Shown here piece by piece: positions 1 through 64,000 of a DNA stretch of 64,000 bases. Position 1 is the stretch's first letter; each line of letters opens with the position of its first letter. The notes beneath the pieces were generated by a model. That model saw only the letters and a program-made list of their open reading frames with translations. It did no database searches and was not told where the DNA came from. Source of the DNA: Pseudomonas sp. R76 (GTDB lineage Bacteria > Pseudomonadota > Gammaproteobacteria > Pseudomonadales > Pseudomonadaceae). The position numbers were made by a program, and so were the translations under genes. The stretch spans positions 3,100,001 through 3,164,000 of the forward strand of contig NZ_CP019428.1 of NCBI RefSeq assembly GCF_009834565.1. The letters run 5' to 3'.

Positions 1-873
1 TTCACGCACCGAAGTCAGGTAGTCCGGCACCAGGTCCGGGCCGAGTTCATCGCGCTCGTTGGCCACCGCCCACAATTGCCCCGAGCCCGGCTGAATGGTC
101 AGTGCGGTCGGGTTGCGAATGCCGGTGGCGTAGGGTTTGTGTGTGCCCGTGGCGGCGTCGATCTGCCAGACCATTGCCCGGTCGATTTCCACTTCCATGC
201 CGCGCTCGGTGATGTTGCTGTTGGAGCCGATGCCCACGTAGAGCTGGCGACCGTCCTCGCTCACGGCCAGGGACTTGGTCCAGTGGTGGTTAATCTGCGC
301 CGGCAGGTCGGTGATTTTGGTCGGCGGGCCGCTGGCCTTGGTCTGGCCGTCGGCATAGTCGAAGCGCACCAGCGCGTCCTGGTTGGCGACGTAGAGTTTG
401 CCGTCGGCGAACGCCAGGCCGTAAGGCGCATTGAGGTTGTCGGCGAACACGGTTTTCAGTTCGTAGGTGCCGTCACCGTCGGCATCGCGCAGCAGGGTCA
501 GGCGGTTGCCGCCCTTGACCTGGGTGTTGCCCTGGGCCTTGATCACGCTGGCAATCACGTCCTTGGGCTTGAGCTTGGCCGCGCTGCCGCCACGGCCTTC
601 GGCAACCAGGATGTCGCCGTTGGGCAATACCAGGGTTTGGCGCGGGATCGCCAAATCGGTGGCGATGGCGGTGACGCTATAGCCTTCGGGCACCTTGGGT
701 TTTTGCGCGCCCCAGGGCGTGGGTTCGGCAATTTTCATGCTCGGCAACAGGCTGCTTTGTTGTTCCGGCAATTTCGGATCAGGGCCACGGGCCTGGGTCT
801 TGTCGCCTTCGCCACCGCAGGCAGCCAGCAACAGGGCGGTGCTGAGCAGGGTCAGTGTGTGGGACGTTTTCAT
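1..873 (-). CDS. PQQ-dependent sugar/sorbosone dehydrogenase-like lipoprotein (3' end missing)
   Basis: The gene runs off the left edge, so only about 291 N-terminal codons are present. The ATG at 873 opens a lipoprotein signal with lipobox LLAAC (Cys19). The mature part has beta-propeller features of soluble glucose/sorbosone dehydrogenases: PRQTLVLPNGDILVAEG, DADGDGTYELKTVFADNLNAPYGLAF and GIRNPTALTI-type blades. Family knowledge says such proteins oxidise sugars with PQQ in the periplasm; the real substrate here is unknown. The start overlaps the stop of the upstream small membrane protein by 4 bp (ATGA), so the two are co-transcribed. The C-terminal half of the propeller is not visible. 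Confidence 0.85.
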   Translation of the reverse strand, partial: MKTSHTLTLLSTALLLAACGGEGDKTQARGPDPKLPEQQSSLLPSMKIAEPTPWGAQKPKVPEGYSVTAIATDLAIPRQTLVLPNGDILVAEGRGGSAAKLKPKDVIASVIKAQGNTQVKGGNRLTLLRDADGDGTYELKTVFADNLNAPYGLAFADGKLYVANQDALVRFDYADGQTKASGPPTKITDLPAQINHHWTKSLAVSEDGRQLYVGIGSNSNITERGMEVEIDRAMVWQIDAATGTHKPYATGIRNPTALTIQPGSGQLWAVANERDELGPDLVPDYLTSVRE

Positions 874-1286
874 TTGGCACCTCCGGTACGCAGGCCGGTC
901 CAGGTGGCGGCGAGCGTCAACACCGTGACGATCACCGACAGCACCAGGCCGGCAGGCATGGCGGCGTATGCGTCCTTGGCATGCTGGAAGGCATTGATCA
1001 GGCCCAGTACCCAGGTGGCCAACAGCAGCAGCACATACACAACAGGTTGACCTGCTTTACGCTCGGCGCGCAGCAGATTGACCAGCGCAAACAAAAACGC
1101 GAAACCCGCGAACACCAAGGCACCGGCGATCAGCCACGAGGCGAAGTTGGCCCATTGAATCTGGTAGGTCTGGGTGTAGGCGATGTCGCTGAGCAGGGCG
1201 CCGAGAAACAGCGGCACCGTGCCTGCCAATAAGGTCGCATGCAGCGGCCCCGGCGTTGAGCTTCTATAGACGGGAAGGGTAGTCAT
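870..1286 (-). CDS. DUF2231-like small membrane protein
   Basis: A 138-residue protein with four hydrophobic segments (around residues 15-33, 45-68, 80-98 and 110-128) and the N-terminal pattern PGPLHATLLAG typical of DUF2231 membrane proteins. The start is placed at the ATG at 1286 because AAGGAG lies about 11 nt upstream; an in-frame ATG at 1337 lacks support. It overlaps the following PQQ-dehydrogenase-like gene by 4 bp. The coupling suggests a membrane partner of that periplasmic oxidase, perhaps in electron transfer. That role is inference; nothing in the sequence (no haem-binding CxxCH) proves it. Confidence 0.8.
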   Translation of the reverse strand: MTTLPVYRSSTPGPLHATLLAGTVPLFLGALLSDIAYTQTYQIQWANFASWLIAGALVFAGFAFLFALVNLLRAERKAGQPVVYVLLLLATWVLGLINAFQHAKDAYAAMPAGLVLSVIVTVLTLAATWTGLRTGGAK

Positions 1287-1461
1287 GTTGATGGCGGCTC
1301 CTTGTTGTACAACGCCCCTGGGGTCGGGGCAGCGCATAGGAGAGGAGCGCAGCGTTTGTCAGAAAGTTCAGGGTATTTCGTGTCGAAATATTATGAACCC
1401 ACTGGGTAGGCCTGGGCCTAACGCCGTATCATCCAACCCTTTGTCCCCGCCAGGCAGTGTT

Positions 1462-2490
1462 ATGACCCACCCGCGCATCGGCTTCGTCTGCCAATACAAG
1501 CATTCCGACCGTCAACTCTCGGCCAGCGCCTTGAAGTTGATTGAAGGCCCGTTCAACCCGCGCACCACGACGTTGCGTTGGCTCGAAGGCGTGGCGCCGT
1601 CTGTGGCCCGCGACAAGCTGGTGGAAATCGTCACGCATAATCTGGCGGCGCAATTGCGCTTGCTGGCCTACGTCGCCGAGCTGCCGCCGACCTTGCGCAT
1701 GCTGCGCTTGAGCAGTGACTTGCTGCCGTTCTACAGCCACCCGAAAGTCGCGGACGTGTACAAAGACCCGGCAATCGAACGCCAGTTGATCGAGGGCTTT
1801 GCGGCCATCGGCGACTTTGCGCGCGCCTCGGACATTCGCCTGTCATTCCACCCAGGCCAATACTGCGTACTGGGCTCGGAAAACCCCGGCGTGGTGGAAA
1901 ACAGTGTGGCCGAGTTCGAATACCACGCCGACATGATTCGCATGATGGGCTACGGTCGACGCTTCCAGGACCTCAAGTGCAACGTGCATATTGCTGGCCG
2001 CCTGGGCGTTGAAGGCACGCGCGCGGTGTGGTCGCGCTTGTCCGAAGTGGCGCGCAATTGCATCACCTTCGAAAACGACGAAAAAACCTACGGCCTCGAC
2101 CACTGCCTGCAAGTCGCCGACCTGGCGCCGGTGGTGCTGGACATCCACCATTGCTGGATCCACGAAGACCAGTACATCGACCCCGATTCGCCACGGGTCG
2201 CCCGCGTGATTGACAGCTGGCGCGGCGTGCGCCCCACGATGCATTACTCCCAGCCCCAGGAAAGCCTGCAAGCGCTGGGTTTCGACGCCGAGCACAAACT
2301 GGAGATGGACGCGCTGTTGAAGGTGGTCTCCAAACGCGACCTGTACGCCCACAGCGCGCAGATGTGGAACCGCTGGACCAACGATTACGCCCTGCAGTTT
2401 CTCGACCGTTTCGACATCATGCTCGAAGCCAAGGACAAGAACGTCGCGGCGCTGGCGTTTTATGAGTATTGGCAACATCGTTCGGCGTAA
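1462..2490 (+). CDS. uvsE: UV damage endonuclease UvsE/UvdE
   Basis: A 342-residue TIM-barrel endonuclease that nicks 5' of UV photoproducts, starting an alternative excision repair pathway. The family signature is clear: LSFHPGQYCVLGS (about residues 130-142), FENDEKTYGLDHCL (about 204-217) and VVLDIHHCWIHE (about 225-236), carrying the His, Glu and Asp metal ligands. The start is set at 1462 because MTHPRIGFVCQYK matches the usual family N terminus; the reading frame is open further upstream with an ATG at 1393 and the Shine-Dalgarno is weak. The P-loop kinase gene follows after 41 bp on the same strand. No LexA-like box was recognised upstream. Confidence 0.9.
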   Translation: MTHPRIGFVCQYKHSDRQLSASALKLIEGPFNPRTTTLRWLEGVAPSVARDKLVEIVTHNLAAQLRLLAYVAELPPTLRMLRLSSDLLPFYSHPKVADVYKDPAIERQLIEGFAAIGDFARASDIRLSFHPGQYCVLGSENPGVVENSVAEFEYHADMIRMMGYGRRFQDLKCNVHIAGRLGVEGTRAVWSRLSEVARNCITFENDEKTYGLDHCLQVADLAPVVLDIHHCWIHEDQYIDPDSPRVARVIDSWRGVRPTMHYSQPQESLQALGFDAEHKLEMDALLKVVSKRDLYAHSAQMWNRWTNDYALQFLDRFDIMLEAKDKNVAALAFYEYWQHRSA

Positions 2491-2531
2491 AAAAATGGCA
2501 TGCTTGACGGCCCGATATAAGGACCCGTGCC

Positions 2532-3011
2532 ATGCCAACCCTGCACCTGCTGTGCGGCAAGATCGCCTCCGGCAAATCCACCCTGGCTAAGACCCTGGCC
2601 GCCGAGCACGCCGCCGTCGTGCTCAGCGAAGACCACTGGCTCGCACAGTTGTATCCCGCCGAGATCCAGTCGATTGCCGATTACCTGCGCTGCGCCCAGC
2701 GTGTTCGCGGGGTGTTGGGGCCGCTGGTGATCAACCTGCTGCAATCGGGCGTCAATGTGGTGCTGGACGTTCCCGCCAACACACGGGCCAATCGCGAATG
2801 GCTGCTCGGCCTGGCGCACGCCGCGCAGGTGCCGCACTGCCTGCATTACCTCGAACTGGACGATGCCACCTGCCGCGCGCGCCTGCATGCGCGCAATGCC
2901 CAGGGCGAACATGATTTCGCCGCCACCGATGCCGAGTTCGAGCTGATCACCCGGCACTTCAGTGTGCCGAGTGAGGCCGAGGGCCTGGTGATTGAGGTGC
3001 ATCGCCCATGA
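2532..3011 (+). CDS. P-loop kinase / AAA-type ATPase, small
   Basis: A 159-residue single-domain P-loop protein. The Walker A motif GKIASGKST lies at residues 8-16, followed by a kinase-like layout: SEDHWL near residue 32, VVLDVPANTRANREWL near 76-91 (Walker B-like strand) and an arginine-rich lid (CRARLHARN near 117-125). It resembles small zeta-toxin/adenylate-kinase-like phosphotransferases annotated only as ATP-binding proteins. The stop overlaps the start of the next gene by 4 bp, so it is translationally coupled to a nucleotidyltransferase. The substrate cannot be read from the sequence. Confidence 0.82.
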   Translation: MPTLHLLCGKIASGKSTLAKTLAAEHAAVVLSEDHWLAQLYPAEIQSIADYLRCAQRVRGVLGPLVINLLQSGVNVVLDVPANTRANREWLLGLAHAAQVPHCLHYLELDDATCRARLHARNAQGEHDFAATDAEFELITRHFSVPSEAEGLVIEVHRP

Positions 3012-3778
3012 GCACCGATCAAGGTCTGGATGCAAACGGCTGTGTGTTGACGGTTGGCGATGCGCCCCTGCAGCCTGAGTTTCATCCGCTGCTGACCGAC
3101 GTGTGTACCACGCTTGCGCAGGCCGGTTTGGGGCTGCACAGCCTTTATCTGTATGGCAGCGTCGCCAGGGGCGACGCGATCCCGCGCGAGTCGGACCTGG
3201 ATGTCACGCTGGTACTCAATGAACCGCCAGATTCGCTCGTGTTCGAGCGATTGGAGCAGCTTCGCCAGGCATTGGAACAACGGCATTCTACGGTGACCAA
3301 AATCGACTTCGATATCGGCCACAGCGCCGAGGTGCTCGCGCCCGAACACCACAATCGCTGGGGCTTCTGGCTCAAGCATCATTGCCGGTGCGTGTGGGGC
3401 GAGGACCTTTCACTGCGCCTGGAACCGTTTCGGCCGTCGCGTGAGATCGCCTTGGCGCTCAATGGCGACTTCGAACCCGTGCTCACGGCCTATCTCACAC
3501 GTATCGCGCAAGCCGGCACCGAACAGCAACGCCATCGCCTGCAACGCGAAGCGGCACGCAAGCTGATTCGGGCGACGCATACTTTGCGCGCAGCAGACGC
3601 CGCAGGCTGGCCCCACAGCCTTGAAGAGCACGTTGCGTTGTTCGTGCAGCAGTACCCGACGATGCGCATCCAGATTGCCTACCTCCTGTTTGAAGCGCGC
3701 AACCCGAGTGCCGAGCGCGAGGCCTTTTGCACGCGGCTGCAGGCCTTTGTCAGCTGGATGGTTTCACAGCAGGCATAG
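3008..3778 (+). CDS. Nucleotidyltransferase-domain protein (aminoglycoside adenylyltransferase-like)
   Basis: A 256-residue protein with the DNA polymerase beta-like nucleotidyltransferase signature GSVARGDAIPRESDLDV (about residues 50-66), that is GS followed by DxD, and a third acidic site in KIDFDIGH (about 97-104). The C-terminal half is helical, as in aminoglycoside/streptomycin adenylyltransferases and related uncharacterised NTases. It is coupled to the P-loop kinase by an ATGA overlap. A role in drug modification is possible but not shown; the kinase partner argues for a house-specific small-molecule or RNA substrate. Confidence 0.8.
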   Translation: MSTDQGLDANGCVLTVGDAPLQPEFHPLLTDVCTTLAQAGLGLHSLYLYGSVARGDAIPRESDLDVTLVLNEPPDSLVFERLEQLRQALEQRHSTVTKIDFDIGHSAEVLAPEHHNRWGFWLKHHCRCVWGEDLSLRLEPFRPSREIALALNGDFEPVLTAYLTRIAQAGTEQQRHRLQREAARKLIRATHTLRAADAAGWPHSLEEHVALFVQQYPTMRIQIAYLLFEARNPSAEREAFCTRLQAFVSWMVSQQA

Positions 3779-3951
3779 TTTGGATCGACCAAAGAGGACT
3801 ATGCGCCACAAGGTGCGCGCCGGCGCGGTGCGCGGGATTTTCCAGTCGATGGTCGAGCTGATGGGCAAGTTCCCCAGCCTGCCGTGCCCGAAATTGCCGC
3901 GTGCGGGCACTTCCCGTGGCAACAGATCGCGAATTTCCACGGCCGTGCGCG
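3779..3951. other. Short intergenic stretch with a doubtful 53-codon ORF
   Basis: Between the nucleotidyltransferase and the convergent chemoreceptor. An ATG at 3801, preceded by AGAGG, opens 53 codons (rich in Arg, Gly and Pro) that end 11 bp inside the chemoreceptor 3' end. I recognise no family. It could be a remnant of a lost gene or chance; I do not call it a gene. Confidence 0.3.
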
Positions 3952-5892
3952 TCAGGACTTGAAGCGCCCCACCAAACCGTTCAATTCATCCGACAAATTG
4001 GCCAACCGCCCCGAGTCATCCTGCGCAGAGTTGGCCAGGCTTTCCACCAGCCGCGCCTCGTCATAGATCTGCTGGATATGCCGGTTGATCTCTTCGGCGA
4101 CGCTGTGTTGTTCCTCGGCGGCGGCTGAAATTTGCAGGTTCTGGTCACGGATTTCATTCACCGACAACTGGATGCCTTCGAAGCTGTCCCGCGCGTTTTC
4201 GATGGAGGAAACGCTCGCGCGGGACAGGTCCAGGCAACTGCTCATCTTCTGCGTGACTTCCTCGGTTTTGCTGCCGAGGGTGCCGAGCAGTTGCTCGATC
4301 TCGCCGGTGGAGTCGGAGGTGCGCTTGGCCAACGCCCGCACTTCATCCGCGACCACCGCGAAACCACGGCCTTGATCGCCGGCGCGGGCGGCTTCAATCG
4401 CCGCGTTGAGCGCGAGCAGGTTGGTCTGTTCGGCAATCGCGCGAATGGTGCCGAGGATCTGGTTGATGCTGCGGCTGCCGGCTTCCAGCTCGACCATGGC
4501 CTGGGACGACTCGGTCAACCGCCGGCCGAGGCGATTGACGTTGTCGGTGGTGACTTCGATCTGCTGCTTGCCCTCGGCCACGCGGCGATGGCCGTTCTCC
4601 GCCGATTCCGCCGCGCCGCTGCACGAACGCGCGACTTCGTTGGCGGTGGCGACCATCTCGTTGAACGCGGTCGACACCAACTCCACCGCCTCACGCTGGC
4701 GCCCGGCGGCTTCGTTCATGTTGTGCGCCACTTCACTGTTGACCCGTGAGGCGTCCTGCAAGTTGGTCGAGGCGGCGCCGATGTGCTGGATCAATTGGCG
4801 GATCGCGGCGAGAAACTTGTTGAACCAGCCCGCCAGCTCAGCGGTTTCATCCTTGCCCTGCACCTGCAATTCGTGGCGCAAGTCGCCTTCGCCTTGGGCG
4901 ATGGACTGCAAGCCGGTGCTGACCTGACCGATCGGCTTGACGATGACTTTGGAGAACGCCGCCGCAATCAACCCGAAGATCAGCACCAGCACCGCCACGA
5001 TCGCAGTGGTCAGGTAGGTCATGCGCGTGGCGGCGGCCATCACTTCGTTGTATTCGATCAGCCCGACATAGCGCCAACCCAGGCCCGGCGAGGTCCACAC
5101 GTTGGCCATGTAACGCACACCGTCGATGACCACTTCGGTCGAGCCTTGCGGCGTTTGCGCCAAGTGCGCATAGGGCGCGCCGAGGTCCTTGAGCGGCTTG
5201 AAGTTGTGCGCGGCATCGCGCGGGTCAACCAGCACCACGCCGTCTTCGATCAGCATCACGTAGCCGCTTTCACCCAGCTTGATGCTCTTGAGTAATTCGG
5301 TGAGGTTCTTCAGCGATACGCTGACCACGAACACGCCTTTGGCCTTGCCGTTGGTGTCCAGCAGCGCGCGGGCGGTGCCGACCAGGGCGACGTCATCTTT
5401 GTCGTAATAGTAAGCCGGCGTGCGCACGGTTTTATTCGGGCTGGCCATGGCGGCCTTGTACCAAGGGCGGGTGCGCGGGTCGTACTTGGCCAGTTGCGGG
5501 TCATCGGGCCATTTGGCGTAGGTGCCGTCTTCGAGGCCGATGGACAGGATCGCCGCCGAAGGATGGCTGGCGCCGAACCGGGCGAACTGGTCGATCACCT
5601 GCTTAGCCTGCGCCGGCAGCGGTTGGCTGGCGGCGTTGGCGGGCTGGTAATCCTTGAGAGTGTTCACGGAAGTGTATACAGGATCGGCGGACATTTGATC
5701 GACGTTCTGCAGCGTGCCATCGAAAAACTGCCGGATATTGCCGTCGATCTGGCGTATTTCGCGGGTGCTGCCGTCAATGAACTGCTCGACCGCCTGGGTC
5801 CGAGTGTTCATCACGGAAATCACCGCAACCAGGCTGACCGGAATAAACGCCACGGAGACGAACGCGAGCACCAGCTTGTTTTTTATTTTCAT
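3952..5892 (-). CDS. Methyl-accepting chemotaxis protein with dCache sensor
   Basis: A 646-residue inner-membrane chemoreceptor: TM1 about residues 4-26, periplasmic dCache domain about 35-275, TM2 about 285-310, HAMP, then a cytoplasmic signalling domain with the canonical hairpin tip [18 protein letters not shown]. The sensor carries YxxxxRxWY (YDPRTRPWY), the core of the amino-acid-binding dCache motif, but the Asp expected about 45 residues later, before the SL pair, is Ser (VVSVSLKNL). The ligand may therefore not be a plain amino acid. No C-terminal CheR-docking pentapeptide is present. Start chosen at 5892 ([11 protein letters not shown]); ATGs at 5904 and 6018 are in frame and none has a strong ribosome site. 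Confidence 0.9.
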
Positions 5893-6069
5893 CGATACGA
5901 CCATCAGCAGGGAGGGCGATTTGCTATCACTGCTGCTTCGGCTCGGGCACGCTAAATCTTTAGCGATATTTTGTGTACAACAAAAATAGTTTTTGTCCTG
6001 GAATTTTACCGGGTGCAAAACTGCTCGTTTCGGCGTGACGTTAGCGTGGTAATCCCGAGCTGCGGCGGG

Positions 6070-6567
6070 TCAGCGTATATCTTTGGTTGCCAGTATCGAA
6101 TCGTCCTTGATGTCCGCGGCGAACTTGCGCATCAGGCGCACCAGGTTTTCGAAATCGCCTTCGTCCCAGGTCGAGAAGATCGACACGCCCATGCGCTCGC
6201 GGGCGTCATCCACACGGTCGGTCATGGCCTTGCCTTTTTCGGTGATGACCGACTCACGCACGCGGCGGTCCACGGCGCTTTCCTGGCGCAGGATCAGGCC
6301 CAGGCTTTCGAGTTTCGCCACCTGGCGGCTGACGGTGGTGTAGTCACGGCCCACGCGGTCGGCCAGTTCAACCACGCCAATCGGGCCGAGCCGCTCGACC
6401 AGCACCAGCAGTGGAAACAGCGCGCGGTCCAGGGAAATCCCGGCCTCGCGCACCATCGCCTCGTCACGCTGGGGGCGGTTCATCACCCCGACAATTTCCA
6501 CCAGCGAGTCATGCAGGTCTCGCAGTTGTGCGCTGATATGTGCGTTTTGCACGCTTTTTCTTGACAC
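6070..6567 (-). CDS. MarR-family transcriptional regulator
   Basis: A 165-residue winged-helix repressor. The core reads GVVELADRVGRDYTTVSRQVAKLESLGLI (helix-turn-helix) and DRRVRESVITEKGKAM (wing), the classic MarR pattern. I place the start at the GTG at 6567 because GGAGA lies 6 nt upstream; the longer frame from the ATG at 6603 would begin inside the operator and has no ribosome site. It is divergent from an FAD monooxygenase whose promoter overlaps a perfect palindrome (6585-6605), so it most likely represses that gene and releases on binding an aromatic ligand (inference). Confidence 0.9.
   Translation of the reverse strand: MSRKSVQNAHISAQLRDLHDSLVEIVGVMNRPQRDEAMVREAGISLDRALFPLLVLVERLGPIGVVELADRVGRDYTTVSRQVAKLESLGLILRQESAVDRRVRESVITEKGKAMTDRVDDARERMGVSIFSTWDEGDFENLVRLMRKFAADIKDDSILATKDIR
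6536..6552. promoter_or_regulatory. Second MarR operator-like site
   Basis: The 17 bases match 16 of the first 17 positions of the perfect operator at 6585-6605, with GTGC-GTTTT-GCAC symmetry. It lies just inside the 5' end of the regulator gene, 49 bp (nearly five helical turns) from the main operator, so two dimers could bind on the same DNA face. Confidence 0.6.
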
Positions 6568-6588
6568 CGTGTTTCTCCATCTTAATAT
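6561..6588 (+). promoter_or_regulatory. Sigma70-type promoter of the FAD monooxygenase
   Basis: A consensus -35 TTGACA at 6561-6566, a 16-nt spacer and a -10 TAATAT at 6583-6588 point rightwards to the gene at 6617. The -10 and expected start site are covered by the palindrome at 6585-6605. Confidence 0.7.
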
Positions 6589-6605
6589 GTGCGTATTGCA
6601 CATAT
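6585..6605. promoter_or_regulatory. MarR operator, perfect inverted repeat
   Basis: Arms ATATGTGC (6585-6592) and GCACATAT (6598-6605) are exact inverse complements around a 5-base centre. The site sits between the divergent MarR gene and the FAD monooxygenase and overlaps the -10 of the latter, so binding would block RNA polymerase. Confidence 0.8.
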
Positions 6606-6616
6606 AGGTGATCCGT

Positions 6617-8125
6617 ATGAACGAGCAATGCGCTGTTGATGTACTGATTTGCGGTGCCGGTGCGGCCGGTTTAACCCTGGCGATTGACCTGGCACGCCGC
6701 GGTATCAGCTTTCGCCTGATCGAGAAAAACGCCGAGCCTTTTCACGGTTCGCGGGGCAAGGGCATTCAGCCGCGCTCTCAGGAACTGTTCGAAGACCTGG
6801 GGATTCTGGATCGCCTGTTCGCTGTGGGTGGAGTCTATCCGACTGAGCGGCGCTACCGCGACGATGGCAGCTACAGCGAGGCCAATTCCATTGAACACAA
6901 CGCGCCGACGTCGGCCGAGCCGTATCAACAGCCGTTGATGGTGGCGCAATTTCTCACCGAACGCGTGCTGCGCGAACGCCTGCTGGAGCTGGGCCACGCG
7001 CCGGAATTTGCCTGCGAGTTGGTGGCGTTCGAGCAGGACGCCGAGGGTGTCAGCGCACAGTTGGCCGACAATACCAGCACACACTCTGTGCGTGTGCGCT
7101 GGCTGGTGGGCGCCGATGGCGGCCGCAGTTTTGTGCGCCACGCCCTGGATATCGGCTTCCCCGGCAAAACGCTGGGCGTGCGTGCGCTGGTTGCCGATGT
7201 GCGCTTGTCCGGCCTCTCAGCCGATTGCTGGCACCGTTTCGGCGAAGGCGACATGCTCCGGCAGATCGCCGTGTGCCCGCTGGCCGGCACCGAGTTGTTC
7301 CAGATTCAGGCGCCGATCCCGCTGGAGGCTGACATCGACCTCAGCGCCGAAGGGCTGACGGCGATCCTGGCCGAGCGCACCGGGCGCGATGGTATTCAAG
7401 TGCATTCGGTGTCCTGGGCCTCGGCCTACAACATGAATGCGCGGTTGGCTGATCATTACCGTGTCGGCCAGGTGTTTCTGGTTGGGGACGCTGCGCATAT
7501 CCATCCGCCAACCGGTGGCCAAGGCCTCAACACCAGCGTGCAGGACGCCTACAACCTGGGCTGGAAACTGGCGGCGGTGGCCCACGGTGCACCGCAAACG
7601 CTGCTCGACAGTTACGAAGAAGAGCGGCGCCCGATAGCCGCTTCGGTACTGGGCTTGTCGACCAAACTGCTCGATGGCATGCAGCGTGGCGACATGCGCC
7701 GGGGCAGGGAAGTGCATCAACTGGATCTCGGCTACGCGCAAACATCACTCGCGCTGCAGCATGCCGAGCGCACCGGCAACCTGCTGGCGGGTGACCGCGC
7801 GCCGGATGCGCAACTGCGCGGCGCCAGCGGCCAAGCGCTGCGCCTGTTCGACCTGTACAAAGGCACGCATTGGACGCTGCTGGGCTATGGCGTTACACCC
7901 GGTGCCGTGTCGCCTCGGCCGGGGCTGCATATCCACCACATCGGCCCGCAGTGTGAGCTGGTGGATGAGCATGGGCAGTTGCAACGTGCGTATGCGCTGG
8001 CCGTTGGCGACTGGGTGCTGGTGCGCCCTGACGGTTATATCGGCGCAGTCGTACCCTCGGCTGCGCTCGAAAGGCTCGAAGGCTACCTGCTGCAAGTCGG
8101 CCTGGGGCCCGTTATGCCGGGATGA
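6617..8125 (+). CDS. FAD-dependent aromatic monooxygenase (PheA/MhpA-type)
   Basis: A 502-residue flavoprotein hydroxylase of the FAD_binding_3 class. Motifs: GAGAAGLTLA dinucleotide fold (about residues 12-21), GADGGRSFVR (DG motif, about 165-174) and GDAAHIHPPTGGQGLN (GD motif, about 294-309), followed by a thioredoxin-like C-terminal region as in phenol hydroxylases. These enzymes use NAD(P)H and O2 to hydroxylate aromatic rings; the substrate here is unknown. The start at 6617 has AGGTGA 5 nt upstream. It is divergent from the MarR regulator and its 3' end overlaps the convergent TetR gene by 14 bp. Confidence 0.88.
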   Translation: MNEQCAVDVLICGAGAAGLTLAIDLARRGISFRLIEKNAEPFHGSRGKGIQPRSQELFEDLGILDRLFAVGGVYPTERRYRDDGSYSEANSIEHNAPTSAEPYQQPLMVAQFLTERVLRERLLELGHAPEFACELVAFEQDAEGVSAQLADNTSTHSVRVRWLVGADGGRSFVRHALDIGFPGKTLGVRALVADVRLSGLSADCWHRFGEGDMLRQIAVCPLAGTELFQIQAPIPLEADIDLSAEGLTAILAERTGRDGIQVHSVSWASAYNMNARLADHYRVGQVFLVGDAAHIHPPTGGQGLNTSVQDAYNLGWKLAAVAHGAPQTLLDSYEEERRPIAASVLGLSTKLLDGMQRGDMRRGREVHQLDLGYAQTSLALQHAERTGNLLAGDRAPDAQLRGASGQALRLFDLYKGTHWTLLGYGVTPGAVSPRPGLHIHHIGPQCELVDEHGQLQRAYALAVGDWVLVRPDGYIGAVVPSAALERLEGYLLQVGLGPVMPG

Positions 8126-8675
8126 GCCCCGTGTCCTGGTAACTCTGGACCAGTTCGTCATACAGACCGATGTCGGCGCGCGTACGCGCAATCAGCTGCG
8201 CGCCGGCAATCGCCGAATAGATCGCGCGGGCGCGTCGCTCACAGACCTCGGGGCTGCCTGCACCGAGGTCGGTGAGGCGCGCCATCAACCACGCCACATT
8301 GATGTCTGCGAACGCCAGTACTTCGCTGCGCACGGCGTCGGGCAGGTCCACGTATTCGGCGGCCATGAAGCTGGAAAGGCACAGCCGGTTGCCGTCTTCC
8401 AGGGATTTGCGAAACAGGCTCGGGTAGGCCTGCAAGCTGCGCAGCGGCTCGGGGTTTTCCTCGCGTAACACCTCCAGAGCCTTCACGGCGTCTTGCCAAT
8501 AGCGCTTGGCGACCGCCGCACCGAGGTCGGCCTTGCTCGGGAAGTGGTAATAGATACTCGCGTTCTTGATCCCGACCGTCTCGCCGATACTGCGAAAGTT
8601 GATGCCGCCGTAGCCGTAGTGCTGGGCTGCGATTCTTGCAGCTTCCAGGATCGCTTCCCGGGCGTTCTCGCTCAC
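8112..8675 (-). CDS. TetR-family transcriptional regulator
   Basis: A 187-residue TetR/AcrR repressor. The DNA-binding domain occupies residues 1-55, with the helix-turn-helix read as INFRSIGETVGIKNASIYYHFPSKADL. The C-terminal domain is unclassified. The gene is divergent from a glutathione S-transferase, and two copies of a TACCT...AGGTA palindrome lie in the shared intergenic region at 8731-8750 and 8785-8804, indicating control of the GST and itself. Confidence 0.88.
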   Translation of the reverse strand: MSENAREAILEAARIAAQHYGYGGINFRSIGETVGIKNASIYYHFPSKADLGAAVAKRYWQDAVKALEVLREENPEPLRSLQAYPSLFRKSLEDGNRLCLSSFMAAEYVDLPDAVRSEVLAFADINVAWLMARLTDLGAGSPEVCERRARAIYSAIAGAQLIARTRADIGLYDELVQSYQDTGLIPA

Positions 8676-8730
8676 GTTTTATGCCTCAGATCGAATGGGT
8701 GGATGGCGCGATTCTACGCCCACACGGCTT

Positions 8731-8750
8731 TACCTGCCAACTGGTAGGTA
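8731..8750. promoter_or_regulatory. TetR operator copy 1
   Basis: TACCTGCCAACTGGTAGGTA is an imperfect palindrome (arms TACCTxCC and GGxAGGTA). It lies immediately upstream of a TTGACA -35 hexamer at 8755-8760 facing the GST gene. A near-identical second copy lies at 8785-8804 in inverted order. Confidence 0.72.
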
Positions 8751-8754
8751 GTGC

Positions 8755-8783
8755 TTGACAGTGCCGGATAAACCTTCCAATCT
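8755..8783 (+). promoter_or_regulatory. Probable GST promoter
   Basis: The -35 element TTGACA at 8755-8760 is consensus. The -10 at the expected distance (about 8778-8783, CAATCT) is weak, so the promoter is only partly convincing. It is bracketed by the two TetR operator copies. Confidence 0.45.
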
Positions 8784-8784
8784 T

Positions 8785-8804
8785 TACCTACCATCTGACA
8801 GGTA
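8785..8804. promoter_or_regulatory. TetR operator copy 2
   Basis: TACCTACCATCTGACAGGTA shares the TACCT/AGGTA arms of copy 1 and lies over the predicted start-site region, 12 bp before the GST ATG. Binding here would block initiation. Confidence 0.7.
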
Positions 8805-8816
8805 GGCGATTAACCC

Positions 8817-9518
8817 ATGACATTCCAACAGCCTCATTCCGACACTTCCACATCCCCTTCGATGAAAATCTACGACTGGTACAACGGCCCGTACCCGGCA
8901 CGTGTGCGCATCGCACTGGCAGAGAAAGGCTTGCTCTCGCAGGTCGAGTTCGTGCCCGTCAACTTATGGGAAGGCAAGCACAAAAAGCCCGCATTCCTGG
9001 CGCTCAACTATTCCGGAACCTTGCCTGTGCTGGCGTTGCACGACGGCACGCTGATCGCCGAGTGCACCGCTATCACGCAGTACCTGGATGCCCTCGATGG
9101 CCAACCGACGCTCACCGGCAAAACGGCGACCGAGCAAGGCCTTATCCATATGATGACCCGCCGCGCCGAGATCGAGCTGATGGACGCGATCAGCGTGTAT
9201 TTCCACCACGCAACGCCTGGTTTGGGACCTGAGGTCGAGCTGTATCAAAACGCCGAGTGGGGCGGGCGCATGCGCGACAAGGCGGTCAGGGGCATGCACT
9301 ATTTCGACAAGCTGCTGGCGACTCAGCCCTATGTGGCGGGCAACGCATTTTCAATGGCCGACATTGCGCTGCTGGGCGGGTTGATCTTCGCCGCGCTGGT
9401 GAGCCTGCCGATACCCGAAGAATGCGCGGCGCTGCACGCATGGCATGCCAGGATGAATGAGCGGCCCAGCGTTCAGGCATGGCGTGCGATGGTTGCACAA
9501 GGTCAGCCGAACAGCTGA
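8817..9518 (+). CDS. Glutathione S-transferase family protein
   Basis: A 233-residue cytosolic GST. The N-terminal thioredoxin-like domain (about residues 16-95) has NGPYPARVRIALAEKGL and LPVLALHDGTLIAECTAI (the cis-Pro and glutathione-binding Glu-Cys/Ser position). The all-helical C-terminal domain contains GNAFSMADIALLGGL (about 180-195), the usual fold-stabilising motif. The start at 8817 gives a 15-residue leader before the GST fold; an internal ATG at 8862 would fit the family better but has no ribosome site. It is controlled by the divergent TetR gene, which suggests induction by an electrophile. Confidence 0.86.
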   Translation: MTFQQPHSDTSTSPSMKIYDWYNGPYPARVRIALAEKGLLSQVEFVPVNLWEGKHKKPAFLALNYSGTLPVLALHDGTLIAECTAITQYLDALDGQPTLTGKTATEQGLIHMMTRRAEIELMDAISVYFHHATPGLGPEVELYQNAEWGGRMRDKAVRGMHYFDKLLATQPYVAGNAFSMADIALLGGLIFAALVSLPIPEECAALHAWHARMNERPSVQAWRAMVAQGQPNS

Positions 9519-9630
9519 AGTCTCGATCATGCTCCGCATGTCTTGCGCGATGTGCCGCGCCAGGGTGAGTCCACCAGCCGTTGGTGGCTTTTGAGCGCCT
9601 GGCTCCAATCGATTAGCGCGCGATAGCCCT

Positions 9631-10260
9631 TCAGTTGAGGACGGTGAGCACGGCGGCGCTCAGGCCCGCGGTTGCGCTGGTGAGGGGCGGCGGGCCTGCG
9701 GTGACTCGTGCGGCGGCGCCGCTCATGGAGGCCTGGGCCAGGACCACGACATTCGCACCGTCCACATAGGCGCGGTCTGCCGCGCTGGCGATGGCGCTCA
9801 GGTAGCCGTCAAGGTCGCCCGCCTTGAACAGCGCCCAGGCACCTGACACCAGTTGCACATTCACCGACGCAGCGTGTTCGAACAGGCGGGCGGTGGGCGC
9901 CAAGGTAGTTTCCACCGCACACAGGACGGCGATGTTGCCGCCGGCCTGGACTGCTGCGGCGGCCAGCGCTTCATCGGTGCGTAGAATGGGTACCTTCAGG
10001 CTTGTCGAAAGCCCTTCAACTGCTGGCCCCAAGGTTGAGCAGGTGAGCACCACCGCATCTGCCTCAACAGCCAGCAGGCGCAGTGCCGAAATTGTCGCGT
10101 TGGTAATCTGCATGGTCAGGCCACCGGCCTGCTCTGCGGCGGCGAGCAGGTCGGGCCGCACTGCATGGCGCAGTACATCAGGCCCGATGCCGAGTGCTTG
10201 GGCAGCAGCGTCAAACACGGCGACGTTGCTGTGCGCGGTGTGCAGGCAGGTGATTCGCAT
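9631..10260 (-). CDS. Asp/Glu/hydantoin racemase-like protein
   Basis: A 209-residue protein of the Asp/Glu racemase superfamily: N-terminal MRITCLHTAHSNVAVFD and the first active-site cysteine in AVVLTCSTLGPAVEGL (about residues 71-86). The second half has GNIAVLCAVETTLAPT (about 117-132), where a Thr-rich loop follows a displaced Cys, then VVLAQASMSGAA (about 178-189), where a second catalytic Cys would be expected but Ala/Ser is found. It may be a lyase/decarboxylase-type or inactive member. It stands alone, divergent from the HIT gene. Confidence 0.72.
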   Translation of the reverse strand: MRITCLHTAHSNVAVFDAAAQALGIGPDVLRHAVRPDLLAAAEQAGGLTMQITNATISALRLLAVEADAVVLTCSTLGPAVEGLSTSLKVPILRTDEALAAAAVQAGGNIAVLCAVETTLAPTARLFEHAASVNVQLVSGAWALFKAGDLDGYLSAIASAADRAYVDGANVVVLAQASMSGAAARVTAGPPPLTSATAGLSAAVLTVLN

Positions 10261-10369
10261 CGGTCAATGTCCTGTGGTGGAACGCTTGCGGTCAGTAAAC
10301 ATGGCGAAGCCTGCCAAAACAACGTTATGTTCGCTCGCCTGAGTTGAACGTCATCATTAAGGACAATGC

Positions 10370-10816
10370 ATGTCACTGATTTCGCAACGTGTAGCACTGG
10401 CCCGCAACGGCGCCAACGACAAGGTTATCTGCCGCATGCCCTCGGGCTGGGCGGTGATGGGCGACGTGCAGTTTTTGCCGGGCTATTGCCTGCTGCTGCC
10501 CGACCCGGTGGTGGCCAGCTTGAATGACCTGGATGCCGACGCCCGCGCGACCTATCTGCTCGATATGGCCCGCCTTGGCGACGCCGTGCTGGCGGCGACC
10601 GGCGCGTTGCGCATGAACTACGAGATCCTCGGCAACTCCGAGCCGGAGCTGCACTGCCATCTCTTTCCTCGCTACGCCACGGAGCCGGACGACAAGCGCA
10701 AGATGCCGGTCTGGTTCTACGACTGGAAAACCGCCACGCCTTACGCAGAAGCCAAGCACGGCGAGCTGCGCACGAAGATCGCGCAATTGCTCACAGCTAC
10801 AAGGAAAGCAGGATGA
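10370..10816 (+). CDS. HIT-like nucleotide-binding protein
   Basis: A 148-residue protein with the histidine-triad-like signature LHCHLFPRY (about residues 93-101), which is HxHxxPRY of HIT/GalT-like hydrolases. Such proteins hydrolyse or transfer nucleotide phosphoramidates; the exact substrate is not evident. AAGGA precedes the ATG by 6 nt. The stop overlaps the start of the VOC protein gene by 4 bp, so the pair is one operon. Confidence 0.78.
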   Translation: MSLISQRVALARNGANDKVICRMPSGWAVMGDVQFLPGYCLLLPDPVVASLNDLDADARATYLLDMARLGDAVLAATGALRMNYEILGNSEPELHCHLFPRYATEPDDKRKMPVWFYDWKTATPYAEAKHGELRTKIAQLLTATRKAG

Positions 10817-11259
10817 TGCACAGAAATAAGCTGGTCCCGGAATTGATGGTGAGCAACCTGAGTGACAGCCTCGAATTCTGGGTGGCGTTGGTAGGCTTCA
10901 AGATCGCGTATCAACGCCTGGAAGACGGCTTTGCCTACCTCGATCTGGACGGCGCCCAGGTGATGCTTGAGCAAGTCGACCCGCTCGCCAACCAATGGCT
11001 GACCGCCGCGCTGGAGCGGCCATTCGGGCGCGGGATGAATCTGCAGATTGACGTGGCGGCGGTACTGCCAGTGATTCAACGGCTGGACGCGGCGGCGTAT
11101 CCCTTGTTCAAGGCAAGTAAGGATGTGTGGTACAGGGCCGGCGAGGTCGAGGTCGGGCAGCGTGAGTTTCTGCTGCAGGACCCGGATGGTTATTTGGTCA
11201 GGCTTGTAGAAAGGCTCGGTGAACGGGCACGCCCGGTTGAAGCCGAGGTGCCCGACTAG
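10813..11259 (+). CDS. VOC-family (glyoxalase/bleomycin-resistance-like) protein
   Basis: A 148-residue beta-alpha-beta-beta-beta fold protein. The pattern LVPELMVSNLSDSLEFWVALVGFKIAY at the N terminus and REFLLQDPDGYLVRLVE near the C terminus (metal-ligand Glu/Asp region) are typical of bleomycin-resistance/glyoxalase proteins. Two consecutive ATGs (10813 and 10816) could start it. It is coupled to the HIT gene. The ligand is unknown. Confidence 0.82.
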   Translation: MMHRNKLVPELMVSNLSDSLEFWVALVGFKIAYQRLEDGFAYLDLDGAQVMLEQVDPLANQWLTAALERPFGRGMNLQIDVAAVLPVIQRLDAAAYPLFKASKDVWYRAGEVEVGQREFLLQDPDGYLVRLVERLGERARPVEAEVPD

Positions 11260-11267
11260 CGCCGGTT

Positions 11268-12134
11268 TCAGCCCGCGATGGCATTCAACTCAGCGAAGGT
11301 CTCAGCGGATAACGCCAGTTCGCCGACCGCCAGGTTTTCATGCAGGTGCGCCACCGATGAGGTGCCGGGAATCAGCAGGATATTTGGCGAGCGTCGCAGC
11401 AACCAGGCCAGTGCCAGTTGCTTGGGTGTCACGCCCAGCCGCTGGGCAACACGTGTCAGCGTCGATGACTGAACCGGGGTAAAACCGCCCAGCGGGAAGA
11501 ACGGCACGTAGGCAATGCCGTCGCGGGCCAGTTCGTCGATCAGCGCGTTATCGTGCTGATGGGCGATGTTGTAGAGGTTCTGCACGCACACGAACTTGAC
11601 GATTTTGCGCGCCTCGGCCACCTGTGTCGGGGTGACGTTGCTGATGCCGATATGGCGCACCAAGCCTTGCTGTTGCAGCTCGGCCAGCACGGTCAGTGGC
11701 GCCTCATTGGAACCTTCGCCGGGGCCCATCAGGTTATGGGACGCGCGGAAGTTGACCACGTCGAGTACATCCAGCCCGAGGTTGCGCAGGTTGTCATGCA
11801 CGGCTTGTGTCAGTTCTTGCTTGGACGGCGCGGCATGCCAGCCGCCTTCGTTGTCACGGCGCGCGCCGATCTTGGTGACGAGGGTGAGGTCATCGCGGTA
11901 CGGGTGCAGCGCCTCGCGGATCAGTTGATTGGTGATATGCGGCCCGTAGAAGTCACTGGTGTCGATATGGTTGACGCCGGCGGCGACGGCCGCGCGCAGC
12001 ACCGCCAACGCGCCGGCACGATCCTTGGGCGGGCCGAATACGCCGGGGCCGGCCAGTTGCATCGCGCCGTAGCCTATGCGGTTGACCTGGCGGTCGCCCA
12101 AGGTAAATGTGCCGCTGTTTGCCAAGCCCGTCAT
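11268..12134 (-). CDS. pdxI: Aldo/keto reductase, PdxI/YdbC-like pyridoxal reductase
   Basis: A 288-residue aldo/keto reductase that closely resembles E. coli YdbC (PdxI), an NADPH-dependent pyridoxal reductase of vitamin B6 salvage, by remembered sequence: GYGAMQLAGPGVFGPP, NHIDTSDFYGPH (catalytic Asp and Tyr), LTLVTKIGAR (catalytic Lys) and AYVPFFPLGGFTPVQSS. The ATG at 12134 has AAGGGTG about 8 nt upstream and matches the family N terminus. It is divergent from a TetR gene with a GAAGGATCCTTC palindrome between them, suggesting stress-type induction rather than housekeeping B6 salvage (inference). Confidence 0.85.
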   Translation of the reverse strand: MTGLANSGTFTLGDRQVNRIGYGAMQLAGPGVFGPPKDRAGALAVLRAAVAAGVNHIDTSDFYGPHITNQLIREALHPYRDDLTLVTKIGARRDNEGGWHAAPSKQELTQAVHDNLRNLGLDVLDVVNFRASHNLMGPGEGSNEAPLTVLAELQQQGLVRHIGISNVTPTQVAEARKIVKFVCVQNLYNIAHQHDNALIDELARDGIAYVPFFPLGGFTPVQSSTLTRVAQRLGVTPKQLALAWLLRRSPNILLIPGTSSVAHLHENLAVGELALSAETFAELNAIAG

Positions 12135-12173
12135 TGCTGTCACCCTTGCGTCATCGGAGTAAGGCTCTAATAT

Positions 12174-12185
12174 GAAGGATCCTTC
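12174..12185. promoter_or_regulatory. TetR operator palindrome
   Basis: GAAGGATCCTTC is a perfect 12-bp palindrome with AT-rich flanks that extend the symmetry (AATAT left, ATATT right, one base offset). It lies between the divergent aldo/keto reductase and TetR genes. A smaller repeat, TGGAAT-TCGC-ATTCCA (12192-12207), touches the TetR start codon. Confidence 0.65.
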
Positions 12186-12206
12186 AGATATTGGAATTCG
12201 CATTCC

Positions 12207-12839
12207 ATGAGCACCGTCAAAGCCACGCTAAAGCCAAGAAAATCAGCGGTTCAGGCGCGTTCCGTCGCCACCGTCGAGGCGCTGCACACGGCAACCCTTC
12301 AGGTTTTGACCCAGCAGGGCCTGATCCGCTGCACCACTACCCGCGTGGCTGAGCGCGCCGGTATGTCGGTGGGCAGCCTCTATCAGTACTACCCGAACCG
12401 CGATGCGCTGCTGGCCGCCGTGCTGCAAAAACATTTGGAGTGGGTGGCCGAGGCGGTCGAGTTGGCCTGCAGCCGCCATCAACAGCTGCCGGTGGCCGAG
12501 ATGGCGTCCGGGCTGGTGACGGCGCTGCTCAACGCCAAGCTGCGCGACCAGGGCGTGTCCAAGGCGCTGTATGCGATTGCAGGCGAGCGGGGCGGTGCTG
12601 AATTGGTCGCGCGTATCAATGCGCGGATGGTGGCGGTGATTGCTGCGATGTTGCGCACGGCAACGGATGCTCAGTTTGACGACCCGGTCCTGACGGCGAG
12701 CATTGCCCTGAGCGCTATTGTCGGCCCGGTGCGGACCTTGCTCGAGGGCAACGCGTCGCCTGCATTCGAAGCGGGGCTTGAGCAACAGACCACACTGTTG
12801 CTGAAGGCCTATTTGCAAACCCATATAAACAAGGAGTAG
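12207..12839 (+). CDS. TetR-family transcriptional regulator
   Basis: A 210-residue TetR regulator with a basic leader and a helix-turn-helix at about residues 45-70 (TRVAERAGMSVGSLYQYYPNRDALL). It has no clear Shine-Dalgarno sequence before the ATG at 12207, and the start codon overlaps a small inverted repeat, so the gene may be leaderless and self-repressed. It faces the PdxI-like reductase across the 12174-12185 palindrome. The Nudix gene follows 5 bp after its stop. Confidence 0.88.
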   Translation: MSTVKATLKPRKSAVQARSVATVEALHTATLQVLTQQGLIRCTTTRVAERAGMSVGSLYQYYPNRDALLAAVLQKHLEWVAEAVELACSRHQQLPVAEMASGLVTALLNAKLRDQGVSKALYAIAGERGGAELVARINARMVAVIAAMLRTATDAQFDDPVLTASIALSAIVGPVRTLLEGNASPAFEAGLEQQTTLLLKAYLQTHINKE

Positions 12840-12844
12840 CGCCG

Positions 12845-13300
12845 ATGCGCGAGCGCAAAGCGTCACGATTACTGGTTATAAACCCCGCCGGGGAAGTCCT
12901 GCTGTTCCGGTTTGTGCACAAAGACGGCGCGCTGGCCGGCAGGAATTACTGGGCCACGCCAGGCGGCGGTGTCGAGGCGGGCGAAAGCTTCCACGCGGCG
13001 GCGATCCGGGAGCTGCGCGAAGAAACCGGGATTGTGGTCGGCGGCGTGGACGCATCTGTGGCCGAGCGCAGCTTCGAGCTGATGCTGCCCAGCGGCGAGA
13101 CGGTGTTGGCGATCGAGCATTACTTTATCGTTCACGCCGCCAGCGCGGCGCTGTCCAGGGCCGAGTGGACGCAGGAAGAGACCCAGGTGATGGCGGACCA
13201 TCGCTGGTGGTCCGCCCAGGCGCTGCGCTTGACCGAGGAAACGGTATGGCCCGAGGGGCTGGTTGAAATGCTGGTGGAGGCGGGCGTCTTTACCGCTTAA
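12845..13300 (+). CDS. Nudix hydrolase
   Basis: A 151-residue Nudix hydrolase. The Nudix box GGVEAGESFHAAAIRELREETGI-type motif (about residues 40-62) has the required Gly, Glu, Arg and the metal-binding EETG. The substrate (nucleotide or other diphosphate) is not apparent. AAGGAG straddles the stop codon of the TetR gene, so the two are co-translated. The 3' end overlaps the convergent isochorismatase-like gene by 4 bp. Confidence 0.88.
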   Translation: MRERKASRLLVINPAGEVLLFRFVHKDGALAGRNYWATPGGGVEAGESFHAAAIRELREETGIVVGGVDASVAERSFELMLPSGETVLAIEHYFIVHAASAALSRAEWTQEETQVMADHRWWSAQALRLTEETVWPEGLVEMLVEAGVFTA

Positions 13301-13857
13301 GTACCGGCGAGAATCTCGGCCGTTTCGATCACCCTGGCGTAGTCCATCGCCAGGTTACTCAGCGACAGCGCATGCACATCCTCGGCAGGCCACAGCCGCC
13401 CGGACAAATCGGTTTGGTCAAACGTGTAGCAGGCATCCCCGGCCACGATCACTTCAAAACCCAGGTTGCCGGCGGAGCGTGCCGTGGATTCCACGGAGTT
13501 GTTGGTGATCACGCCGACGATCACCAACTGCCGGATCGCGCGCATGTGCAGCCAGCGCTCCAGGCCCGTGGCCGCAAACGCATCCGGCACGTTCTTCTCC
13601 AGCACATGTTCATGTTTGAGCGGCGCCAGTTCAGCCTGGAACTCGCAGCCTGGCTGGCCTGGCCAAAATACCGAGCCGGGCGTGCGCGACAGGTGCCGCA
13701 CATGGACGACCGCGCGCTGCGACTGCCGCCAGGCGCCCAACAGTTGCTGCATATGCAATTCGGCGTCGGGATTGTTGCGACGCCCAAGCGTTGGGTTGTT
13801 CATGCCCTGTTGCATGTCGATGATCACCAATGCTGCGTTTGGCGCTAACGGTTCCAT
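13297..13857 (-). CDS. Isochorismatase-superfamily hydrolase lacking the catalytic Cys
   Basis: A 186-residue protein of the isochorismatase/cysteine-hydrolase fold. The catalytic Asp is in ALVIIDMQQGM (about residue 14) and the Lys in VLEKNVPDAF (about residue 84). At the nucleophile position, where cysteine hydrolases read T-x-x-C-V-x-x-T, this protein has TNNSVESTAR (about 116-125): Ser replaces Cys. The start at 13857 has AGGA 7 nt upstream. It could act like isochorismatases, which also lack the Cys, or on another substrate. No operon partner. Confidence 0.82.
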   Translation of the reverse strand: MEPLAPNAALVIIDMQQGMNNPTLGRRNNPDAELHMQQLLGAWRQSQRAVVHVRHLSRTPGSVFWPGQPGCEFQAELAPLKHEHVLEKNVPDAFAATGLERWLHMRAIRQLVIVGVITNNSVESTARSAGNLGFEVIVAGDACYTFDQTDLSGRLWPAEDVHALSLSNLAMDYARVIETAEILAGT

Positions 13858-14012
13858 GGCACATCCTTTCCTGATCGAGCGCGAAACATAGCAGCGAATG
13901 CGTAGGCGCAAATAGGGGTTTGCTCGAAAGCGCACACCGTTTGCTTTTACACTGCGCGGCCGGATATCAGCAAGAATGCTTGAGTTGTCCTCTCAGGGTG
14001 AGTCGTACGTTG

Positions 14013-14450
14013 ATGAACATCGATCTATTGAGCGAGTCCATGCTTGGCCATTGGCGCGTACGAACGGGTGTCGCACAGTGTGAGTTCCAATTTGGAACTC
14101 GGCTGATCTACGTTCAACACCCTGAGTGTGAGTCGCCCCGTATCCGGCTCGCGACGGTGCAGAACCTGATTCAGGCGGCTTGGGATGACTTGCCTGCGGT
14201 AGTTCGGTTCGCCGAGCGGCATTGTGAGACGCACATGGCCGAGTTGATGCAACTGTGTCGGACACATTCGCCGTCTGGCGCTCCGTTGTTCGTGTTCTCG
14301 ATTCACCTTGAACTCGACAACCCTAACCCCAGTTATACCCTTGGCAAAAACCCGGACTTCGATTGGGATCTCATCTGCAACGACGAAGTTGAGGATTTTT
14401 GGCTGTCTGTCGCACGGTTGGGGTTTCAGCAATTCGAGCTTGAGCATTAA
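14013..14450 (+). CDS. Hypothetical protein, 145 residues
   Basis: A soluble acidic protein with no family I recognise, no signal peptide and no membrane segment. Features: a Trp/Phe-rich N-terminal half, Cys at FAERHCETHMAELMQLC, and the segment SYTLGKNPDFDWDLICNDEVEDFWLSVARLGF near the C terminus. The size and acidity recall polymorphic-toxin immunity or DUF proteins, but no toxin lies next to it. The frame is open upstream to 13920; the ATG at 14013 is chosen as the first plausible start and its ribosome site is weak. Codon use looks like the neighbours. Confidence 0.6.
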   Translation: MNIDLLSESMLGHWRVRTGVAQCEFQFGTRLIYVQHPECESPRIRLATVQNLIQAAWDDLPAVVRFAERHCETHMAELMQLCRTHSPSGAPLFVFSIHLELDNPNPSYTLGKNPDFDWDLICNDEVEDFWLSVARLGFQQFELEH

Positions 14451-14482
14451 TCTTCGCCTGCGACCACCCGAGTTCGTCATTC

Positions 14483-15004
14483 ATGCACATCCACATTCGT
14501 CTTGCCCTATCCGAAGACGCGCCGCTGCTGCCGCGCGTTGAGTTGAGCGCCGCCCAGGTATTCCGCCGTATCGATGGCCTGAGCTGGCTGGCGGACACCA
14601 CCACGATGAGCGTCGAACGTCACCGTCAACTGATTGCGTTATCCACCTGTTGGGTGGTGGTCGACGCTGATGCCCAGCCACATGGCTTTCTCAGCGCCGA
14701 ACGTCAGGCTGATGCGCTACACATCCATGAACTGTCGGTGGCGCAATCCATACAAGGCCAGGGCTGGGGGCGTAAGTTGGTGGAAACTGCGATGGACTGT
14801 GCGCGCGCGAACCTGCTGCGTTCAGTCACGTTGACCACGTTCAGGCACGTGCCGTGGAATGCTCCGTTTTACACGCGTCTAGGCTTTCAGCCGACAGGCG
14901 AAAAGCGCCTGGCGGACATCCTGGCCGACGAGTACGCCCACGGCTTCGAGCCCGGTAGCCGCTGCGCGATGACGTGGTGGGTGTCACCCAACAAAGGCAC
15001 TTGA
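14483..15004 (+). CDS. GNAT-family N-acetyltransferase
   Basis: A 173-residue GNAT. The acetyl-CoA-binding motif A is IHELSVAQSIQGQGWGRKLVETAMDCAR (about residues 77-104; Q/RxxGxG/A version QGQGWG). Motif B is FRHVPWNAPFYTRLGFQPTG (about 121-140). Such proteins acetylate amines of small molecules or protein N termini; the acceptor is unknown. No strong Shine-Dalgarno precedes the ATG. Confidence 0.86.
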   Translation: MHIHIRLALSEDAPLLPRVELSAAQVFRRIDGLSWLADTTTMSVERHRQLIALSTCWVVVDADAQPHGFLSAERQADALHIHELSVAQSIQGQGWGRKLVETAMDCARANLLRSVTLTTFRHVPWNAPFYTRLGFQPTGEKRLADILADEYAHGFEPGSRCAMTWWVSPNKGT

Positions 15005-15097
15005 AACGACGCTTCTTTAACGTTTGCTTAAACCCAGTGTCTACGGCGCACTGAGCGCATACACTATCGCCCCCCAATCTCAGCAAGGAAGCGCTGG

Positions 15098-16510
15098 ATG
15101 CGTTCGCTCTTCAACGGTGTGCTCATCTCCCTGGCCCTGACGGCGACTGCCATCGCCGAACCACGCTCGGTGTCGGTCAATGACCCCAGCGGCCAGTACC
15201 TGGTCGACGTGTTGTTCCCGGAGGTGCCCGAGGACCCCGGCGAATTGGTCCCCGCGCTGATTACCGTGCGCGATAAAAACACCCTTGAAACCCTCCAGCA
15301 GCTGCACTCGCCGGCCGCCAATGTGCCGGTGGACCAAAACGGCAAGATCGACAATTGGCTGCTGGGGCCGTTCAGCCTGCTGTACTTCGCTGACTTCGAC
15401 CTGGACGGGCGCCAGGACCTGGCGATTCGCAATGGCAACGACCCGACGCAGCGCTACAAACCGATGTTCGATGTTTACCTGCAAGAGCCGCACACCCAGC
15501 GTTGGGTACTTAACGCGCCCTTGACCAAACTGGCTTGGGAAACCAGCAGCGGCATGTTCTCCCTCAGCCCGTTCGAAGGCACTTTGCTCTCGCAGGTTGA
15601 CCGTGGTTGCTGCTGGACACGCTCGACCCAATGGCAAATGCGCAACGGCGAGCTCAAGCGGCTCAGCGCGTACACCCAGGAAGAAGTCCCGGCCACCGAG
15701 TTCGGCGAAAATTCCAGCATGCCGCGTGGCTATTTGCTGCGCACCACCGGCGGATGGAAGGACGGCCAGTGGCATGAGCAGCCGAGCCTCGAAGGCCCGG
15801 TCAATCAGGAGGTGCAGTCACTCTCCGGCACCCTGGACGGCACGCTACCGGTGCAACTCTGGTATCAGGAGCAAGGCGCGGTGATTATTGGCGAACTGCG
15901 CTACACCAGAAGCGGCAGCGGGCAGCCGATCCAACTGGTGGGGGAAAAAGAGGAGAGTGACGGTGACAACTTCCTCTACCTGTTCGAATCCGCCGACGAC
16001 GGCCACCAGACGGGCATCTGGCGGATCACGCGCAGTGACCGTGAGCCCTACGAGTACGGCGGCACCTGGGTGCGTGAAGCCAAAGTCGCCAAACCTGAAC
16101 GGGTGATCCAGCTACAGCCTGAAGAGCGCGAACCCGACTACGAGAAAGCCACTGATGTGGCCCGCGATCAGCGCAGCGGGCATTACCAGATGCGCGATGA
16201 TTTCCTCGGGCGTGATGGCGACCTCGATGTGCACATCCTGCCTGAACGCGACGCCCAGGGCAGGGAAGTGGCGGAGTTCACTATCCGCCTGAAAACCACC
16301 GCAACCGGCCAGGAGATCGTGACTGCACACCACACCGTGCCAATGGAAACCGAGAACCTGATCATCGTGCCTGAGCCGCTGGCGCCGCGTTCAAACGGCC
16401 CGTATCACATTCAACTGGTGAGAAACTTCGCGGTGATCAACCACAACGCGGCGCCGGACAATGACCACTTTTTCACCGGCATGTACCGCAAGCAGCCCAC
16501 TCAACCCTGA
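15098..16510 (+). CDS. Secreted XAC2610-like hypothetical protein
   Basis: A 470-residue exported protein: signal peptide about residues 1-20 (MRSLFNGVLISLALTATAIA). A calcium-loop-like DFDLDGRQDLAI at about residues 99-110 matches the FG-GAP-like signature of XAC2610-related periplasmic proteins, which are linked in some species to lysozyme inhibition or type VI biology; that link is not evident here. The rest (about 230-470) is a beta-rich region without a recognised domain. AAGGA lies 8 nt before the ATG. It stands alone; the next gene is convergent and ends 5 bp away. Confidence 0.72.
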   Translation: MRSLFNGVLISLALTATAIAEPRSVSVNDPSGQYLVDVLFPEVPEDPGELVPALITVRDKNTLETLQQLHSPAANVPVDQNGKIDNWLLGPFSLLYFADFDLDGRQDLAIRNGNDPTQRYKPMFDVYLQEPHTQRWVLNAPLTKLAWETSSGMFSLSPFEGTLLSQVDRGCCWTRSTQWQMRNGELKRLSAYTQEEVPATEFGENSSMPRGYLLRTTGGWKDGQWHEQPSLEGPVNQEVQSLSGTLDGTLPVQLWYQEQGAVIIGELRYTRSGSGQPIQLVGEKEESDGDNFLYLFESADDGHQTGIWRITRSDREPYEYGGTWVREAKVAKPERVIQLQPEEREPDYEKATDVARDQRSGHYQMRDDFLGRDGDLDVHILPERDAQGREVAEFTIRLKTTATGQEIVTAHHTVPMETENLIIVPEPLAPRSNGPYHIQLVRNFAVINHNAAPDNDHFFTGMYRKQPTQP

Positions 16511-16515
16511 GCCGT

Positions 16516-17829
16516 TCAGCGCAGCTTCTCAAGCATCTGGTAGTACCACATGCCCACCGCCAGCATCGGGTTGCCGAACACATCGCCCAGCGGCACCTTG
16601 ATGTGTTTGCAGCCGGCAAAGGTGTCGAATTTTTCCAGTGTGCCGGTCAGCGCTTCAGCCATGATTTCACCCATGATGTGGCTGGTGGCGATGCCATGCC
16701 CCGAGTAGCCCTGGCAGTACCAGACATTGTCCGAGAGCTTGCCCAGCTGCGGGATGCGGTTCATCACGATGCCCATCGCGCAGCTCCACTGGAACTCGAT
16801 GTCGACGCCCTTGAGTGCCGGGAACGTGCGCTCGATACACGGGCGCAGCTCCGCGGCGATGTCGCGTGAATCGCGCCCGGAATAGTTGGCGCCGCCACCG
16901 AACAGCAAGCGGCCATCGCCGGTCAGGCGGTAGTAATCGAGCACAAACCGGCAGTCGTACACCGCCAGGTCGTTTGGGTTGATCTGCTGCGCCAGTTCGC
17001 CCAACGGCGCGGTGGTGACGATGCCGCCCATGGCCGGGAAGATCTTGCCCTTGAGCTGTTGGGGTTCGAGTTTGTGGTACACGTCGCCGGCCAGCAGTAC
17101 GTGGCGCGCGTCGATGCGGCCAAGGGCGGTGACCACCGCAGGCCGCTCGCCGTGTACGATCTGCAGCACTTCGGTGTTCTCGTAAATCAACGCGCCGAGG
17201 CTGTGTGCCGCGCGCGCCTCGCCCAGACAAAGGTTGAGCGGGTGCAGGTGCAGGTTGCGCGTGTTTTTCAGCGCGCCCAGGTACAGCTCGCTGCCCAGAT
17301 GCCGACGCACACCGGCTTGATCGAGCAGGCTGACCTGATCGCCCATGCCGCGCCGTTGCGCTTCATCGTGAAAGGCGCGCAGTTCGGTCAGGTGCGAGGG
17401 CTTCATCGCGGCATGCAAGTGGCCGTGCTTGAGGTCGCAGGCAATCGCGTACTTATTGACGCGTTGCTCGATGATTTGATGCCCGCGCCAGCGCAGGTGC
17501 CAGATAAAATCGTCGACCTCAGCGCCCAGGCGGCTGCGCATTTGCGCGCGCATGGCCTCGTCGCCCGACAGGCTGCCGGTGACTTGCCCGCCATTGCGCC
17601 CGCTGGCGCCCCAGCCGATGCGATTGCTCTCGACAATCGCGACCTTGAGCCCGCGTTCGGCCAGCTCGACCGCGCTGGCGACGCCGGTAAAGCCGCCGCC
17701 GATAATCACCACGTCGACACTGACCTGGCCGTGCAAGGTCGGGTAGTGGGTGGCGTCGTTGAGGCTGGCGGTGTAATACGAGGCGCTGCGCTGGGCAGCA
17801 CCGGTGACAGGGCGCATGGCTGCGGTCAT
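16516..17829 (-). CDS. FAD-dependent oxidoreductase, PuuB-like (gamma-glutamylputrescine oxidase family)
   Basis: A 437-residue DAO-type flavoenzyme. The FAD fold VVIIGGGFTGVASAVELAERG (about residues 39-59), GWGASGRNGGQ (about 72-82) and the C-terminal QGYSGHGIATSH (about 375-386) match E. coli PuuB, which oxidises gamma-glutamylputrescine. Pseudomonads have several PuuB paralogues, so the polyamine assignment is by family; no other puu gene is adjacent. AAGGA lies 7 nt before the ATG at 17829. Confidence 0.83.
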   Translation of the reverse strand: MTAAMRPVTGAAQRSASYYTASLNDATHYPTLHGQVSVDVVIIGGGFTGVASAVELAERGLKVAIVESNRIGWGASGRNGGQVTGSLSGDEAMRAQMRSRLGAEVDDFIWHLRWRGHQIIEQRVNKYAIACDLKHGHLHAAMKPSHLTELRAFHDEAQRRGMGDQVSLLDQAGVRRHLGSELYLGALKNTRNLHLHPLNLCLGEARAAHSLGALIYENTEVLQIVHGERPAVVTALGRIDARHVLLAGDVYHKLEPQQLKGKIFPAMGGIVTTAPLGELAQQINPNDLAVYDCRFVLDYYRLTGDGRLLFGGGANYSGRDSRDIAAELRPCIERTFPALKGVDIEFQWSCAMGIVMNRIPQLGKLSDNVWYCQGYSGHGIATSHIMGEIMAEALTGTLEKFDTFAGCKHIKVPLGDVFGNPMLAVGMWYYQMLEKLR

Positions 17830-18111
17830 GGCATGTTCCTTCTGATAAATGAATGCCGGCGAGGCCGGTTCGGATTAATCAGAGGTGTGCATCGGGCGGG
17901 CGCGCATGGCGGCAATGCCACAGTGCCCAGAAGGCCAGGATGATATTGAACAGCGGATTTTCGCAGGGACGCGCCTGCACCTTCGGGAAGGAAGGCTGCA
18001 GCTGGCGACGGAACACACACAAGCGCGAAATCATGGCTGCCGATGCTCCCATCGCACGCGGATGCGTTCAATCGCCGTTTGTGTACCTTCAGTTATGCCT
18101 TTGTTAAACAA
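17830..18111. other. Intergenic region, no gene recognised
   Basis: About 280 bp between the PuuB-like gene and the TetR gene, both on the minus strand. It should hold the promoter of the PuuB-like gene. Several short open frames are present but none has a ribosome site or family resemblance, and no convincing operator or terminator was found. Confidence 0.4.
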
Positions 18112-18744
18112 TCAGGGGTGATTGAGCGCGTTCGCGTAGGCGCTAAACATGTCCGCCATACCCTCGGCGTACGCCTCAATCTCGCTGGTTGTACGCGGGC
18201 TGCCGGAAAAATCCTTGCCCACCGAACTGAGCGTGGTCAGGATCAAATCGCATGCCAGTGCGCGCGTCTGTTCAGGCACGTCCGGCAGCAATTCGAGCAT
18301 GAACGCCTCAAATGCGCGCTGGCCTGCCGCACGTACTTCGACGGCTTCGGGCGCATCGCGGTACAACGGCGCGGCGTCGTTGAGCGCCACGCGCATCTGC
18401 GCTTCTTCGCATTCGGAATGGATAAACGCATGCACCAGGGTGCGCAGGCGCTGCAGCGGCGGCAGGTCGGTTTGCTCGAGGATGCTGCGCAGCAACTGCG
18501 TGGTTTGCTGCCACTCATCGCTCTGCAGCCGAAACAGAATCGCCGCCTTGTTAGGGAAGTATTGATACACCGAGCCCACACTCACGCCGGCTTTTTCCGC
18601 CACCCGCGCGGTGGTGAAACGCGTGGCGCCTTCCTTGGCCAAAACCTGAATAGCCGCCTCCAGGATCGCCGCCACCAGTTCGGTGGAGCGTGCCTGTTGT
18701 GGCTGCTTGCGTGAGGAAATACGGGCGGTCTGGCGGGTTGTCAT
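18112..18744 (-). CDS. TetR-family transcriptional regulator
   Basis: A 210-residue TetR regulator with a basic N-terminal arm and helix-turn-helix at about residues 43-68 (TTARVAEKAGVSVGSVYQYFPNKAAIL); the C-terminal domain resembles the TetR_C_17/PsrA-like type. It is divergent from a small O-methyltransferase gene, and two ATGCGA...TCGCAT palindromes occupy the shared control region, so it likely represses both. Confidence 0.88.
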   Translation of the reverse strand: MTTRQTARISSRKQPQQARSTELVAAILEAAIQVLAKEGATRFTTARVAEKAGVSVGSVYQYFPNKAAILFRLQSDEWQQTTQLLRSILEQTDLPPLQRLRTLVHAFIHSECEEAQMRVALNDAAPLYRDAPEAVEVRAAGQRAFEAFMLELLPDVPEQTRALACDLILTTLSSVGKDFSGSPRTTSEIEAYAEGMADMFSAYANALNHP

Positions 18745-18780
18745 CTGGGGCTCCAGCGGCGGGGCTAACGCGAATAGCGA

Positions 18781-18800
18781 ATGCGACGAATCACTCGCAT
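18781..18800. promoter_or_regulatory. TetR operator copy 1
   Basis: Arms ATGCGA (18781-18786) and TCGCAT (18795-18800) are inverse complements. The spacing and arms match copy 2 at 18808-18827, 27 bp further on. Confidence 0.7.
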
Positions 18801-18807
18801 ACTTTAA

Positions 18808-18827
18808 ATGCGACGGATTAGTCGCAT
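18808..18827. promoter_or_regulatory. TetR operator copy 2
   Basis: Arms ATGCGAC (18808-18814) and GTCGCAT (18821-18827) form a 7-bp perfect inverted repeat, 28 bp before the methyltransferase ATG. The AT-rich stretch between the two copies (ACTTTAA) could hold a -10 element. Confidence 0.72.
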
Positions 18828-18855
18828 CTTAGTCCCAACCTGACGGAAATCAATC

Positions 18856-19512
18856 ATGACGACCCTGACCACCGCGCCATTGGCGCCCCTGATCGAACGC
18901 CTCTACGCACAAGCCAACGCAAGCACCAGCCCGATCTTCAACGATATATCCGGCGAAGAGCGCGACCGCCTGATGCACAGCAAAACCGATTACCTTGAGC
19001 TCTACACGCTACTCAAGGACCTGTGGCTACCGGTCTCCCGCGACACCGGCAACTTGCTCTACATGCTGGCGCGCAGCAGCAACGCGCGGGCTATCGTTGA
19101 ATTCGGCACTTCGTTTGGCCTGTCCACCTTGTTCCTGGCCGCCGCACTGCGCGACAACGGCGGCGGTGTGCTGATTGGCAGCGAGTTCGAGCCCGCAAAA
19201 ATCGCCCTGGCGCGCGAGCATTTCATCCAGGGCGGCGTGAGTGACCTGATCGAAATCCGTGAAGGCGATGCCCTCGTGACGCTGGCCAGCGACTTGCCTG
19301 AAGCCGTCGACCTGTTGCTGCTGGACGGCGCCAAGGCCTTGTATGGCGACGTGCTGAACCTGGTTGAAAAACACCTGCGCCCCGGCGCATGGGTGGTGGC
19401 CGACAACACCAACTACTGCCCGGAATACCTGGCACATGTGCGCGAGCCTGCGAACGGCTATCTGTCGGTGCCATTTGCCGATGACATAGAACTGTCCATT
19501 CGCCTGGGCTGA
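18856..19512 (+). CDS. O-methyltransferase family protein (class I SAM)
   Basis: A 218-residue SAM methyltransferase of the O-methyltransferase_3 type. Motif I is AIVEFGTSFGLSTLFLAAAL (about residues 78-97), the acidic loop GSEFEPAKIALAREHF (about 113-128) and VDLLLLDGAKALYGDVL (about 152-168, metal-binding Asp). Members methylate catechol-like or phenolic hydroxyls; the acceptor is unknown. The next gene in this operon has been reduced to a 12-codon stub (19527-19565). Confidence 0.82.
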   Translation: MTTLTTAPLAPLIERLYAQANASTSPIFNDISGEERDRLMHSKTDYLELYTLLKDLWLPVSRDTGNLLYMLARSSNARAIVEFGTSFGLSTLFLAAALRDNGGGVLIGSEFEPAKIALAREHFIQGGVSDLIEIREGDALVTLASDLPEAVDLLLLDGAKALYGDVLNLVEKHLRPGAWVVADNTNYCPEYLAHVREPANGYLSVPFADDIELSIRLG

Positions 19513-19526
19513 CAGGAGCGACCTTT

Positions 19527-19565
19527 ATGCCTGTATTTGTCACGGGAGCCACCGGGTGCTGTTGA
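19527..19565 (+). pseudogene. N-terminal stub of an SDR/NAD-dependent epimerase gene
   Basis: Downstream of the methyltransferase, with AGGAG correctly spaced before the ATG at 19527, the frame reads MPVFVTGATGCC and then stops at 19563-19565. MxVFVTGATGFIG is the standard start of NAD(P)-binding short-chain dehydrogenases, so this is most simply the preserved translation start of an SDR gene whose body has been deleted. No further SDR sequence is visible before the OsmC-YcaO gene. Confidence 0.6.
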
Positions 19566-19675
19566 GGGAAACGTTAGCACCGATCGGCAGGCAATTCGGA
19601 AAACCCTGAGACTTCCCGGCGAAAATCTTCATAATGGCGGCCAATTTGTTTAGCCCGTTATTCTGGTGTGCCCGC

Positions 19676-21874
19676 ATGGAAATTAAGGTCAACTTTCTCG
19701 ACAACCTTCGGCTTGAAGCCAAGTTCGATGACTTCACGGTAATTGCCGACCAACCGATTCGCTACAAAGGCGATGGTTCGGCACCGGGTCCGTTCGATTA
19801 CTTCCTGGCTTCGTCGGCGTTGTGTGCGGCGTACTTTGTGAAGCTGTACTGCGAAACGCGCAATATCCCCACGGAGAATATTCGCCTGTCGCAGAACAAC
19901 ATCGTCGACCCGGAAAACCGCTACAACCAGATCTTCAAGATCCAGGTCGAGTTGCCTGCCGACATCTCCGACAAGGACCGCCAGGGCATCCTGCGTTCCA
20001 TCGACCGCTGCACCGTGAAGAAAGTCGTGCAGGCCGGGCCCGAGTTCGTGATTGAAGAGGTGGAAAACCTCGACGCCGATGCCCAGGCGCTGTTGATGCC
20101 GAATACGACTGGCGAGGCGGGCACCTACATCGCCGGCAAAGACCTGCCGCTGGAGCAGACCATTGCCAATATGTCCGGCATTCTCGCGGGCCTGGGCATG
20201 AAGATCGAAATCGCCTCGTGGCGCAATATCGTGCCCAACGTCTGGTCGCTGCATATCCGCGATGCCCACTCGCCGATGTGCTTCACCAACGGCAAGGGCG
20301 CGACCAAGGAAGGCGCGCTGGCGTCGGCGTTGGGCGAGTTTATCGAGCGGCTCAACTGCAACTTCTTCTACAACGATCAGTTCTGGGGCGAGGAACTGGC
20401 CAACGCGCCGTTCGTGCATTACCCGGATGAGCGCTGGTTCCAGCCGGGCCGCAAAGACGAACTGCCGGCTGAAATCCTCGATGCCTACTGCCTGAAGATC
20501 TACAACCGCGACGGCGAGCTGCGTGGCTCGCACCTGTACGACACCAACTCGGGCAATGAAGAACGCGGCATTGTTTCGCTGCCGTTCGTGCGCCAGTCCG
20601 ACGGCGAAGTGGTGTACTTCCCCTCCAACCTGATCGAAAACCTCTACCTCAGCAACGGCATGAGCGCGGGCAACACTTTGGCGGAAGCCCAGGTGCAGTG
20701 CCTGTCGGAGATTTTTGAGCGTGCGGTGAAACGCGAAATCATCGAAGGCGAATTCGCGCTGCCGGACGTGCCGGCTGAAGTGATCGCAAAATACCCCGGC
20801 ATTCTCGCCGGTATCCAGGGCCTGGAAGCCCAGGGCTTCCCGGTGCTGGTCAAGGACGCGTCCCTGGGCGGTGAATTCCCGGTGATGTGCGTGACCCTGA
20901 TGAACCCGCGCACCGGCGGCGTATTTGCCTCGTTCGGCGCCCACCCAAGCCTGGAAGTGGCGCTGGAACGCAGCCTCACCGAACTGCTTCAGGGCCGCAG
21001 CTTCGAAGGCTTGAACGATTTGCCACAGCCGACCTTCGAAGGCCATGCGGTGACCGAGCCGAACAACTTCGTCGAGCACTTTATCGACTCCAGCGGTGTG
21101 GTCTCGTGGCGCTTCTTCAGTGCCCAGTCGGATTACGAATTCGTCGAGTGGGATTTCTCCGGCCACGGCGAAGACTCCAACGCCCAGGAAGCCGCGACCT
21201 TGTTCGGCATTCTCGAAGGCATGGGCAAAGAGTCCTACATGGCAGTGTACGAACACCTCGGCGCAACCGCCTGCCGTATCCTGGTGCCGGACTACTCGGA
21301 AATCTACCCGGTGGACGACCTGATCTGGGACAACACCAACAAGGCGCTGTTTTTCCGCGCCGATATCCTCAACCTGCACAGTCTCAGCGACGACGAGCTT
21401 AAAGCGCTGGCTGAGCGCCTGGTGGAAAGCGAGCTGGACGACTACACCGACATCACCACCTTGATCGGCATCGAATTCGACGACAACACGGCGTGGGGTC
21501 AGTTGACCATCCTGGAGTTGAAGCTGCTGATCTACCTCGCCTTGCAGCAATACGAAGAGGCGAAAGAGTGCGTGGAGATGTTCCTGCAGTACAACGACAA
21601 CACCGCTGAGCGCGGCCTGTTTTATCAGGCGGTGAATGCGGTGTTGGAGATGCACTTGGACGAGGATCTGGAACTCGAGGATTACGAGACCAACTTCCGC
21701 CGCATGTTCGGCAACGAGCGGATGGACGCGGTGATTGGTTCGGTGAACGGCACGGTGCGTTTCTATGGCTTGACGCCGACCAGCATGAAGCTGGAAGGCC
21801 TGGATCGGCATTTGCGCTTGATCGACAGCTATAAAAAGCTGCACAGCGCACGCGCCAACATCACCTCAGCCTGA
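19676..21874 (+). CDS. ycaO: OsmC-YcaO fusion protein
   Basis: A 732-residue protein. Residues 1-135 form an OsmC-like domain (GSAPGPFDYFLASSALCAAYFVKLYC). Residues about 165-560 match E. coli YcaO: NVWSLHIRD, FTNGKGATKEGALASALGEFIERLNCNFF, ERGIVSLPFVRQSDG, YLSNGMSAGNT and HFIDSSGVVSW; the rest is a TPR-like tail. YcaO enzymes activate peptide amides with ATP; E. coli YcaO promotes RimO-dependent methylthiolation of ribosomal protein S12. It lacks the PxPxP end of azoline-forming YcaOs. Start at 19676 (MEIKVNFLDN); an ATG at 19634 is in frame. Its last ~40 bp are part of the tandem repeat that follows. Confidence 0.88.
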   Translation: MEIKVNFLDNLRLEAKFDDFTVIADQPIRYKGDGSAPGPFDYFLASSALCAAYFVKLYCETRNIPTENIRLSQNNIVDPENRYNQIFKIQVELPADISDKDRQGILRSIDRCTVKKVVQAGPEFVIEEVENLDADAQALLMPNTTGEAGTYIAGKDLPLEQTIANMSGILAGLGMKIEIASWRNIVPNVWSLHIRDAHSPMCFTNGKGATKEGALASALGEFIERLNCNFFYNDQFWGEELANAPFVHYPDERWFQPGRKDELPAEILDAYCLKIYNRDGELRGSHLYDTNSGNEERGIVSLPFVRQSDGEVVYFPSNLIENLYLSNGMSAGNTLAEAQVQCLSEIFERAVKREIIEGEFALPDVPAEVIAKYPGILAGIQGLEAQGFPVLVKDASLGGEFPVMCVTLMNPRTGGVFASFGAHPSLEVALERSLTELLQGRSFEGLNDLPQPTFEGHAVTEPNNFVEHFIDSSGVVSWRFFSAQSDYEFVEWDFSGHGEDSNAQEAATLFGILEGMGKESYMAVYEHLGATACRILVPDYSEIYPVDDLIWDNTNKALFFRADILNLHSLSDDELKALAERLVESELDDYTDITTLIGIEFDDNTAWGQLTILELKLLIYLALQQYEEAKECVEMFLQYNDNTAERGLFYQAVNAVLEMHLDEDLELEDYETNFRRMFGNERMDAVIGSVNGTVRFYGLTPTSMKLEGLDRHLRLIDSYKKLHSARANITSA

Positions 21875-22620
21875 TACCGATCGTTCCCACGCTCTGCGTG
21901 GGAATGTATCCCGTGACGCTCTGCGTCATCCTTTCCAGGCGGGACGCGGAGCGTCCCAGGCGGCGTTCCCACGCGGAGCGTGGGAACGATCAGCTGCACT
22001 CGGCGCGTGCCAACATCACTCAGCCTGACATCGATCGTTCCCACGCTCTGCGTGGGAATGTATCCCGTGACGCTCTGCGTCATCCTTTCCAGGCGGGACG
22101 CGGAGCGTCCCAGGCGGCGTTCCCACGCGGAGCGTGGGAACGATCAGCTGCACTCGGCGCGTGCCAACATCACCTCAGCCTGACATCGATCGTTCCCACG
22201 CTCTGCGTGGGAATGTATCCCGTGACGCTCTGCGTCAGCCTTTCCAGGCGGGACGCGGAGCGTCCCAGGCGGCGTTCCCACGCGGAGCGTGGGAACGATC
22301 AGCTGCACTCGGCGCGCGCCAACATCACCTCAGCCTGACATCGATCGTTCCCACGCTCTGCGTGGGAATGTATCCCGTGACGCTCTGCGTCATCCTTTCC
22401 AGGCGGGACGCGGAGCGTCCCAGGCGGCATTCCCACGCGGAGCGTGGGAACGATCAGAAAAGCTGCACAGCGCGCGCCAACATCACCTCAGCCTGACATC
22501 GATCGTTCCCACGCTCTGCGTGGGAATGTATCCCGTGACGCTCTGCGTCACCCTTTCCAGGCGGGACGCGGAGCGTCCCAGGCGGCATTCCCACGCGGAG
22601 CGTGGGAACGATCAGCTGTC
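21834..22620. repeat. Tandem array: five ~155-bp units of ycaO 3' end plus a multi-hairpin palindromic element
   Basis: Five near-identical 113-bp elements begin at 21879, 22033, 22188, 22343 and 22501. Each starts GATCGTTCCCACGC and ends GCGTGGGAACGATC, and contains four hairpins: TTCCCACGC-TCT-GCGTGGGAA, TGACGC-TCT-GCGTCA, GGGACGC-GGA-GCGTCCC and TTCCCACGC-GGA-GCGTGGGAA. The 41-45-bp spacers (e.g. 22456-22500) copy the last codons, stop and trailer of the ycaO gene. The array lies between convergent genes, where it may end transcription from both sides. Palindromes of this type are common between Pseudomonas genes; tandem amplification with coding sequence is not typical. Confidence 0.92.
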
Positions 22621-22624
22621 AGGG

Positions 22625-23791
22625 TTAGATCAGCGCCAACGCCTGTGCCAGGTCGGCGCGCAGGTCTTCCACATCCTCAACCCCCACCGACAACCGCACC
22701 AACCCATCACCAATGCCCAGCTGCGCCCGCGTTGCCGCTCGAATACTGGCATGGGTCATGATCGCCGGGTGTTCGATCAGGCTTTCCACGCCGCCCAGGC
22801 TTTCGGCCAGGGCGAAGATTTTGACGTTTTCCAGGAAGCGCGTGGCGCCGGCCAGATCGCTGTTGAGGTCGACCGAAATCATCCCGCCGAACCCCCGCAT
22901 CTGTTTGCGCGCCAGCTCATGCTGCGGGTGCGACGGCAGGCCTGGGTAGTAAACCCGCGACACTTGCGGTTGCTGTTCCAGCCAGGTGGCCAGGTCGAGG
23001 GCGTTGCTGCAATGGCGCTCCATGCGCAGCGCCAGGGTTTTCACGCCGCGCAGGGTCAGGAACGCATCGAACGGGCCGGCAATCGCACCCACGGAGTTTT
23101 GCAGGAAGCCCAGGCGCTCGGCCAGCTCAGGGTTATGGCCGACGATGGCGATGCCGCCGATCACGTCGGAGTGGCCATTGAGGTATTTGGTGGTGGAGTG
23201 CACCACGATGTCGAAACCCAGCTCCAGCGGGCGCTGGATCCACGGGCTGGCGAAGGTGTTGTCGGCCACGCAGATAATGCCGCGAGCACGACAGATGCGC
23301 GCGATGGCGCTCAGGTCCGTCAGGCTCAGCAGCGGGTTGCTTGGGGTTTCGACCCAGACCATGCGCGTGTCGTCTTGCAACGACGCTTCAAACGCCGACA
23401 GATCGCTCAGGTCGACAAAGCTGAAACGGTGCCCGGCGCTGCGTTGGCGCACCTTGTCGAACAGGCGGAAGGTGCCTCCGTACAGGTCATTGCCGGAGAC
23501 GATGTGCGCACCGGCGTCGAGCAGTTCCAGCACGGTGGAAATCGCCGCCAGCCCCGAGGCAAAGGCAAACGCCTGGCTGCCGCCTTCAAGGTCGGCGACG
23601 CAACGCTCCAGGGCGAAACGCGTGGGGTTGTGGGAACGACCATAATCAAAGCCCTTGTGCACGCCGGGGCTGTCTTGCAAATAGGTGGAGTTGGCATAGA
23701 TCGGCGGCATCAGCGCTCCCGTGGTCGGGTCGGGTGATTGCCCGGCGTGGATCACGCGGGTGGCGAAGGCGCTTTTATCAGGCTGACTCAT
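22625..23791 (-). CDS. Cystathionine gamma-lyase/synthase family PLP enzyme
   Basis: A 388-residue trans-sulfuration PLP enzyme. Motifs: YGRSHNPTRFALE (about residues 50-62), FASGLAAIS (about 76-84), ADNTFASPW (about 186-194) and the PLP lysine in VHSTTKYLNGHSD (about 206-218). Paired with a cystathionine beta-synthase gene (4-bp overlap), it most likely cleaves cystathionine to cysteine, the second step of reverse transsulfuration, as in the PA0399-PA0400 pair of P. aeruginosa by recollection. Sequence alone does not separate gamma-lyase from gamma-synthase; the partner favours lyase. The gene ends 5 bp after the repeat array. Confidence 0.88.
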   Translation of the reverse strand: MSQPDKSAFATRVIHAGQSPDPTTGALMPPIYANSTYLQDSPGVHKGFDYGRSHNPTRFALERCVADLEGGSQAFAFASGLAAISTVLELLDAGAHIVSGNDLYGGTFRLFDKVRQRSAGHRFSFVDLSDLSAFEASLQDDTRMVWVETPSNPLLSLTDLSAIARICRARGIICVADNTFASPWIQRPLELGFDIVVHSTTKYLNGHSDVIGGIAIVGHNPELAERLGFLQNSVGAIAGPFDAFLTLRGVKTLALRMERHCSNALDLATWLEQQPQVSRVYYPGLPSHPQHELARKQMRGFGGMISVDLNSDLAGATRFLENVKIFALAESLGGVESLIEHPAIMTHASIRAATRAQLGIGDGLVRLSVGVEDVEDLRADLAQALALI

Positions 23792-25164
23792 GCAAGGGTT
23801 CTCCGAAGGTGATTAAGCAGGTCGACGCGGGTGATCAGGCCGTGGAAGCCTGAGGCGTCGGCGATGATGGCGACGAGGCCGCGATCCAGTTCCGCCTGCA
23901 GTTCTGCCAGGCTGGCACTCGGGGCCAGGGTTTGCAAGGTGTCGGACATGGCACTGGCGACGGTCATGGAAAAGTCTGCGGCGTCGTGATGCAGGCCCAG
24001 CAGAATGTCGGATTCATCGATCACACCGACCAGTTGCTGGCCGTCCACCAGCACCGGCAGTTGCGACACGTCGGCCAGGCGCATGCGCTGGAAGGCGGTG
24101 AGCAGGGTGTCGTCGGGGCCGACGCTAATCACGCGGCCATCCTCGAAGCGGCGCGAGATCAAGTCACGCAGGTCGCCGTAGTGTTTGTATTGCAGCAGGC
24201 CCGCGTCGTTCATCCACTGGTCGTTGTAGACCTTGGACAGGTAGCGCGTGCCGGTGTCGCAGACGAAGGTGACCACACGTTTCGGTACGGTTTGCTCGCG
24301 GCAATAGCGCAGGGCGGCAGCGAGCAGGGTACCGGTGGACGAGCCGCCGAGAATGCCTTCGGCCTTGAGCAACTGGCGGGCGTGGTCGAAGCTTTCTTCA
24401 TCGCTGATGGAATAGGCGTGGCGCACGCTGGAGAGGTCGGCGATCGAGGGGATGAAGTCTTCGCCAATGCCTTCCACAGCCCATGAGCCTGGGGTTTGCA
24501 TCTTGCCGCTGCGGCTGTATTCAGCCATCACCGAGCCCACCGGGTCAGCCAGCACCATGGCCAGCTCCGGTTGTACGCGTTTGAAGAAGCGGGTCAGGCC
24601 GGTAAGGGTGCCCGCCGAGCCGACGCCCACCACAATTGCGTCTACATCGTGCTGTGTTTGCGCCCAGATTTCCGGGGCGGTGCTGGTTTCGTGGGCCAGC
24701 GGGTTGGCCGGGTTGTTGAACTGGTCGGCGAAAAACGAATCGGGAATGTCCTTGGCCAGGCGCGCGGCTACATCCTGGTAATACTCGGGGTGGCCCTTGC
24801 CGACGTCGGAGCGGGTGATATGCACCTCGGCGCCCATGGCCTTCAAGTGCAGCACCTTTTCGGTGGACATCTTGTCGGGCACGACCAGCACCACGCGATA
24901 GCCTTTGGCCCGGCCGACCAGCGCGAGGCCCAGGCCGGTGTTGCCGGCGGTGGCTTCGATGATGGTGCCGCCAGGGCGCAGGCGGCCGTCGCGTTCGGCG
25001 GCGTCGATCATCGCCAGGCCGATGCGGTCCTTGATCGAACCGCCGGGGTTTTGCGATTCCAGCTTGAGGAACAGCGTGCACAGCCCGGTATCAAAGCGGC
25101 TGACCTTTACCAGCGGCGTATTGCCGATCAGTTCGAGTACGGCGGGGCGGGAAAGCGTGGGCAT
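23788..25164 (-). CDS. Cystathionine beta-synthase with C-terminal CBS domain pair
   Basis: A 458-residue enzyme condensing serine and homocysteine to cystathionine. The PLP domain has ELIGNTPLVKV (about residues 9-19), NPGGSIKDRIG with the PLP lysine (about 39-49), EATAGNTGLGLA (about 71-82) and GGSSTGT (about 269-275). Residues about 335-455 hold two CBS motifs (LPVLVDGQQLVGVIDESDIL and LVAIIADASGFHGLITRVDLL), the regulatory pair. The ATG at 25164 follows AGGTGA; the open frame reaches back to 25257. It is the first gene of the operon with the lyase. No riboswitch was recognised upstream. Confidence 0.92.
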   Translation of the reverse strand: MPTLSRPAVLELIGNTPLVKVSRFDTGLCTLFLKLESQNPGGSIKDRIGLAMIDAAERDGRLRPGGTIIEATAGNTGLGLALVGRAKGYRVVLVVPDKMSTEKVLHLKAMGAEVHITRSDVGKGHPEYYQDVAARLAKDIPDSFFADQFNNPANPLAHETSTAPEIWAQTQHDVDAIVVGVGSAGTLTGLTRFFKRVQPELAMVLADPVGSVMAEYSRSGKMQTPGSWAVEGIGEDFIPSIADLSSVRHAYSISDEESFDHARQLLKAEGILGGSSTGTLLAAALRYCREQTVPKRVVTFVCDTGTRYLSKVYNDQWMNDAGLLQYKHYGDLRDLISRRFEDGRVISVGPDDTLLTAFQRMRLADVSQLPVLVDGQQLVGVIDESDILLGLHHDAADFSMTVASAMSDTLQTLAPSASLAELQAELDRGLVAIIADASGFHGLITRVDLLNHLRRTLA

Positions 25165-25309
25165 GTCGTCACCTGGTACGAGAGAGCGTAGAGAGGGGGG
25201 ACTGCTGAAAATCCAAAGCATGGCTTGGAACATAGGCCGGGATCGCGCCGGTCGCAACCGGGCGGTCCGTTGGATGTCTTTTTTTGGCGCATGAGGCGGG
25301 TTTTGACGC

Positions 25310-26173
25310 TTAAACGCCGCGCACTAAAACCTGCTGCAACCGCTCTACCACGGCAGTGCTGGCCACTTGCATCGGCGCGCGCAACTCACTGCCGAACAAG
25401 CCTTCCAGGGCCAACGCAGCCTTCACCGGCGCGGGGTTAGGCTCCATAAACAGTGTGTTGATCAGCGGTATCAACTTGAAAAAAATTGACCGGGCTTCAG
25501 TCAGCTGGTTATCCCGCACGAGCTGGCACAGCGCCACAAAGTCGTCGGTGCGTACATGCGCCGAGGCCGCAATCGCGCCACTTGCGCCCAGGCACAGCGC
25601 GTTGAACATCTGCAGGTCCTCGCCACACAGCACATCAACATCGCCACTGGCGAGCAGCGCCAAGGTGGTCGCCAGGTTGCCGCCGCAGTCCTTGATCGCG
25701 ACGATGCGCGGGTGCTTGACGATGTTCAGCAGCGTGGCCTGTTCAAAGGTCACGCCGGTGCGGTAGGGGATGTCATACAGAATAATCGGCACGCTGGAGG
25801 CATCGGCCACCGTGCGGAAGAATGCTTCAAGGCCGGCCTGGGAAGGGCGGATATAGCTCGGTGCCGGCACCAGCAAACCGGCCAGCGGGCGTTTGAGGAT
25901 TTCGCGTTGGAACTGCAGCAGTTCTATCTGGTTGTAGCCTGCCAGGCCCATCACCACGCGGTGCGCGGGCACCAGCTGCAATACCGCATCCAGCACCGCC
26001 AACTGTTCCTGACGGCTGAGCGAGGCTGCTTCGCCAGTGGTGGTGCACACCATGATCCCGGCCACGTGCTTTTCCAGCAGGTGGCTGACCAAGCGGCGCA
26101 GGCCAAAAAAGTCGATGGCGCCGTCATGAAACGGCGTGACCACGGGAACCCAGATACCTTGAAACGATGACAT
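25310..26173 (-). CDS. DapA-like aldolase (dihydrodipicolinate synthase family)
   Basis: A 287-residue class I aldolase of the DHDPS/N-acetylneuraminate lyase family. Visible: CTTTGEAASLSRQE (about residues 43-56, TTGE loop), ILYDIPYRTGVTFE (about 131-144, catalytic Tyr) and RIVAIKDCGGN with the Schiff-base lysine (about 156-166). Members condense pyruvate with an aldehyde or reverse this. As a stand-alone paralogue unlinked to lysine genes, it probably works in catabolism rather than lysine synthesis. The 145 bp to the CBS gene suggest separate transcription. Confidence 0.84.
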   Translation of the reverse strand: MSSFQGIWVPVVTPFHDGAIDFFGLRRLVSHLLEKHVAGIMVCTTTGEAASLSRQEQLAVLDAVLQLVPAHRVVMGLAGYNQIELLQFQREILKRPLAGLLVPAPSYIRPSQAGLEAFFRTVADASSVPIILYDIPYRTGVTFEQATLLNIVKHPRIVAIKDCGGNLATTLALLASGDVDVLCGEDLQMFNALCLGASGAIAASAHVRTDDFVALCQLVRDNQLTEARSIFFKLIPLINTLFMEPNPAPVKAALALEGLFGSELRAPMQVASTAVVERLQQVLVRGV

Positions 26174-26456
26174 GCACTTTCTCCTGATGGTTGACCGCTG
26201 AAGTCACCGTCAGAAGGGCAGAGGGATTGTGCAAAGGGAGGGAGGTCCGTCGCGCTCAATGTCCTGTCAGCTCATCTGACGGGACAGCGCGCCCCGGTCA
26301 CATGAGCGACTGTTTCTTCGATTTGAGGGCGTGCGCCACGCAACCTTGCGCCTTGGCAATCAAGCCAATAACGCAATGGTTAACGAAAGACGATGCAGGC
26401 ATGCGCTGACACACCCCGAAGAAGGCCTCCATCTTCAGCGGATGTGACGGAATGTG
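26174..26456. other. Intergenic region, no gene recognised
   Basis: About 283 bp upstream of the DapA-like gene and downstream of the esterase (both leftward). It should carry the DapA-like promoter. I see no operator, terminator with a T tract, or plausible small gene. Confidence 0.4.
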
Positions 26457-27434
26457 TCAACCCCGCTTCAGCTGCTCGCGCACAAATGCCGCGACCTCGG
26501 CGGCCAGCTCCGCATCTTCCGGTGCGCCCATGAAACCGCCATGGGGCATGGCTTCGAACACGTGCAGCTGCGCACTGACCCGCGCCTGGCGCAAGGCGCG
26601 GTGCAGGCGCACGGTGTTGGACAGGAACAGGTCGCGGGTGCCGCTTTGCAGAAAAGTCGGCGGAAAACCCCGGGTGAAATCGCCGAACAGCGGCGACAGG
26701 TACGGGTGGGCCAAGTCCGCGCCGTTGGCATACAGCAGGTTGACGTTCATCAGCGGGTTGGGCAGCACCACGTCGACGGTGCGGTTGACCTGGAAGCTGT
26801 CGCCGGACTCGGTGAGATCGGCTTCCGGCGACAGCAGCACCAGCGCGGCCGGTAACGGCAAACCTTCGTCACGCGCACGCAACACCATGGCCGCCGCGAG
26901 GTTGCCGCCCGCCGAACGGCCACCGATCACGACCTGTTCCGGCGCGTGATGCTTGAGCACGTGACGGTAGGTGGCGAGGCAGTCATACAGCGCTGCCGGG
27001 TAGGGATGCTCGGGCGGCATGCGGTAGTCCACGCCGTAGCAGATTACGTCGTGCAGGTCGGCGTGCTTGCCGGCCGCGAGGCGGCAGTTTTCGCCACCAC
27101 CGAACACCAGCGCGCCGCCGTGCAGGTCGATGTAGGCGAAGGGTGTAGCCGTTGCGGGTGTGGCGACGTGCACAGTGGCGTTTTCGACATTGAGGGTGTG
27201 CAGGCTGGCGCGCAGTGCCGCCGCTTGCCCGGCATTGGCGCTGGCGTAGTTCTGGGCGACGGCGGCCTGCAGATGGCGCCAGCCGTCATGGTCCTCGGGC
27301 GTGGGCATGGCGTGCAACGCGTTGAGGGGCACGCCGTCGGCGCCGACCAGGCGTTGCAGAGCTGCCTGGGCTTGGGGGCTGATCGATTGCGGCACGGGGA
27401 TCGTGCGGGGTTCAAGTTTGACGCCGTGGTTCAT
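26457..27434 (-). CDS. Alpha/beta hydrolase, hormone-sensitive-lipase family esterase
   Basis: A 325-residue esterase. The oxyanion-hole motif YIDLHGGALVFGGG (about residues 98-111; HGGA in place of HGGG), the nucleophile elbow IGGRSAGGNLA (about 175-185; GxSAG) and the catalytic His in MPHGGFMG (about 297-304) define the HSL family; the Asp is in SGTRDLF (about 265-271). It is cytoplasmic, with no signal peptide. The physiological ester is unknown. A REPIN-like element occupies the upstream gap. Confidence 0.85.
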   Translation of the reverse strand: MNHGVKLEPRTIPVPQSISPQAQAALQRLVGADGVPLNALHAMPTPEDHDGWRHLQAAVAQNYASANAGQAAALRASLHTLNVENATVHVATPATATPFAYIDLHGGALVFGGGENCRLAAGKHADLHDVICYGVDYRMPPEHPYPAALYDCLATYRHVLKHHAPEQVVIGGRSAGGNLAAAMVLRARDEGLPLPAALVLLSPEADLTESGDSFQVNRTVDVVLPNPLMNVNLLYANGADLAHPYLSPLFGDFTRGFPPTFLQSGTRDLFLSNTVRLHRALRQARVSAQLHVFEAMPHGGFMGAPEDAELAAEVAAFVREQLKRG

Positions 27435-27510
27435 GGGCTTGCTGCTCGCATTCGACGACTTTGGGAGTGTCAGGATGCCAGAACGCGGCGCTGTGTGGGA
27501 GTTGAGCCTG

Positions 27511-27642
27511 TTGTGGCGAGCGGGCTTGCCCCGCGTTGGGCTGCGCAGCAGCCCCAGAACCTGCCAATGAGATCTGTCAGCAGTACCTAGGCAGCTGAAT
27601 TGGGAGCGCTTCGCACTCCAACGCGGGGCAAGCCCGCTCGCC
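27511..27642. repeat. REPIN-like inverted pair of REP sequences
   Basis: A 25-bp left arm (27515-27539, GGCGAGCGGGCTTGCCCCGC...) recurs as its exact inverse complement at 27618-27642. Inside are smaller hairpins, GGGCTGC-GCA-GCAGCCC and GGAGCG-CTT-CGCACTCC. It fills the gap between two leftward genes. A relative with the same inner segment lies at 58598-58841. Confidence 0.85.
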
Positions 27643-27664
27643 GATCTTGTGCCGGGCGCTGCTG

Positions 27665-28126
27665 TTACAGGATGCTGTAGTCCCTGACCACGCCGTTGTT
27701 GAGGTGGATGTTCAGGCGGCGGCTTTGTTGCTGCGGTGCAATGTTATCGATGGCGGTGCGCCGGGTGTCGAGGGCGTTGTCGTAGGTATTGCCGGGGATA
27801 CGGTTGGACACCAGCCCCAGCAAGTGGCGCATGGACGCATTCTGGGTGGTGGAGGGCGCGTAGTTCCAGGTTTCGGTGCCGTCGGAGGAAATCGACTGGT
27901 CCTGCGGCTCGCCATACAGGGCTTTAAGCTGTTGGGCGGTGGTCTTGCCGGAAATGATATGCGTGCGGACATACGTGGTGTCGAACAGCGAAATATCCGG
28001 CCCGGCCTTGCCCTGAATGCCCGGCAATGACAGGTTGTTCAAGCTGTTGAGGCCGTTGACGCCATTGGCGCAACCGGTCAGCAGGAGGGCGGTGGCAAGC
28101 GTTGCGATAACGGTACGACGGGCCAT
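27665..28126 (-). CDS. Small lipoprotein with BamE/SmpA-like fold
   Basis: A 153-residue lipoprotein: signal with lipobox LLTGC (Cys19). Its core, LFDTTYVRTHIISGKTTAQQLKALYGEPQDQSISSDGTETWNYA (about residues 47-90), follows the SmpA/OmlA pattern (GxTTxxQVxxxLGxP...WxY). Unlike BamE it is not the essential assembly factor, since its sequence is divergent and it sits in an accessory context; an envelope role is inferred. It is monocistronic. Confidence 0.72.
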   Translation of the reverse strand: MARRTVIATLATALLLTGCANGVNGLNSLNNLSLPGIQGKAGPDISLFDTTYVRTHIISGKTTAQQLKALYGEPQDQSISSDGTETWNYAPSTTQNASMRHLLGLVSNRIPGNTYDNALDTRRTAIDNIAPQQQSRRLNIHLNNGVVRDYSIL

Positions 28127-28236
28127 GATTTTCTCCGTTTAGTCAGGGCTTTAAAACATCGGCCAATCATAAAACGGTGAAAAAAACGCGGAAAAAAACT
28201 TCCTGTCTCCGCGTCTCAATGACTTGTCTGGGTGTC

Positions 28237-29286
28237 TCAACCCGGTTTCATCTGCCCCAGGATGTTGCGTAACGAGAACCCGGTGTGCCGGCTCTCGCGC
28301 CCCGGCGCCTGGGCAGCAGTGTGCAACTCGCGCGCCTCGCGCGGTGAATAACCGAAGGCTTGCTTGAAGGTGCGACTGAAGTGCGCATCACTCTTGAACC
28401 CGAACTGAAACGCCAACCCCGACACCCGCTGCCGTGCGCCGGATTCACTCTGGATAATCATCCGCGCGCGGTTCAACCGGCGTTGCTGGATATACGCCGC
28501 CACGCCGGATTCGTGGCTGAACAGACGGTAGAGTTGCGCCCGCGAAATGCCCAAGTGTTTGCACAGGAAACCCGGTGACAACTCGGGGCTGCGCAGGTGC
28601 TGTTCGATCACGCGCCGGGCGCGGTTGAACAGGGTGTGGTCGATGGCCTGCTCGGCGGTCTGCAGGTTGGCCACCGACGGCGCAAGGGCCGCCGAGACCA
28701 TGGCCAGAGTCGCCTGTTGGGCGTGGGGGATTTCATCCGGCGTCAGGCGCGGCAGGCGCTGTTGCAACGCGCGCATATGGTCGGCGAGCAGTTCGCTCAA
28801 GCCGCCTTGCAGCACCTGGCCATGCACGTCTTTGTAATTGAGGCTGGGCGCCAGCAAGTCACGGGGGATGGTGAGGATTACCGTATCGCCGGCTGTGATC
28901 AGGCAATCCAGCTCACGGGCCAGGTCCAGGATGTAGATTTGCGAGTTACTCGCCGCCAGCGTGGTGCGGCCAGCCGTGCCATTGATCGTGTGGGACAGGC
29001 CAAGGCAGAGGTAGTAGTGGTCGAGGCTGTCACGGCGAATCATCTGCGTGGAGCGCTTGACCCGATACGGCACCGGCGCGCCGTCACCGTCCCAGGCACC
29101 GCAGCCCATCAATAACGAACCGAGATAACCGGTGGCCAGGCGGTAATTGAACGCCGAGGATTCCGGTTCGCTGATGTTGATGTCGAAGATTGCATTCACT
29201 TCTTCACGCCACACCTCAAAGCGCTGGCGGGGCGGGTAAGGCTGAGTGGTGAAGGTGAAAAGCGGGTTCTCCACAAGCGGCTCCAT
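28237..29286 (-). CDS. AraC-family transcriptional regulator
   Basis: A 349-residue regulator. Residues about 20-215 form an AraC-binding-like sensory domain (FEVWREEVNAIFDINI). Residues about 235-330 carry the two helix-turn-helix motifs, LSPGFLCKHLGISRAQLYRLF and VSGLAFQFGFKSDAHFSRTFKQAFGYSPRE, the latter being the AraC signature. Its start lies 3 bp after the ester-cyclase stop, so the pair is one operon and the regulator probably controls it. The inducer is unknown. Confidence 0.9.
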   Translation of the reverse strand: MEPLVENPLFTFTTQPYPPRQRFEVWREEVNAIFDINISEPESSAFNYRLATGYLGSLLMGCGAWDGDGAPVPYRVKRSTQMIRRDSLDHYYLCLGLSHTINGTAGRTTLAASNSQIYILDLARELDCLITAGDTVILTIPRDLLAPSLNYKDVHGQVLQGGLSELLADHMRALQQRLPRLTPDEIPHAQQATLAMVSAALAPSVANLQTAEQAIDHTLFNRARRVIEQHLRSPELSPGFLCKHLGISRAQLYRLFSHESGVAAYIQQRRLNRARMIIQSESGARQRVSGLAFQFGFKSDAHFSRTFKQAFGYSPREARELHTAAQAPGRESRHTGFSLRNILGQMKPG

Positions 29287-29289
29287 CCG

Positions 29290-29676
29290 TTAAAGCTGTT
29301 GTTCGATCGCCGCCTTATCGATCACGGACCAGACGTGCGCGATTTTCCCATCGACGAATTCGTAGAATACGTTCTCATCGAAGGTCACCGTCTTGCCGTT
29401 GATCGGCAAGCCGAAAAATTCACCTTTGGGCGTTACGCGGAAATTCAAACGGCTGGCGACCGTGGGCGGGTCGGCGACCAGCAACTGAATGCGAAACACC
29501 AGGTCGGGGATCTCGCGAAAGTCCCGCTCCAGCATCGCGCGGAAACCGGCAAGGCCCACGGTGGTGGCGTTGTAGGTCACCTGCGGGTGCACGAAAGTGC
29601 CGAGGTGTTCCCAGTCCTGGCGGTTGAGGCAGTCGATGTAGCCTCGGTAAGCGTCAGCCAGTTCATCACGCGTCAT
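29290..29676 (-). CDS. SnoaL/NTF2-like ester cyclase-family protein
   Basis: A 128-residue cone-fold protein: LADAYRGYIDCLNRQDWEHLGTFVHPQVTYN at the N terminus and FFGLPINGKTVTFDENVFYEFVDGKIAHVWSVIDKAA at the C terminus match SnoaL-like ester cyclases. These bind or isomerise small hydrophobic molecules. AAGGAG lies about 8 nt before the ATG. It is co-transcribed with the AraC regulator downstream. No pathway genes are adjacent, so the substrate is unknown. Confidence 0.82.
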   Translation of the reverse strand: MTRDELADAYRGYIDCLNRQDWEHLGTFVHPQVTYNATTVGLAGFRAMLERDFREIPDLVFRIQLLVADPPTVASRLNFRVTPKGEFFGLPINGKTVTFDENVFYEFVDGKIAHVWSVIDKAAIEQQL

Positions 29677-29727
29677 AAAACGGTCTCCTTGGTTCGGGCG
29701 CAGACCGCGCCGATCTTCTGGAACGGT

Positions 29728-30849
29728 TTATTGATCGGCGGTTATATCACCCACGAGCAGCTCAAGTCCCTTTGGGACTGAATAGATCTTTTCCAGCACG
29801 TCGACTACGCGCAACTCTTCGGGCAAAAGCTCTTTTTCCTTGTGCTCAAGCTGGCTGCGCATTTCGTCTTCGTTTAAGGGCAGTTTTTGTTTCAGCGCGA
29901 TACGCAGGAGCCCGCAGGCTTTTAACTTGTCACGTTCAAAACCTTTGCCAGCATCCATGTGCACCGCCAGGGTTACGGTTGCGAAGGCGTGCCCCTGTGC
30001 TGCCGCCTTGAGCAACCATCGGTTCGCCAGTGGATAGTCGACCGATACTTGGCCGCTGCTGCTGTAGAGATAGCCGAGAATATACTGCGCATTGGGGCGA
30101 TCTTGTTCGGCCGCACGGGTGTACCACTGCACGGCGGCGGGTACATCTTTGGGCGTGCCGGTGCCGTTCAACGTCGCGGCGCCCATCCTTTCGTAGGCCT
30201 TGGCGTTGCCAGCGGCGGCGGCCTGGGCGGCCAGCTTAACCGAGTGCTCAACATCGACCGGCGTGCCTTTACCCTGAAAATAAAGGCTCGACAGCAGAAG
30301 CAACGACTCGCTGTCACCTTGAGCACTGCCCGCGCTCGCCCATTTGAACGCCTGCTGAGCATTCGCCTCAACCCCATCGCGTCTGTCATAGAGCCGCGCA
30401 ATGTCGCCTTGCGCTTTGGGATGACCTTGCTCGGCAGCCTTGAGAAACCACCTCGCGGCTTGAGCAAAATCCGTCGGTTGGTCCGCGCCTGCAAGATAGG
30501 CAATGCCCAGAAAATACTGGGCATCCGCATCGCCGTGCTCGGCCGAGCGGGTGATCCACTCCAACCCCTTTTGGTGATCGACCGCTACACCGCGCCCGTA
30601 ATAGGTGAAGAAGCCAGTTTTGAACTCGGCGAAAGGTTCGCCTTTTTCCGCTGCACGCAAATACCACTGCGCGGCCTTCACCGGGTCTTTATCGACGCCC
30701 ACGCCCTCGTCGTAGAGCGCGCCGATCAGCAGCGGAATACTCTGAGGGCTGCGCCATACGGTGGAGGCGAACGTGAATAGAAAATAGCTGAGACAGCCTA
30801 GCAATAGAGCAACTAAGGGCAGTGTGTACCGGCGCAAGATCGAATCCAT
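29728..30849 (-). CDS. Sel1-repeat membrane-anchored protein
   Basis: A 373-residue protein: one N-terminal membrane anchor (about residues 9-32, LPLVALLLGCLSYFLFTFA), then about six or seven Sel1-type TPR repeats (e.g. AQYFLGIAYLAG...DFAQAARWFLKAAEQGHPKAQ) facing the periplasm, and a charged C-terminal tail. Sel1 proteins scaffold protein complexes. The start at 30849 puts the anchor at the N terminus; an in-frame ATG at 30897 is possible and neither has a good ribosome site. No neighbouring partner is apparent. Confidence 0.82.
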   Translation of the reverse strand: MDSILRRYTLPLVALLLGCLSYFLFTFASTVWRSPQSIPLLIGALYDEGVGVDKDPVKAAQWYLRAAEKGEPFAEFKTGFFTYYGRGVAVDHQKGLEWITRSAEHGDADAQYFLGIAYLAGADQPTDFAQAARWFLKAAEQGHPKAQGDIARLYDRRDGVEANAQQAFKWASAGSAQGDSESLLLLSSLYFQGKGTPVDVEHSVKLAAQAAAAGNAKAYERMGAATLNGTGTPKDVPAAVQWYTRAAEQDRPNAQYILGYLYSSSGQVSVDYPLANRWLLKAAAQGHAFATVTLAVHMDAGKGFERDKLKACGLLRIALKQKLPLNEDEMRSQLEHKEKELLPEELRVVDVLEKIYSVPKGLELLVGDITADQ

Positions 30850-30919
30850 TCGTGGGGTGAAAGTAGCCAGTGTATAGAGGCTGGCGCGCAATGGCATAAC
30901 GGGCCATTGCGCATTTCCC

Positions 30920-31540
30920 TCATGCCCTACGCGCCATCAACAACACCGTCGCTGCCGCCGACAACAGCCCCGCGCAGCAGCGATTGAATATCCGCTTGCC
31001 ACTCGGCTCGGCAAACCAGCGGCGCATGTGCAGGCCCATATAGGCGTAGGCGCTGATGGCGATCCATTCCAGCGCCAGGAACATCGCGCCCAACAGCGCA
31101 AATTGGGGCGTGATCGGTTGGCCGGGCACTACGAATTGCGGCAGGAACGCGGTGAAAATCAGGATGGCTTTCGGGTTGCCCGCCGCCACCAGAAACTCCT
31201 GTCGCGCCAACGCCCACAAACCCACCTTCGACGCGGCTGATTCAGCCTCTGCTTGCGGGTTGGCCCGCCACAATTGAAACGCCAGATAGAACAGATACGC
31301 CGCGCCCAGAATCTTGATCCCGTAAAACAGCAGCTCCGAGGTTTGCAGCACCACCGCCAGCCCGGCGGAGGCGAGGGCGATCATGCCGGCGAAGGCCAGC
31401 AAGCGGCCGATGCCCGCCAGGCATGAAGTGCGGTAGCCGTAGCGTGTGGAGTTGCTCACAGACAGCAGGTTGTTCGGCCCAGGCGCCATGTTCAGGGCGA
31501 AGCAGGCGGGCAGGAAGAGGGCGAGCGTGGCGAGGCCCAT
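30920..31540 (-). CDS. LysE/RhtB-family amino-acid exporter
   Basis: A 206-residue inner-membrane exporter with about six hydrophobic segments. The LysE signature near the N terminus, NMAPGPNNLLSVSNSTRYGYRTSCLAGIG (about residues 17-45), and NPKAILIFTAFLPQFV (about 124-139) are clear. The start at 31540 follows GGAG by 6 nt; the much longer open frame upstream to 31888 is not coding. The substrate (homoserine lactone, threonine, leucine or other) cannot be told. It is divergent from the zinc-knuckle protein gene. Confidence 0.87.
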   Translation of the reverse strand: MGLATLALFLPACFALNMAPGPNNLLSVSNSTRYGYRTSCLAGIGRLLAFAGMIALASAGLAVVLQTSELLFYGIKILGAAYLFYLAFQLWRANPQAEAESAASKVGLWALARQEFLVAAGNPKAILIFTAFLPQFVVPGQPITPQFALLGAMFLALEWIAISAYAYMGLHMRRWFAEPSGKRIFNRCCAGLLSAAATVLLMARRA

Positions 31541-31717
31541 GGCGGCTCCGGTGTGGGCTGGGCGGGGAGCGTTGAGGATAAGGGCAGTTGAGGCGGTTGG
31601 ACAATCCGCGCGCAGGCGTCGTGCAGCTCTATAGGCAGGCTCGTATAAACGTAGGTTCCGATGGTGATCCATCCTAAACTCGAGCATTGTGTTTTTCTGT
31701 CGCCAAGGATGTTGACC

Positions 31718-33643
31718 ATGACTGCTCCACCCATCTCGCAACCCATCATGACCCCGCGAACCACTAAAAATATGGATCAAGCGTGCGCTATCGTTCGCGC
31801 CCGAGGTTGGGTGCCTATTGGGCCGCGCTTCACCAATCGTCGCTGGGAGTTCGAATATCAGGATCAATGGGGTATTACGCACACCCATACGCTGACCAGA
31901 CTGCGGGATCTATCGTGCAGCAGCCACATACTGCATATCGGCGAGAAGCTGTGCCGGCTGATCTTGCGCGATCTTTTTCCTGGCAATGACTGGCTGTACA
32001 ACCGTCGTTATGATTGGTTGAAGGAGGCCCCGGACGGCCCTGCGTTGGAATTGGATATCTATTGCCCGACGTTGCAACTTGCCTGCGAGCATAACGGCCG
32101 CCAGCATCTCACCGACCCGCTTGTGATCGCCAGAGACAAGCATAAAGTCAAAGCCTGTCAGAGCCGCCCTCAAGGTAAAGTCATACTGCTGGTGGTCGAC
32201 CAGCCTAAATACATCACCGTTCCGGCCTATTGCGATTTGATTGGCAAAGCGCTCGATGCAGCGGGCGTCAGTTACGATACTGCACGGCTGGGGGCGCTGA
32301 AGTTGCTTGATGGCTCCTCGCCTACTATCAATGCGTTTATCAAACAGTGCTATTCGGAGTTCACCGACGAAGTATTGAATTATGTCGATGTGCTCGGGGG
32401 CACGCTTCTGAAGGTCAATGGCCTGCCATGGAAGCAAGGCGGCACGCTGTCCAAGCGTAGCCAACTGCAGATCCGGTTAGCATGTGGCCACACCGACATT
32501 ACCCCTGAAGCAGGGGCAATGTTAATCGCCGAGTCGTGGTGCAAAGGCTGTGCCCTCGCCGAGCACAAACGCCAGAAGTTCCAACAGCGCCTGGCAGAGC
32601 TCGAACTCAGGCGTGCGGAGTATCTCCACATCGGCGTAGATCTAAGCAACATACAGCGCACGGCGGATGGGCGCGTAAACATTGCCTGTGAGCGCTGCAA
32701 TCAACAATTGCAGCACCGTAGCTGGGAGTACCTTGAAACCTTGGCAGCCGGCTGGTGCGCCTGTTGCGAACGGCAAGCTCAATGGACCAAACGCCTGAGT
32801 GACTTGGGTTGGCGGGAGCAGGCCAATAGTGGTAGCAGCGGATCGTTCGAATGTCTCGCATCGAACTGTAAGGCTCTGTTCAGTGCCACAAACAGGCAAG
32901 TCTGGGAGTTCGATAGCCGTAACGAGTGCTGTCCGATTGGGCGCACGGGGTCTGCTGCGTACACCACACCGGTAAAAATCACCCTCACACGCTTGGGCTC
33001 ATTGTTAAAGGCGATCCATCCGCAGGGCTACTTGAGCAATACAGCATTGACCTTGGACGATCATTACGACTGCCAATGCGGTAATCCCGGGCACCTGTCC
33101 TTCCGATTCAAGCAGAACGCACTGACCAAAGTGGTGGCACGTAAAGTAGTCGACGAGCTCAAGCATCATGGCTTGCTCGAGCCGGCAGCGCCCAAAGACA
33201 TCACCCCTGCGATGACTGCACTGGTGAGCGACAGCGGGCTGGTGTGGGATGAAAAAAGTAACTATGCGAGCAATGCACTCACATTTCTGCAGCAATGGAA
33301 AACGTCACAACTCACTGCATTATTGGAGCAGGGTACTGGAACAGTATTGGTGGGCGTCTCGCAGTACCAATATATGCATCGCAAGGATTATGGTTGCACA
33401 GCTTGCAACCCGACCGCTGTCAGGAAGAAAAAGTCACTGAGTGACTATCTACAAGCGATCCAGACAATCGACCTGGCATACAGCAATGGTCGCTCAAGCA
33501 TTCGTGAGCCGAAGGTGCGATTGCCAATCGACGGGAAGACTATTGAAATTGAATGCGGTAATGCCACCCATCCATCGTTTACTCGATCGCTGAGCAATTG
33601 GAGCAGCATCGCAACGCGGTATTGCCGTCAGTGCAAGCGCTGA
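31718..33643 (+). CDS. Large zinc-knuckle protein with PD-(D/E)XK/Vsr-like nuclease segment
   Basis: A 641-residue protein not resembling any gene I know by name. Residues about 95-155 read ALELDIYCPTLQLACEHNGRQHL...DKHKVKAC...KVILLVVDQ, the core of a Vsr/PD-(D/E)XK endonuclease fold (Asp, then ExNGxQH, then Lys). Downstream are repeated Cys/His pairs typical of treble-clef or zinc-ribbon knuckles: CGH...WCKGC (about 252-276), CERC...WCACC (about 323-350), CLASNC...ECC (about 378-406), CQCGNPGH (near 460), CTAC (near 560) and CGNATH...CRQC (about 612-640). AAGGA precedes the ATG at 31718 by 8 nt. Base composition is less GC-rich than neighbours, suggesting transfer. Possible DNA-binding nuclease, perhaps defence-related. 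Confidence 0.7.
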   Translation: MTAPPISQPIMTPRTTKNMDQACAIVRARGWVPIGPRFTNRRWEFEYQDQWGITHTHTLTRLRDLSCSSHILHIGEKLCRLILRDLFPGNDWLYNRRYDWLKEAPDGPALELDIYCPTLQLACEHNGRQHLTDPLVIARDKHKVKACQSRPQGKVILLVVDQPKYITVPAYCDLIGKALDAAGVSYDTARLGALKLLDGSSPTINAFIKQCYSEFTDEVLNYVDVLGGTLLKVNGLPWKQGGTLSKRSQLQIRLACGHTDITPEAGAMLIAESWCKGCALAEHKRQKFQQRLAELELRRAEYLHIGVDLSNIQRTADGRVNIACERCNQQLQHRSWEYLETLAAGWCACCERQAQWTKRLSDLGWREQANSGSSGSFECLASNCKALFSATNRQVWEFDSRNECCPIGRTGSAAYTTPVKITLTRLGSLLKAIHPQGYLSNTALTLDDHYDCQCGNPGHLSFRFKQNALTKVVARKVVDELKHHGLLEPAAPKDITPAMTALVSDSGLVWDEKSNYASNALTFLQQWKTSQLTALLEQGTGTVLVGVSQYQYMHRKDYGCTACNPTAVRKKKSLSDYLQAIQTIDLAYSNGRSSIREPKVRLPIDGKTIEIECGNATHPSFTRSLSNWSSIATRYCRQCKR

Positions 33644-33873
33644 GGGATCCCTCAAGGGCTGACCTTTTTTTAAGGAGTTTTATCGCGCGGGATGACAGTG
33701 GGGAGGGGGCTCGGCGCTCGGCCTCAGCATAAAAAGCGCCCCAGCCAGTCATAGGTAAAGCTCATCGTGCGTAAAAAGTTGTAATTTGCGATGTAGGAAA
33801 TACCTGGGCAGGATGGTGGCTGATTGTTAGCCGTCGAAATCATTTAAAAGGCATCTGACCAAGGAGAAAATGT
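33644..33873. other. AT-richer intergenic region
   Basis: 230 bp between the zinc-knuckle gene and the DUF2867 gene. Just after the first stop codon is a perfect palindrome TGAGGGATCCCTCA (33642-33655) followed by a run of seven T at about 33664-33670, which may be a weak terminator. Nothing else was recognised. Confidence 0.35.
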
Positions 33874-34368
33874 TTGGCGACCACCCCGATTGCTCACACC
33901 CTGCGCGCACCGTCTGAACTGGATTACTACGACTGCCGCTCAACCCTGCTGCCGTCAGAAGTCACCGCGCTTGAAGCCTGGAACATCATGACCGCCAATC
34001 CGGGGCCATTCTTGCAGTTGGCGTTCCGAATTCGAGACGCGATTTCCGCTGTGTTTGGCGTAAAGCGCATCGGCGCGTTTTCCGGTACCCGCCGAGACAG
34101 CGTGAAAGTGGGCGAGCACCTGGACTTCTTTCTGGTAGAACACAGCGCCCCCGACATGCTGGTGCTGACCGAGCGCGACCGGCACCTGGATGTGATGATT
34201 TGCTTGTCGATCAGCGAGCGTGTGTTCACCATCACTTCATCGGTGGTCACCCATAACGCGTTTGGCCGCGCCTACATGGTGCCGGTCGGCCAGGTGCACA
34301 AGTTGATCGTCAACAGTGATTTGAAGCGGCTGAAACGCACGCTTGAAAGGCAACAAAAAGCCTACTGA
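33874..34368 (+). CDS. DUF2867-family protein
   Basis: A 164-residue protein with the DUF2867 layout: [41 protein letters not shown] (about residues 28-68), [10 protein letters not shown] (about 84-93) and [11 protein letters not shown] (about 106-116). It begins with TTG: AAGGAG lies 7 nt upstream of 33874, whereas the nearby ATG at 33870 is out of frame. Its 3' end overlaps the convergent chemoreceptor gene by 7 bp. The function of the family is unknown. Confidence 0.75.
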
Positions 34369-35855
34369 TGAAACCGCCTCCCCAACGCATCCAACCGCAC
34401 CGCAATCGGCGGTAGCCGCTCACTGCTGCGCGCCAGTGTCTCCACATCATCGGCAGTGCTTTGCGCAATGCTCTGCACCGACTGCAACCGCCCGACAATC
34501 TCCAGGTTCGCCGTGGATTGCTCGCGGGTGGTCGTTACGATCCGCCCGTTCAGTTCGTCGATGTGCGCAATGTCGGCGCCCACCGCTTGCAGCATTTCCA
34601 CCGCCACTTGGCTGTCTTGCACGCAACGCTCCACGCCTTGCTGGCTGTCGTGCATGGCCTCGACGGCTTGACGGCTGCCGTGTTGCAAACCTTCGATGAT
34701 CTGTTTGATTTCCTGGGTGGACACTGCGGTGCGCTGCGCCAGGCTGCGCACCTCGTCGGCGACCACGGCAAAGCCTCGGCCTTGTTCGCCGGCGCGGGCG
34801 GCTTCGATGGCGGCGTTGAGGGCGAGCAGGTTGGTCTGGTTGGCGATGCTGCTGATCACTTCGAGTACCGAGCCGATTTGTTCTGCCTGCACCGCCAGGC
34901 CTTGCACGGTCTCGTTGGTGCCGTTAATGCGTGAGGCCAATTGGCTGATTTCGTGCTGGGCGCGGCCGACGCTTTCCTGGCCGCGCACGATTTGTTTGCT
35001 GGCCTGGCCTGCGTGTTCGACGGCTTGTTCAACGTGCACGGTGATGTGGCCCATGGCGTCTTCCATGCGCTGCATGGAGCCGGTCATTTGAGTGATTTCG
35101 GCCAACTGATGGCGTGCGCCTTTTTCCAGGGTGCCGCTGGCGCTGGCCAGTTCCTGGCCGAGTTGGCCAAGGCCGTGGGAGTCGCGGGCGACGCCGTCGA
35201 TAAGGTGGGTGATTTGCTGCAGGAAGTGGTCGAATCGCTTGGCCAGTGACACATGCACCTTGCCTTCACCTTGGGCGGTTTCGACGGTGAGTTGGGTGGT
35301 TACGGCGAGCATTTTTTCAAGCATTTCCTGGCTTTCGACCGCTTCGCGCTGGCTGTGAATGGCGAGGTAGAGCAGGGCGACGGTCTCCATGACCACGTAG
35401 AAAGCGTGGACGAACACCATGCTCCAGCCGCCATGGTGTTCCATCACGAACACCGGAAAGCCTTGATGCTGCAACGCATGAAAGACCACGTGGTGCACGG
35501 CGATCGTTGCCGCCGCCACCAGGATCGGCAACCAGTCACGGTAGAAGGTAAGCACGGCCAGCAGCGCGAAAATACCGAAGTGTGATTCGATCACGCCTTG
35601 CGCCTGGTTGATGTGCAGGGCGGCCATCACCATCAAGCCGGCGCCCAATAGGCAGCGCATCAGGCGGGTGCCACCGATGGCGCGATAGACTGCTGTCAGC
35701 ACCACGCTGGTGCCGCCGCCGACGATCACGGCCTGCAGCAGTGTGTCGTGCCAGAACGCCAGGCCTACGGAGAACAGGAACATCAGCCACACCAACGCCA
35801 GCATGATGCGGTCAGCCTTGCGGTAGTGCTCGAAAAAACGCGTGCGGGTTGGCAT
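34362..35855 (-). CDS. Methyl-accepting chemotaxis protein with polytopic His-rich membrane sensor
   Basis: A 497-residue chemoreceptor without a periplasmic sensor domain. Residues about 15-195 hold five or six membrane helices with many histidines in or near them ([35 protein letters not shown]). The cytoplasmic part has the standard tip [38 protein letters not shown] (about 343-380). The His cluster suggests haem or metal binding and a signal such as redox or a gas (inference). It lies alone between the DUF2867 gene and the TonB receptor. Confidence 0.88.
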
Positions 35856-35954
35856 TCACTCTTACTCCATGTGGTCGAGCCGGAAACAGCTAAGCATGCG
35901 GCGTGCCACTTGGGCCGCCGGTGGAGTGAAGCAGGTGTTCGGTTGTTTTCAGAT

Positions 35955-36024
35955 TCAGGGATGCCATGGTGTTATCGGCATCCCTGAGCGGGACTTTAAG
36001 AGCGGCTATCCAAATGGATAGCCG
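35955..36024. terminator. Two strong hairpins downstream of the TonB receptor
   Basis: CGGCTATCCA-AA-TGGATAGCCG (36003-36024) and TCAGGGATGCC...GGCATCCCTGA (35955-35987) are perfect 10- and 11-bp stems between the end of the receptor gene and the chemoreceptor start. Read leftwards, a short T-rich stretch (CTCTTAAAG) follows the first. They probably end receptor transcription, although neither has a long T run. Confidence 0.55.
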
Positions 36025-36039
36025 AAGGGGCGGGGCAGG

Positions 36040-38199
36040 TCAGAAGCTGTACTTGGCGGTGAGCATCATGTTGCGTGGGTTGCCGTAGGCATCACCGCCG
36101 TAGCTCACGTCGTTGGCGATGGTTGAGTAGTAGCGGCGGTCGAAGATGTTGTTGGCGTTGAGCTGCAGGTCCAGGTGCTGGCTGACCTCGTAGCCGGCCA
36201 TCAGGTCAGTAACCGCGTAGCTACCCTGTTGCAGGCGGTAGGTGCTGCCGTCAGCCACTTTGAGGTCGTTGTACAAGCGGCTCTGCCAGGAGACGTTGCC
36301 GCCAACGCGCAGCTTTTCCAGCGGGCCTTGGAAGTTGTAGCGGGTGGTGAGCTTGAACAGGTGCTCGGGCGTGTCGGTGTCGAACTGCTTGTTGACCAGT
36401 TGCGGGTTGGCGTCATCCTTGATGGTGTGGGTGCGCGCGTAAGTGTAGCCACCGCCGACCTGCCAGTTCGGGGTCAGCGCGCCTTGCAGTTCGAGGTCGA
36501 TACCCTGGCTGCGGATCTCGCCGGAGGCTTCACTGCACGCGGCCTGCGGGCAGTTCGGCACCACCACTGGCACGGCGCGGTTTTCCTGGTCGACGCGGAA
36601 CAGCGCCACACTCGCGTTCAGCGCGCCGCCGAGGTATTCGCCCTTGATGCCCACCTCGTAGTTTTTGCCGACAATCGGCTTGAGCGGGTTGCCGGACGTG
36701 TCCTTGTCCCTTTGCGGCGTAAAGATATCGCTGTAGCTGAGGTACACCGAGTGATGGTCGTCCAGCTCGTAGATCAAGCCGGCGTAGCGGGTGAGGTTAC
36801 GGGTGACATGAAAGTCGCCGTCGCCATCGCGGTTGTCGTAGTCGTACCAGTCCAGGCGCCCGCCGAGGATCAGCTTCAGCGGGTCGGCCAGGCTCAGGCG
36901 CGTGGTCACGTAGACGCCTTCCTGGGTGGTGACTTCGCGCTGGTTGTTGGTGTGGACGAAATCCGGTTTGCCCGCAGACAGCGGCCAGTTCATGTCGTAC
37001 GGGCTGTAGTTGTGGGTGGTCATGTCGTAGATGCGCTTGCTGGCGCCCACCACCAGTTCGTGGGTACGCCCGAACGCCTGGAACGGGCCGCTGGCGAACG
37101 CGTCGATGCCGGCCTGATTTTCATCGTAGGCGGCCTGGTAAACCGTGCGCGCCGGTGTGTTGTTGACCCAGCGCGACTGGTAGGAACCGGAGAACAGCGC
37201 GTCCTGTGCGGCGTAGTTGGCGTTGACCTGCAGGCTCCAGTCGTTGGCCAGGCGCTGGCGCAGTTCGGCGAATACGGTGTTGATCTCCTGGTCCTTGTTC
37301 TCCCAACGGGTGCCGGGGTTGTAGGAACGCGGCAGGTCGAGGTGATGGCCATCCTGGCCGACCATCGAAGAGCCCCAGAAGTAATTGGTCTTGTCCTTCT
37401 GGTTGGAAAAGCCGAGGGTCAGGGTGGTGTCTTCGCTCAGGTCGGCTTCGGTGACGGCGTAGAACAGGCCGTGGTCTTCCTCGACCTTGTCGATGAAGCT
37501 GTTGGCGTCACGGTAAGAGGTGACGACCCGGCCGCGCCACGTGCCACTGTCGTTGAGTGGGCTGGAGGCGTCCAGTTCGCCACGGTAGTCGTCCCAACTG
37601 CCGGCGGCGCCGGTGAGGGTGACTTTCTGCTCGTCCAGTGGCCGCTTGCGGATCAGGTTGATGGCGGCCGACGGGTTGCCTGCGCCGGTGACCAGGCCGG
37701 TGGCGCCGCGCACGATCTCGACGCGGTCGAACATTGCCAGGTTTGGCTGGGCGCCTACGTCAACGCCGTTGTAGCCGGTCGGGATGCCGTCATACATCAG
37801 GTTGTCGATGTCGAAACCGCGCGCCTTGTAGGACTGCCGCCCAGGGCCGTTGGAGTAGTTGAGGAACAATCCGGGCGTGGCCCTGACCACGTCGTTGATG
37901 CTGGTCATCGCCTGGTCGTCCATGCGCTGGCGGGTGATGACGGTGACGGCCTGCGGGGTCTCACGCAAGGTCAGCGGCAGCTTGGTGGCGGTGGCCATTG
38001 AGCCGGTGGTGTAGGACTGGCTGCCTTCGGTGGTGGCGCCGAGTGGTTGCTCGGTGTTGATTTGCGTCGCGCCCAGTTCCACCACGGCTGACAGTTGTTC
38101 CGCATCGGCGGCGAAGGCCGCTTGTGAGCTGGCGATACAGACCGCCATCGCGATTAAATTAGGTGAAAAACGCTTGCCGATTGGTTGTTGCACAGACAT
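36040..38199 (-). CDS. TonB-dependent siderophore receptor
   Basis: A 719-residue outer-membrane receptor: signal peptide about residues 1-30 (ends AAFA), a short mature N terminus without the STN signalling domain, a plug about 60-170 (RETPQAVTVITRQRMDDQAMTSINDVV) and a beta-barrel to the C-terminal Phe of TAKYSF. It imports ferric siderophores with TonB-ExbBD energy. The type is FhuE/FpvA-like by sequence; the ligand is unknown. No siderophore synthesis or sigma/anti-sigma genes lie alongside, and lack of the STN domain argues against cell-surface signalling. A Fur-box-like palindrome is just upstream. Confidence 0.92.
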   Translation of the reverse strand: MSVQQPIGKRFSPNLIAMAVCIASSQAAFAADAEQLSAVVELGATQINTEQPLGATTEGSQSYTTGSMATATKLPLTLRETPQAVTVITRQRMDDQAMTSINDVVRATPGLFLNYSNGPGRQSYKARGFDIDNLMYDGIPTGYNGVDVGAQPNLAMFDRVEIVRGATGLVTGAGNPSAAINLIRKRPLDEQKVTLTGAAGSWDDYRGELDASSPLNDSGTWRGRVVTSYRDANSFIDKVEEDHGLFYAVTEADLSEDTTLTLGFSNQKDKTNYFWGSSMVGQDGHHLDLPRSYNPGTRWENKDQEINTVFAELRQRLANDWSLQVNANYAAQDALFSGSYQSRWVNNTPARTVYQAAYDENQAGIDAFASGPFQAFGRTHELVVGASKRIYDMTTHNYSPYDMNWPLSAGKPDFVHTNNQREVTTQEGVYVTTRLSLADPLKLILGGRLDWYDYDNRDGDGDFHVTRNLTRYAGLIYELDDHHSVYLSYSDIFTPQRDKDTSGNPLKPIVGKNYEVGIKGEYLGGALNASVALFRVDQENRAVPVVVPNCPQAACSEASGEIRSQGIDLELQGALTPNWQVGGGYTYARTHTIKDDANPQLVNKQFDTDTPEHLFKLTTRYNFQGPLEKLRVGGNVSWQSRLYNDLKVADGSTYRLQQGSYAVTDLMAGYEVSQHLDLQLNANNIFDRRYYSTIANDVSYGGDAYGNPRNMMLTAKYSF

Positions 38200-38230
38200 C
38201 GAACAGACTCTCCCCGAAGCGCCGTCCCTG

Positions 38231-38261
38231 GCGAATAATAATGATGATAAGAATTATTCGC
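38231..38261. promoter_or_regulatory. Fur box
   Basis: Perfect 9-bp arms GCGAATAAT (38231-38239) and ATTATTCGC (38253-38261) enclose AATGATGATAAGA. The AT-rich AATAATGATGATAA core resembles the GATAATGATAATCATTATC Fur consensus. It lies 31 bp upstream of the receptor ATG, as expected for iron repression. Confidence 0.8.
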
Positions 38262-38347
38262 ATCAGTTTGTCAGATTGAGGTCGTAGGAAAAAGCCTTGG
38301 GGGAGAATTAGTTAACGAATTTTTCACATTTCGGCGGGGGCGTTTTA

Positions 38348-38397
38348 CCGCTTCACAGCGGGGAGCGGGCGTGAACACCCAGTGTTACGCCCGCTCC
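38348..38397. terminator. Hairpin pair downstream of the CPBP protease gene
   Basis: GGAGCGGGCGT...ACGCCCGCTCC (38362-38397), extended by an inner AACAC-CCA-GTGTT, forms a stem of about 16 bp just beyond the protease stop. CCGCT-TCAC-AGCGG (38348-38361) follows. No T run is present, so rho-independent action is uncertain. Confidence 0.5.
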
Positions 38398-38412
38398 GAA
38401 GAATGCCTGGGA

Positions 38413-39141
38413 TCAGCCGTAAAGCCCGGCCCACGTCCAGGTCCAGTCGAAGCCCGACCCGACCACTTCCGCCAGCATGTGCAGCAAGATAGGCACCAGC
38501 AAGCCGCCGCTGGCAATCCTCGCCCAGGCAAACAGGCAACCCACCACGAAGATCATCACCAACGTGTTCCAGCTGCCGTATTGGGTATGCACGCTGGCGA
38601 ACAGCGCGGACGTGACAATCACCGCCGTCCACTTCCAGGCCACACTACGTTCGTAGGGAAACAGGCGCAGCAGGTAGTGCCGCATCATCAGTTCTTCGGC
38701 GATCGGTGGCAGGATAATCAGCGACGCCAATTTGATCAGGGTTTGCCACTGGGTCAGGCCGCTGTACAGCTCAGCCATGAACGCTTCACGCGGTAACCCC
38801 AGTGCGGTGACCAGCAACCCGAACAGGGCATACGCGGCGATCAGGGCAATTACGCCCAGGCGCAAAGTCTTACGGATGTGGTGGCCGTAAAACCTAGCGG
38901 CCAGGTTATGCCGGTGTTGCACCACGAACAGACCGCACAACAGCAACCCGATGGCGCCATGGCTGATCACGAACATCAAGTAGCTTTGCATCGCCGGTGG
39001 CACCAGCAACAGGCCGGGAACGGGCGCCAGCAGCATAATCAACGCCGCGAGGACGAACATCCCGAGGCGTCTGAAGAAGCGGAATTTCGAAGGCGAGGCG
39101 GGTGGTAGGGTGGATTCCGAGGGGGCAAAGACGTGCGTCAC
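38413..39141 (-). CDS. CPBP-family intramembrane glutamic protease
   Basis: A 242-residue polytopic membrane protein of the CPBP/Rce1 family. The catalytic motifs are EELMMRHYLL (EExxxR, about residues 148-157), FASVHTQ (FxxxH, about 182-188) and HMLAE (about 223-227). Family members process prenylated or peptide substrates; in bacteria many protect against peptides they help to make, but no peptide gene is near. The start is placed at the GTG at 39141, which has GGAG 5 nt upstream; the frame also opens with a GTG at 39180. Confidence 0.83.
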   Translation of the reverse strand: MTHVFAPSESTLPPASPSKFRFFRRLGMFVLAALIMLLAPVPGLLLVPPAMQSYLMFVISHGAIGLLLCGLFVVQHRHNLAARFYGHHIRKTLRLGVIALIAAYALFGLLVTALGLPREAFMAELYSGLTQWQTLIKLASLIILPPIAEELMMRHYLLRLFPYERSVAWKWTAVIVTSALFASVHTQYGSWNTLVMIFVVGCLFAWARIASGGLLVPILLHMLAEVVGSGFDWTWTWAGLYG

Positions 39142-39212
39142 AGTCGCTCCATGAGTGTGGGGAAAAAGGCATTTTGCCACTAACCAAGGTAATTAACGTC
39201 CAAAGCCTTCGG

Positions 39213-39719
39213 TTATTTACGCTGACCGCTTTCCTGCCCAGGAATCGCCACCCGACTCGTCGCCTTCACCTCACGCAGCGCCAGGCTCGATTGGATCGAC
39301 GCAATCCCCAACTGACGGCGCAACACGCTCTCGACAAACTCACTGTAACTGTCCAGGTCTTGCGCCAGCACCTGCAGCAGATAGTCCGCATCGCCGGTGA
39401 TTTTGTGACAGGCCAGCACCTGGGGCAGTTGCTTGACCACCGCCTCGAACGCGTCCGGCGCGTGGTCGGTGTGGATGGCAAAGCGAACATGCACGAAGGC
39501 CATGATGTCCAGCCCAAGCAGCTTGCGATCCAGGTTGGCCTGGTAGTCCTTGATCACGCCTTCTTCTTCCAGGCGTTTACGTCGACGCCAGCACGGCGTC
39601 AGGCTCAGGGAGAGGCGCTCGCTCAGTTGGGCGTTGGAAATACTTGCGTCTTCCTGCAGCAACGCGAGGATGGCGAGATCAGTGTCGTCAAGCGCGACCT
39701 GTTTGGTTTTATTTTTCAT
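39213..39719 (-). CDS. Lrp/AsnC-family transcriptional regulator
   Basis: A 168-residue Lrp-type regulator: helix-turn-helix SNAQLSERLSLSLTPCWRRRKRLEEEGVIKDYQA (about residues 27-60) and an effector-binding RAM domain (CHKITGDADYLLQVLAQDLDSYSEFV, about 103-128). Start at 39719 (MKNKTKQVALDD); the frame also has a TTG at 39734. It is divergent from the deacetylase-permease operon and most likely controls it in response to an amino acid or polyamine. Confidence 0.9.
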   Translation of the reverse strand: MKNKTKQVALDDTDLAILALLQEDASISNAQLSERLSLSLTPCWRRRKRLEEEGVIKDYQANLDRKLLGLDIMAFVHVRFAIHTDHAPDAFEAVVKQLPQVLACHKITGDADYLLQVLAQDLDSYSEFVESVLRRQLGIASIQSSLALREVKATSRVAIPGQESGQRK

Positions 39720-39840
39720 AATGTGCTGCCGCAAGGGTAAATATTCCCGATAAACCTAACAGTGCGCGAACTAAAAGCAAAGAAAGCCCAGCCTCGACCG
39801 AACAAAATAGAGCCTGTCTTTTACTCGGGGATGTTGAGAA

Positions 39841-40875
39841 ATGTTGACTGTTTTTAGTGATGCCCACCGTTTGCACCATGGCACCGAATTGAAAGACGGT
39901 GTGCTTAAGCCCTCATTCGAACAACCCAGCCGTGCCGACACCGTGCGCGACCGCGTCCGGCAGGTCGGGCTGGGCGATATCATCGTGCCGCGCACCTTCG
40001 ACCGGGCGTGTTACGTCAATGCCCACAGCGAACGCTACGTGTCCTTCCTCGAAACCGCCTGGGCGCAATGGACCGCGATTGGCCGCAGCCATGACGCACT
40101 GCCGCTGGTGTGGCCGGTGCGCGACCTGGCCAACCAACAGGTGCCGGATTTCATCGACGGCAAGCTGGGTTTCTTCGCCATGGACGCCGGCTCGCCGATC
40201 ACCCGCACCACCTGGGACGCGGTGAAGACCAGCGCCGACATCGCGCTCACCGGCCTGGCCCTGATCGATGAAGGCCATCACAGCGCCTTTGCCCTGTGCC
40301 GGCCACCTGGGCACCATGCCGCCCGCGAATACATGGGCGGTTATTGCTACCTCAACAACGCGGCGATTGCGGCGCAACAGGCGATTACCCAAGGCGCCCG
40401 GCGTGTGGCGGTGCTGGACGTGGATTTCCACCATGGCAACGGCACCCAGAATATTTTCTATGACCGCGCCGACGTCATGTTCATCTCCCTGCATGGCGAA
40501 CCGGCGGTGTCCTACCCGTATTTTTCCGGCTTCAGCAGCGAGCGCGGCGCGGGTGCCGGGGAGGGCTTCAACCTGAATTACCCGCTGCCGAAAAACACCG
40601 CCTGGGCCGATTACACCATCGCGCTGCACGACGCCTGCCGGCAACTAGGCCACTTCGCCCCCGAGGTGCTGGTGATTTCCCTCGGCGTCGACACCTTCAA
40701 GGATGACCCCATTAGCCACTTCCTCCTCGACAGCCAGGACTTCATCGGCATGGGCGAAATCATCGCCAGCGTCGGCGTGCCCACGCTGTTTGTGATGGAA
40801 GGCGGCTACATGGTCGATGAGATCGGCATCAATGCCGTCAACGTGCTGCACGGTTTCGAAAGCAAGACCGCCTGA
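39841..40875 (+). CDS. Histone deacetylase-family acetylpolyamine amidohydrolase
   Basis: A 344-residue zinc amidohydrolase. Conserved: CRPPGHHA (His-His pair, about residues 152-159), GGYCYLNNAA (about 165-174), LDVDFHHGNGTQNIFY (zinc Asp and His, about 191-206) and SLGVDTFKDDP (second zinc Asp, about 285-295). This fits acetylpolyamine amidohydrolases such as those of P. aeruginosa (PA0321/PA1409, by recollection). Downstream is an APC permease, upstream a divergent Lrp regulator, supporting uptake and deacetylation of acetylated polyamines or amino compounds. Confidence 0.87.
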   Translation: MLTVFSDAHRLHHGTELKDGVLKPSFEQPSRADTVRDRVRQVGLGDIIVPRTFDRACYVNAHSERYVSFLETAWAQWTAIGRSHDALPLVWPVRDLANQQVPDFIDGKLGFFAMDAGSPITRTTWDAVKTSADIALTGLALIDEGHHSAFALCRPPGHHAAREYMGGYCYLNNAAIAAQQAITQGARRVAVLDVDFHHGNGTQNIFYDRADVMFISLHGEPAVSYPYFSGFSSERGAGAGEGFNLNYPLPKNTAWADYTIALHDACRQLGHFAPEVLVISLGVDTFKDDPISHFLLDSQDFIGMGEIIASVGVPTLFVMEGGYMVDEIGINAVNVLHGFESKTA

Positions 40876-40943
40876 ACCCAAGAACAAAAAACTGCTGATT
40901 CTTTTTTCTGCCAAAACTCAAAAACATAACAAGAGGTTTTGTG

Positions 40944-42350
40944 ATGAAAACAACCACGCCCGGGCTGACAGAAAAGCCTGCGTTGCAACGCACCCTGAGT
41001 AACCGCCACATCCAGTTGATGGCCATGGGCGGCGCGATCGGCACCGGCCTGTTCATGGGCTCGGGCAAGATCATCGCGCTGTCGGGCACCTCGATCATCC
41101 TGATCTACATGATCATCGGGCTCTTCGTGTACTTCGTGATGCGCGCCATGGGCGAGCTGCTGTTATCCAACCTGAACTTCAAAAGCTTCGCCGACTTTGC
41201 CGGTGCCTACCTGGGGCCGCGCGCGGCGTTTTTTCTCGGCTGGTCGTACTGGCTGAGCTGGAGCGTGGCAGTGGTGGGCGATGCGGTGGTGGTGGGCGGG
41301 TTTTTCCAGTACTGGTTTCCCGGTGTGCCGGCGTGGATGCCGGCCGGGGGCATGTTGCTCACGCTGTTCGCGTTGAACGTGCTCACGGTCAGGCTGTTCG
41401 GCGAGGTGGAGTTCTGGTTTGCGATCATCAAGATCATCGCCGTGGTGACGCTGATCAGCGTTAGCCTGGTGCTGATTGCCAGTGCGTTTGTGTCGCCCAC
41501 CGGCGTCACCGCCTCGTTGAGTCACTTGCTGGATCAACAGGCGGCGTTCCCGAATGGTCTGTTCGGCTTTTTCGCCGGCTTCCAGATGGCGATTTTCTCC
41601 TTCGCCGGCACCGAGCTGATCGGCACGGCCGCCGCTGAAACCCGCGCGCCGGAGAAGACTTTGCCCAAGGCGATCAACTCGATCCCGCTGCGCATCATCC
41701 TGTTCTACGTGCTGGCCCTGGCGTGCATCATCGCGGTGACGTCGTGGCAGCAAGTGTCGCCGAGCAAAAGCCCGTTTGTGGAGCTGTTCCTGGTGGCGGG
41801 CTTTCCCGCGGCGGCGGGCATTGTGAATTTCGTGGTGCTGACCTCGGCGGCTTCATCGGCCAACAGCGGGGTGTTTTCTGCCAGCCGCATGCTCTTCGGT
41901 TTGGCCGACCTGGGCGACGCGCCGGGCATTTTTCGGCGGCTGTCCACCCACAGCGTGCCGTTTTTCAGCCTGGCGTTCACCACGTTGTTGATGCTGCTGG
42001 GCCTGGTGTTGTTGTTTGTGGTGCCGGAGGTGATGACGGCCTTCACCATCGTGTCGACGGTGTCGGCGATCCTGGTGATTTTTACCTGGTCGACTATCCT
42101 CGCGTCCTACATTGCCTACCGCAAAAAACGCCCGGACTTGCACGCTCAATCGATCTACAAAATGCCCGGCGGTGTGCCGATGGCGTGGTTTACCCTGGCG
42201 TTTCTCGGCTTTGTGCTGTGCCTGCTCGCCTTGCGACCGGACACGCGATTGGCGCTGTGTGTGATGCCCGCCTGGTTTATCTGGCTGGGGATTGCCTATC
42301 AGTTGTCGCACGTGCGTAAACGTTTCACTGCGCAGGCCGCCATGAAGTGA
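40944..42350 (+). CDS. APC-family amino-acid permease, CycA-like
   Basis: A 468-residue inner-membrane symporter with 12 hydrophobic segments. LSNRHIQLMAMGGAIGTGLFMGSG (about residues 18-41) is the AAT-family signature; FSFAGTELIGTAAAETRAPEKTLPKAIN (about 213-240) is the conserved TM6-TM7 region. It most resembles CycA-type permeases for D-alanine/D-serine/glycine, but the gene partner suggests acetylated polyamine or a related substrate. AGAGG lies 8 nt before the ATG at 40944 (a GTG directly precedes it). Confidence 0.87.
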   Translation: MKTTTPGLTEKPALQRTLSNRHIQLMAMGGAIGTGLFMGSGKIIALSGTSIILIYMIIGLFVYFVMRAMGELLLSNLNFKSFADFAGAYLGPRAAFFLGWSYWLSWSVAVVGDAVVVGGFFQYWFPGVPAWMPAGGMLLTLFALNVLTVRLFGEVEFWFAIIKIIAVVTLISVSLVLIASAFVSPTGVTASLSHLLDQQAAFPNGLFGFFAGFQMAIFSFAGTELIGTAAAETRAPEKTLPKAINSIPLRIILFYVLALACIIAVTSWQQVSPSKSPFVELFLVAGFPAAAGIVNFVVLTSAASSANSGVFSASRMLFGLADLGDAPGIFRRLSTHSVPFFSLAFTTLLMLLGLVLLFVVPEVMTAFTIVSTVSAILVIFTWSTILASYIAYRKKRPDLHAQSIYKMPGGVPMAWFTLAFLGFVLCLLALRPDTRLALCVMPAWFIWLGIAYQLSHVRKRFTAQAAMK

Positions 42351-42368
42351 AGAGGGGAGCGAAAAACC

Positions 42369-43400
42369 TTACAGGTGATCCACATCGACGATGGCCTGGG
42401 CAAACGCTGCCGGCGCTTCCTGCGGCAGGTTGTGGCCAATGCCGCCGCTGATCAGGCGGAACGCATACTTACCCGTGAAGCGCTTGGCGTAGTCCTCGGG
42501 TTGCGGGTGCGGGGCGCCGTTGGCGTCGCCTTCCAGGGTGATGGTGGGAACGCCAATGCTCGGTGACTGAGCGAGCTGTTGTTCCAGCGCGTCGTAGTGG
42601 GCTTCGCCCTGCACCAGGCCCAGGCGCCAGCGATAGTTAAAGACCGTAATGGCGACGTGGTCGGGGTTGTCCAGGCCTTTGGCGCTACGCTCGAAGGTGG
42701 AATCGTCAAAGGCCCATTTCGGCGAGGCGGTCTGCCAGATCAGCTTGGCAAAATCGCGGGTGTTTTTCTGGTAACCGGCAGCGCCGCGCTCGGTGGCAAA
42801 GTAGAACTGATACCACCACTGCAATTCGGCCTTGGGCGGCAGAGGGTTGTGGCCCGCAGCTTGATTGCCGATCAGGTAGCCACTCACAGACACCAGCGCC
42901 TTGACCCGCTCGGGCCACAGCGCCGAGACGATATCCGCCGAGCGCGCGCCCCAGTCGTAGCCGCCCAGCACGGCTTGCTTGATCTTCAGCGCGTCCATGA
43001 AGTCGATCACGTCCTGCGCCAATGCCGCAGGCTCGCCGTTGCGCAGGGTTTTATCCGACAGAAAACGCGTGTCGCCGTAGCCTCGGGCGTAGGGGATCAG
43101 CACGCGATAACCCTTGGCCGCCAGCAGCGGGGCGACGTTGGCATAACTGTCAATGTCGTAGGGCCAGCCGTGCAGCAGGATCACCACTTGGCCATTCGCC
43201 GGGCCGACCTCGGCATAGGCCACATCGAGCACGCCGGCCTTGATGTGTTTAAGCGCGCCAAACGCGGTTTGGCTATGGCTGACGGGCGATGGCGGCTCGG
43301 GCATCTCGGCGTGGGCCAGGCCCACGGCGCCGAACTGCAACAGTGCAAATGCCAGGAACAGCGGGCGGAGTTTGGAGCGGTGAGTCAACTGAGCGTGCAT
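42369..43400 (-). CDS. Exported alpha/beta hydrolase, epoxide-hydrolase type
   Basis: A 343-residue hydrolase with an export signal (about residues 1-32, LFLAFALLQFGAVGLAHA). The oxyanion motif is LLHGWPYD (about 76-83); the nucleophile elbow GGYDWGARSA (about 147-156) carries Asp, not Ser, as in epoxide hydrolases and haloalkane dehalogenases; the catalytic His is in GGIGHNLPQEAP (about 318-329). AGGAGG lies 6-7 nt before the ATG at 43400. The substrate is unknown; periplasmic location is unusual for this class but seen elsewhere. Confidence 0.83.
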   Translation of the reverse strand: MHAQLTHRSKLRPLFLAFALLQFGAVGLAHAEMPEPPSPVSHSQTAFGALKHIKAGVLDVAYAEVGPANGQVVILLHGWPYDIDSYANVAPLLAAKGYRVLIPYARGYGDTRFLSDKTLRNGEPAALAQDVIDFMDALKIKQAVLGGYDWGARSADIVSALWPERVKALVSVSGYLIGNQAAGHNPLPPKAELQWWYQFYFATERGAAGYQKNTRDFAKLIWQTASPKWAFDDSTFERSAKGLDNPDHVAITVFNYRWRLGLVQGEAHYDALEQQLAQSPSIGVPTITLEGDANGAPHPQPEDYAKRFTGKYAFRLISGGIGHNLPQEAPAAFAQAIVDVDHL

Positions 43401-43541
43401 GGCGAGCCTCCTGCGGCGGGTGTGTGCCTGGCGCTCAGTTGACCGCTGTGCTGTATCGGGCATGTTTCAGGAAGTGCCCCGGGTTAAACGCTGTGTATCC
43501 TCGGCTGCGCGGTACACACTGTGATACATACGCCTCGCGCC

Positions 43542-44303
43542 CTAGGCGAACACGATCTCATAGGGCTCGCGCATCCGCTCCAGCAGCTCCTGGGCGAGCA
43601 TTGGTGCCAGGCCGATTGACGGGTCGCCGACCAACTGGCTTGCATACGCATGGGCGGCGTGGAGCTTGCGCGCAACGCACCAAGTGTCTAGGCGCACCTT
43701 GTGCGCACGCTGCCACGGGATCACCGCACCTTCGCGCACCGGCCAATGCCAGGCCCAAATGGGCAATTCATACAGGCGCGCGCCAATCAGGCTACAGGCC
43801 TTGGCGCTGGCACGGCCGACGGCGTCGTGGTCGTCATTGCCGTCGTTGCGCCAGGTGGTGAACACCACATCGCCGGGTTGCAGGTAGCGTGCGATAAATT
43901 GGCTCATCGGCTGCTCGCGGGCCGCCAGGGCGTCGTCGCAAAACCCACCACGAATCCACTTCAAACTGTGCAATGGCATGCCCAGGCGACGCAGCGCTTC
44001 GGCACTTTCCTGGGGGCGAATCACACTTAAGCGGCTCGCCGGCCAGGCGTTGGAGCCGGGGTGGCTGGCACTGCCATCGGTGATTGAAATCAGCAGCAGT
44101 GGGTGTTCGCGGGTGCTGAGCAGTTGCAGCAACCCGCCGCAGGCCAACACCTCGTCGCCGGGGTGCGGGGCGATCACCACCACACGCGCGCCGGGCGGCA
44201 CGAGGGTTGATGGTGCGACGATGGGGATTTGCGCCAACTGCGGGGCGCTGTTCCAGATTTGCGCGGGGCCGCGGCGGCCCTCGCCTAAGGAGGCAGGCTT
44301 CAT
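43542..44303 (-). CDS. PIG-L family deacetylase paralogue with altered active site
   Basis: A 253-residue LmbE/PIG-L protein, paralogous to the protein at 45732-46490 (shared ISITDGSASHPGS, RPQESAEALRRLGMPLHSLKWIR, DVVFTTWR, AVGRASAKA and more). The zinc-site motif reads PHPGDEVLACGG (about residues 46-57), where the family has HPDDE: the first Asp, the general base, is Gly, while His, second Asp and the downstream HDAVGRA His remain. It may be inactive or use another base. AAGGA precedes the ATG at 44303. A 176-bp gap separates it from the cassette gene upstream. Confidence 0.85.
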   Translation of the reverse strand: MKPASLGEGRRGPAQIWNSAPQLAQIPIVAPSTLVPPGARVVVIAPHPGDEVLACGGLLQLLSTREHPLLLISITDGSASHPGSNAWPASRLSVIRPQESAEALRRLGMPLHSLKWIRGGFCDDALAAREQPMSQFIARYLQPGDVVFTTWRNDGNDDHDAVGRASAKACSLIGARLYELPIWAWHWPVREGAVIPWQRAHKVRLDTWCVARKLHAAHAYASQLVGDPSIGLAPMLAQELLERMREPYEIVFA

Positions 44304-44479
44304 GGGTGTCACATCCTTGTCAAATGGTGCTGGGTCGTACCCCGTTGACGGGACGACGCTCTTTTAGTCAGCGCAGACTCCGCTGCGCGGGTGCGACACT
44401 CCAACCCTGGAGTGCCAGCGAGGCAATGTCAGCATAGTCAAGGATTGGTCGCTTTTACATCTTGTAATGTCGATTTTTT

Positions 44480-45139
44480 TCAGGAGGCCTGCATCAGGCT
44501 TTTCAGGTAGTCGCCAAACCCGCCTTGGGCACGGCAATCCAGGCGAGCACTGGTGATGACCTGCGGGGTGTGGCTCCAGGCGATAGAGGCGCCGCAGCGT
44601 TCCAGGTTACGCACCAGTTGCACATCTTCGTGGCACGCCAGCGGCTCAAAACCACCGGCTTGCACATAGGCGCCGGCACTCACGCCCAGGTTGGCGCCGT
44701 GCACATGCCGATGGCCTTCGCGTGCCTCATACGCCTGGTTGTAGCGAATTTGCGCGGCCGGGTCGAAATCTTCGCTCCAGGCATCGACGGTGACCGTGCC
44801 GCACACCGCGTCCGCACCCAGCGCCAATTGCGCCACCAGCCAGTCGGGCGCTACGCGGCTGTCGGCGTCGGTGCAGGAGATCCAGCGCGCGCCCAGATTC
44901 AGCAGATGGCGCGCGCCCACCCCGCGCACATGGCCCACATTGCGGGCCTGTACGTGCAGGCTCTGCACCGGATAGGCCTGGGCGATGGCGGCACTGCCGT
45001 CGTCGCAGCTGTCGAGTACCGCGAGAATCTCTACCGCTTCGCCCTGCAGTCCGGGATGGTTCGCAGCAATCAGGGCGGCGTTCAGGCACTCGGCCAACAG
45101 GGCTTCTTCGTTATGCACCGGGATCAGAATGCCGATCAT
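44480..45139 (-). CDS. Family 2 glycosyltransferase
   Basis: A 219-residue GT-A enzyme. It starts MIGILIPVHNEEALLAEC at 45139 (nucleotide-binding strand), with the DxD-like CTDADSRVAPDW (about residues 87-98) and the acceptor-site HED in LACHEDVQLVRN (about 166-177). It is a soluble, compact GT2 without membrane helices. The start overlaps the methyltransferase stop by 4 bp; it is the last gene of the tightly coupled PIG-L/MT/GT cassette. Sugar donor and acceptor are unknown. Confidence 0.86.
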   Translation of the reverse strand: MIGILIPVHNEEALLAECLNAALIAANHPGLQGEAVEILAVLDSCDDGSAAIAQAYPVQSLHVQARNVGHVRGVGARHLLNLGARWISCTDADSRVAPDWLVAQLALGADAVCGTVTVDAWSEDFDPAAQIRYNQAYEAREGHRHVHGANLGVSAGAYVQAGGFEPLACHEDVQLVRNLERCGASIAWSHTPQVITSARLDCRAQGGFGDYLKSLMQAS

Positions 45140-45735
45140 CGCAAGCCCTCGTGGGACGCGACCGAGGTGCCGTCGCGGCTCCACAGATCGAGTAGGAAAT
45201 CGCTCTCGTGATGCTGCGCAACAGGCGGCATGCCCAGGCGTTGTTGCAGCAATGCGTGCACCTGTTCGGCGGTTTGCGGGCAGCCGTCGATGGCCGGGCG
45301 CCAGTGGCAGGCCAGCAGTTGGCCGTTGTCGGTCAACGAGGCGAGGGCGCGATCGATCAAACGGTGCAAATCTTCGGCATCGAGGTAGTAGCACAGCTCG
45401 CTCAACACGATCAGTTCGAACGGCTCCGTCGGCCATTGTTCGGGCAAGCGGCTTTGGTGCACCTGCGCATGGGCAAACCCCAGCAAGCGGTTTTTCGCCA
45501 GCGCCACGGCAGCGGCAGCCGTGTCACAACACACCAGGCGCTCACAGCGCGGCGCCAGTTCTGCGCTCAGCTCGCCATTGGCGCAGCCGGGTTCGAATAT
45601 CGAGGTGTAGCGTGGTCGGGTCAGCAGCGCCAAGGTCAGGGCGCGCTTGCGCCGTTCGTACCAGCGTTGGCGAAATGCCCACGGGTCGTCATTACCGGCG
45701 AACAGTTGATCGAAATAGGGTGTGGCAACGCTCAT
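45136..45735 (-). CDS. NodS-like SAM-dependent methyltransferase
   Basis: A 199-residue methyltransferase. Motif I is IFEPGCANGELSAELAPRC (about residues 46-64), followed by the acidic strand VCCDTAAAAVALAKNRL (about 68-84) and FELIVLSELCYYLDAEDL (about 103-120). This matches NodS, the N-methyltransferase of nodulation factor synthesis, which acts after deacetylation by NodB. Here it is coupled by 4-bp overlaps to a PIG-L deacetylase upstream and a glycosyltransferase downstream, so an N-deacetylate-then-methylate order on a sugar is a sensible inference. Confidence 0.86.
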   Translation of the reverse strand: MSVATPYFDQLFAGNDDPWAFRQRWYERRKRALTLALLTRPRYTSIFEPGCANGELSAELAPRCERLVCCDTAAAAVALAKNRLLGFAHAQVHQSRLPEQWPTEPFELIVLSELCYYLDAEDLHRLIDRALASLTDNGQLLACHWRPAIDGCPQTAEQVHALLQQRLGMPPVAQHHESDFLLDLWSRDGTSVASHEGLR

Positions 45736-46490
45736 ACAAACACCACTTCAAAAGGTTGCAGCAGGCGCTCCACCACGTAGGGCGCGAGCACCGGTGGCAG
45801 GCCGATCTGCGGGTCGCCTTCCAGCTGGCTGGCGAAGGCGTGAATGGCGTGGCGTTTGCGCGCGACCGCCTCGGGTGTCAGCAGGATTTTGCGCGCGCGA
45901 TGCCACGGCACCTGGCTGTCTTCGGGGGTTGCCCAGTGCCAGGTCCACACGGGCAGTTCGTAGAGTGTGGCGCCCACCGCCTGGGCGGCCTTGGCACTGG
46001 CGCGGCCGACGGCTTCATGGTCGCAATGCCCGTCTTCGCGCCAGGTGGTGAACACCACATCGGTGGGCTTGAGGTAGCGTTGTATAAAGGCGCACAAGTG
46101 CTCTTCACCGGCCGCCACCTGGCTGTCGGCAAAACCTGCGCGCAGCCATTTCAGGCTGTGCAGCGGCAAGCCCAGACGGTGCAGAGCCTGGGCCGACTCT
46201 TGCGGGCGCACCACGCTCAAGCGTTCCACCGGCCAACGCCGGGAGCCTGGATGACTGGCGCTGCCGTCGGTCACGGAAATCAGCTGAATCGGCCGCCCGA
46301 GCGAGGCCAGGCCTTGCAACAGGCCGCCACAGCCGAGCACTTCATCGTCCGGGTGCGGGGCGATGACCACCGCGCGGTGACCTTCGGGCACCAGTTGCTC
46401 GACGCTGATCTGCGGCAGCTCAGCCATATGGGACGACGCTTGCCACTGATGCAGCGGCGTGCCCTGGCCGACAATCGGATTAGCCTTCAT
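45732..46490 (-). CDS. PIG-L family deacetylase
   Basis: A 252-residue LmbE/PIG-L zinc deacetylase with the intact PHPDDEVLGCGG motif (about residues 46-57: zinc His and Asp plus the base Asp) and a third ligand in CDHEAVGRAS (about 164-173). Relatives remove N-acetyl groups from GlcNAc-containing lipids or thiols. The ATG at 46490 has GGAGG 8 nt upstream. It overlaps the acyl-CoA-dehydrogenase-like gene by 4 bp and the methyltransferase by 4 bp. Confidence 0.88.
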   Translation of the reverse strand: MKANPIVGQGTPLHQWQASSHMAELPQISVEQLVPEGHRAVVIAPHPDDEVLGCGGLLQGLASLGRPIQLISVTDGSASHPGSRRWPVERLSVVRPQESAQALHRLGLPLHSLKWLRAGFADSQVAAGEEHLCAFIQRYLKPTDVVFTTWREDGHCDHEAVGRASAKAAQAVGATLYELPVWTWHWATPEDSQVPWHRARKILLTPEAVARKRHAIHAFASQLEGDPQIGLPPVLAPYVVERLLQPFEVVFV

Positions 46491-47485
46491 AGATGCCACC
46501 TCCGTGTGGAATCGCCGACGACCAATTCACCCAAGGCCGCCAGGTCACGTTCGGCGTGACTTTGCCGCACGTACACCGGCAAATCCGCCATCAACTGCGC
46601 GAAGTGCGGGTCTTTGCAATAAGGCCCGGCGCCGACCGCGCGGCCGACATGCTGAATGACTTGCTCGACGGTATCCTCAATGCAGGCGCGCGCCTGCTGA
46701 GCCAGCAGGCGCGCATCGGCCCGCGGTTCGCGGTCGATCTGTTCGGCACTGTCACGCAGTACGCACGCGGCGCTGTTCAGCACACTGTCCACCGCGCCCA
46801 GGTGGGCGAGGGCGTGAGGTTCAGGGCGTTTGGTGCATTGCTCGCGCAACACTTCGGCCAGGCGTTGCGCGCCGCCATACCAACACGCCGCGATGCCGAC
46901 GCCGCCGTGCCAAAAACCGGGCCGGGAGAGGTAATCCCCCGGCCCGCCGACCGCGATGCCCTTGGCCTCTTCAAACACAATTTCGACGCTGCCCGTGGCC
47001 GCCATGCCCACGGCGTTCCAGCCTTCATTGGTGACGGTGATGCCGGGCTGGTCCATGTCCACGGCAACCAATTGCTGGCGGTCCTCTTCGTCCCAGGCGG
47101 TCAACAACCCATGGCTGACCACGGCCGCCCCGGAACACCAGGCCTTGCGCCCCTCGACGAGCAACCGATGGCCGTCGCGACGCACACGTACCTTGGCCGT
47201 TGGCGGCTCGGCAGCCCACATGCCCCAAATGCTGCCCAGTGGCGGCAAGGGGCTGTCGAGTTCGGCGATGATCGCCAAGGCATCGGTATGGCCTTCGAAC
47301 AGCTTGCACAGGCGCAAGTCATGCCCCGCCACTTGGGCGAGGCCGCTGAAGCGCGCCAAGGTCTCGCCGCTGCCGGGCAATGGCAGTTGGTCCAGGCCTT
47401 CTTGCTGAAGCGCCTTCAGTGCATTACCCAAGGCCTGCGTGTCCGCATAGCTCCGGTAGCCTTGAAGGAATCCATGCAGGGCCAT
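46487..47485 (-). CDS. Acyl-CoA dehydrogenase-like flavoprotein
   Basis: A 332-residue protein with the acyl-CoA dehydrogenase middle beta-domain (LVEGRKAWCSGAAVVSHGLLTA, about residues 109-130; GMAATGSVEIVFEEA, about 160-174) and a C-terminal helical domain (LMADLPVYVRQSHAERDLAALGE, about 300-322). It is shorter than typical members (about 380), and I see no catalytic Glu at the usual late position, as in ACAD-like flavin oxidases and monooxygenases. The ATG follows one base after the glgX stop with GAGGTG upstream. It links the trehalose operon to the modification cassette. Confidence 0.8.
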   Translation of the reverse strand: MALHGFLQGYRSYADTQALGNALKALQQEGLDQLPLPGSGETLARFSGLAQVAGHDLRLCKLFEGHTDALAIIAELDSPLPPLGSIWGMWAAEPPTAKVRVRRDGHRLLVEGRKAWCSGAAVVSHGLLTAWDEEDRQQLVAVDMDQPGITVTNEGWNAVGMAATGSVEIVFEEAKGIAVGGPGDYLSRPGFWHGGVGIAACWYGGAQRLAEVLREQCTKRPEPHALAHLGAVDSVLNSAACVLRDSAEQIDREPRADARLLAQQARACIEDTVEQVIQHVGRAVGAGPYCKDPHFAQLMADLPVYVRQSHAERDLAALGELVVGDSTRRWHL

Positions 47486-47486
47486 C

Positions 47487-49643
47487 TCACACCTCGTCGT
47501 GCTGCAGTTCAAACAGTAACAACGAGCGGCCGGTCACGGCGTACTCGTGCTCGAAATCAAAGCGTTCCTGGCCACGCACCGCAGGGTCATTGGTGTCGAG
47601 CATACAGGTCCAGAATTCACCCTCCGGCACCGGCGGCAGGCGGAAGTTGACCATGTCGTGGTGGGCGTTGACCACCAGCAGCAGGGTGGCATCGCCACCT
47701 GGCCGACGAATCCCGGTTTCCTGGGCGCGCCCGTCCATCAGCATGCCCAGGCAGCGGCCCTGGCTGTCCTGCCACTGCTCAATGCTCATCTCGCTGCCGT
47801 CCGGCGCCAGCCAAGTCACATCCTTCACGCCGATGTCTTCATTGTAATCGCCGACCAGGAAGCGCCCACGGCGCAGGATCGGGTACGCCAGGCGCAGCTT
47901 GATCAGGCGTTTCACAAACTTGAGCAGCGCTTTGCCGTCGTCGTCCAGGTCCCAGTTGACCCAGCCGATTTCACTGTCCTGGCAATAGGCATTGTTGTTG
48001 CCATGCTGGGTTCGCGCGAATTCGTCACCGGCCACCAACATAGGCGTGCCTTGGGCGAGCAGCAAGGTGGCGAAGAAGTTGCGCATCTGGCGCAGGCGCA
48101 GCGCGTTGATTTCCGGGTCGTCGGTGGGGCCTTCGACGCCATGGTTCCAGGACAGGTTGTTGTTGCTGCCGTCCTGGTTGTTCTCGTCGTTGGCTTCGTT
48201 GTGCTTGTCGTTGTACGACACCAGGTCGTGCAACGTGAACCCGTCGTGGGCGGTGATGAAGTTCACCGAGCTGTAGGGGCGTCGACCGCGCTGGTTGAAC
48301 ATCTCGCCCGAAGCGGTCATGCGTGCGGCGAAATCGGCCAGCTGGCCGTCGTCGCCTTTCCAGAACGCGCGCACGGTGTCGCGGAAACGGTCGTTCCACT
48401 CGACCCAGCCGGGCGGGAATTTACCCACTTGATAGCCGCCGGGGCCGCAGTCCCAGGGTTCGGCGATCATTTTCAGCTGGCGCAGCACCGGGTCCTGGCG
48501 GCAGGCCACGAGGAAGCTGTGGCGCTCGTCGAAACCATCGCGGTAACGGCCCAGAATGGTTGCCAGGTCAAAGCGGAAACCGTCCACGTGCATCTCGGTG
48601 GCCCAGTAGCGCAGGGAGTCGGTGACCATTTGCAGCACGCACGGGTGGCTCAGGTCCAGGGTGTTACCGGTGCCGGAGTCGTTGATGTAGAAACGCTTGT
48701 CGTCGGGCATCAAGCGGTAGTACGAGGCGTTGTCGATACCGCGCATGGACAGGGTCGGGCCGCGCTCGTTGCCTTCGGCGGTGTGGTTGTAGACCACGTC
48801 GAGGATCACTTCCAGCTTGGCTTCGTGCAGGTGCGCGACCATTTCCTTGAACTCGGCGATCTTGCCGCTGGCCAGGTAACGCGGGTCCGGGGCAAAAAAG
48901 GCGATGCTGTTATAGCCCCAATAGTTGGTCATGCCTTTTTGCAGCAGGTGCTGGTCGTTGACGAAGGCATGCACCGGCAGCAGTTCGACCGACGACACGC
49001 CCAGTTGGCGAATGTGCTTGAGCACATCGTCTTCCATCAACCCGGCGCAGGTGCCGCGCACCGACTCGCCCACCGAAGGGTGGCGCATGCTGATGCCGCG
49101 CAAGTGGGTTTCGTAGATGATCGTACGGTCCCACGGCACGCGCACCGGTTGGTCGTTGCCCCAGGTGTGCGCGGGGTCGATGACCTTGCACTTGGGCACG
49201 AAGGGCGCGCTGTCGCGCTCGTCGAAACTGAGGTCGTCATCCGGGTGGCCGATGGTGTAGCCGAACAGCGCCTCGGACCATTTGAGTTCGCCCACCAGCT
49301 GTTTGGCATAGGGGTCGATCAGCAATTTGTTGTGGTTGAAACGGTGGCCGTTGGCCGGGTCATACGCACCGTAAACGCGGTAGCCGTAAATCAGCCCAGG
49401 GTGGGCGTCGGGCAGGTAACCGTGGAAGGTTTCATCGGTGTATTCGGGCAGTTCGATGCGCTCCAGCTCGATTTCGCCGGTGTCATCGAACAGGCACAGT
49501 TCGACCTTTGTGGCGTTGGCCGAGAACAGCGCGAAGTTGACGCCCAGGCCGTCCCAGGTGGCGCCGAGGGGGAAGGGCAAACCTTCACGAATCCGCGACG
49601 GCTCGTTTTCCGACGTCGGTTGGGTTTTATCGGGCTTGCTCAT
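47487..49643 (-). CDS. glgX: Glycogen debranching enzyme GlgX
   Basis: A 718-residue GH13 isoamylase. An N-terminal CBM48 (about residues 20-115) is followed by the catalytic barrel: DVVYNHTAEGN, GFRFDLATILGR (nucleophile Asp), IAEPWDCGPGGYQVG (acid/base Glu) and FITAHDGFTLHDLVSYNDKHNEAN. It removes alpha-1,6 branches from glycogen limit dextrins, yielding malto-oligosaccharides for TreY and MalQ. It follows the DUF2934 gene after 129 bp, matching the P. aeruginosa order as I remember it. Confidence 0.95.
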   Translation of the reverse strand: MSKPDKTQPTSENEPSRIREGLPFPLGATWDGLGVNFALFSANATKVELCLFDDTGEIELERIELPEYTDETFHGYLPDAHPGLIYGYRVYGAYDPANGHRFNHNKLLIDPYAKQLVGELKWSEALFGYTIGHPDDDLSFDERDSAPFVPKCKVIDPAHTWGNDQPVRVPWDRTIIYETHLRGISMRHPSVGESVRGTCAGLMEDDVLKHIRQLGVSSVELLPVHAFVNDQHLLQKGMTNYWGYNSIAFFAPDPRYLASGKIAEFKEMVAHLHEAKLEVILDVVYNHTAEGNERGPTLSMRGIDNASYYRLMPDDKRFYINDSGTGNTLDLSHPCVLQMVTDSLRYWATEMHVDGFRFDLATILGRYRDGFDERHSFLVACRQDPVLRQLKMIAEPWDCGPGGYQVGKFPPGWVEWNDRFRDTVRAFWKGDDGQLADFAARMTASGEMFNQRGRRPYSSVNFITAHDGFTLHDLVSYNDKHNEANDENNQDGSNNNLSWNHGVEGPTDDPEINALRLRQMRNFFATLLLAQGTPMLVAGDEFARTQHGNNNAYCQDSEIGWVNWDLDDDGKALLKFVKRLIKLRLAYPILRRGRFLVGDYNEDIGVKDVTWLAPDGSEMSIEQWQDSQGRCLGMLMDGRAQETGIRRPGGDATLLLVVNAHHDMVNFRLPPVPEGEFWTCMLDTNDPAVRGQERFDFEHEYAVTGRSLLLFELQHDEV

Positions 49644-49772
49644 TGAGTTGCTCCTGCAAAGGTCTTTTTTCGGGCCGAGCGCGACCGTGCCGACGATCGT
49701 TCAGCTGACGCTTGAAAAGTGAAGTGACCGCCTGACGACAGTGTCGGCAGGCGGCCCGTGAGGTCGAAAGCG

Positions 49773-50042
49773 TTAAGGCTTGGGTTTTTTCGGCGCTGCC
49801 GGTTTTTTCGCTGCCGGTGGTGCCGGCTTGCTCGCGGCGGGCGCCGGGGGCTTGGCTTTTGGCGCAGGCTTGGGCGCGGTCTTGGGTTTGGCAGCTGGCT
49901 TGGGCTTGCTCGGTGTCAGCGCTTCCGCTTCGGCCAGCTTGCGTGCCATCTCCCAGTGGCGCGCGTCCTCCCCGTGGGGTTTACCTTCGGACTCCCAGAT
50001 CTGATGCGCCAACTCGCGAATGCGTTTGTCTTCAGTACTCAT
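49773..50042 (-). CDS. DUF2934 small protein with Lys/Ala/Pro-rich tail
   Basis: An 89-residue protein. Residues 1-40 (RIRELAHQIWESEGKPHGEDARHWEMARKLAEAE) form the DUF2934 motif; the rest is a disordered, strongly basic tail of Lys-Pro-Ala repeats, histone-H1-like. GAGGAG lies 7 nt before the ATG at 50042. It sits between treY and glgX, as the small hypothetical does in P. aeruginosa (PA2161, by recollection). The function is unknown; the tail could bind nucleic acid or polyanions. Confidence 0.82.
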   Translation of the reverse strand: MSTEDKRIRELAHQIWESEGKPHGEDARHWEMARKLAEAEALTPSKPKPAAKPKTAPKPAPKAKPPAPAASKPAPPAAKKPAAPKKPKP

Positions 50043-50066
50043 CACAAAACTCCTCACAGAAAATTT

Positions 50067-52823
50067 TCAGCTTTCTTGATCATCAGGATTGATAAAGACA
50101 TTGACCGGGAAATCCCCCAGGGCAGCGCTGATCAACAGCTCCTTGTTTGGTGTGACTGCGCCTGTATGAAAAAGTCCCTTCCAGTTTTGTGTTGTCGCGG
50201 CGAACGGTAATTTCACCCGCGTATCGCCCCAAACCTGCGCATTGATGTGAGGCTGTTCACCGTTTTCCAGCAGGCGATGAGGCCAGCGTGGCACCACCAC
50301 CAGCAGGTGTTTACCGTGATGCTCGCGGCAGAATGCGACGACGTGATCGGCCTGTTTGCCGATGACTTCCAGCGGTGTATAGCTGCCGCTGCGGGAGAGC
50401 GCGGGATCAGCCTTGCGCAAGGCTAACACCTCAGCAATCAGCGCCTGTTTGATACGCCCGTCGCGCCAGTGGGACAACAGCTCGCCGACGTCCGGTGGTG
50501 CATCCAGCGCGCGTTGCCGTGCGTTGAAATCCACCGGGCGACGGTTATCCGGGTCCACCAGGCTGAAGTCCCAGAACTCAGCGCCCTGGTACAGGTCCGG
50601 CACACCCGGCACGGTGATACGAAGCAAGGATTGCGCCAGGCTGTTGACTGCGCCGGCCGCCGCGATGGCGTGGGCGGCGTTGCCCAGGGCACTGCGCAAA
50701 GCGTTGCCTTCTTCACTGGTCAGCAGGCGCGTGAGGAAAGCCTCGACGCTTTGCTCATAGGCCTCGTTCGGCGCGCTCCAGCTGCTTTGCAGCTTGGCTT
50801 CGCGCAGGGCTTTTTGTTGCCACTGCCACAGGCGCTGTTGATAGTCCTGCAAGTCCGGGTTGGCATCCAACGGCCAACTGCCCAGCAGCACTTGATAAAG
50901 GATCAGCTCGTCACCGGCGGACGGGCTGCTGGCGTCGTCGCGCAACGGTGCCGCGAGGGTGCGCCAGTGTTCGACCTGCTCGGCGTACCACGGCGCGCAT
51001 TCGCTGAGTACCGCCAGGCGCGCGCGGCTGTCTTCGCCGCGTTTGTGGTCGTGGGTGGCGGTGGCCAGCAGGTTGTCGGGAAAGGTTTGCAAGCGCTGTT
51101 GATTGACCGCGTGAAATTCTCCGACAGGTGCACTGAACTGCTCGGTGCTGAAGCCCACATCGTTACGCGACAGCAGCACCGCCGAGCGATAGAACGCAGT
51201 GTCTTCAACGGCCTTGGCGGCGGCGGGCGAGGTCAGTTGCTGGAAGCGCACGCAGGCATGCTTGAGCATCTTGCGTTCACGGCCCACCGGGCGATTGCGC
51301 CAGGGTTGGCCGCCGAGCCATTTTTCCAGGTGATCGAGCACCGGCCAGTCGCCTTCGCTCAAGGTGCTGCGGGCACCGGCCAAGGCCTGCAGGAAAAACA
51401 CATCATCGCGTTCGCTGCGCCCGCGCGCACTGATGTAGGTGCGGTACACCGGGAAGTGCACGATCAGTTCCTGCAAGGCGCGGCGAATAGCGCCCAGGGT
51501 CAGGTCGCGGGTCATTACATCATCGCGGGCCACTTGCAGCAGGGCTTGGGCCACGCTTTCAAAGTCACCGGCCAGGGAGCCGTTGAGGATTTGCTGGCGT
51601 GCCAGCCAGGCTTCTTCGATAAACGCTGAAGGCCGTTCGCTGTGGCGGGTCCACAGTTCGGCAAGTGGTTCAAAGCCTTGAGGATCATGTTGCAGCAGTG
51701 ACAGCTGGTTCATGAACTCGTAGCCGGTGGTGCCGTCGACTTTCCAGTCTTCGCGCAGGGTTTCGCCTTCGCCGAGGATTTTCTCCACGAAGATCGGCAG
51801 GTGCCGCTCGGGCGCCAGCGAATCCACGCGACGGCGCAGCTTGCGGCAGTAACCGCGCGGGTCGGCCAGCCCGTCGATATGGTCGATGCGCAGGCCATCC
51901 ACCAGGCCTTCGCTGATCAATTCGAAGATCTTGCCGTGGGTGGCTTCGAATACGGCCGTGCGTTCCACACGCAGGCCGCCCAACTCGTTGACGTCGAAGA
52001 AGCGCCGCCAGTTGATGTCGTCCGCGGCGGTGCGCCAGCTGGCGAGGCGGTAAGTTTGCTGTTCGAGCAAGTGATGCAGGCGGGCAAACCCTTCCGGTTG
52101 GCGCCCGTCGAACTCGCTAAGGCACTGCTCAATAGCGTGCAGCACGTCGCTTTCGGTAGCACGTTCGGCCAGTGCCTGCTTGAGCCACGCCGCTTCGTGG
52201 TACGCGTCGTCCTGATAGGCGAGAGCGTTGAAACGATCGGCCAACGGCTTGAGCAGGTCGTCGTCTCCGAAGATCAGCGCGTAATCGCGCGGGCAGATCG
52301 GGAAGCGGTGTTCGTAATGCTCGACGTAAAACGCGCCGTGTTCGGCATCGAACTGCAGCACCAGCGTGCCGGTTTGCAGGGCTTCGCCGTAGTCGCTGCC
52401 GAGAAACGGCATCAGCAACTGGCCCTTGAGCAACGGGTCGGGCGAGTGCCATTGAATGTCGAAAAACTCGCTGTAGGCGCTCAAGCGGCCCCACTCCAGC
52501 AGGTCCAGCCACCAGGGGTTATCGGCGCCGCCGACGGCCATGTGGTTGCTGACGATATCCAGGATCAGGCCCATACCGTGTTCACGCAGCGCCGCGACCA
52601 GGCGGCGCAACGCCGCTTCGCCGCCCAGCTCGGGGTTAACCGTGGTCGGGTCGACCACGTCGTAACCGTGCATGGAGCCGGCTCGGGCGCTGAGCAGCGG
52701 CGAGGCGTACAGGTGGCTGATGCCCAACCGGGCAAAGTACGGCACCAGCGGCACCGCGTCATCTAGGGTGAAGCCTTTATGAAATTGCAGGCGCTGGGTC
52801 GCGCGCAGGGGCAGGTCTTTCAT
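50067..52823 (-). CDS. treY: Malto-oligosyltrehalose synthase
   Basis: A 918-residue GH13 enzyme that turns the reducing end of malto-oligosaccharides into a trehalose unit. Motifs: ISHLYASPLLSARAGS (about residues 34-49), LDIVSNHMAVGG (about 88-99), GLRIDHIDGLADP (nucleophile Asp, about 309-321) and a late catalytic Asp in ATATHDHKRGEDSRAR (about 583-598). The start overlaps the malQ stop by 4 bp. With TreZ it forms the TreYZ route from glycogen to trehalose. Confidence 0.94.
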   Translation of the reverse strand: MKDLPLRATQRLQFHKGFTLDDAVPLVPYFARLGISHLYASPLLSARAGSMHGYDVVDPTTVNPELGGEAALRRLVAALREHGMGLILDIVSNHMAVGGADNPWWLDLLEWGRLSAYSEFFDIQWHSPDPLLKGQLLMPFLGSDYGEALQTGTLVLQFDAEHGAFYVEHYEHRFPICPRDYALIFGDDDLLKPLADRFNALAYQDDAYHEAAWLKQALAERATESDVLHAIEQCLSEFDGRQPEGFARLHHLLEQQTYRLASWRTAADDINWRRFFDVNELGGLRVERTAVFEATHGKIFELISEGLVDGLRIDHIDGLADPRGYCRKLRRRVDSLAPERHLPIFVEKILGEGETLREDWKVDGTTGYEFMNQLSLLQHDPQGFEPLAELWTRHSERPSAFIEEAWLARQQILNGSLAGDFESVAQALLQVARDDVMTRDLTLGAIRRALQELIVHFPVYRTYISARGRSERDDVFFLQALAGARSTLSEGDWPVLDHLEKWLGGQPWRNRPVGRERKMLKHACVRFQQLTSPAAAKAVEDTAFYRSAVLLSRNDVGFSTEQFSAPVGEFHAVNQQRLQTFPDNLLATATHDHKRGEDSRARLAVLSECAPWYAEQVEHWRTLAAPLRDDASSPSAGDELILYQVLLGSWPLDANPDLQDYQQRLWQWQQKALREAKLQSSWSAPNEAYEQSVEAFLTRLLTSEEGNALRSALGNAAHAIAAAGAVNSLAQSLLRITVPGVPDLYQGAEFWDFSLVDPDNRRPVDFNARQRALDAPPDVGELLSHWRDGRIKQALIAEVLALRKADPALSRSGSYTPLEVIGKQADHVVAFCREHHGKHLLVVVPRWPHRLLENGEQPHINAQVWGDTRVKLPFAATTQNWKGLFHTGAVTPNKELLISAALGDFPVNVFINPDDQES

Positions 52824-54904
52824 CGGTCACGCTCATGGGCTTGGTTGCGCGCGACGGCCAGCAGTTCGAGGCGGCGGGCGGCGCCGGCGTTGTCGAGCAG
52901 GCTGGCGGCCTCGCCCGGCAGGCGGCGACGCCAGTTGGGATGGGTGTCGGTGGTGCCGGGCAGGTTGGCTTGTTCCTCGATGCCCAGCGCGTCTTCCAGC
53001 GGCAGCAGCACCAGCGGCGCACGGGTGTGGCCCAGGTAGCGCACGCTGGCGTCGATCATATGGTCGGTGTCGTTGCGGATCTCATCGACGAAGTTTTGCG
53101 GGTCCTGGCTCAAGGCCTGGCGCAGCGCCTGGCGTTCACGCAGGCGGTGCTCGCTCCATTGCTCCACGGTCGGCGCGTCAATCAGGCCGAGTTGAATGTT
53201 CCACTCGATGTCGCGGCTGTGCCACCAGCCATTGAGCGTCGGCAAATCGTGGGTGCTGGTGGTCGCCAGGGCATTGTCCGGCCAGTCGAGGATCGGCTTG
53301 AACTGGCCATCGTGGCCTTGTTCGAACAGCAGCACACGCATGCCCAGGATCGAGCGGCCGCTGAGTTTTTCGCGCAGGCCGTCGGGCACGGTACCGAGGT
53401 CTTCACCCAGCACAATCGCCTGGTGGCGGTGGGATTCCAACGCCAGCAGCCGCAGCATGTCGTCGACCGGGTAATACAGGTAGGCGCCTTCGCGCGGCGA
53501 GGCGTCCATGGGCATCACCCACAGGCGCTGCAGGCCCATCACGTGGTCGATGCGCAAGCCGCCGGCGTGGGCGAAGTTAGCGCGCAGCATCTCGATGAAG
53601 GCGCGGAAACCATGGCGTTTGAGACCTTCCGGGGAAAACGCCGAGATGCCCCAGCCTTGACCGGCGCGGTTGAGAATATCGGGTGGCGCGCCGACGGTGA
53701 GGTTGGCGAGCAATTCATCCTGGCGGCTCCAGGCCTGGCTGCCGCCGCCGTCGGCGCCAACGGCGAGGTCGGCGATCAGGCCGACGCCCATGCCGCTGCC
53801 CCGCGCGGCTTGTTGCGCACGTTCCAGGCAGCGCGCGATCAGCCACTGGCTGAAGGCGTAAAAGCCGATTTCTTCAGTGTGTTCTGCGGCAAATTCCACC
53901 AGCGCCGGGCTCTGCGGGCTGCGCCAGGCTTCGGGCCAGTGACGCCAGTCGAGGTCTTCCCCGGCAGCGGCGCGCACGGCTTGTACGGCTTCGAAGCGGC
54001 AGTGGTTTTCCAGGGCTTCGCCGCCGGCCTGGCGGAAGCTCAGGAAGTCGGCATGCTGAGGGTGCTGGCCGTGGCGGAAGTCTTCATACAAGGCGCGCAA
54101 CAGGCGCTGCTTGGCCTTGGCCGCGGCCGGCCAGTCGATCAGCGTGTGTTGCTCCAGTGCGTGCAATTCATCCGCCAGCCCGAGGGCGTCTATAGCGTTG
54201 CGCACTTCGCGCTCGCCGAGGATGCAGGCGGGCGAGGCGTACAGGCTATTCAGAAACAAACGGCTGGAGGGCGAGTAGGGGCTGTAACGCTCGGTGTCGG
54301 CACTGAACATCGCGTGCATCGGGCTGATGGCCAAGGCATCGGCGCCGCGCTCGGCGGCGGAGCGTGCCAGGTGTTCCAGGGCTTGGGTGTCGCCAAAACC
54401 GCCGTCACCGAGGCGGCGCAGCGCATACAACTGGGCACTCATGCCCCAGGCGCGCGCCGGTTGGCTGTCCACGGCTTCGGCCACGCTGTAGCAGTGCGTG
54501 GGCGCTACGGCGAGGGTGAAGGTCTGGTCGTCGATGTGCACCTGGTGGTAGCCCAGCGCAATAATGCCGGGCAGCACGCCGTCGCCGTCGAGGCGCAACT
54601 CCAGGGTTTCGCCGTCTTCCAGGCTGACCCGGCACGGCGTATCTGCGGCGAAGTAGCGCGCGAGGTCGAGGCCTTCGCCGGTGTCAACGGTCATCAACGG
54701 TGGCAAGTGTTTGTCTTGTTGCACCTGCTCCAGTTCGCGCAGGCTGGCATCGATTTCGGCGTCGGTATCGGCCGGGTGGCCCAGGCCTTTGAGAACGGCA
54801 CGCAGGGCGTCGGGTTTCACATGTTGCGGGCGGCCGTTTGCGTCGATCCAATCGACGGCCAGGCCCGCGCGGCTGGCGAGTATTTCCAGGTTCGCTTCGC
54901 TCAA
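52820..54904 (-). CDS. malQ: 4-alpha-glucanotransferase (amylomaltase)
   Basis: A 694-residue GH77 enzyme. Motifs: RIDHVMGLQRLWVMP (nucleophile Asp), ALVILGEDLGTVP-type segment (VLGEDLGTVPDGL, acid/base Glu), TSTHDLPTLNGWW (third Asp), and an N-terminal domain as in the long MalQ proteins of proteobacteria. It disproportionates maltodextrins, lengthening chains for TreY. It is joined to treZ and treY by 4-bp overlaps on both sides. Confidence 0.93.
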   Translation of the reverse strand: MSEANLEILASRAGLAVDWIDANGRPQHVKPDALRAVLKGLGHPADTDAEIDASLRELEQVQQDKHLPPLMTVDTGEGLDLARYFAADTPCRVSLEDGETLELRLDGDGVLPGIIALGYHQVHIDDQTFTLAVAPTHCYSVAEAVDSQPARAWGMSAQLYALRRLGDGGFGDTQALEHLARSAAERGADALAISPMHAMFSADTERYSPYSPSSRLFLNSLYASPACILGEREVRNAIDALGLADELHALEQHTLIDWPAAAKAKQRLLRALYEDFRHGQHPQHADFLSFRQAGGEALENHCRFEAVQAVRAAAGEDLDWRHWPEAWRSPQSPALVEFAAEHTEEIGFYAFSQWLIARCLERAQQAARGSGMGVGLIADLAVGADGGGSQAWSRQDELLANLTVGAPPDILNRAGQGWGISAFSPEGLKRHGFRAFIEMLRANFAHAGGLRIDHVMGLQRLWVMPMDASPREGAYLYYPVDDMLRLLALESHRHQAIVLGEDLGTVPDGLREKLSGRSILGMRVLLFEQGHDGQFKPILDWPDNALATTSTHDLPTLNGWWHSRDIEWNIQLGLIDAPTVEQWSEHRLRERQALRQALSQDPQNFVDEIRNDTDHMIDASVRYLGHTRAPLVLLPLEDALGIEEQANLPGTTDTHPNWRRRLPGEAASLLDNAGAARRLELLAVARNQAHERDR

Positions 54905-56646
54905 AGGTGCTCTCCAACAGGGAATAGGGCGACGCGTGCGCTGAACGGCGCCAAATGCGCCTCGTCCATGGCAGGCGTCTCGAATAGCAGGTGCGTCGGC
55001 GCGGGGTGATCCAGCGGCGTGTCGCCAAGGTTCAGGTCAATCTGCAACACGCTGCCGTTACCCAGGCGCCAGCGCGCGGTGACGGCGCCGTCAGCCAGTA
55101 CCTGTGCGCCCAGGGCCACGCTGCCGGGCAGATGCGGCACGATATGCAGGTGACGCAAGCTCAGCAGATGCCGGTAAAACTGGCTGTGGGCATTCTCGGC
55201 AAAGCCGGGCGCCGATTGCAGAAAGGTCGGCAGGGCATTCGGGTCGGGGATATGTTCGCGCCGCTCCGGGTCTTTGAACGCCGCAAAGTCAGCGAACTCG
55301 TTGCGCCGGCCTTCGCGCACGGCTTCGGCCAGTTCGCCGTGGTGGTCGGTAAAGAACAGAAACGGCTCTGCGGCGTTGACCTCGTCGCCCATAAACATCA
55401 GCGGGATCATCGGCGACATCAGCAATAACGTGGTGGCCGCTTTGAGCGCCTGGGGCGAGCACAATTGATGCAGGCGCTCGCCCAGGGCGCGGTTGCCGAT
55501 CTGGTCGTGGTTCTGCAAAAACGCCACAAAGGCGCTGGGTGGCAAGTCGCCGCTGGGTTCGCCGCGCTCATGGCCGTGGCGAGTGGTGTGGCCCTGGTAG
55601 ATGAAACCTTCGCCCAGGCAGCGTGCGAGCTTGTCTGTCGGGTTTTCGGCGAAGTCGCTGTAATAGGCGTCGGTCTCGCCGGTCAGCAGCACATGCAAGA
55701 CGTTATGGAAGTCGTCGTTCCACTGCGCATCGAAATCATGCGTCAGCAGGCTGGCCTGGTTGAGTTCGTTTTCCAGCATCAGCCACACGTGACGACCGGT
55801 GTCCACCTGTTGGCGTACCCGGTGTGCCAGCTCTTTGAGGAACCCCGGATTGTCGATGGCGTGCACCGCGTCCAGGCGTAGGCCGTCGAAGCGGTATTCC
55901 AGCAGCCACATGAGTGCGTTATCGAGGAAGAAATCCCGCACTTCACGCCGATCAAAATCAATCCCGGCGCCCCACGGCGTGTGCACGTCTTCCTGAAAGA
56001 AGCCCTTGGCGTATTGGCCGAGGTAATTGCCGTCGGGGCCGAAGTGGTTGTAGACCACGTCGAGGATCACCGCCAAACCGTGCTCGTGGGCGCTGTCGAT
56101 CAGCTGTTTGAGTTGTTCGGGCGTGCCGTAGGAGGATTGCGGCGCGTAGGGCAGTACGCCGTCGTAACCCCAATTGCGCTCGCCGGGAAACTGCGCCAAT
56201 GGCATCAGTTCAATCGCGGTGACGCCCAGTTCGGCCAGGCGTGGCAGTTGTTGTTCAACCGCAGCGTAGCCACCCAGTACGCCGACATGCAGCTCGTAGA
56301 TGACGGCTTCATGCCAGGGGCGGCCTTGCCAGGTGCAGTGTCGCCATTGATAGGCGAGTGGGTCGACGACCACGCTCCAACCATGCACGTCCAGGGCCTG
56401 GGCCCTGGACGCCGGGTCGGGTACATCCATTTCGCCGTCGATGTTGTAGCGGTAGCGAGTGCCCGCCGGGCACTTTATTTCTATCTCAAACCAGCCTTCT
56501 GCCTGGGGCAGCATGGCGATGGATTTGCCGTCTTCCAATTCAACGCTGACATAAAACGCGTCTGGCGCCCACAAGGCAAAACGCGTGTGTTGCGCGTCCA
56601 GCATGATTGCGCCGTGGGGCCAGGTTTCCAGAGTCCGTGACGGCAT
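54901..56646 (-). CDS. treZ: Malto-oligosyltrehalose trehalohydrolase
   Basis: A 581-residue GH13 enzyme releasing trehalose from the product of TreY. An N-terminal CBM48-like domain (about residues 1-95) precedes WHEAVIYELHVGVLGGY, VILDVVYNHFGPDGNYL (about 187-203), FDGLRLDAVHAID (nucleophile Asp, about 250-262) and FLQNHDQIGNRALGER (about 373-388). AGGGAGGG lies about 8 nt before the ATG. It follows glgA after 19 bp and overlaps malQ by 4 bp. Confidence 0.94.
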   Translation of the reverse strand: MPSRTLETWPHGAIMLDAQHTRFALWAPDAFYVSVELEDGKSIAMLPQAEGWFEIEIKCPAGTRYRYNIDGEMDVPDPASRAQALDVHGWSVVVDPLAYQWRHCTWQGRPWHEAVIYELHVGVLGGYAAVEQQLPRLAELGVTAIELMPLAQFPGERNWGYDGVLPYAPQSSYGTPEQLKQLIDSAHEHGLAVILDVVYNHFGPDGNYLGQYAKGFFQEDVHTPWGAGIDFDRREVRDFFLDNALMWLLEYRFDGLRLDAVHAIDNPGFLKELAHRVRQQVDTGRHVWLMLENELNQASLLTHDFDAQWNDDFHNVLHVLLTGETDAYYSDFAENPTDKLARCLGEGFIYQGHTTRHGHERGEPSGDLPPSAFVAFLQNHDQIGNRALGERLHQLCSPQALKAATTLLLMSPMIPLMFMGDEVNAAEPFLFFTDHHGELAEAVREGRRNEFADFAAFKDPERREHIPDPNALPTFLQSAPGFAENAHSQFYRHLLSLRHLHIVPHLPGSVALGAQVLADGAVTARWRLGNGSVLQIDLNLGDTPLDHPAPTHLLFETPAMDEAHLAPFSARVALFPVGEHL

Positions 56647-56665
56647 CTATGAAGCCCTCCCTTGA

Positions 56666-58222
56666 TTATTTAGCGGATTTCCCCAGTGCTTTAGCGACCA
56701 GTTGTTCGTACAGTTCGGCGTAGGGTTCCACCGCCTGGCACCAGTTGAAGGGTTGGGTCATGGAGCGGCTGCGCATGGCGTTGAGCAAGCCTTTATTGGC
56801 AAACACGCGGAACGCGCGGCTCAGTGCCTCTTTGTAGCTTTCGACCGTGGATTCATTGAACAGGAACCCGGTGACGCCATTTTCGATGGTGTCGGCCAGC
56901 CCGCCGGTATTACGCGCCACCGGCAACGAACCGAAGCGCTGGGCATACATCTGGCTCAGGCCGCAGGGTTCGTAACGTGAAGGCATCAGCAGGAAGTCAC
57001 TGCCAGCGAACATGCGGCGTGCGTCGGTTTCATTGAAGCCAATGCGCACGCCGACCTGGCCGGGGAAGCGCAGGGCGAGTTCACGCATGGCGTTTTCTTC
57101 TTCTGGCTCACCGCGGCCGATAATCGCAATCTGGCCGCCGTTTTCGACGATAAAGCTGCTGACCGCTTCGGTCAGGTCCAGGCCTTTTTGATAGACCAGG
57201 CGCGACACCACGGCGAACAGCGGGCCGGTGGAGTCATGCAGGCCGAACAGCTCGCGGACATGGGCGGCGTTGACGGCTTTGCCTTCCCAGTCGCCGATAT
57301 TGAAGTTGTGGGTCAGGTGCGTGTCGGTGGAGGTTTCCCAGCTTTCGTCGATACCGTTGGGAATGCCACTGAGCAGGCCTTGCTGGGTCTTGCTGGCCAG
57401 GAAGCCATCCAGGCCGCAGCCGAATTCCGGCGTGGTGATTTCCTGGGCGTAGGTAGCGCTCACCGTGGTGATATGGCTGGAATACGCCATGCCGGCCTTG
57501 AGGAACGACATCTTGCCGTAGAACTCCATGCCTTCCTGTTGCAAGGCATGTGGCGGAATGCCCAGCTCCGGCGTGGAGGCCAGGCTGACCACGCCTTGAT
57601 AGGCCAGGTTATGAATGGTGAACAGGGTGGGCGTGCGTGAACCACGCCAGTGCATGTACGCCGGGGCCAGGCCAGCGGGCCAGTCGTGGGCGTGCACCAG
57701 GTCCGGGCACCAGTGGATCTGCGCGAGGTTGGCGGCCATGTCGGCGGCTGCCAGGCCCAGGCGGGCGAAACGAATATGGTTGTCGGGCCAGTCGCGGCCG
57801 TTGTTGGCGCCGTAAGGCGTGCCTTCGCGCTCGTAGAGCTCGGGGCAGATCAGTACATAGATGACCAGGCCGTCCTTGAGGTCCATGCGCCCGATCTTGC
57901 ACGGCGGCAGCGCCGCGTGGCCACCCAGTTCGCCGATGATGTGGATCGGGTTATCGCTCTCCATCACCTGCGGGTAGCCGGGGATCAGTACGCGCACATC
58001 ATGCAAATGCGCCATGGCGCGGGGCAGGGCAGCGGACACGTCGCCCAGGCCACCGGTCTTCACCAGATCGGCGAATTCGGAGGTCACAAACAAGACTTTC
58101 TTTCGATTAGGGTTCTGACTCACGATCGGCCGCACAGTGTTGGGCAGGTCGACCAACGATGTCGGTCCCCCTGCCGGCTGACTAAAACGCTCTCCCTGAG
58201 TATCTACTGCGGCACTGATCAT
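56666..58222 (-). CDS. glgA: Glycogen synthase
   Basis: A 518-residue GT5 glycogen/starch synthase, first gene of the leftward operon. After a 40-residue leader come KVLFVTSEFADLVKTGGLGDVSAALP (ADP-glucose-binding KTGGL), HAHDWPAGLAPAYMHW and the C-terminal RYEPCGLSQMYAQRFGSLPVARNTGGLADTI with the catalytic Glu. It elongates alpha-1,4-glucan, the substrate pool for the downstream trehalose genes. GGAGAG lies 5 nt before the ATG at 58222. ADP-glucose pyrophosphorylase and branching enzyme genes are not in the window. Confidence 0.94.
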   Translation of the reverse strand: MISAAVDTQGERFSQPAGGPTSLVDLPNTVRPIVSQNPNRKKVLFVTSEFADLVKTGGLGDVSAALPRAMAHLHDVRVLIPGYPQVMESDNPIHIIGELGGHAALPPCKIGRMDLKDGLVIYVLICPELYEREGTPYGANNGRDWPDNHIRFARLGLAAADMAANLAQIHWCPDLVHAHDWPAGLAPAYMHWRGSRTPTLFTIHNLAYQGVVSLASTPELGIPPHALQQEGMEFYGKMSFLKAGMAYSSHITTVSATYAQEITTPEFGCGLDGFLASKTQQGLLSGIPNGIDESWETSTDTHLTHNFNIGDWEGKAVNAAHVRELFGLHDSTGPLFAVVSRLVYQKGLDLTEAVSSFIVENGGQIAIIGRGEPEEENAMRELALRFPGQVGVRIGFNETDARRMFAGSDFLLMPSRYEPCGLSQMYAQRFGSLPVARNTGGLADTIENGVTGFLFNESTVESYKEALSRAFRVFANKGLLNAMRSRSMTQPFNWCQAVEPYAELYEQLVAKALGKSAK

Positions 58223-58597
58223 AGTTCTCTCCCACATATCTGGTCGGCTAACGGCCCGCTGCCATTAGCTCCGATGACCGCATCCTGCGGCCAGGCGCAC
58301 AAGCACTGTACAAACTGGCAAGGCGTATGCCAGTTGCACCCATTGCTAAAAAAGATTGGATGGACGGGCATTTGGTGTGAACCGCGTGCGCTCGCCTCCC
58401 TTAAAAACTGGACCTATGGCAGAGTTGGAAAGTTTAGATTTTTTGCGGGGTTTTTGTTTTGGAACGGACCCATCGGTCATGAGTCTAGGACAGATTCCAG
58501 AGCCTGTAGGGTTTACAAGGCATTTTTGTAGGACAAAAAACTTGTAACGATATGCAAGGTTGAAACTTGCAGTGATTTGCGGGGATTGGCGGGCTTG
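58223..58597. other. glgA upstream region
   Basis: About 375 bp that should contain the promoter of the long glycogen/trehalose operon. An inverted repeat TGCAAG-GTTGAAA-CTTGCA (58552-58570) is present. No clear sigma-70 or RpoS promoter could be fixed by eye, and no gene was recognised. Confidence 0.4.
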
Positions 58598-58841
58598 TTG
58601 TGGCGAGCGGGCTTGCTGTGGCGAGCGGGCTTGCCCTGCGCTGGGGCGCGAAGCGGCCCTAAAATCGGCAGCCTCGGTATGGCAGGTGTACCGAGGGTGC
58701 CTTATTGGGAGCGCTTCGCACTCCAACGCAGGGCAAGCCTGCTCGCCACAGCAAGCCTGCTCGCCACAACAAGCCCGCTCGCCACAACAAGCCTGCTTCC
58801 CAAAACAAGTCTGCTTCCCACAGCAGGCCTGCTTGCCACAA
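58598..58841. repeat. REPIN-like element with expanded 18-bp REP array
   Basis: Two 18-bp units (58598-58615 and 58616-58633, TTGTGGCGAGCGGGCTTG type) face, across a ~100-bp hairpin-forming centre, six inverted units at 58734, 58752, 58770, 58788, 58806 and 58824 (CAAGCCTGCTCGCCACAA type), which diverge progressively (TTCCCAAAA variants). The centre shares the TTGGGAGCGCTTCGCACTCC segment with the element at 27511-27642. It lies between the 2-hydroxyacid dehydrogenase stop and glgA. Confidence 0.85.
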
Positions 58842-58858
58842 AATGGTGCGACGCAGGA

Positions 58859-59812
58859 TCAGCCCAGCACGCGAACGGGCGCGCCGCTGGCCCAGGCCTG
58901 AACATCTTCAATCATCTGCTGATAAAACTGCCGGTGATTCTGCTCGCTCACATACCCCACATGCGGGGTGGCCAACACATTCGGCAACCGCCGGAACGGG
59001 TGATCAACCGGCAGTGGCTCTTCGCTATAAACGTCCAGCGCCGCCCCCGCCAGTCGCCCTTCGGACAGTGCCGAGACCAGCGCCTGTTCATCCACAATCG
59101 GCCCGCGTGCCGTGTTCACCAAGCGTGCCGTCGGCTTCATCCAGCCCAACGCCTCGGCATCCACCAAGCCGCGGCTGCGGTCGCTGAGCACCAGGTGCAC
59201 GGTGAGAATATCGGCCTGTTCGAACAGCTCACGCTTGCTGACCCAGGTCACGCCCGCTTCGGCTGCGCGTTGCGGCGTGAGGTTTTCACTCCAGGCAATC
59301 ACGCGCATGCCGAACACCTGGGCAAACTGCGCGACTTTCTGGCCAATGCTGCCCAGCCCGAGAATGCCCAGGGTCTTGCCATACAGATCGCCGCCCAGCC
59401 CGACCTGCCATCCGCCGTCCCGCAGGGCGTTGGCTTCGACCAGCAAGTTGCGGGTGGAGGCCATGATCAACGCCCAGGTCAGCTCCGGCGCCGCCTGTTT
59501 ATAGCTGTCGGTGCCGCACACCTGAATGCCTAGGGCCTTGGCGGCAGGAATGTCGATGGCCGCATTGCGCATGCCGCCGGTTACCAGCAGCTTGAGGTTG
59601 GGCAGGCCCTGCAGCAGGGCTTTGTCGAAGGTGGAGCGCTCGCGCATCACGCAAATCACCTCGAAGCCGCGCAAACGCTCGATCATCGTCGCGGTGTCCG
59701 CCGGGTAATCGTGCAGGAAGTGCACCTGGCCCACTGCGTTCAACACCGACCAATCCACTACGCCACTGGCCACATTCTGCCAATCATCAATGACTGCAAT
59801 CTGTACCGACAT
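58859..59812 (-). CDS. D-2-hydroxyacid dehydrogenase family protein
   Basis: A 317-residue NAD(P)-dependent dehydrogenase. Dinucleotide fold GILGLGSIGQKVAQFAQVFG (about residues 148-167), catalytic Arg in VNTARGPIVDE (about 231-241), Glu in DVYSEEPLP (about 258-266) and His in ATPHVGYVSE (about 280-289). It interconverts a 2-oxo acid and the D-2-hydroxy acid; the substrate is unknown. It lies 26 bp from the alpha/beta hydrolase stop, so it may be co-transcribed with it. Confidence 0.88.
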   Translation of the reverse strand: MSVQIAVIDDWQNVASGVVDWSVLNAVGQVHFLHDYPADTATMIERLRGFEVICVMRERSTFDKALLQGLPNLKLLVTGGMRNAAIDIPAAKALGIQVCGTDSYKQAAPELTWALIMASTRNLLVEANALRDGGWQVGLGGDLYGKTLGILGLGSIGQKVAQFAQVFGMRVIAWSENLTPQRAAEAGVTWVSKRELFEQADILTVHLVLSDRSRGLVDAEALGWMKPTARLVNTARGPIVDEQALVSALSEGRLAGAALDVYSEEPLPVDHPFRRLPNVLATPHVGYVSEQNHRQFYQQMIEDVQAWASGAPVRVLG

Positions 59813-59838
59813 TCACGAGTGCCTCGAAAAAGGTGGGA

Positions 59839-60852
59839 TTAAAGGGCATTCAAACCCTGCAACAGCGTTTTATTGAACCGGGCCGGCTCTTCCATTTGCG
59901 GCGCATGCCCAAGGCCGGGGAATTCCACCAGGGTTGCGTGGGGAATCAACTTGGCCGCTTGCTTGCCCAGCACATCGTAATGGCCCAGTTTGGCCTTGAC
60001 CGCTGGCGGCGCGATATCGCTGCCGATGGCGGTGGTGTCGGACGTGCCGATCAGCAGCAAGGTGGGCATCTGCAAATCCTTGAACTCGTAGTACACCGGC
60101 TGGGTGAAGATCATGTCGTAAATCAACGCCGAGTTCCATGCGACCTGGGTATGCCCCGGGCCTTTATTCAAGCCCGCGAGCATGTCGACCCAACGGTCGT
60201 ACTCGGGTTTCCAGCGCCCGACGTAATACGTGTTGAGTTCGTATTGGCGAATGCCTTCGGCGCTGAGTTTCAGCTCGCGCTCATACCACTGGTCGACGCT
60301 GCGATACGGCACGCCCAGCGCCTTCCAATCTTCCAGGCCAATCGGGTTGACCAGTGCCAGTTGCTCGGTCTGTGCCGGGTAAAGCAGGGCATAACGGGTG
60401 GCGAGCATGCCGCCGGTGGAATGGCCGACAATCGTGGCTTTTTGAATGCCGAGTTTATCCAGCAGTTGGTGGGTGTTGAGCGCCAGTTGCTGGAAGCTGT
60501 ACTGGTAGTGGTCCGGCTTGCTGGAGGTGCAGAAGCCGATCTGGTCCGGCGCGATCACGCGGTAGCCGGCACTGCTCAGGGCTTTGATCGAGTCATCCCA
60601 GGTGGCGCCGCAGAAGTTCTTGCCGTGCATCAGCACCACGCTGCGCCCGTTGGCCTTGCCCTGGGCGGGCACGTCCATATAGCCCATTTGCAGGGTTTTG
60701 CCCTGGGACTGAAAGTTGAAATGTTCGACCGGGTAGGGGTACTGGAAGCCTTGCAGCTCGGGGCCGTAGGCGGGGCCTTCAGTGGCGGCGAAGGCGGGAA
60801 GGGCACAGCTGGCCAGCAGGCTGGCGGCGCACAGTGATCGGATCAGTGGCAT
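59839..60852 (-). CDS. Exported alpha/beta hydrolase, paralogue A
   Basis: A 337-residue hydrolase with a cleavable signal peptide (about residues 1-23, ends ALPAFA). HGKNFCGATW (oxyanion loop), the nucleophile elbow VGHSTGGML and GLGHAPQMEEPA (catalytic His) define it; QIGFCTSSKPDHYQYSFQQLA is a shared family block. GGAGA lies 7 nt before the ATG at 60852. The next gene upstream encodes a close paralogue, a lipoprotein, over nearly its whole length. The substrate is unknown. Confidence 0.85.
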   Translation of the reverse strand: MPLIRSLCAASLLASCALPAFAATEGPAYGPELQGFQYPYPVEHFNFQSQGKTLQMGYMDVPAQGKANGRSVVLMHGKNFCGATWDDSIKALSSAGYRVIAPDQIGFCTSSKPDHYQYSFQQLALNTHQLLDKLGIQKATIVGHSTGGMLATRYALLYPAQTEQLALVNPIGLEDWKALGVPYRSVDQWYERELKLSAEGIRQYELNTYYVGRWKPEYDRWVDMLAGLNKGPGHTQVAWNSALIYDMIFTQPVYYEFKDLQMPTLLLIGTSDTTAIGSDIAPPAVKAKLGHYDVLGKQAAKLIPHATLVEFPGLGHAPQMEEPARFNKTLLQGLNAL

Positions 60853-60910
60853 GGGCAGTCTCCGCAAACAGTGCCCGGATGCTGTGGCGCAAGGATTAAG
60901 CGGGGATTAA

Positions 60911-60939
60911 CGGGGCGCCGCGAGATCGCTGGCGCCCCG
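60911..60939. terminator. GC-rich hairpin between the paralogous hydrolases
   Basis: CGGGGCGCC (60911-60919) pairs with GGCGCCCCG (60931-60939), with a small GCGA...TCGC inner stem. It lies just past the stop of paralogue B (leftward) and is followed by TTAATCCCCGC. A likely terminator, though the T run is short. Confidence 0.55.
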
Positions 60940-60944
60940 CTGGG

Positions 60945-61958
60945 TTACAGGGCTTTCAGACCTTTCAGCAACGCCGCGTGAAACTGGTCAGGGTCTTCGA
61001 TCTGCGGCGAATGGCCCCGGTCGGCGAATTCCACCAGCGTTGCGCGCGGAATCAACTTGGCGACCTGCTTGCCCAGTACATGATAGTTGCCGATTTTCGC
61101 CCCGACTTCCGCTGACGCCAGGTCGCGGTTGAGGGCTGTGGTGTCGGAGGTGCCGATGATCAGCAGGGTCGGCATCTTCAGGTCCTTGAACTCGTAGTAC
61201 ACCGGCTGGGTGAAGATCATGTCCCAGATCAATGCGGAGTTCCACACCACTTCCTGCTTGCCGGACCCGTTGTGCAGGCCCACCACCATGTCTACCCAAC
61301 GGTCGTACGCAGGTTCCCAGCGCCCCAGGTAGTAGTTGGCCTGTTGATAGCGACGTACGCTTTCGTAGGTCAATTGACTGTCGGCTTGCGCCCATTGGTC
61401 GATCGTGCGGTAGGGCACGCCGATGGCTTTCCAGTCTTCCAGGCCGATGGGGTTGACCATCGCCAGCTGTTCGGTTTGGGTTGGGTACATCAAGGCGTAG
61501 CGGGTGGCGAGCATGCCGCCGGTGGAATGCCCCAGGAGCGTGGCCTTTTTAATCCCGAGTTTTTCCAGCAGTTGGTGGGTGTTGAGTGCCAGTTGCTGGA
61601 AGCTGTACTGGTAGTGGTCCGGCTTGCTGGAGGTGCAGAAGCCAATCTGGTCTGGCACTACCACGCGGTAACCGGCGTTGCTCAGCGCTTTGATCGAGCC
61701 TTCCCAGGTGGCAGCGCAGAAGTTCTTGCCGTGCATCAGCACAATGCTGCGGCCATTCGGCGTGCCCTTGGGTTTCACGTCCATGTAACCCATTTGCAAC
61801 GATTGGCCCTGGGACGAGAATTTGAACCGCTCGACCGGATAGGGGTATTTGAAACCCTGCAGCTCGGGGCCGTAGGTGTCTTTCTGTTGGTTGGCACAGC
61901 CGGTGAGGGTGGCCGCAAGTAACAAGAGAGTGAGATAGAGCGCGCGCTTGGGTTGCAT
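60945..61958 (-). CDS. Lipoprotein alpha/beta hydrolase, paralogue B
   Basis: A 337-residue hydrolase with a lipoprotein signal (lipobox LTGC, Cys21) instead of the cleavable signal of paralogue A. The catalytic motifs match: HGKNFCAATW, LGHSTGGML and DRGHSPQIEDP. Most of the protein aligns by eye with paralogue A (e.g. YPYPVERF, PVYYEFKDL, LIIGTSDTTA). GGAGA lies before the ATG. The pair is a tandem duplication in which one copy is soluble and the other membrane-anchored. Confidence 0.87.
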   Translation of the reverse strand: MQPKRALYLTLLLLAATLTGCANQQKDTYGPELQGFKYPYPVERFKFSSQGQSLQMGYMDVKPKGTPNGRSIVLMHGKNFCAATWEGSIKALSNAGYRVVVPDQIGFCTSSKPDHYQYSFQQLALNTHQLLEKLGIKKATLLGHSTGGMLATRYALMYPTQTEQLAMVNPIGLEDWKAIGVPYRTIDQWAQADSQLTYESVRRYQQANYYLGRWEPAYDRWVDMVVGLHNGSGKQEVVWNSALIWDMIFTQPVYYEFKDLKMPTLLIIGTSDTTALNRDLASAEVGAKIGNYHVLGKQVAKLIPRATLVEFADRGHSPQIEDPDQFHAALLKGLKAL

Positions 61959-62176
61959 GAAGTGTCTCCGCAGTGAAACATCGGATGCTGTTGGCGAACG
62001 ATTAATCGAGGATTAACCATTGGGGGAGGCCGATAGGCACAGCTCAAAGACGTATCAAAACGGAAAGTTCCTACTCGAAAACGTCCATGTCGCCCTGCTT
62101 ACCAGTAGGAAATTAAGCGGCGGGCGGGAGGCGCGTATAGCTGTCAAAACTGACAGTAGCGACCAACGGTACTGAG

Positions 62177-62617
62177 TTATGCGCCTGCGAACTGGCTCAC
62201 CGTCACCATCGCCAACACGGCATACCGAGCCCCTTTGGCCAAGGTGACGATCAGCAGAAAGCGCCAGAACGGCTCGCGCATGACGCCCGCCACCAACGTC
62301 AATGGGTCGCCGATAATCGGCACCCAACTGAGCCACAACGACCAATGCCCCCAGCGCTGGTAGTGCGTGCGGGCTTTTTCCAGGTGTCGGGGGCTGACCG
62401 GAAACCAGCGCCGGTCCTTGAAGCGATCAACCGAGCGCCCCAGCCACCAATTGACCACCGAGCCCAGCACATTGCCCACGGTGGCAATCGTCAGCAGTGC
62501 CCACAGGCTGTAATGCCCGCTGATCAGCAAGCCCACCAGCACTGCCTCCGATTGCATCGGCAACAGCGTGGCGGCCCCGAAGGCGGCGAAAAATAACCCC
62601 AGGTAACCGGCGAGCAT
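62177..62617 (-). CDS. YqaA/DedA-like membrane protein
   Basis: A 146-residue inner-membrane protein close to E. coli YqaA (remembered): FFAAFGAATLLPMQSEAVLVGLLISG (about residues 9-34), TVGNVLGSVVNWWLGR (about 46-61) and LSWVPIIGDPLTLVAGVMRE (about 94-113), with the G/D-P-rich re-entrant region of the VTT/SNARE-associated family. Four membrane segments. DedA-like proteins act in lipid carrier transport; YqaA itself is uncharacterised. It follows the DUF411 gene after 3 bp and is probably co-transcribed with it. Confidence 0.84.
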   Translation of the reverse strand: MLAGYLGLFFAAFGAATLLPMQSEAVLVGLLISGHYSLWALLTIATVGNVLGSVVNWWLGRSVDRFKDRRWFPVSPRHLEKARTHYQRWGHWSLWLSWVPIIGDPLTLVAGVMREPFWRFLLIVTLAKGARYAVLAMVTVSQFAGA

Positions 62618-62620
62618 TAA

Positions 62621-63067
62621 TTAACGTGCCGGGTAGTCGGCCACCACCACGTCGTTACCTTCACGGGTCAGGCCGATGACCTGATAGGCATCGCTGTTTC
62701 CGTCCATTTCCATGCCCGGCGAGCCCACTGGCATGCCCGGTGCCGCGATGCCGAGCAAGTCGTCGCGCTTGCGCAGGGCCATCACCTGTTCGGCGGGTAC
62801 GTGGCCCTCGACGAACTTGCCGTCGATCACGCCGGTGTGGCACGAGGCCAGGCGCGGTGCCACGCCCAGACGCTGCTTGACGGCGCTCATGTCGGCTTCC
62901 ACATGGTCGTTGACCTTGAAGCCGTTGCTTTCCAAGTGGCTGATCCACTTTTTGCAGCAGCCGCAGTTAGCGTCGCGGTGCACGTCGATAGGGATCAGGT
63001 CGGCAGCCTGGGCCAGGCTGGAGGTGAGCAGGGCTGAGAGCAGGGCCAGTCGCACGGTGGTTTTCAT
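62621..63067 (-). CDS. DUF411 periplasmic metal-site protein
   Basis: A 148-residue exported protein: signal peptide about residues 1-21 (ends AQA), then the DUF411 motifs ANCGCCKKWISHLESNGF (about 33-50), SCHTGVIDGKFVEGHVP (about 74-90) and APGMPVGSPGMEM (about 108-120), rich in Cys, His and Met suited to copper. Related proteins are found in copper and silver resistance gene sets. Here it is paired with the YqaA-like gene and no pump or sensor is adjacent. Confidence 0.88.
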   Translation of the reverse strand: MKTTVRLALLSALLTSSLAQAADLIPIDVHRDANCGCCKKWISHLESNGFKVNDHVEADMSAVKQRLGVAPRLASCHTGVIDGKFVEGHVPAEQVMALRKRDDLLGIAAPGMPVGSPGMEMDGNSDAYQVIGLTREGNDVVVADYPAR

Positions 63068-63177
63068 AGGGGGGCTCGCGTGTAGGAGGTAGCCGATAGA
63101 TGGCGGCGATCATGACGATGTCATCGCAGGCAAGCCAGCTCCCACAGGTGAGTCACAGTTTCGGTAATGTTTCTAAA
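63068..63177. other. Intergenic region
   Basis: 110 bp upstream of the DUF411 gene and downstream of the SRPBCC gene. No repeat or operator was recognised. Confidence 0.35.
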
Positions 63178-63636
63178 TTATACGAAGGCGCCGTTTTCGA
63201 GGCGGTGTTTGAGCTGATCCAGCGCGATGGCCGACAGCTCGACCATGCGCCCATGCAAGGTGGCGAGTTGCAGTTCGGTTTCGTAGGTCAATACGCGTTT
63301 GAACAGCGTGCCGCCGCGATGGGCCTGTAAGAAGTAGTGAATGGAGCCGTCTACGGCCAGGGAGGTGAACACGGTTTTGAACTCAGTCGCGGGGCGGGCA
63401 ACCTGCACGCGATAACTCATCGGCACGCGCACGCCCAGCAGGTCGATGACTTCGGTAAACCGGGTGCCGGCCGGGAGTGAGCCGGTGGTGCCGGTGTCGG
63501 CACTGAGGGAGGTGGGGTGCCACTCGTGCCAGCGGTCGGGCTGGGTCACGTAGTCGTAGACGACCTCGATAGGGGCGTTGATAAAGCGTTCCTGGCTGAT
63601 CCGCTCCAAGCGGCTCGAATGCTCGATAGCGTGCAT
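63178..63636 (-). CDS. SRPBCC-family (START/polyketide cyclase-like) protein
   Basis: A 152-residue hydrophobic-ligand-binding fold protein: ERFINAPIEVVYDYVTQPDRWHEWHP (about residues 16-41) and the C-terminal helix VELSAIALDQLKHRLENGA (about 131-149). AGGAGG lies 6 nt before the ATG at 63636. The ligand and role are unknown; it is monocistronic. Confidence 0.85.
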   Translation of the reverse strand: MHAIEHSSRLERISQERFINAPIEVVYDYVTQPDRWHEWHPTSLSADTGTTGSLPAGTRFTEVIDLLGVRVPMSYRVQVARPATEFKTVFTSLAVDGSIHYFLQAHRGGTLFKRVLTYETELQLATLHGRMVELSAIALDQLKHRLENGAFV

Positions 63637-63726
63637 GACACACCTCCTGTGTGGCGAGACTTTGCACTAGGAGCTGTCAGAATAGTCCCACTCCCGCGTT
63701 TTGCACGGGAGTGTTTCACGCATTTA

Positions 63727-64000
63727 TCAGCGCACCTTGAAGCGGCTCATTAACGCAATCACCCGGCCATTGGCATCCAACAGGCTTTGCGTATTGGTTT
63801 CAGTGGCATGCCCACTTTCCACCAGTTCTTCGACCATATGTCGGATCTGCACCATGCTGCGGTTGATTTCCTCGGTCACCGCGCTTTGCTGTTCGGCGGC
63901 CGTGGCGATCTGGGTGCTGAGGTTGTTGATATGGCTGACCGAACCGGCCATTTCGTCCAGGCCGGTGTTGACCCGTGCCGTGGCATCCGCTGCCGACTGG
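63727..64000 (-). CDS. Methyl-accepting chemotaxis protein (C-terminal 90 residues only)
   Basis: The 3' end of a chemoreceptor gene whose body continues beyond the right edge. Visible is the last part of the signalling domain: GLDEMAGSVSHINNLSTQIATAAEQQSAVTEEINRSMVQIRHMVEELVE and a short tail ending FKVR. No sensory domain is in the window, so nothing can be said about its ligand. Confidence 0.85.
   Translation of the reverse strand, partial: QSAADATARVNTGLDEMAGSVSHINNLSTQIATAAEQQSAVTEEINRSMVQIRHMVEELVESGHATETNTQSLLDANGRVIALMSRFKVR

What the first reader, a model, noticed from the sequence alone, without database searches (positions are those of the whole stretch)
43542..47485. Uncharacterised PIG-L / NodS-like methyltransferase / GT2 / ACAD-like cassette fused to the trehalose operon
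Directly after glgX, with a 1-bp gap and then three 4-bp overlaps, come an ACAD-like flavoprotein, a PIG-L deacetylase, a NodS-like methyltransferase and a GT2, plus a second PIG-L after 176 bp. NodS N-methylates a deacetylated chito-oligosaccharide and PIG-L enzymes deacetylate GlcNAc lipids, so an amino-sugar or lipid modification pathway is plausible. Its position behind glucan-to-trehalose genes hints at desiccation or osmotic stress, or a glucan-linked glycan. I recall PIG-L and methyltransferase domains fused in actinobacterial proteins, which would support a real complex.
Basis: partly seen in the sequence, partly recalled or inferred. Interest (0 to 1): 0.7.

Follow-up and report, generated by a model that had tools for sequence, protein, structure and literature searches.

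The report
Widespread stress-linked amino-sugar gene cassette
Behind the trehalose genes of this Pseudomonas sits a four-gene set that recurs in the same order in very different bacteria, often near stress genes, and probably makes an unknown modified amino-sugar compound; a fifth gene is a deacetylase copy that has lost its catalytic residue yet is kept by evolution.

Summary
The genes for an ACAD-like protein, PIG-L, NodS-like methyltransferase and GT2 form a self-contained cassette far wider than the trehalose operon. All four occur together in 75 of 80 named loci, mostly Actinomycetota. Of 149 Pseudomonas genomes, 92 have the ACAD gene; 91 of these and none of the other 57 have the methyltransferase.
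The trehalose junction is local: 64 of those 92 adjoin glgX. Elsewhere neighbours include LigD/Ku, catalases and other trehalose genes, and in mycobacteria a SigF-type motif precedes the genes (8 of 20 loci, 1 of 272 control windows). I read it as a general-stress module.
By sequence the ACAD protein matches flavin monooxygenases best; its fold does not decide. Best guess: sugar transfer, deacetylation, then N-methylation and N-oxidation.
The second PIG-L has lost the catalytic base (HPDDE to HPGDE) but kept the metal ligands. Its relatives are under purifying selection and stand alone behind glgX in 24 genomes lacking ACAD and methyltransferase. Product and acceptor are unknown.

The parts
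46487..47485 (-). ACAD-fold flavoprotein, 332 aa; sequence profile closest to FMN monooxygenases (TdsC/DszC, MsuC)
45732..46490 (-). PIG-L (LmbE-like) deacetylase, PIG-L1, with an intact HPDDE + DGHxDH active site
45136..45735 (-). NodS-like SAM methyltransferase, 199 aa; close relative of the solved chain 4ISC
44480..45139 (-). Family-2 glycosyltransferase, 219 aa, with TDAD and ED motifs conserved
43542..44303 (-). PIG-L2, paralogue with HPGDE (catalytic Asp to Gly) and DGNxDH (His to Asn); metal ligands kept; probable pseudo-deacetylase
   Evidence: motifs; tree; dN/dS; pLDDT 90.9; roles of the residues, paper passages
44304..44479 (-). 176-bp gap between GT2 and PIG-L2; own promoter not shown
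47487..49643 (-). glgX, last gene of the run glgA-treZ-malQ-treY-DUF2934-glgX; the cassette follows after 1 bp

Best explanation
The four genes are a self-contained biosynthetic cassette that belongs to the general stress or stationary-phase equipment of many bacteria and lies behind glgX in one set of Pseudomonas. The most likely chemistry, inferred and not shown: GT2 moves a GlcNAc-type sugar from a nucleotide donor onto an unknown common acceptor; PIG-L1 removes the acetyl group; the NodS-like methyltransferase methylates the freed amine; and the ACAD-fold flavoprotein oxidises the same sugar, plausibly at nitrogen as KijD3 and DnmZ do. PIG-L2 is a later duplicate that kept the metal ligands but lost the catalytic base, so it probably binds rather than cuts. 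Shown: gene set, order, co-occurrence, motifs, selection, promoter motifs. Inferred: substrates, order of steps, product, role of PIG-L2, and that the product stays in the cell.
For: Co-occurrence: ACAD in 92 of 149 Pseudomonas genomes, methyltransferase in 91 of 149, all 91 within the 92. All four genes in 75 of 80 named loci, order ACAD-PIGL-MT-GT2 in 51 and GT2-ACAD-PIGL-MT in 24. PIG-L/MT fusions put deacetylation next to methylation. Conserved residues kept in 102-112 aligned members of GT2, MT and ACAD. The PIG-L profile matches TT1542, diacetylchitobiose deacetylase, BshB and MshB. The ACAD profile ranks TdsC, DszC and MsuC first, with KijD3 and DnmZ in the list. Stress setting: LigD, Ku, catalase and OtsA/OtsB among neighbours; strict SigF/SigB-type motif upstream in 5 of 68 actinobacterial loci against 4 of 870 other genes and in 8 of 20 mycobacterial loci against 1 of 272 control windows. 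No transporter family is hit by more than 2 of the 249 near neighbours in the listed tables.
Confidence: 0.5

Rival explanations
1. The cassette builds or decorates a glycolipid or surface glycan (PIG-L-like lipid deacetylation; GT2 acting on a lipid; ACAD introducing a double bond into an acyl chain), and the stress linkage reflects envelope remodelling.
For: PIG-L enzymes and GT2 often act on lipids (general knowledge); the ACAD fold is that of acyl-CoA dehydrogenases; in Sulfitobacter the glycosyltransferase is longer (L173, 347 aa).
Against: No acyltransferase, acyl carrier or flippase family appears among the 25 commonest families of either set of near neighbours, 249 proteins in all (rarer ones are not listed; MFS and ABC families appear twice each). 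The ACAD sequence profile prefers FMN monooxygenases.
Confidence: 0.25
2. The cassette modifies trehalose or a glucan made by the preceding operon (an amino-glucan or a trehalose derivative).
For: 1-bp junction to glgX here and adjacency in 64 of 92 Pseudomonas carriers; otsA/otsB, GlgE or treY-glgA nearby in six other proteobacterial loci (L065, L067, L068, L071, L171, L175).
Against: 28 of 92 Pseudomonas carriers have it elsewhere (14 of the 28 on another contig of a draft). No trehalose/glucan gene of the searched kinds in the actinobacterial loci. PIG-L enzymes act on GlcNAc conjugates, and glucans lack GlcNAc (general knowledge).
Confidence: 0.12
3. PIG-L2 is still an enzyme with changed chemistry (for example a hydratase or a deacetylase with another base) rather than a binding protein.
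For: Metal ligands kept in 64, 63 and 64 of 64 base-less rows; dN/dS 0.05-0.15, like the intact copy. GalB, a hydratase, shares the fold.
Against: The position of the second catalytic residue holds nine residues other than His, and His in one row, which suggests no new fixed side chain there.
Confidence: 0.3

Closest known systems
Mycothiol (MshA/MshB) and bacillithiol (BshA/BshB) pathways
   Same: A glycosyltransferase plus a PIG-L deacetylase that frees the amine of a GlcNAc conjugate; PIG-L1 is a sequence relative of MshB and BshB.
   Different: GT2 instead of a GT4 glycosyltransferase (recalled); no ligase in the cassette; adds a methyltransferase and a flavoprotein; far below the BshB1 cut-off (49.9 of 182.5 bits).
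Nod factor genes nodC-nodB-nodS
   Same: Glycosyltransferase, deacetylase and NodS-like methyltransferase together.
   Different: Deacetylase is PIG-L, not the polysaccharide-deacetylase type of NodB (recalled); MT scores 62.3 of the 300 bits needed for NodS; GT2 is short (219 aa).
KijD3 / DnmZ / ORF36 amino-sugar N-oxygenases
   Same: ACAD fold; KijD3 is Foldseek rank 1 and DnmZ rank 2, and both are in the sequence-profile list.
   Different: They act on TDP-amino sugars in antibiotic pathways (4kcf title, rest recalled); 17-20% identity; several dehydrogenases and DszC-type enzymes score higher by VIA-align.
4ISC, solved methyltransferase
   Same: Sequence relative of the cassette methyltransferase, E 6e-72 over 164 residues, so a solved member exists.
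   Different: The molecule is named only 'Methyltransferase'; no function is given there.
Pseudomonas GlgA/TreYZ trehalose operon (PMC8084333, PMC8982409; passages seen)
   Same: Same glgA-treZ-malQ-treY-glgX genes.
   Different: The gene lists seen for P. aeruginosa and P. syringae pv. tomato end at glgX; 'deacetylase' has 0 hits in either main text, 'acyl-CoA dehydrogenase' and 'glycosyltransferase' 0 in the P. aeruginosa paper.

Membership tests
PIG-L / LmbE-like deacetylase (PIG-L1) | HXD1D2 + H metal motif with D1 as general base (PMC4101496, passages) | tested here: met
   window HPDDE and DGHCDH; the 77 of 141 rows that have D1 also keep all the other checked residues
PIG-L / LmbE-like deacetylase (PIG-L2) | D1 general base | tested here: not met
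   window HPGDE; its clade of 31 sampled rows contains no row with D1; 64 of 141 rows lack it, 63 Gly and 1 Ile
PIG-L / LmbE-like deacetylase (PIG-L2) | Metal ligands His, Asp, His | tested here: met
   64, 63 and 64 of the 64 base-less rows
PIG-L / LmbE-like deacetylase (PIG-L1) | Deacetylation of a GlcNAc conjugate | not testable with these tools
   needs an enzyme assay
NodS | NCBIfam equivalog NF041650 cut-off 300 bits | tested here: not met
   62.3 bits; the Pfam NodS domain cut-off is met, 54.8 against 24
BshB1 bacillithiol deacetylase | TIGR04001 cut-off 182.5 bits | tested here: not met
   49.9 bits for PIG-L1, 32.8 for PIG-L2
Acyl-CoA dehydrogenase superfamily | ACAD fold | tested here: met
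Acyl-CoA dehydrogenase (enzyme) | Catalytic glutamate of the dehydrogenases | tested here: inconclusive
   Residues 307-310 read R-Q-S/H-H in most of 112 members, and Glu is not among the residues seen at 300-311; Glu is common at 312. The match to MCAD Glu376 is recalled and not from a residue-by-residue structure alignment
KijD3/DnmZ-type N-oxygenase | Fold and sequence nearer to it than to dehydrogenases | tested here: inconclusive
Trehalose operon gene set | Constant linkage to glgX | tested here: not met
   64 of 92 Pseudomonas carriers linked within 4 kb, 28 not; no trehalose/glucan gene of the searched kinds in the actinobacterial loci
SigF/SigB general stress regulon (actinobacteria) | Promoter motif GTTT-N15-17-GGG[TA]A upstream of the first gene | tested here: inconclusive
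   8 of 20 mycobacterial loci against 1 of 272 control windows; enriched but absent from most loci, and no expression data of my own

The most novel reading that the evidence does not exclude
The cassette makes an undescribed small stress metabolite, an amino-sugar glycoside N-methylated and N-oxidised on the amine freed by PIG-L. It is conserved in full in at least two phyla, with partial sets in two more, as a standard part of stationary-phase survival, as trehalose or mycothiol are. PIG-L2 is a pseudo-deacetylase that senses or carries that metabolite, or a related amino sugar, beside the glucan enzymes. Loss of the base in PIG-L genes standing behind glgX happened two or three times.
Probability: 0.3. 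Interest if true: 0.88.

Novelty: new variant of a known kind. Interest (0 to 1): 0.68.

Why it matters
A four-gene set kept together in Pseudomonas, Acinetobacter, Streptomyces and Rhodococcus must make something useful, yet my ten paper searches turned up no description of it. Its setting near NHEJ, catalase and trehalose genes and behind SigF-type motifs points to survival of drying, starvation or oxidation. That makes the question of which undiscovered stress metabolites bacteria hold directly testable with one deletion and a metabolome. PIG-L2 adds a clean case of a metal-binding enzyme family member turned into a conserved, apparently non-catalytic protein, with the ancestral enzyme next to it as control.

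Tried and rejected
Paper searches (10 of 10 used) showed no paper describing this cassette. Four returned no paper at all. The others were judged from the listing, except passages of PMC4694148, PMC5445863, PMC8084333, PMC8982409 and PMC4101496. One search listed 25 of 128 papers and one search listed 15 of 47. TMG-chitotriomycin was a recalled lead and got no hit. The library holds openly licensed papers, so a subscription paper could have been missed.

Mycobacterium smegmatis MSMEG_1097, a GT2 listed as SigF-dependent in PMC4694148 and listed in a table of PMC5445863 (table heading not seen), is a tempting match to the first cassette gene of mycobacteria. I did not show that it is the same gene, so it is a lead only.

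Fold search could not settle dehydrogenase against monooxygenase. The far-gene control for neighbours used 124 of the 185 far proteins printed (104 + 81) and shows only its 25 commonest families, so LigD there is known only to be at most 2. A random-window control from the own genome was not possible. The 114 loci leave out most glgX-linked Pseudomonas and include three unnamed loci (L076-L078) in which the full set was not seen. One search left out ten loci of L178-L255 (three Pseudomonas, two betaproteobacteria, five short contigs) and did not use L256-L257; its middle pattern gave 7 of 68 against 25 of 870 (p 0.006). In one search the looser patterns matched 11 of 20 loci; the pattern was fixed after seeing that. 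One search left out PIG-L pieces shorter than 235 residues; its 141 rows are 139 distinct sequences plus the window's two, counted again. One search used 61 rows (28 with the base, 33 of the 64 without) and no outgroup, so its root is a midpoint. dN/dS is rough because dS is near saturation (0.66-1.5).

Considered and rejected: the second PIG-L as a simple extra deacetylase (catalytic base missing in the window gene and throughout its sampled clade); a glucan-specific pathway (most relatives outside the linked Pseudomonas show no such link).
Full report
1. Observation. The upstream genes are glgA, treZ, malQ, treY, a small gene read as DUF2934 (recalled name) and glgX (glgX 1084.5 bits against a cut-off of 640.9; the other names are read from the translations and not scanned). 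Codon-position composition differs: third-position G+C is 0.755-0.786 in the five genes against 0.836 in glgX, and second-position 0.473-0.514 against 0.396, which would fit a later arrival.

2. Cassette across bacteria. A search of 349 genomes of the phylum with PIG-L1 gave 23 with a match at E <= 1e-20, the own genome included. In the short loci of that search, ACAD, PIG-L and MT stand together in 14 loci of other genera (L010-L020, L022-L024), with a GT2 in the fetched stretch of 9 of them (one in opposite orientation); L021, L025 and L026 showed only PIG-L, or PIG-L and ACAD, and L009 only a PIG-L2 behind glgX (larger stretches). Two of the five incomplete ones are short contigs. The first row of the query was from Kitasatospora, so the 80 are mostly Actinomycetota; one locus named Dormiibacterota has ACAD, MT and GT2. 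Plasmid records add Pandoraea, Acinetobacter, Cupriavidus (PIG-L set apart), Sulfitobacter and Kitasatospora, and Deinococcus with ACAD, PIG-L and MT, a TnpB gene between, and no GT2 recognised.

3. Co-occurrence within Pseudomonas. Of 149 genomes, 92 have the ACAD gene (E <= 1e-20) and 91 the methyltransferase (E <= 1e-25); the 91 are a subset of the 92, the exception being a fragmented assembly of about 650 contigs. In G399 and G427 the ACAD gene is split between frames.

4. The trehalose link. glgX was found in 133 of 149 genomes (E <= 1e-200). In 64 of the 92 carriers the ACAD match starts within 4 kb of the glgX match; in 28 it does not, 14 of them because the two lie on different contigs. 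In a further set of 114 loci that leaves out most glgX-linked Pseudomonas, trehalose or glucan genes lie nearby in 11: five Pseudomonas with the glgX-type operon and six others (otsA/otsB in L065, L067, L171; otsA in L068; treY-glgA in L071; GlgE in L175), and in no actinobacterial locus. The link seems to have arisen more than once but is not general.

5. Stress neighbourhood. Among the same 114 loci a LigD-like gene lies in the fetched stretch of 16, Ku in 6, long catalases in 8, manganese catalases in 3 (blastp E <= 1e-20). Pfam confirms LigD in L098 and L072, Ku in L072 and a manganese catalase in L063. Among 125 near neighbours from 33 loci, mainly proteobacterial, the commonest families are the LigD domains (6-7) and Ku (5), then catalase, OtsA and OtsB (3 each) among others. 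Among 124 near neighbours from 32 loci, mostly actinobacterial, they include GAF (5), ANTAR (4), ferritin (3) and SpoIIE (2). In the far control catalase occurs twice and LigD is not among the 25 families listed, so at most 2.

6. Promoters. Upstream of the first gene the strict motif GTTT-N15-18-GGGTA is in 5 of 68 actinobacterial loci against 4 of 870 other genes (p 1.7e-4), a middle form in 7 of 68 against 25 of 870 (p 0.006), a relaxed form in 14 of 68 against 34 of 870 (p 2e-6). In the genus of the Mycobacterium sp. of L219, 27 of 60 genomes have the GT2 (E <= 1e-30). Of the 20 loci fetched, 18 read GT2-ACAD-PIGL in the short stretch, and 8 have GTTT-N15-17-GGG[TA]A upstream, against 1 of 272 control windows from the same loci (p 9e-10). 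That pattern was tightened, whose looser patterns matched 11 of 20. Species are related, so the p-values overstate the case. That this motif is the SigF consensus rests on the motif column of a SigF regulon table (PMC4694148, passages).

8. PIG-L2. The review of the superfamily names the motif HXD1D2 + H, with D1 the general base and D2 a metal ligand, and reports that MshB without the His144 side chain keeps at most 1% activity (passages). Of 141 PIG-L rows (139 distinct sequences plus the window's two again), 77 have D1 and keep every other checked residue; 64 lack D1 (63 Gly, 1 Ile), and 63 of the 64 also lack the His144 equivalent, while the metal ligands are kept in 64, 63 and 64. Window PIG-L2 is HPGDE and DGNDDH. 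In 27 genomes a lone PIG-L stands directly behind glgX with no ACAD match in the genome (compiled, checked); 24 are HPGDE (L079 and L130-L152), one HPIDE (L153), one HPGAE (L156), and one intact (L154). In the tree, 31 of 33 sampled base-less rows form one clade with no intact row in it (100/100); L153 and L156 fall elsewhere, the latter on a long branch. dN/dS between the window gene and 20 relatives is 0.053-0.146, as for PIG-L1 (0.056-0.124, 20 pairs). The modelled fold is a normal PIG-L (pLDDT 90.9). The gene is thus under constraint without the residue held to be needed for hydrolysis.

9. Reading. The cassette is a general-stress biosynthetic unit that is found at different genomic sites and on plasmids; the trehalose operon is one of several places where it sits. 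The PIG-L/MT fusions suggest that methylation follows deacetylation. The product is most simply a soluble amino-sugar conjugate. Substrate, acceptor and product are not shown.

10. Novelty. Each enzyme belongs to a known superfamily; the combination and the base-less PIG-L family are not described in what I could search (openly licensed papers only, mostly listings). I rate it a new variant of a known kind.

Noticed in passing
   Followed up: partly
L153 (3483-4331), L156 (3110-3856): Two lone PIG-L genes behind glgX have lost the catalytic Asp (to Ile), or both Asp residues (Gly-Ala), apart from the main base-less clade.
   Followed up: partly
L171 (Acinetobacter ursingii plasmid): Plasmid stress block: catalase, DUF421, iron-containing redox enzyme, the complete cassette, an MFS transporter and otsA/otsB. 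ACAD matches occur in 20 Acinetobacter records of the plasmid collection.
   Followed up: partly
L175 (Cupriavidus basilensis plasmid): PIG-L lies apart from ACAD-MT-GT2, beside a catalase and near a GlgE gene, on the same plasmid stretch.
   Followed up: no
L071 (4376-9545): treY-like and glgA-like genes precede a diverged cassette in another family of the same class, an apparently independent join to glucan genes.
   Followed up: no
L165, L169, L230: ACAD gene split between two reading frames; pseudogene or sequencing error.
   Followed up: no
L177 (Deinococcus wulumuqiensis plasmid): A TnpB gene lies between the ACAD gene and PIG-L-MT, in opposite orientation.
   Followed up: no
L174 (Acinetobacter baumannii record listed as plasmid, 3.66 Mb): A cassette copy lies about 4.5 kb from a predicted aminoglycoside-resistance gene; the record is chromosome-sized, so 'plasmid' may be a mislabel.
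   Followed up: no
L219 and L259, L261 (one Mycobacterium sp. genome): GT2-ACAD stands without PIG-L/MT, while two fused PIG-L/MT genes lie elsewhere in the genome, one of them followed by another GT2.
   Followed up: partly
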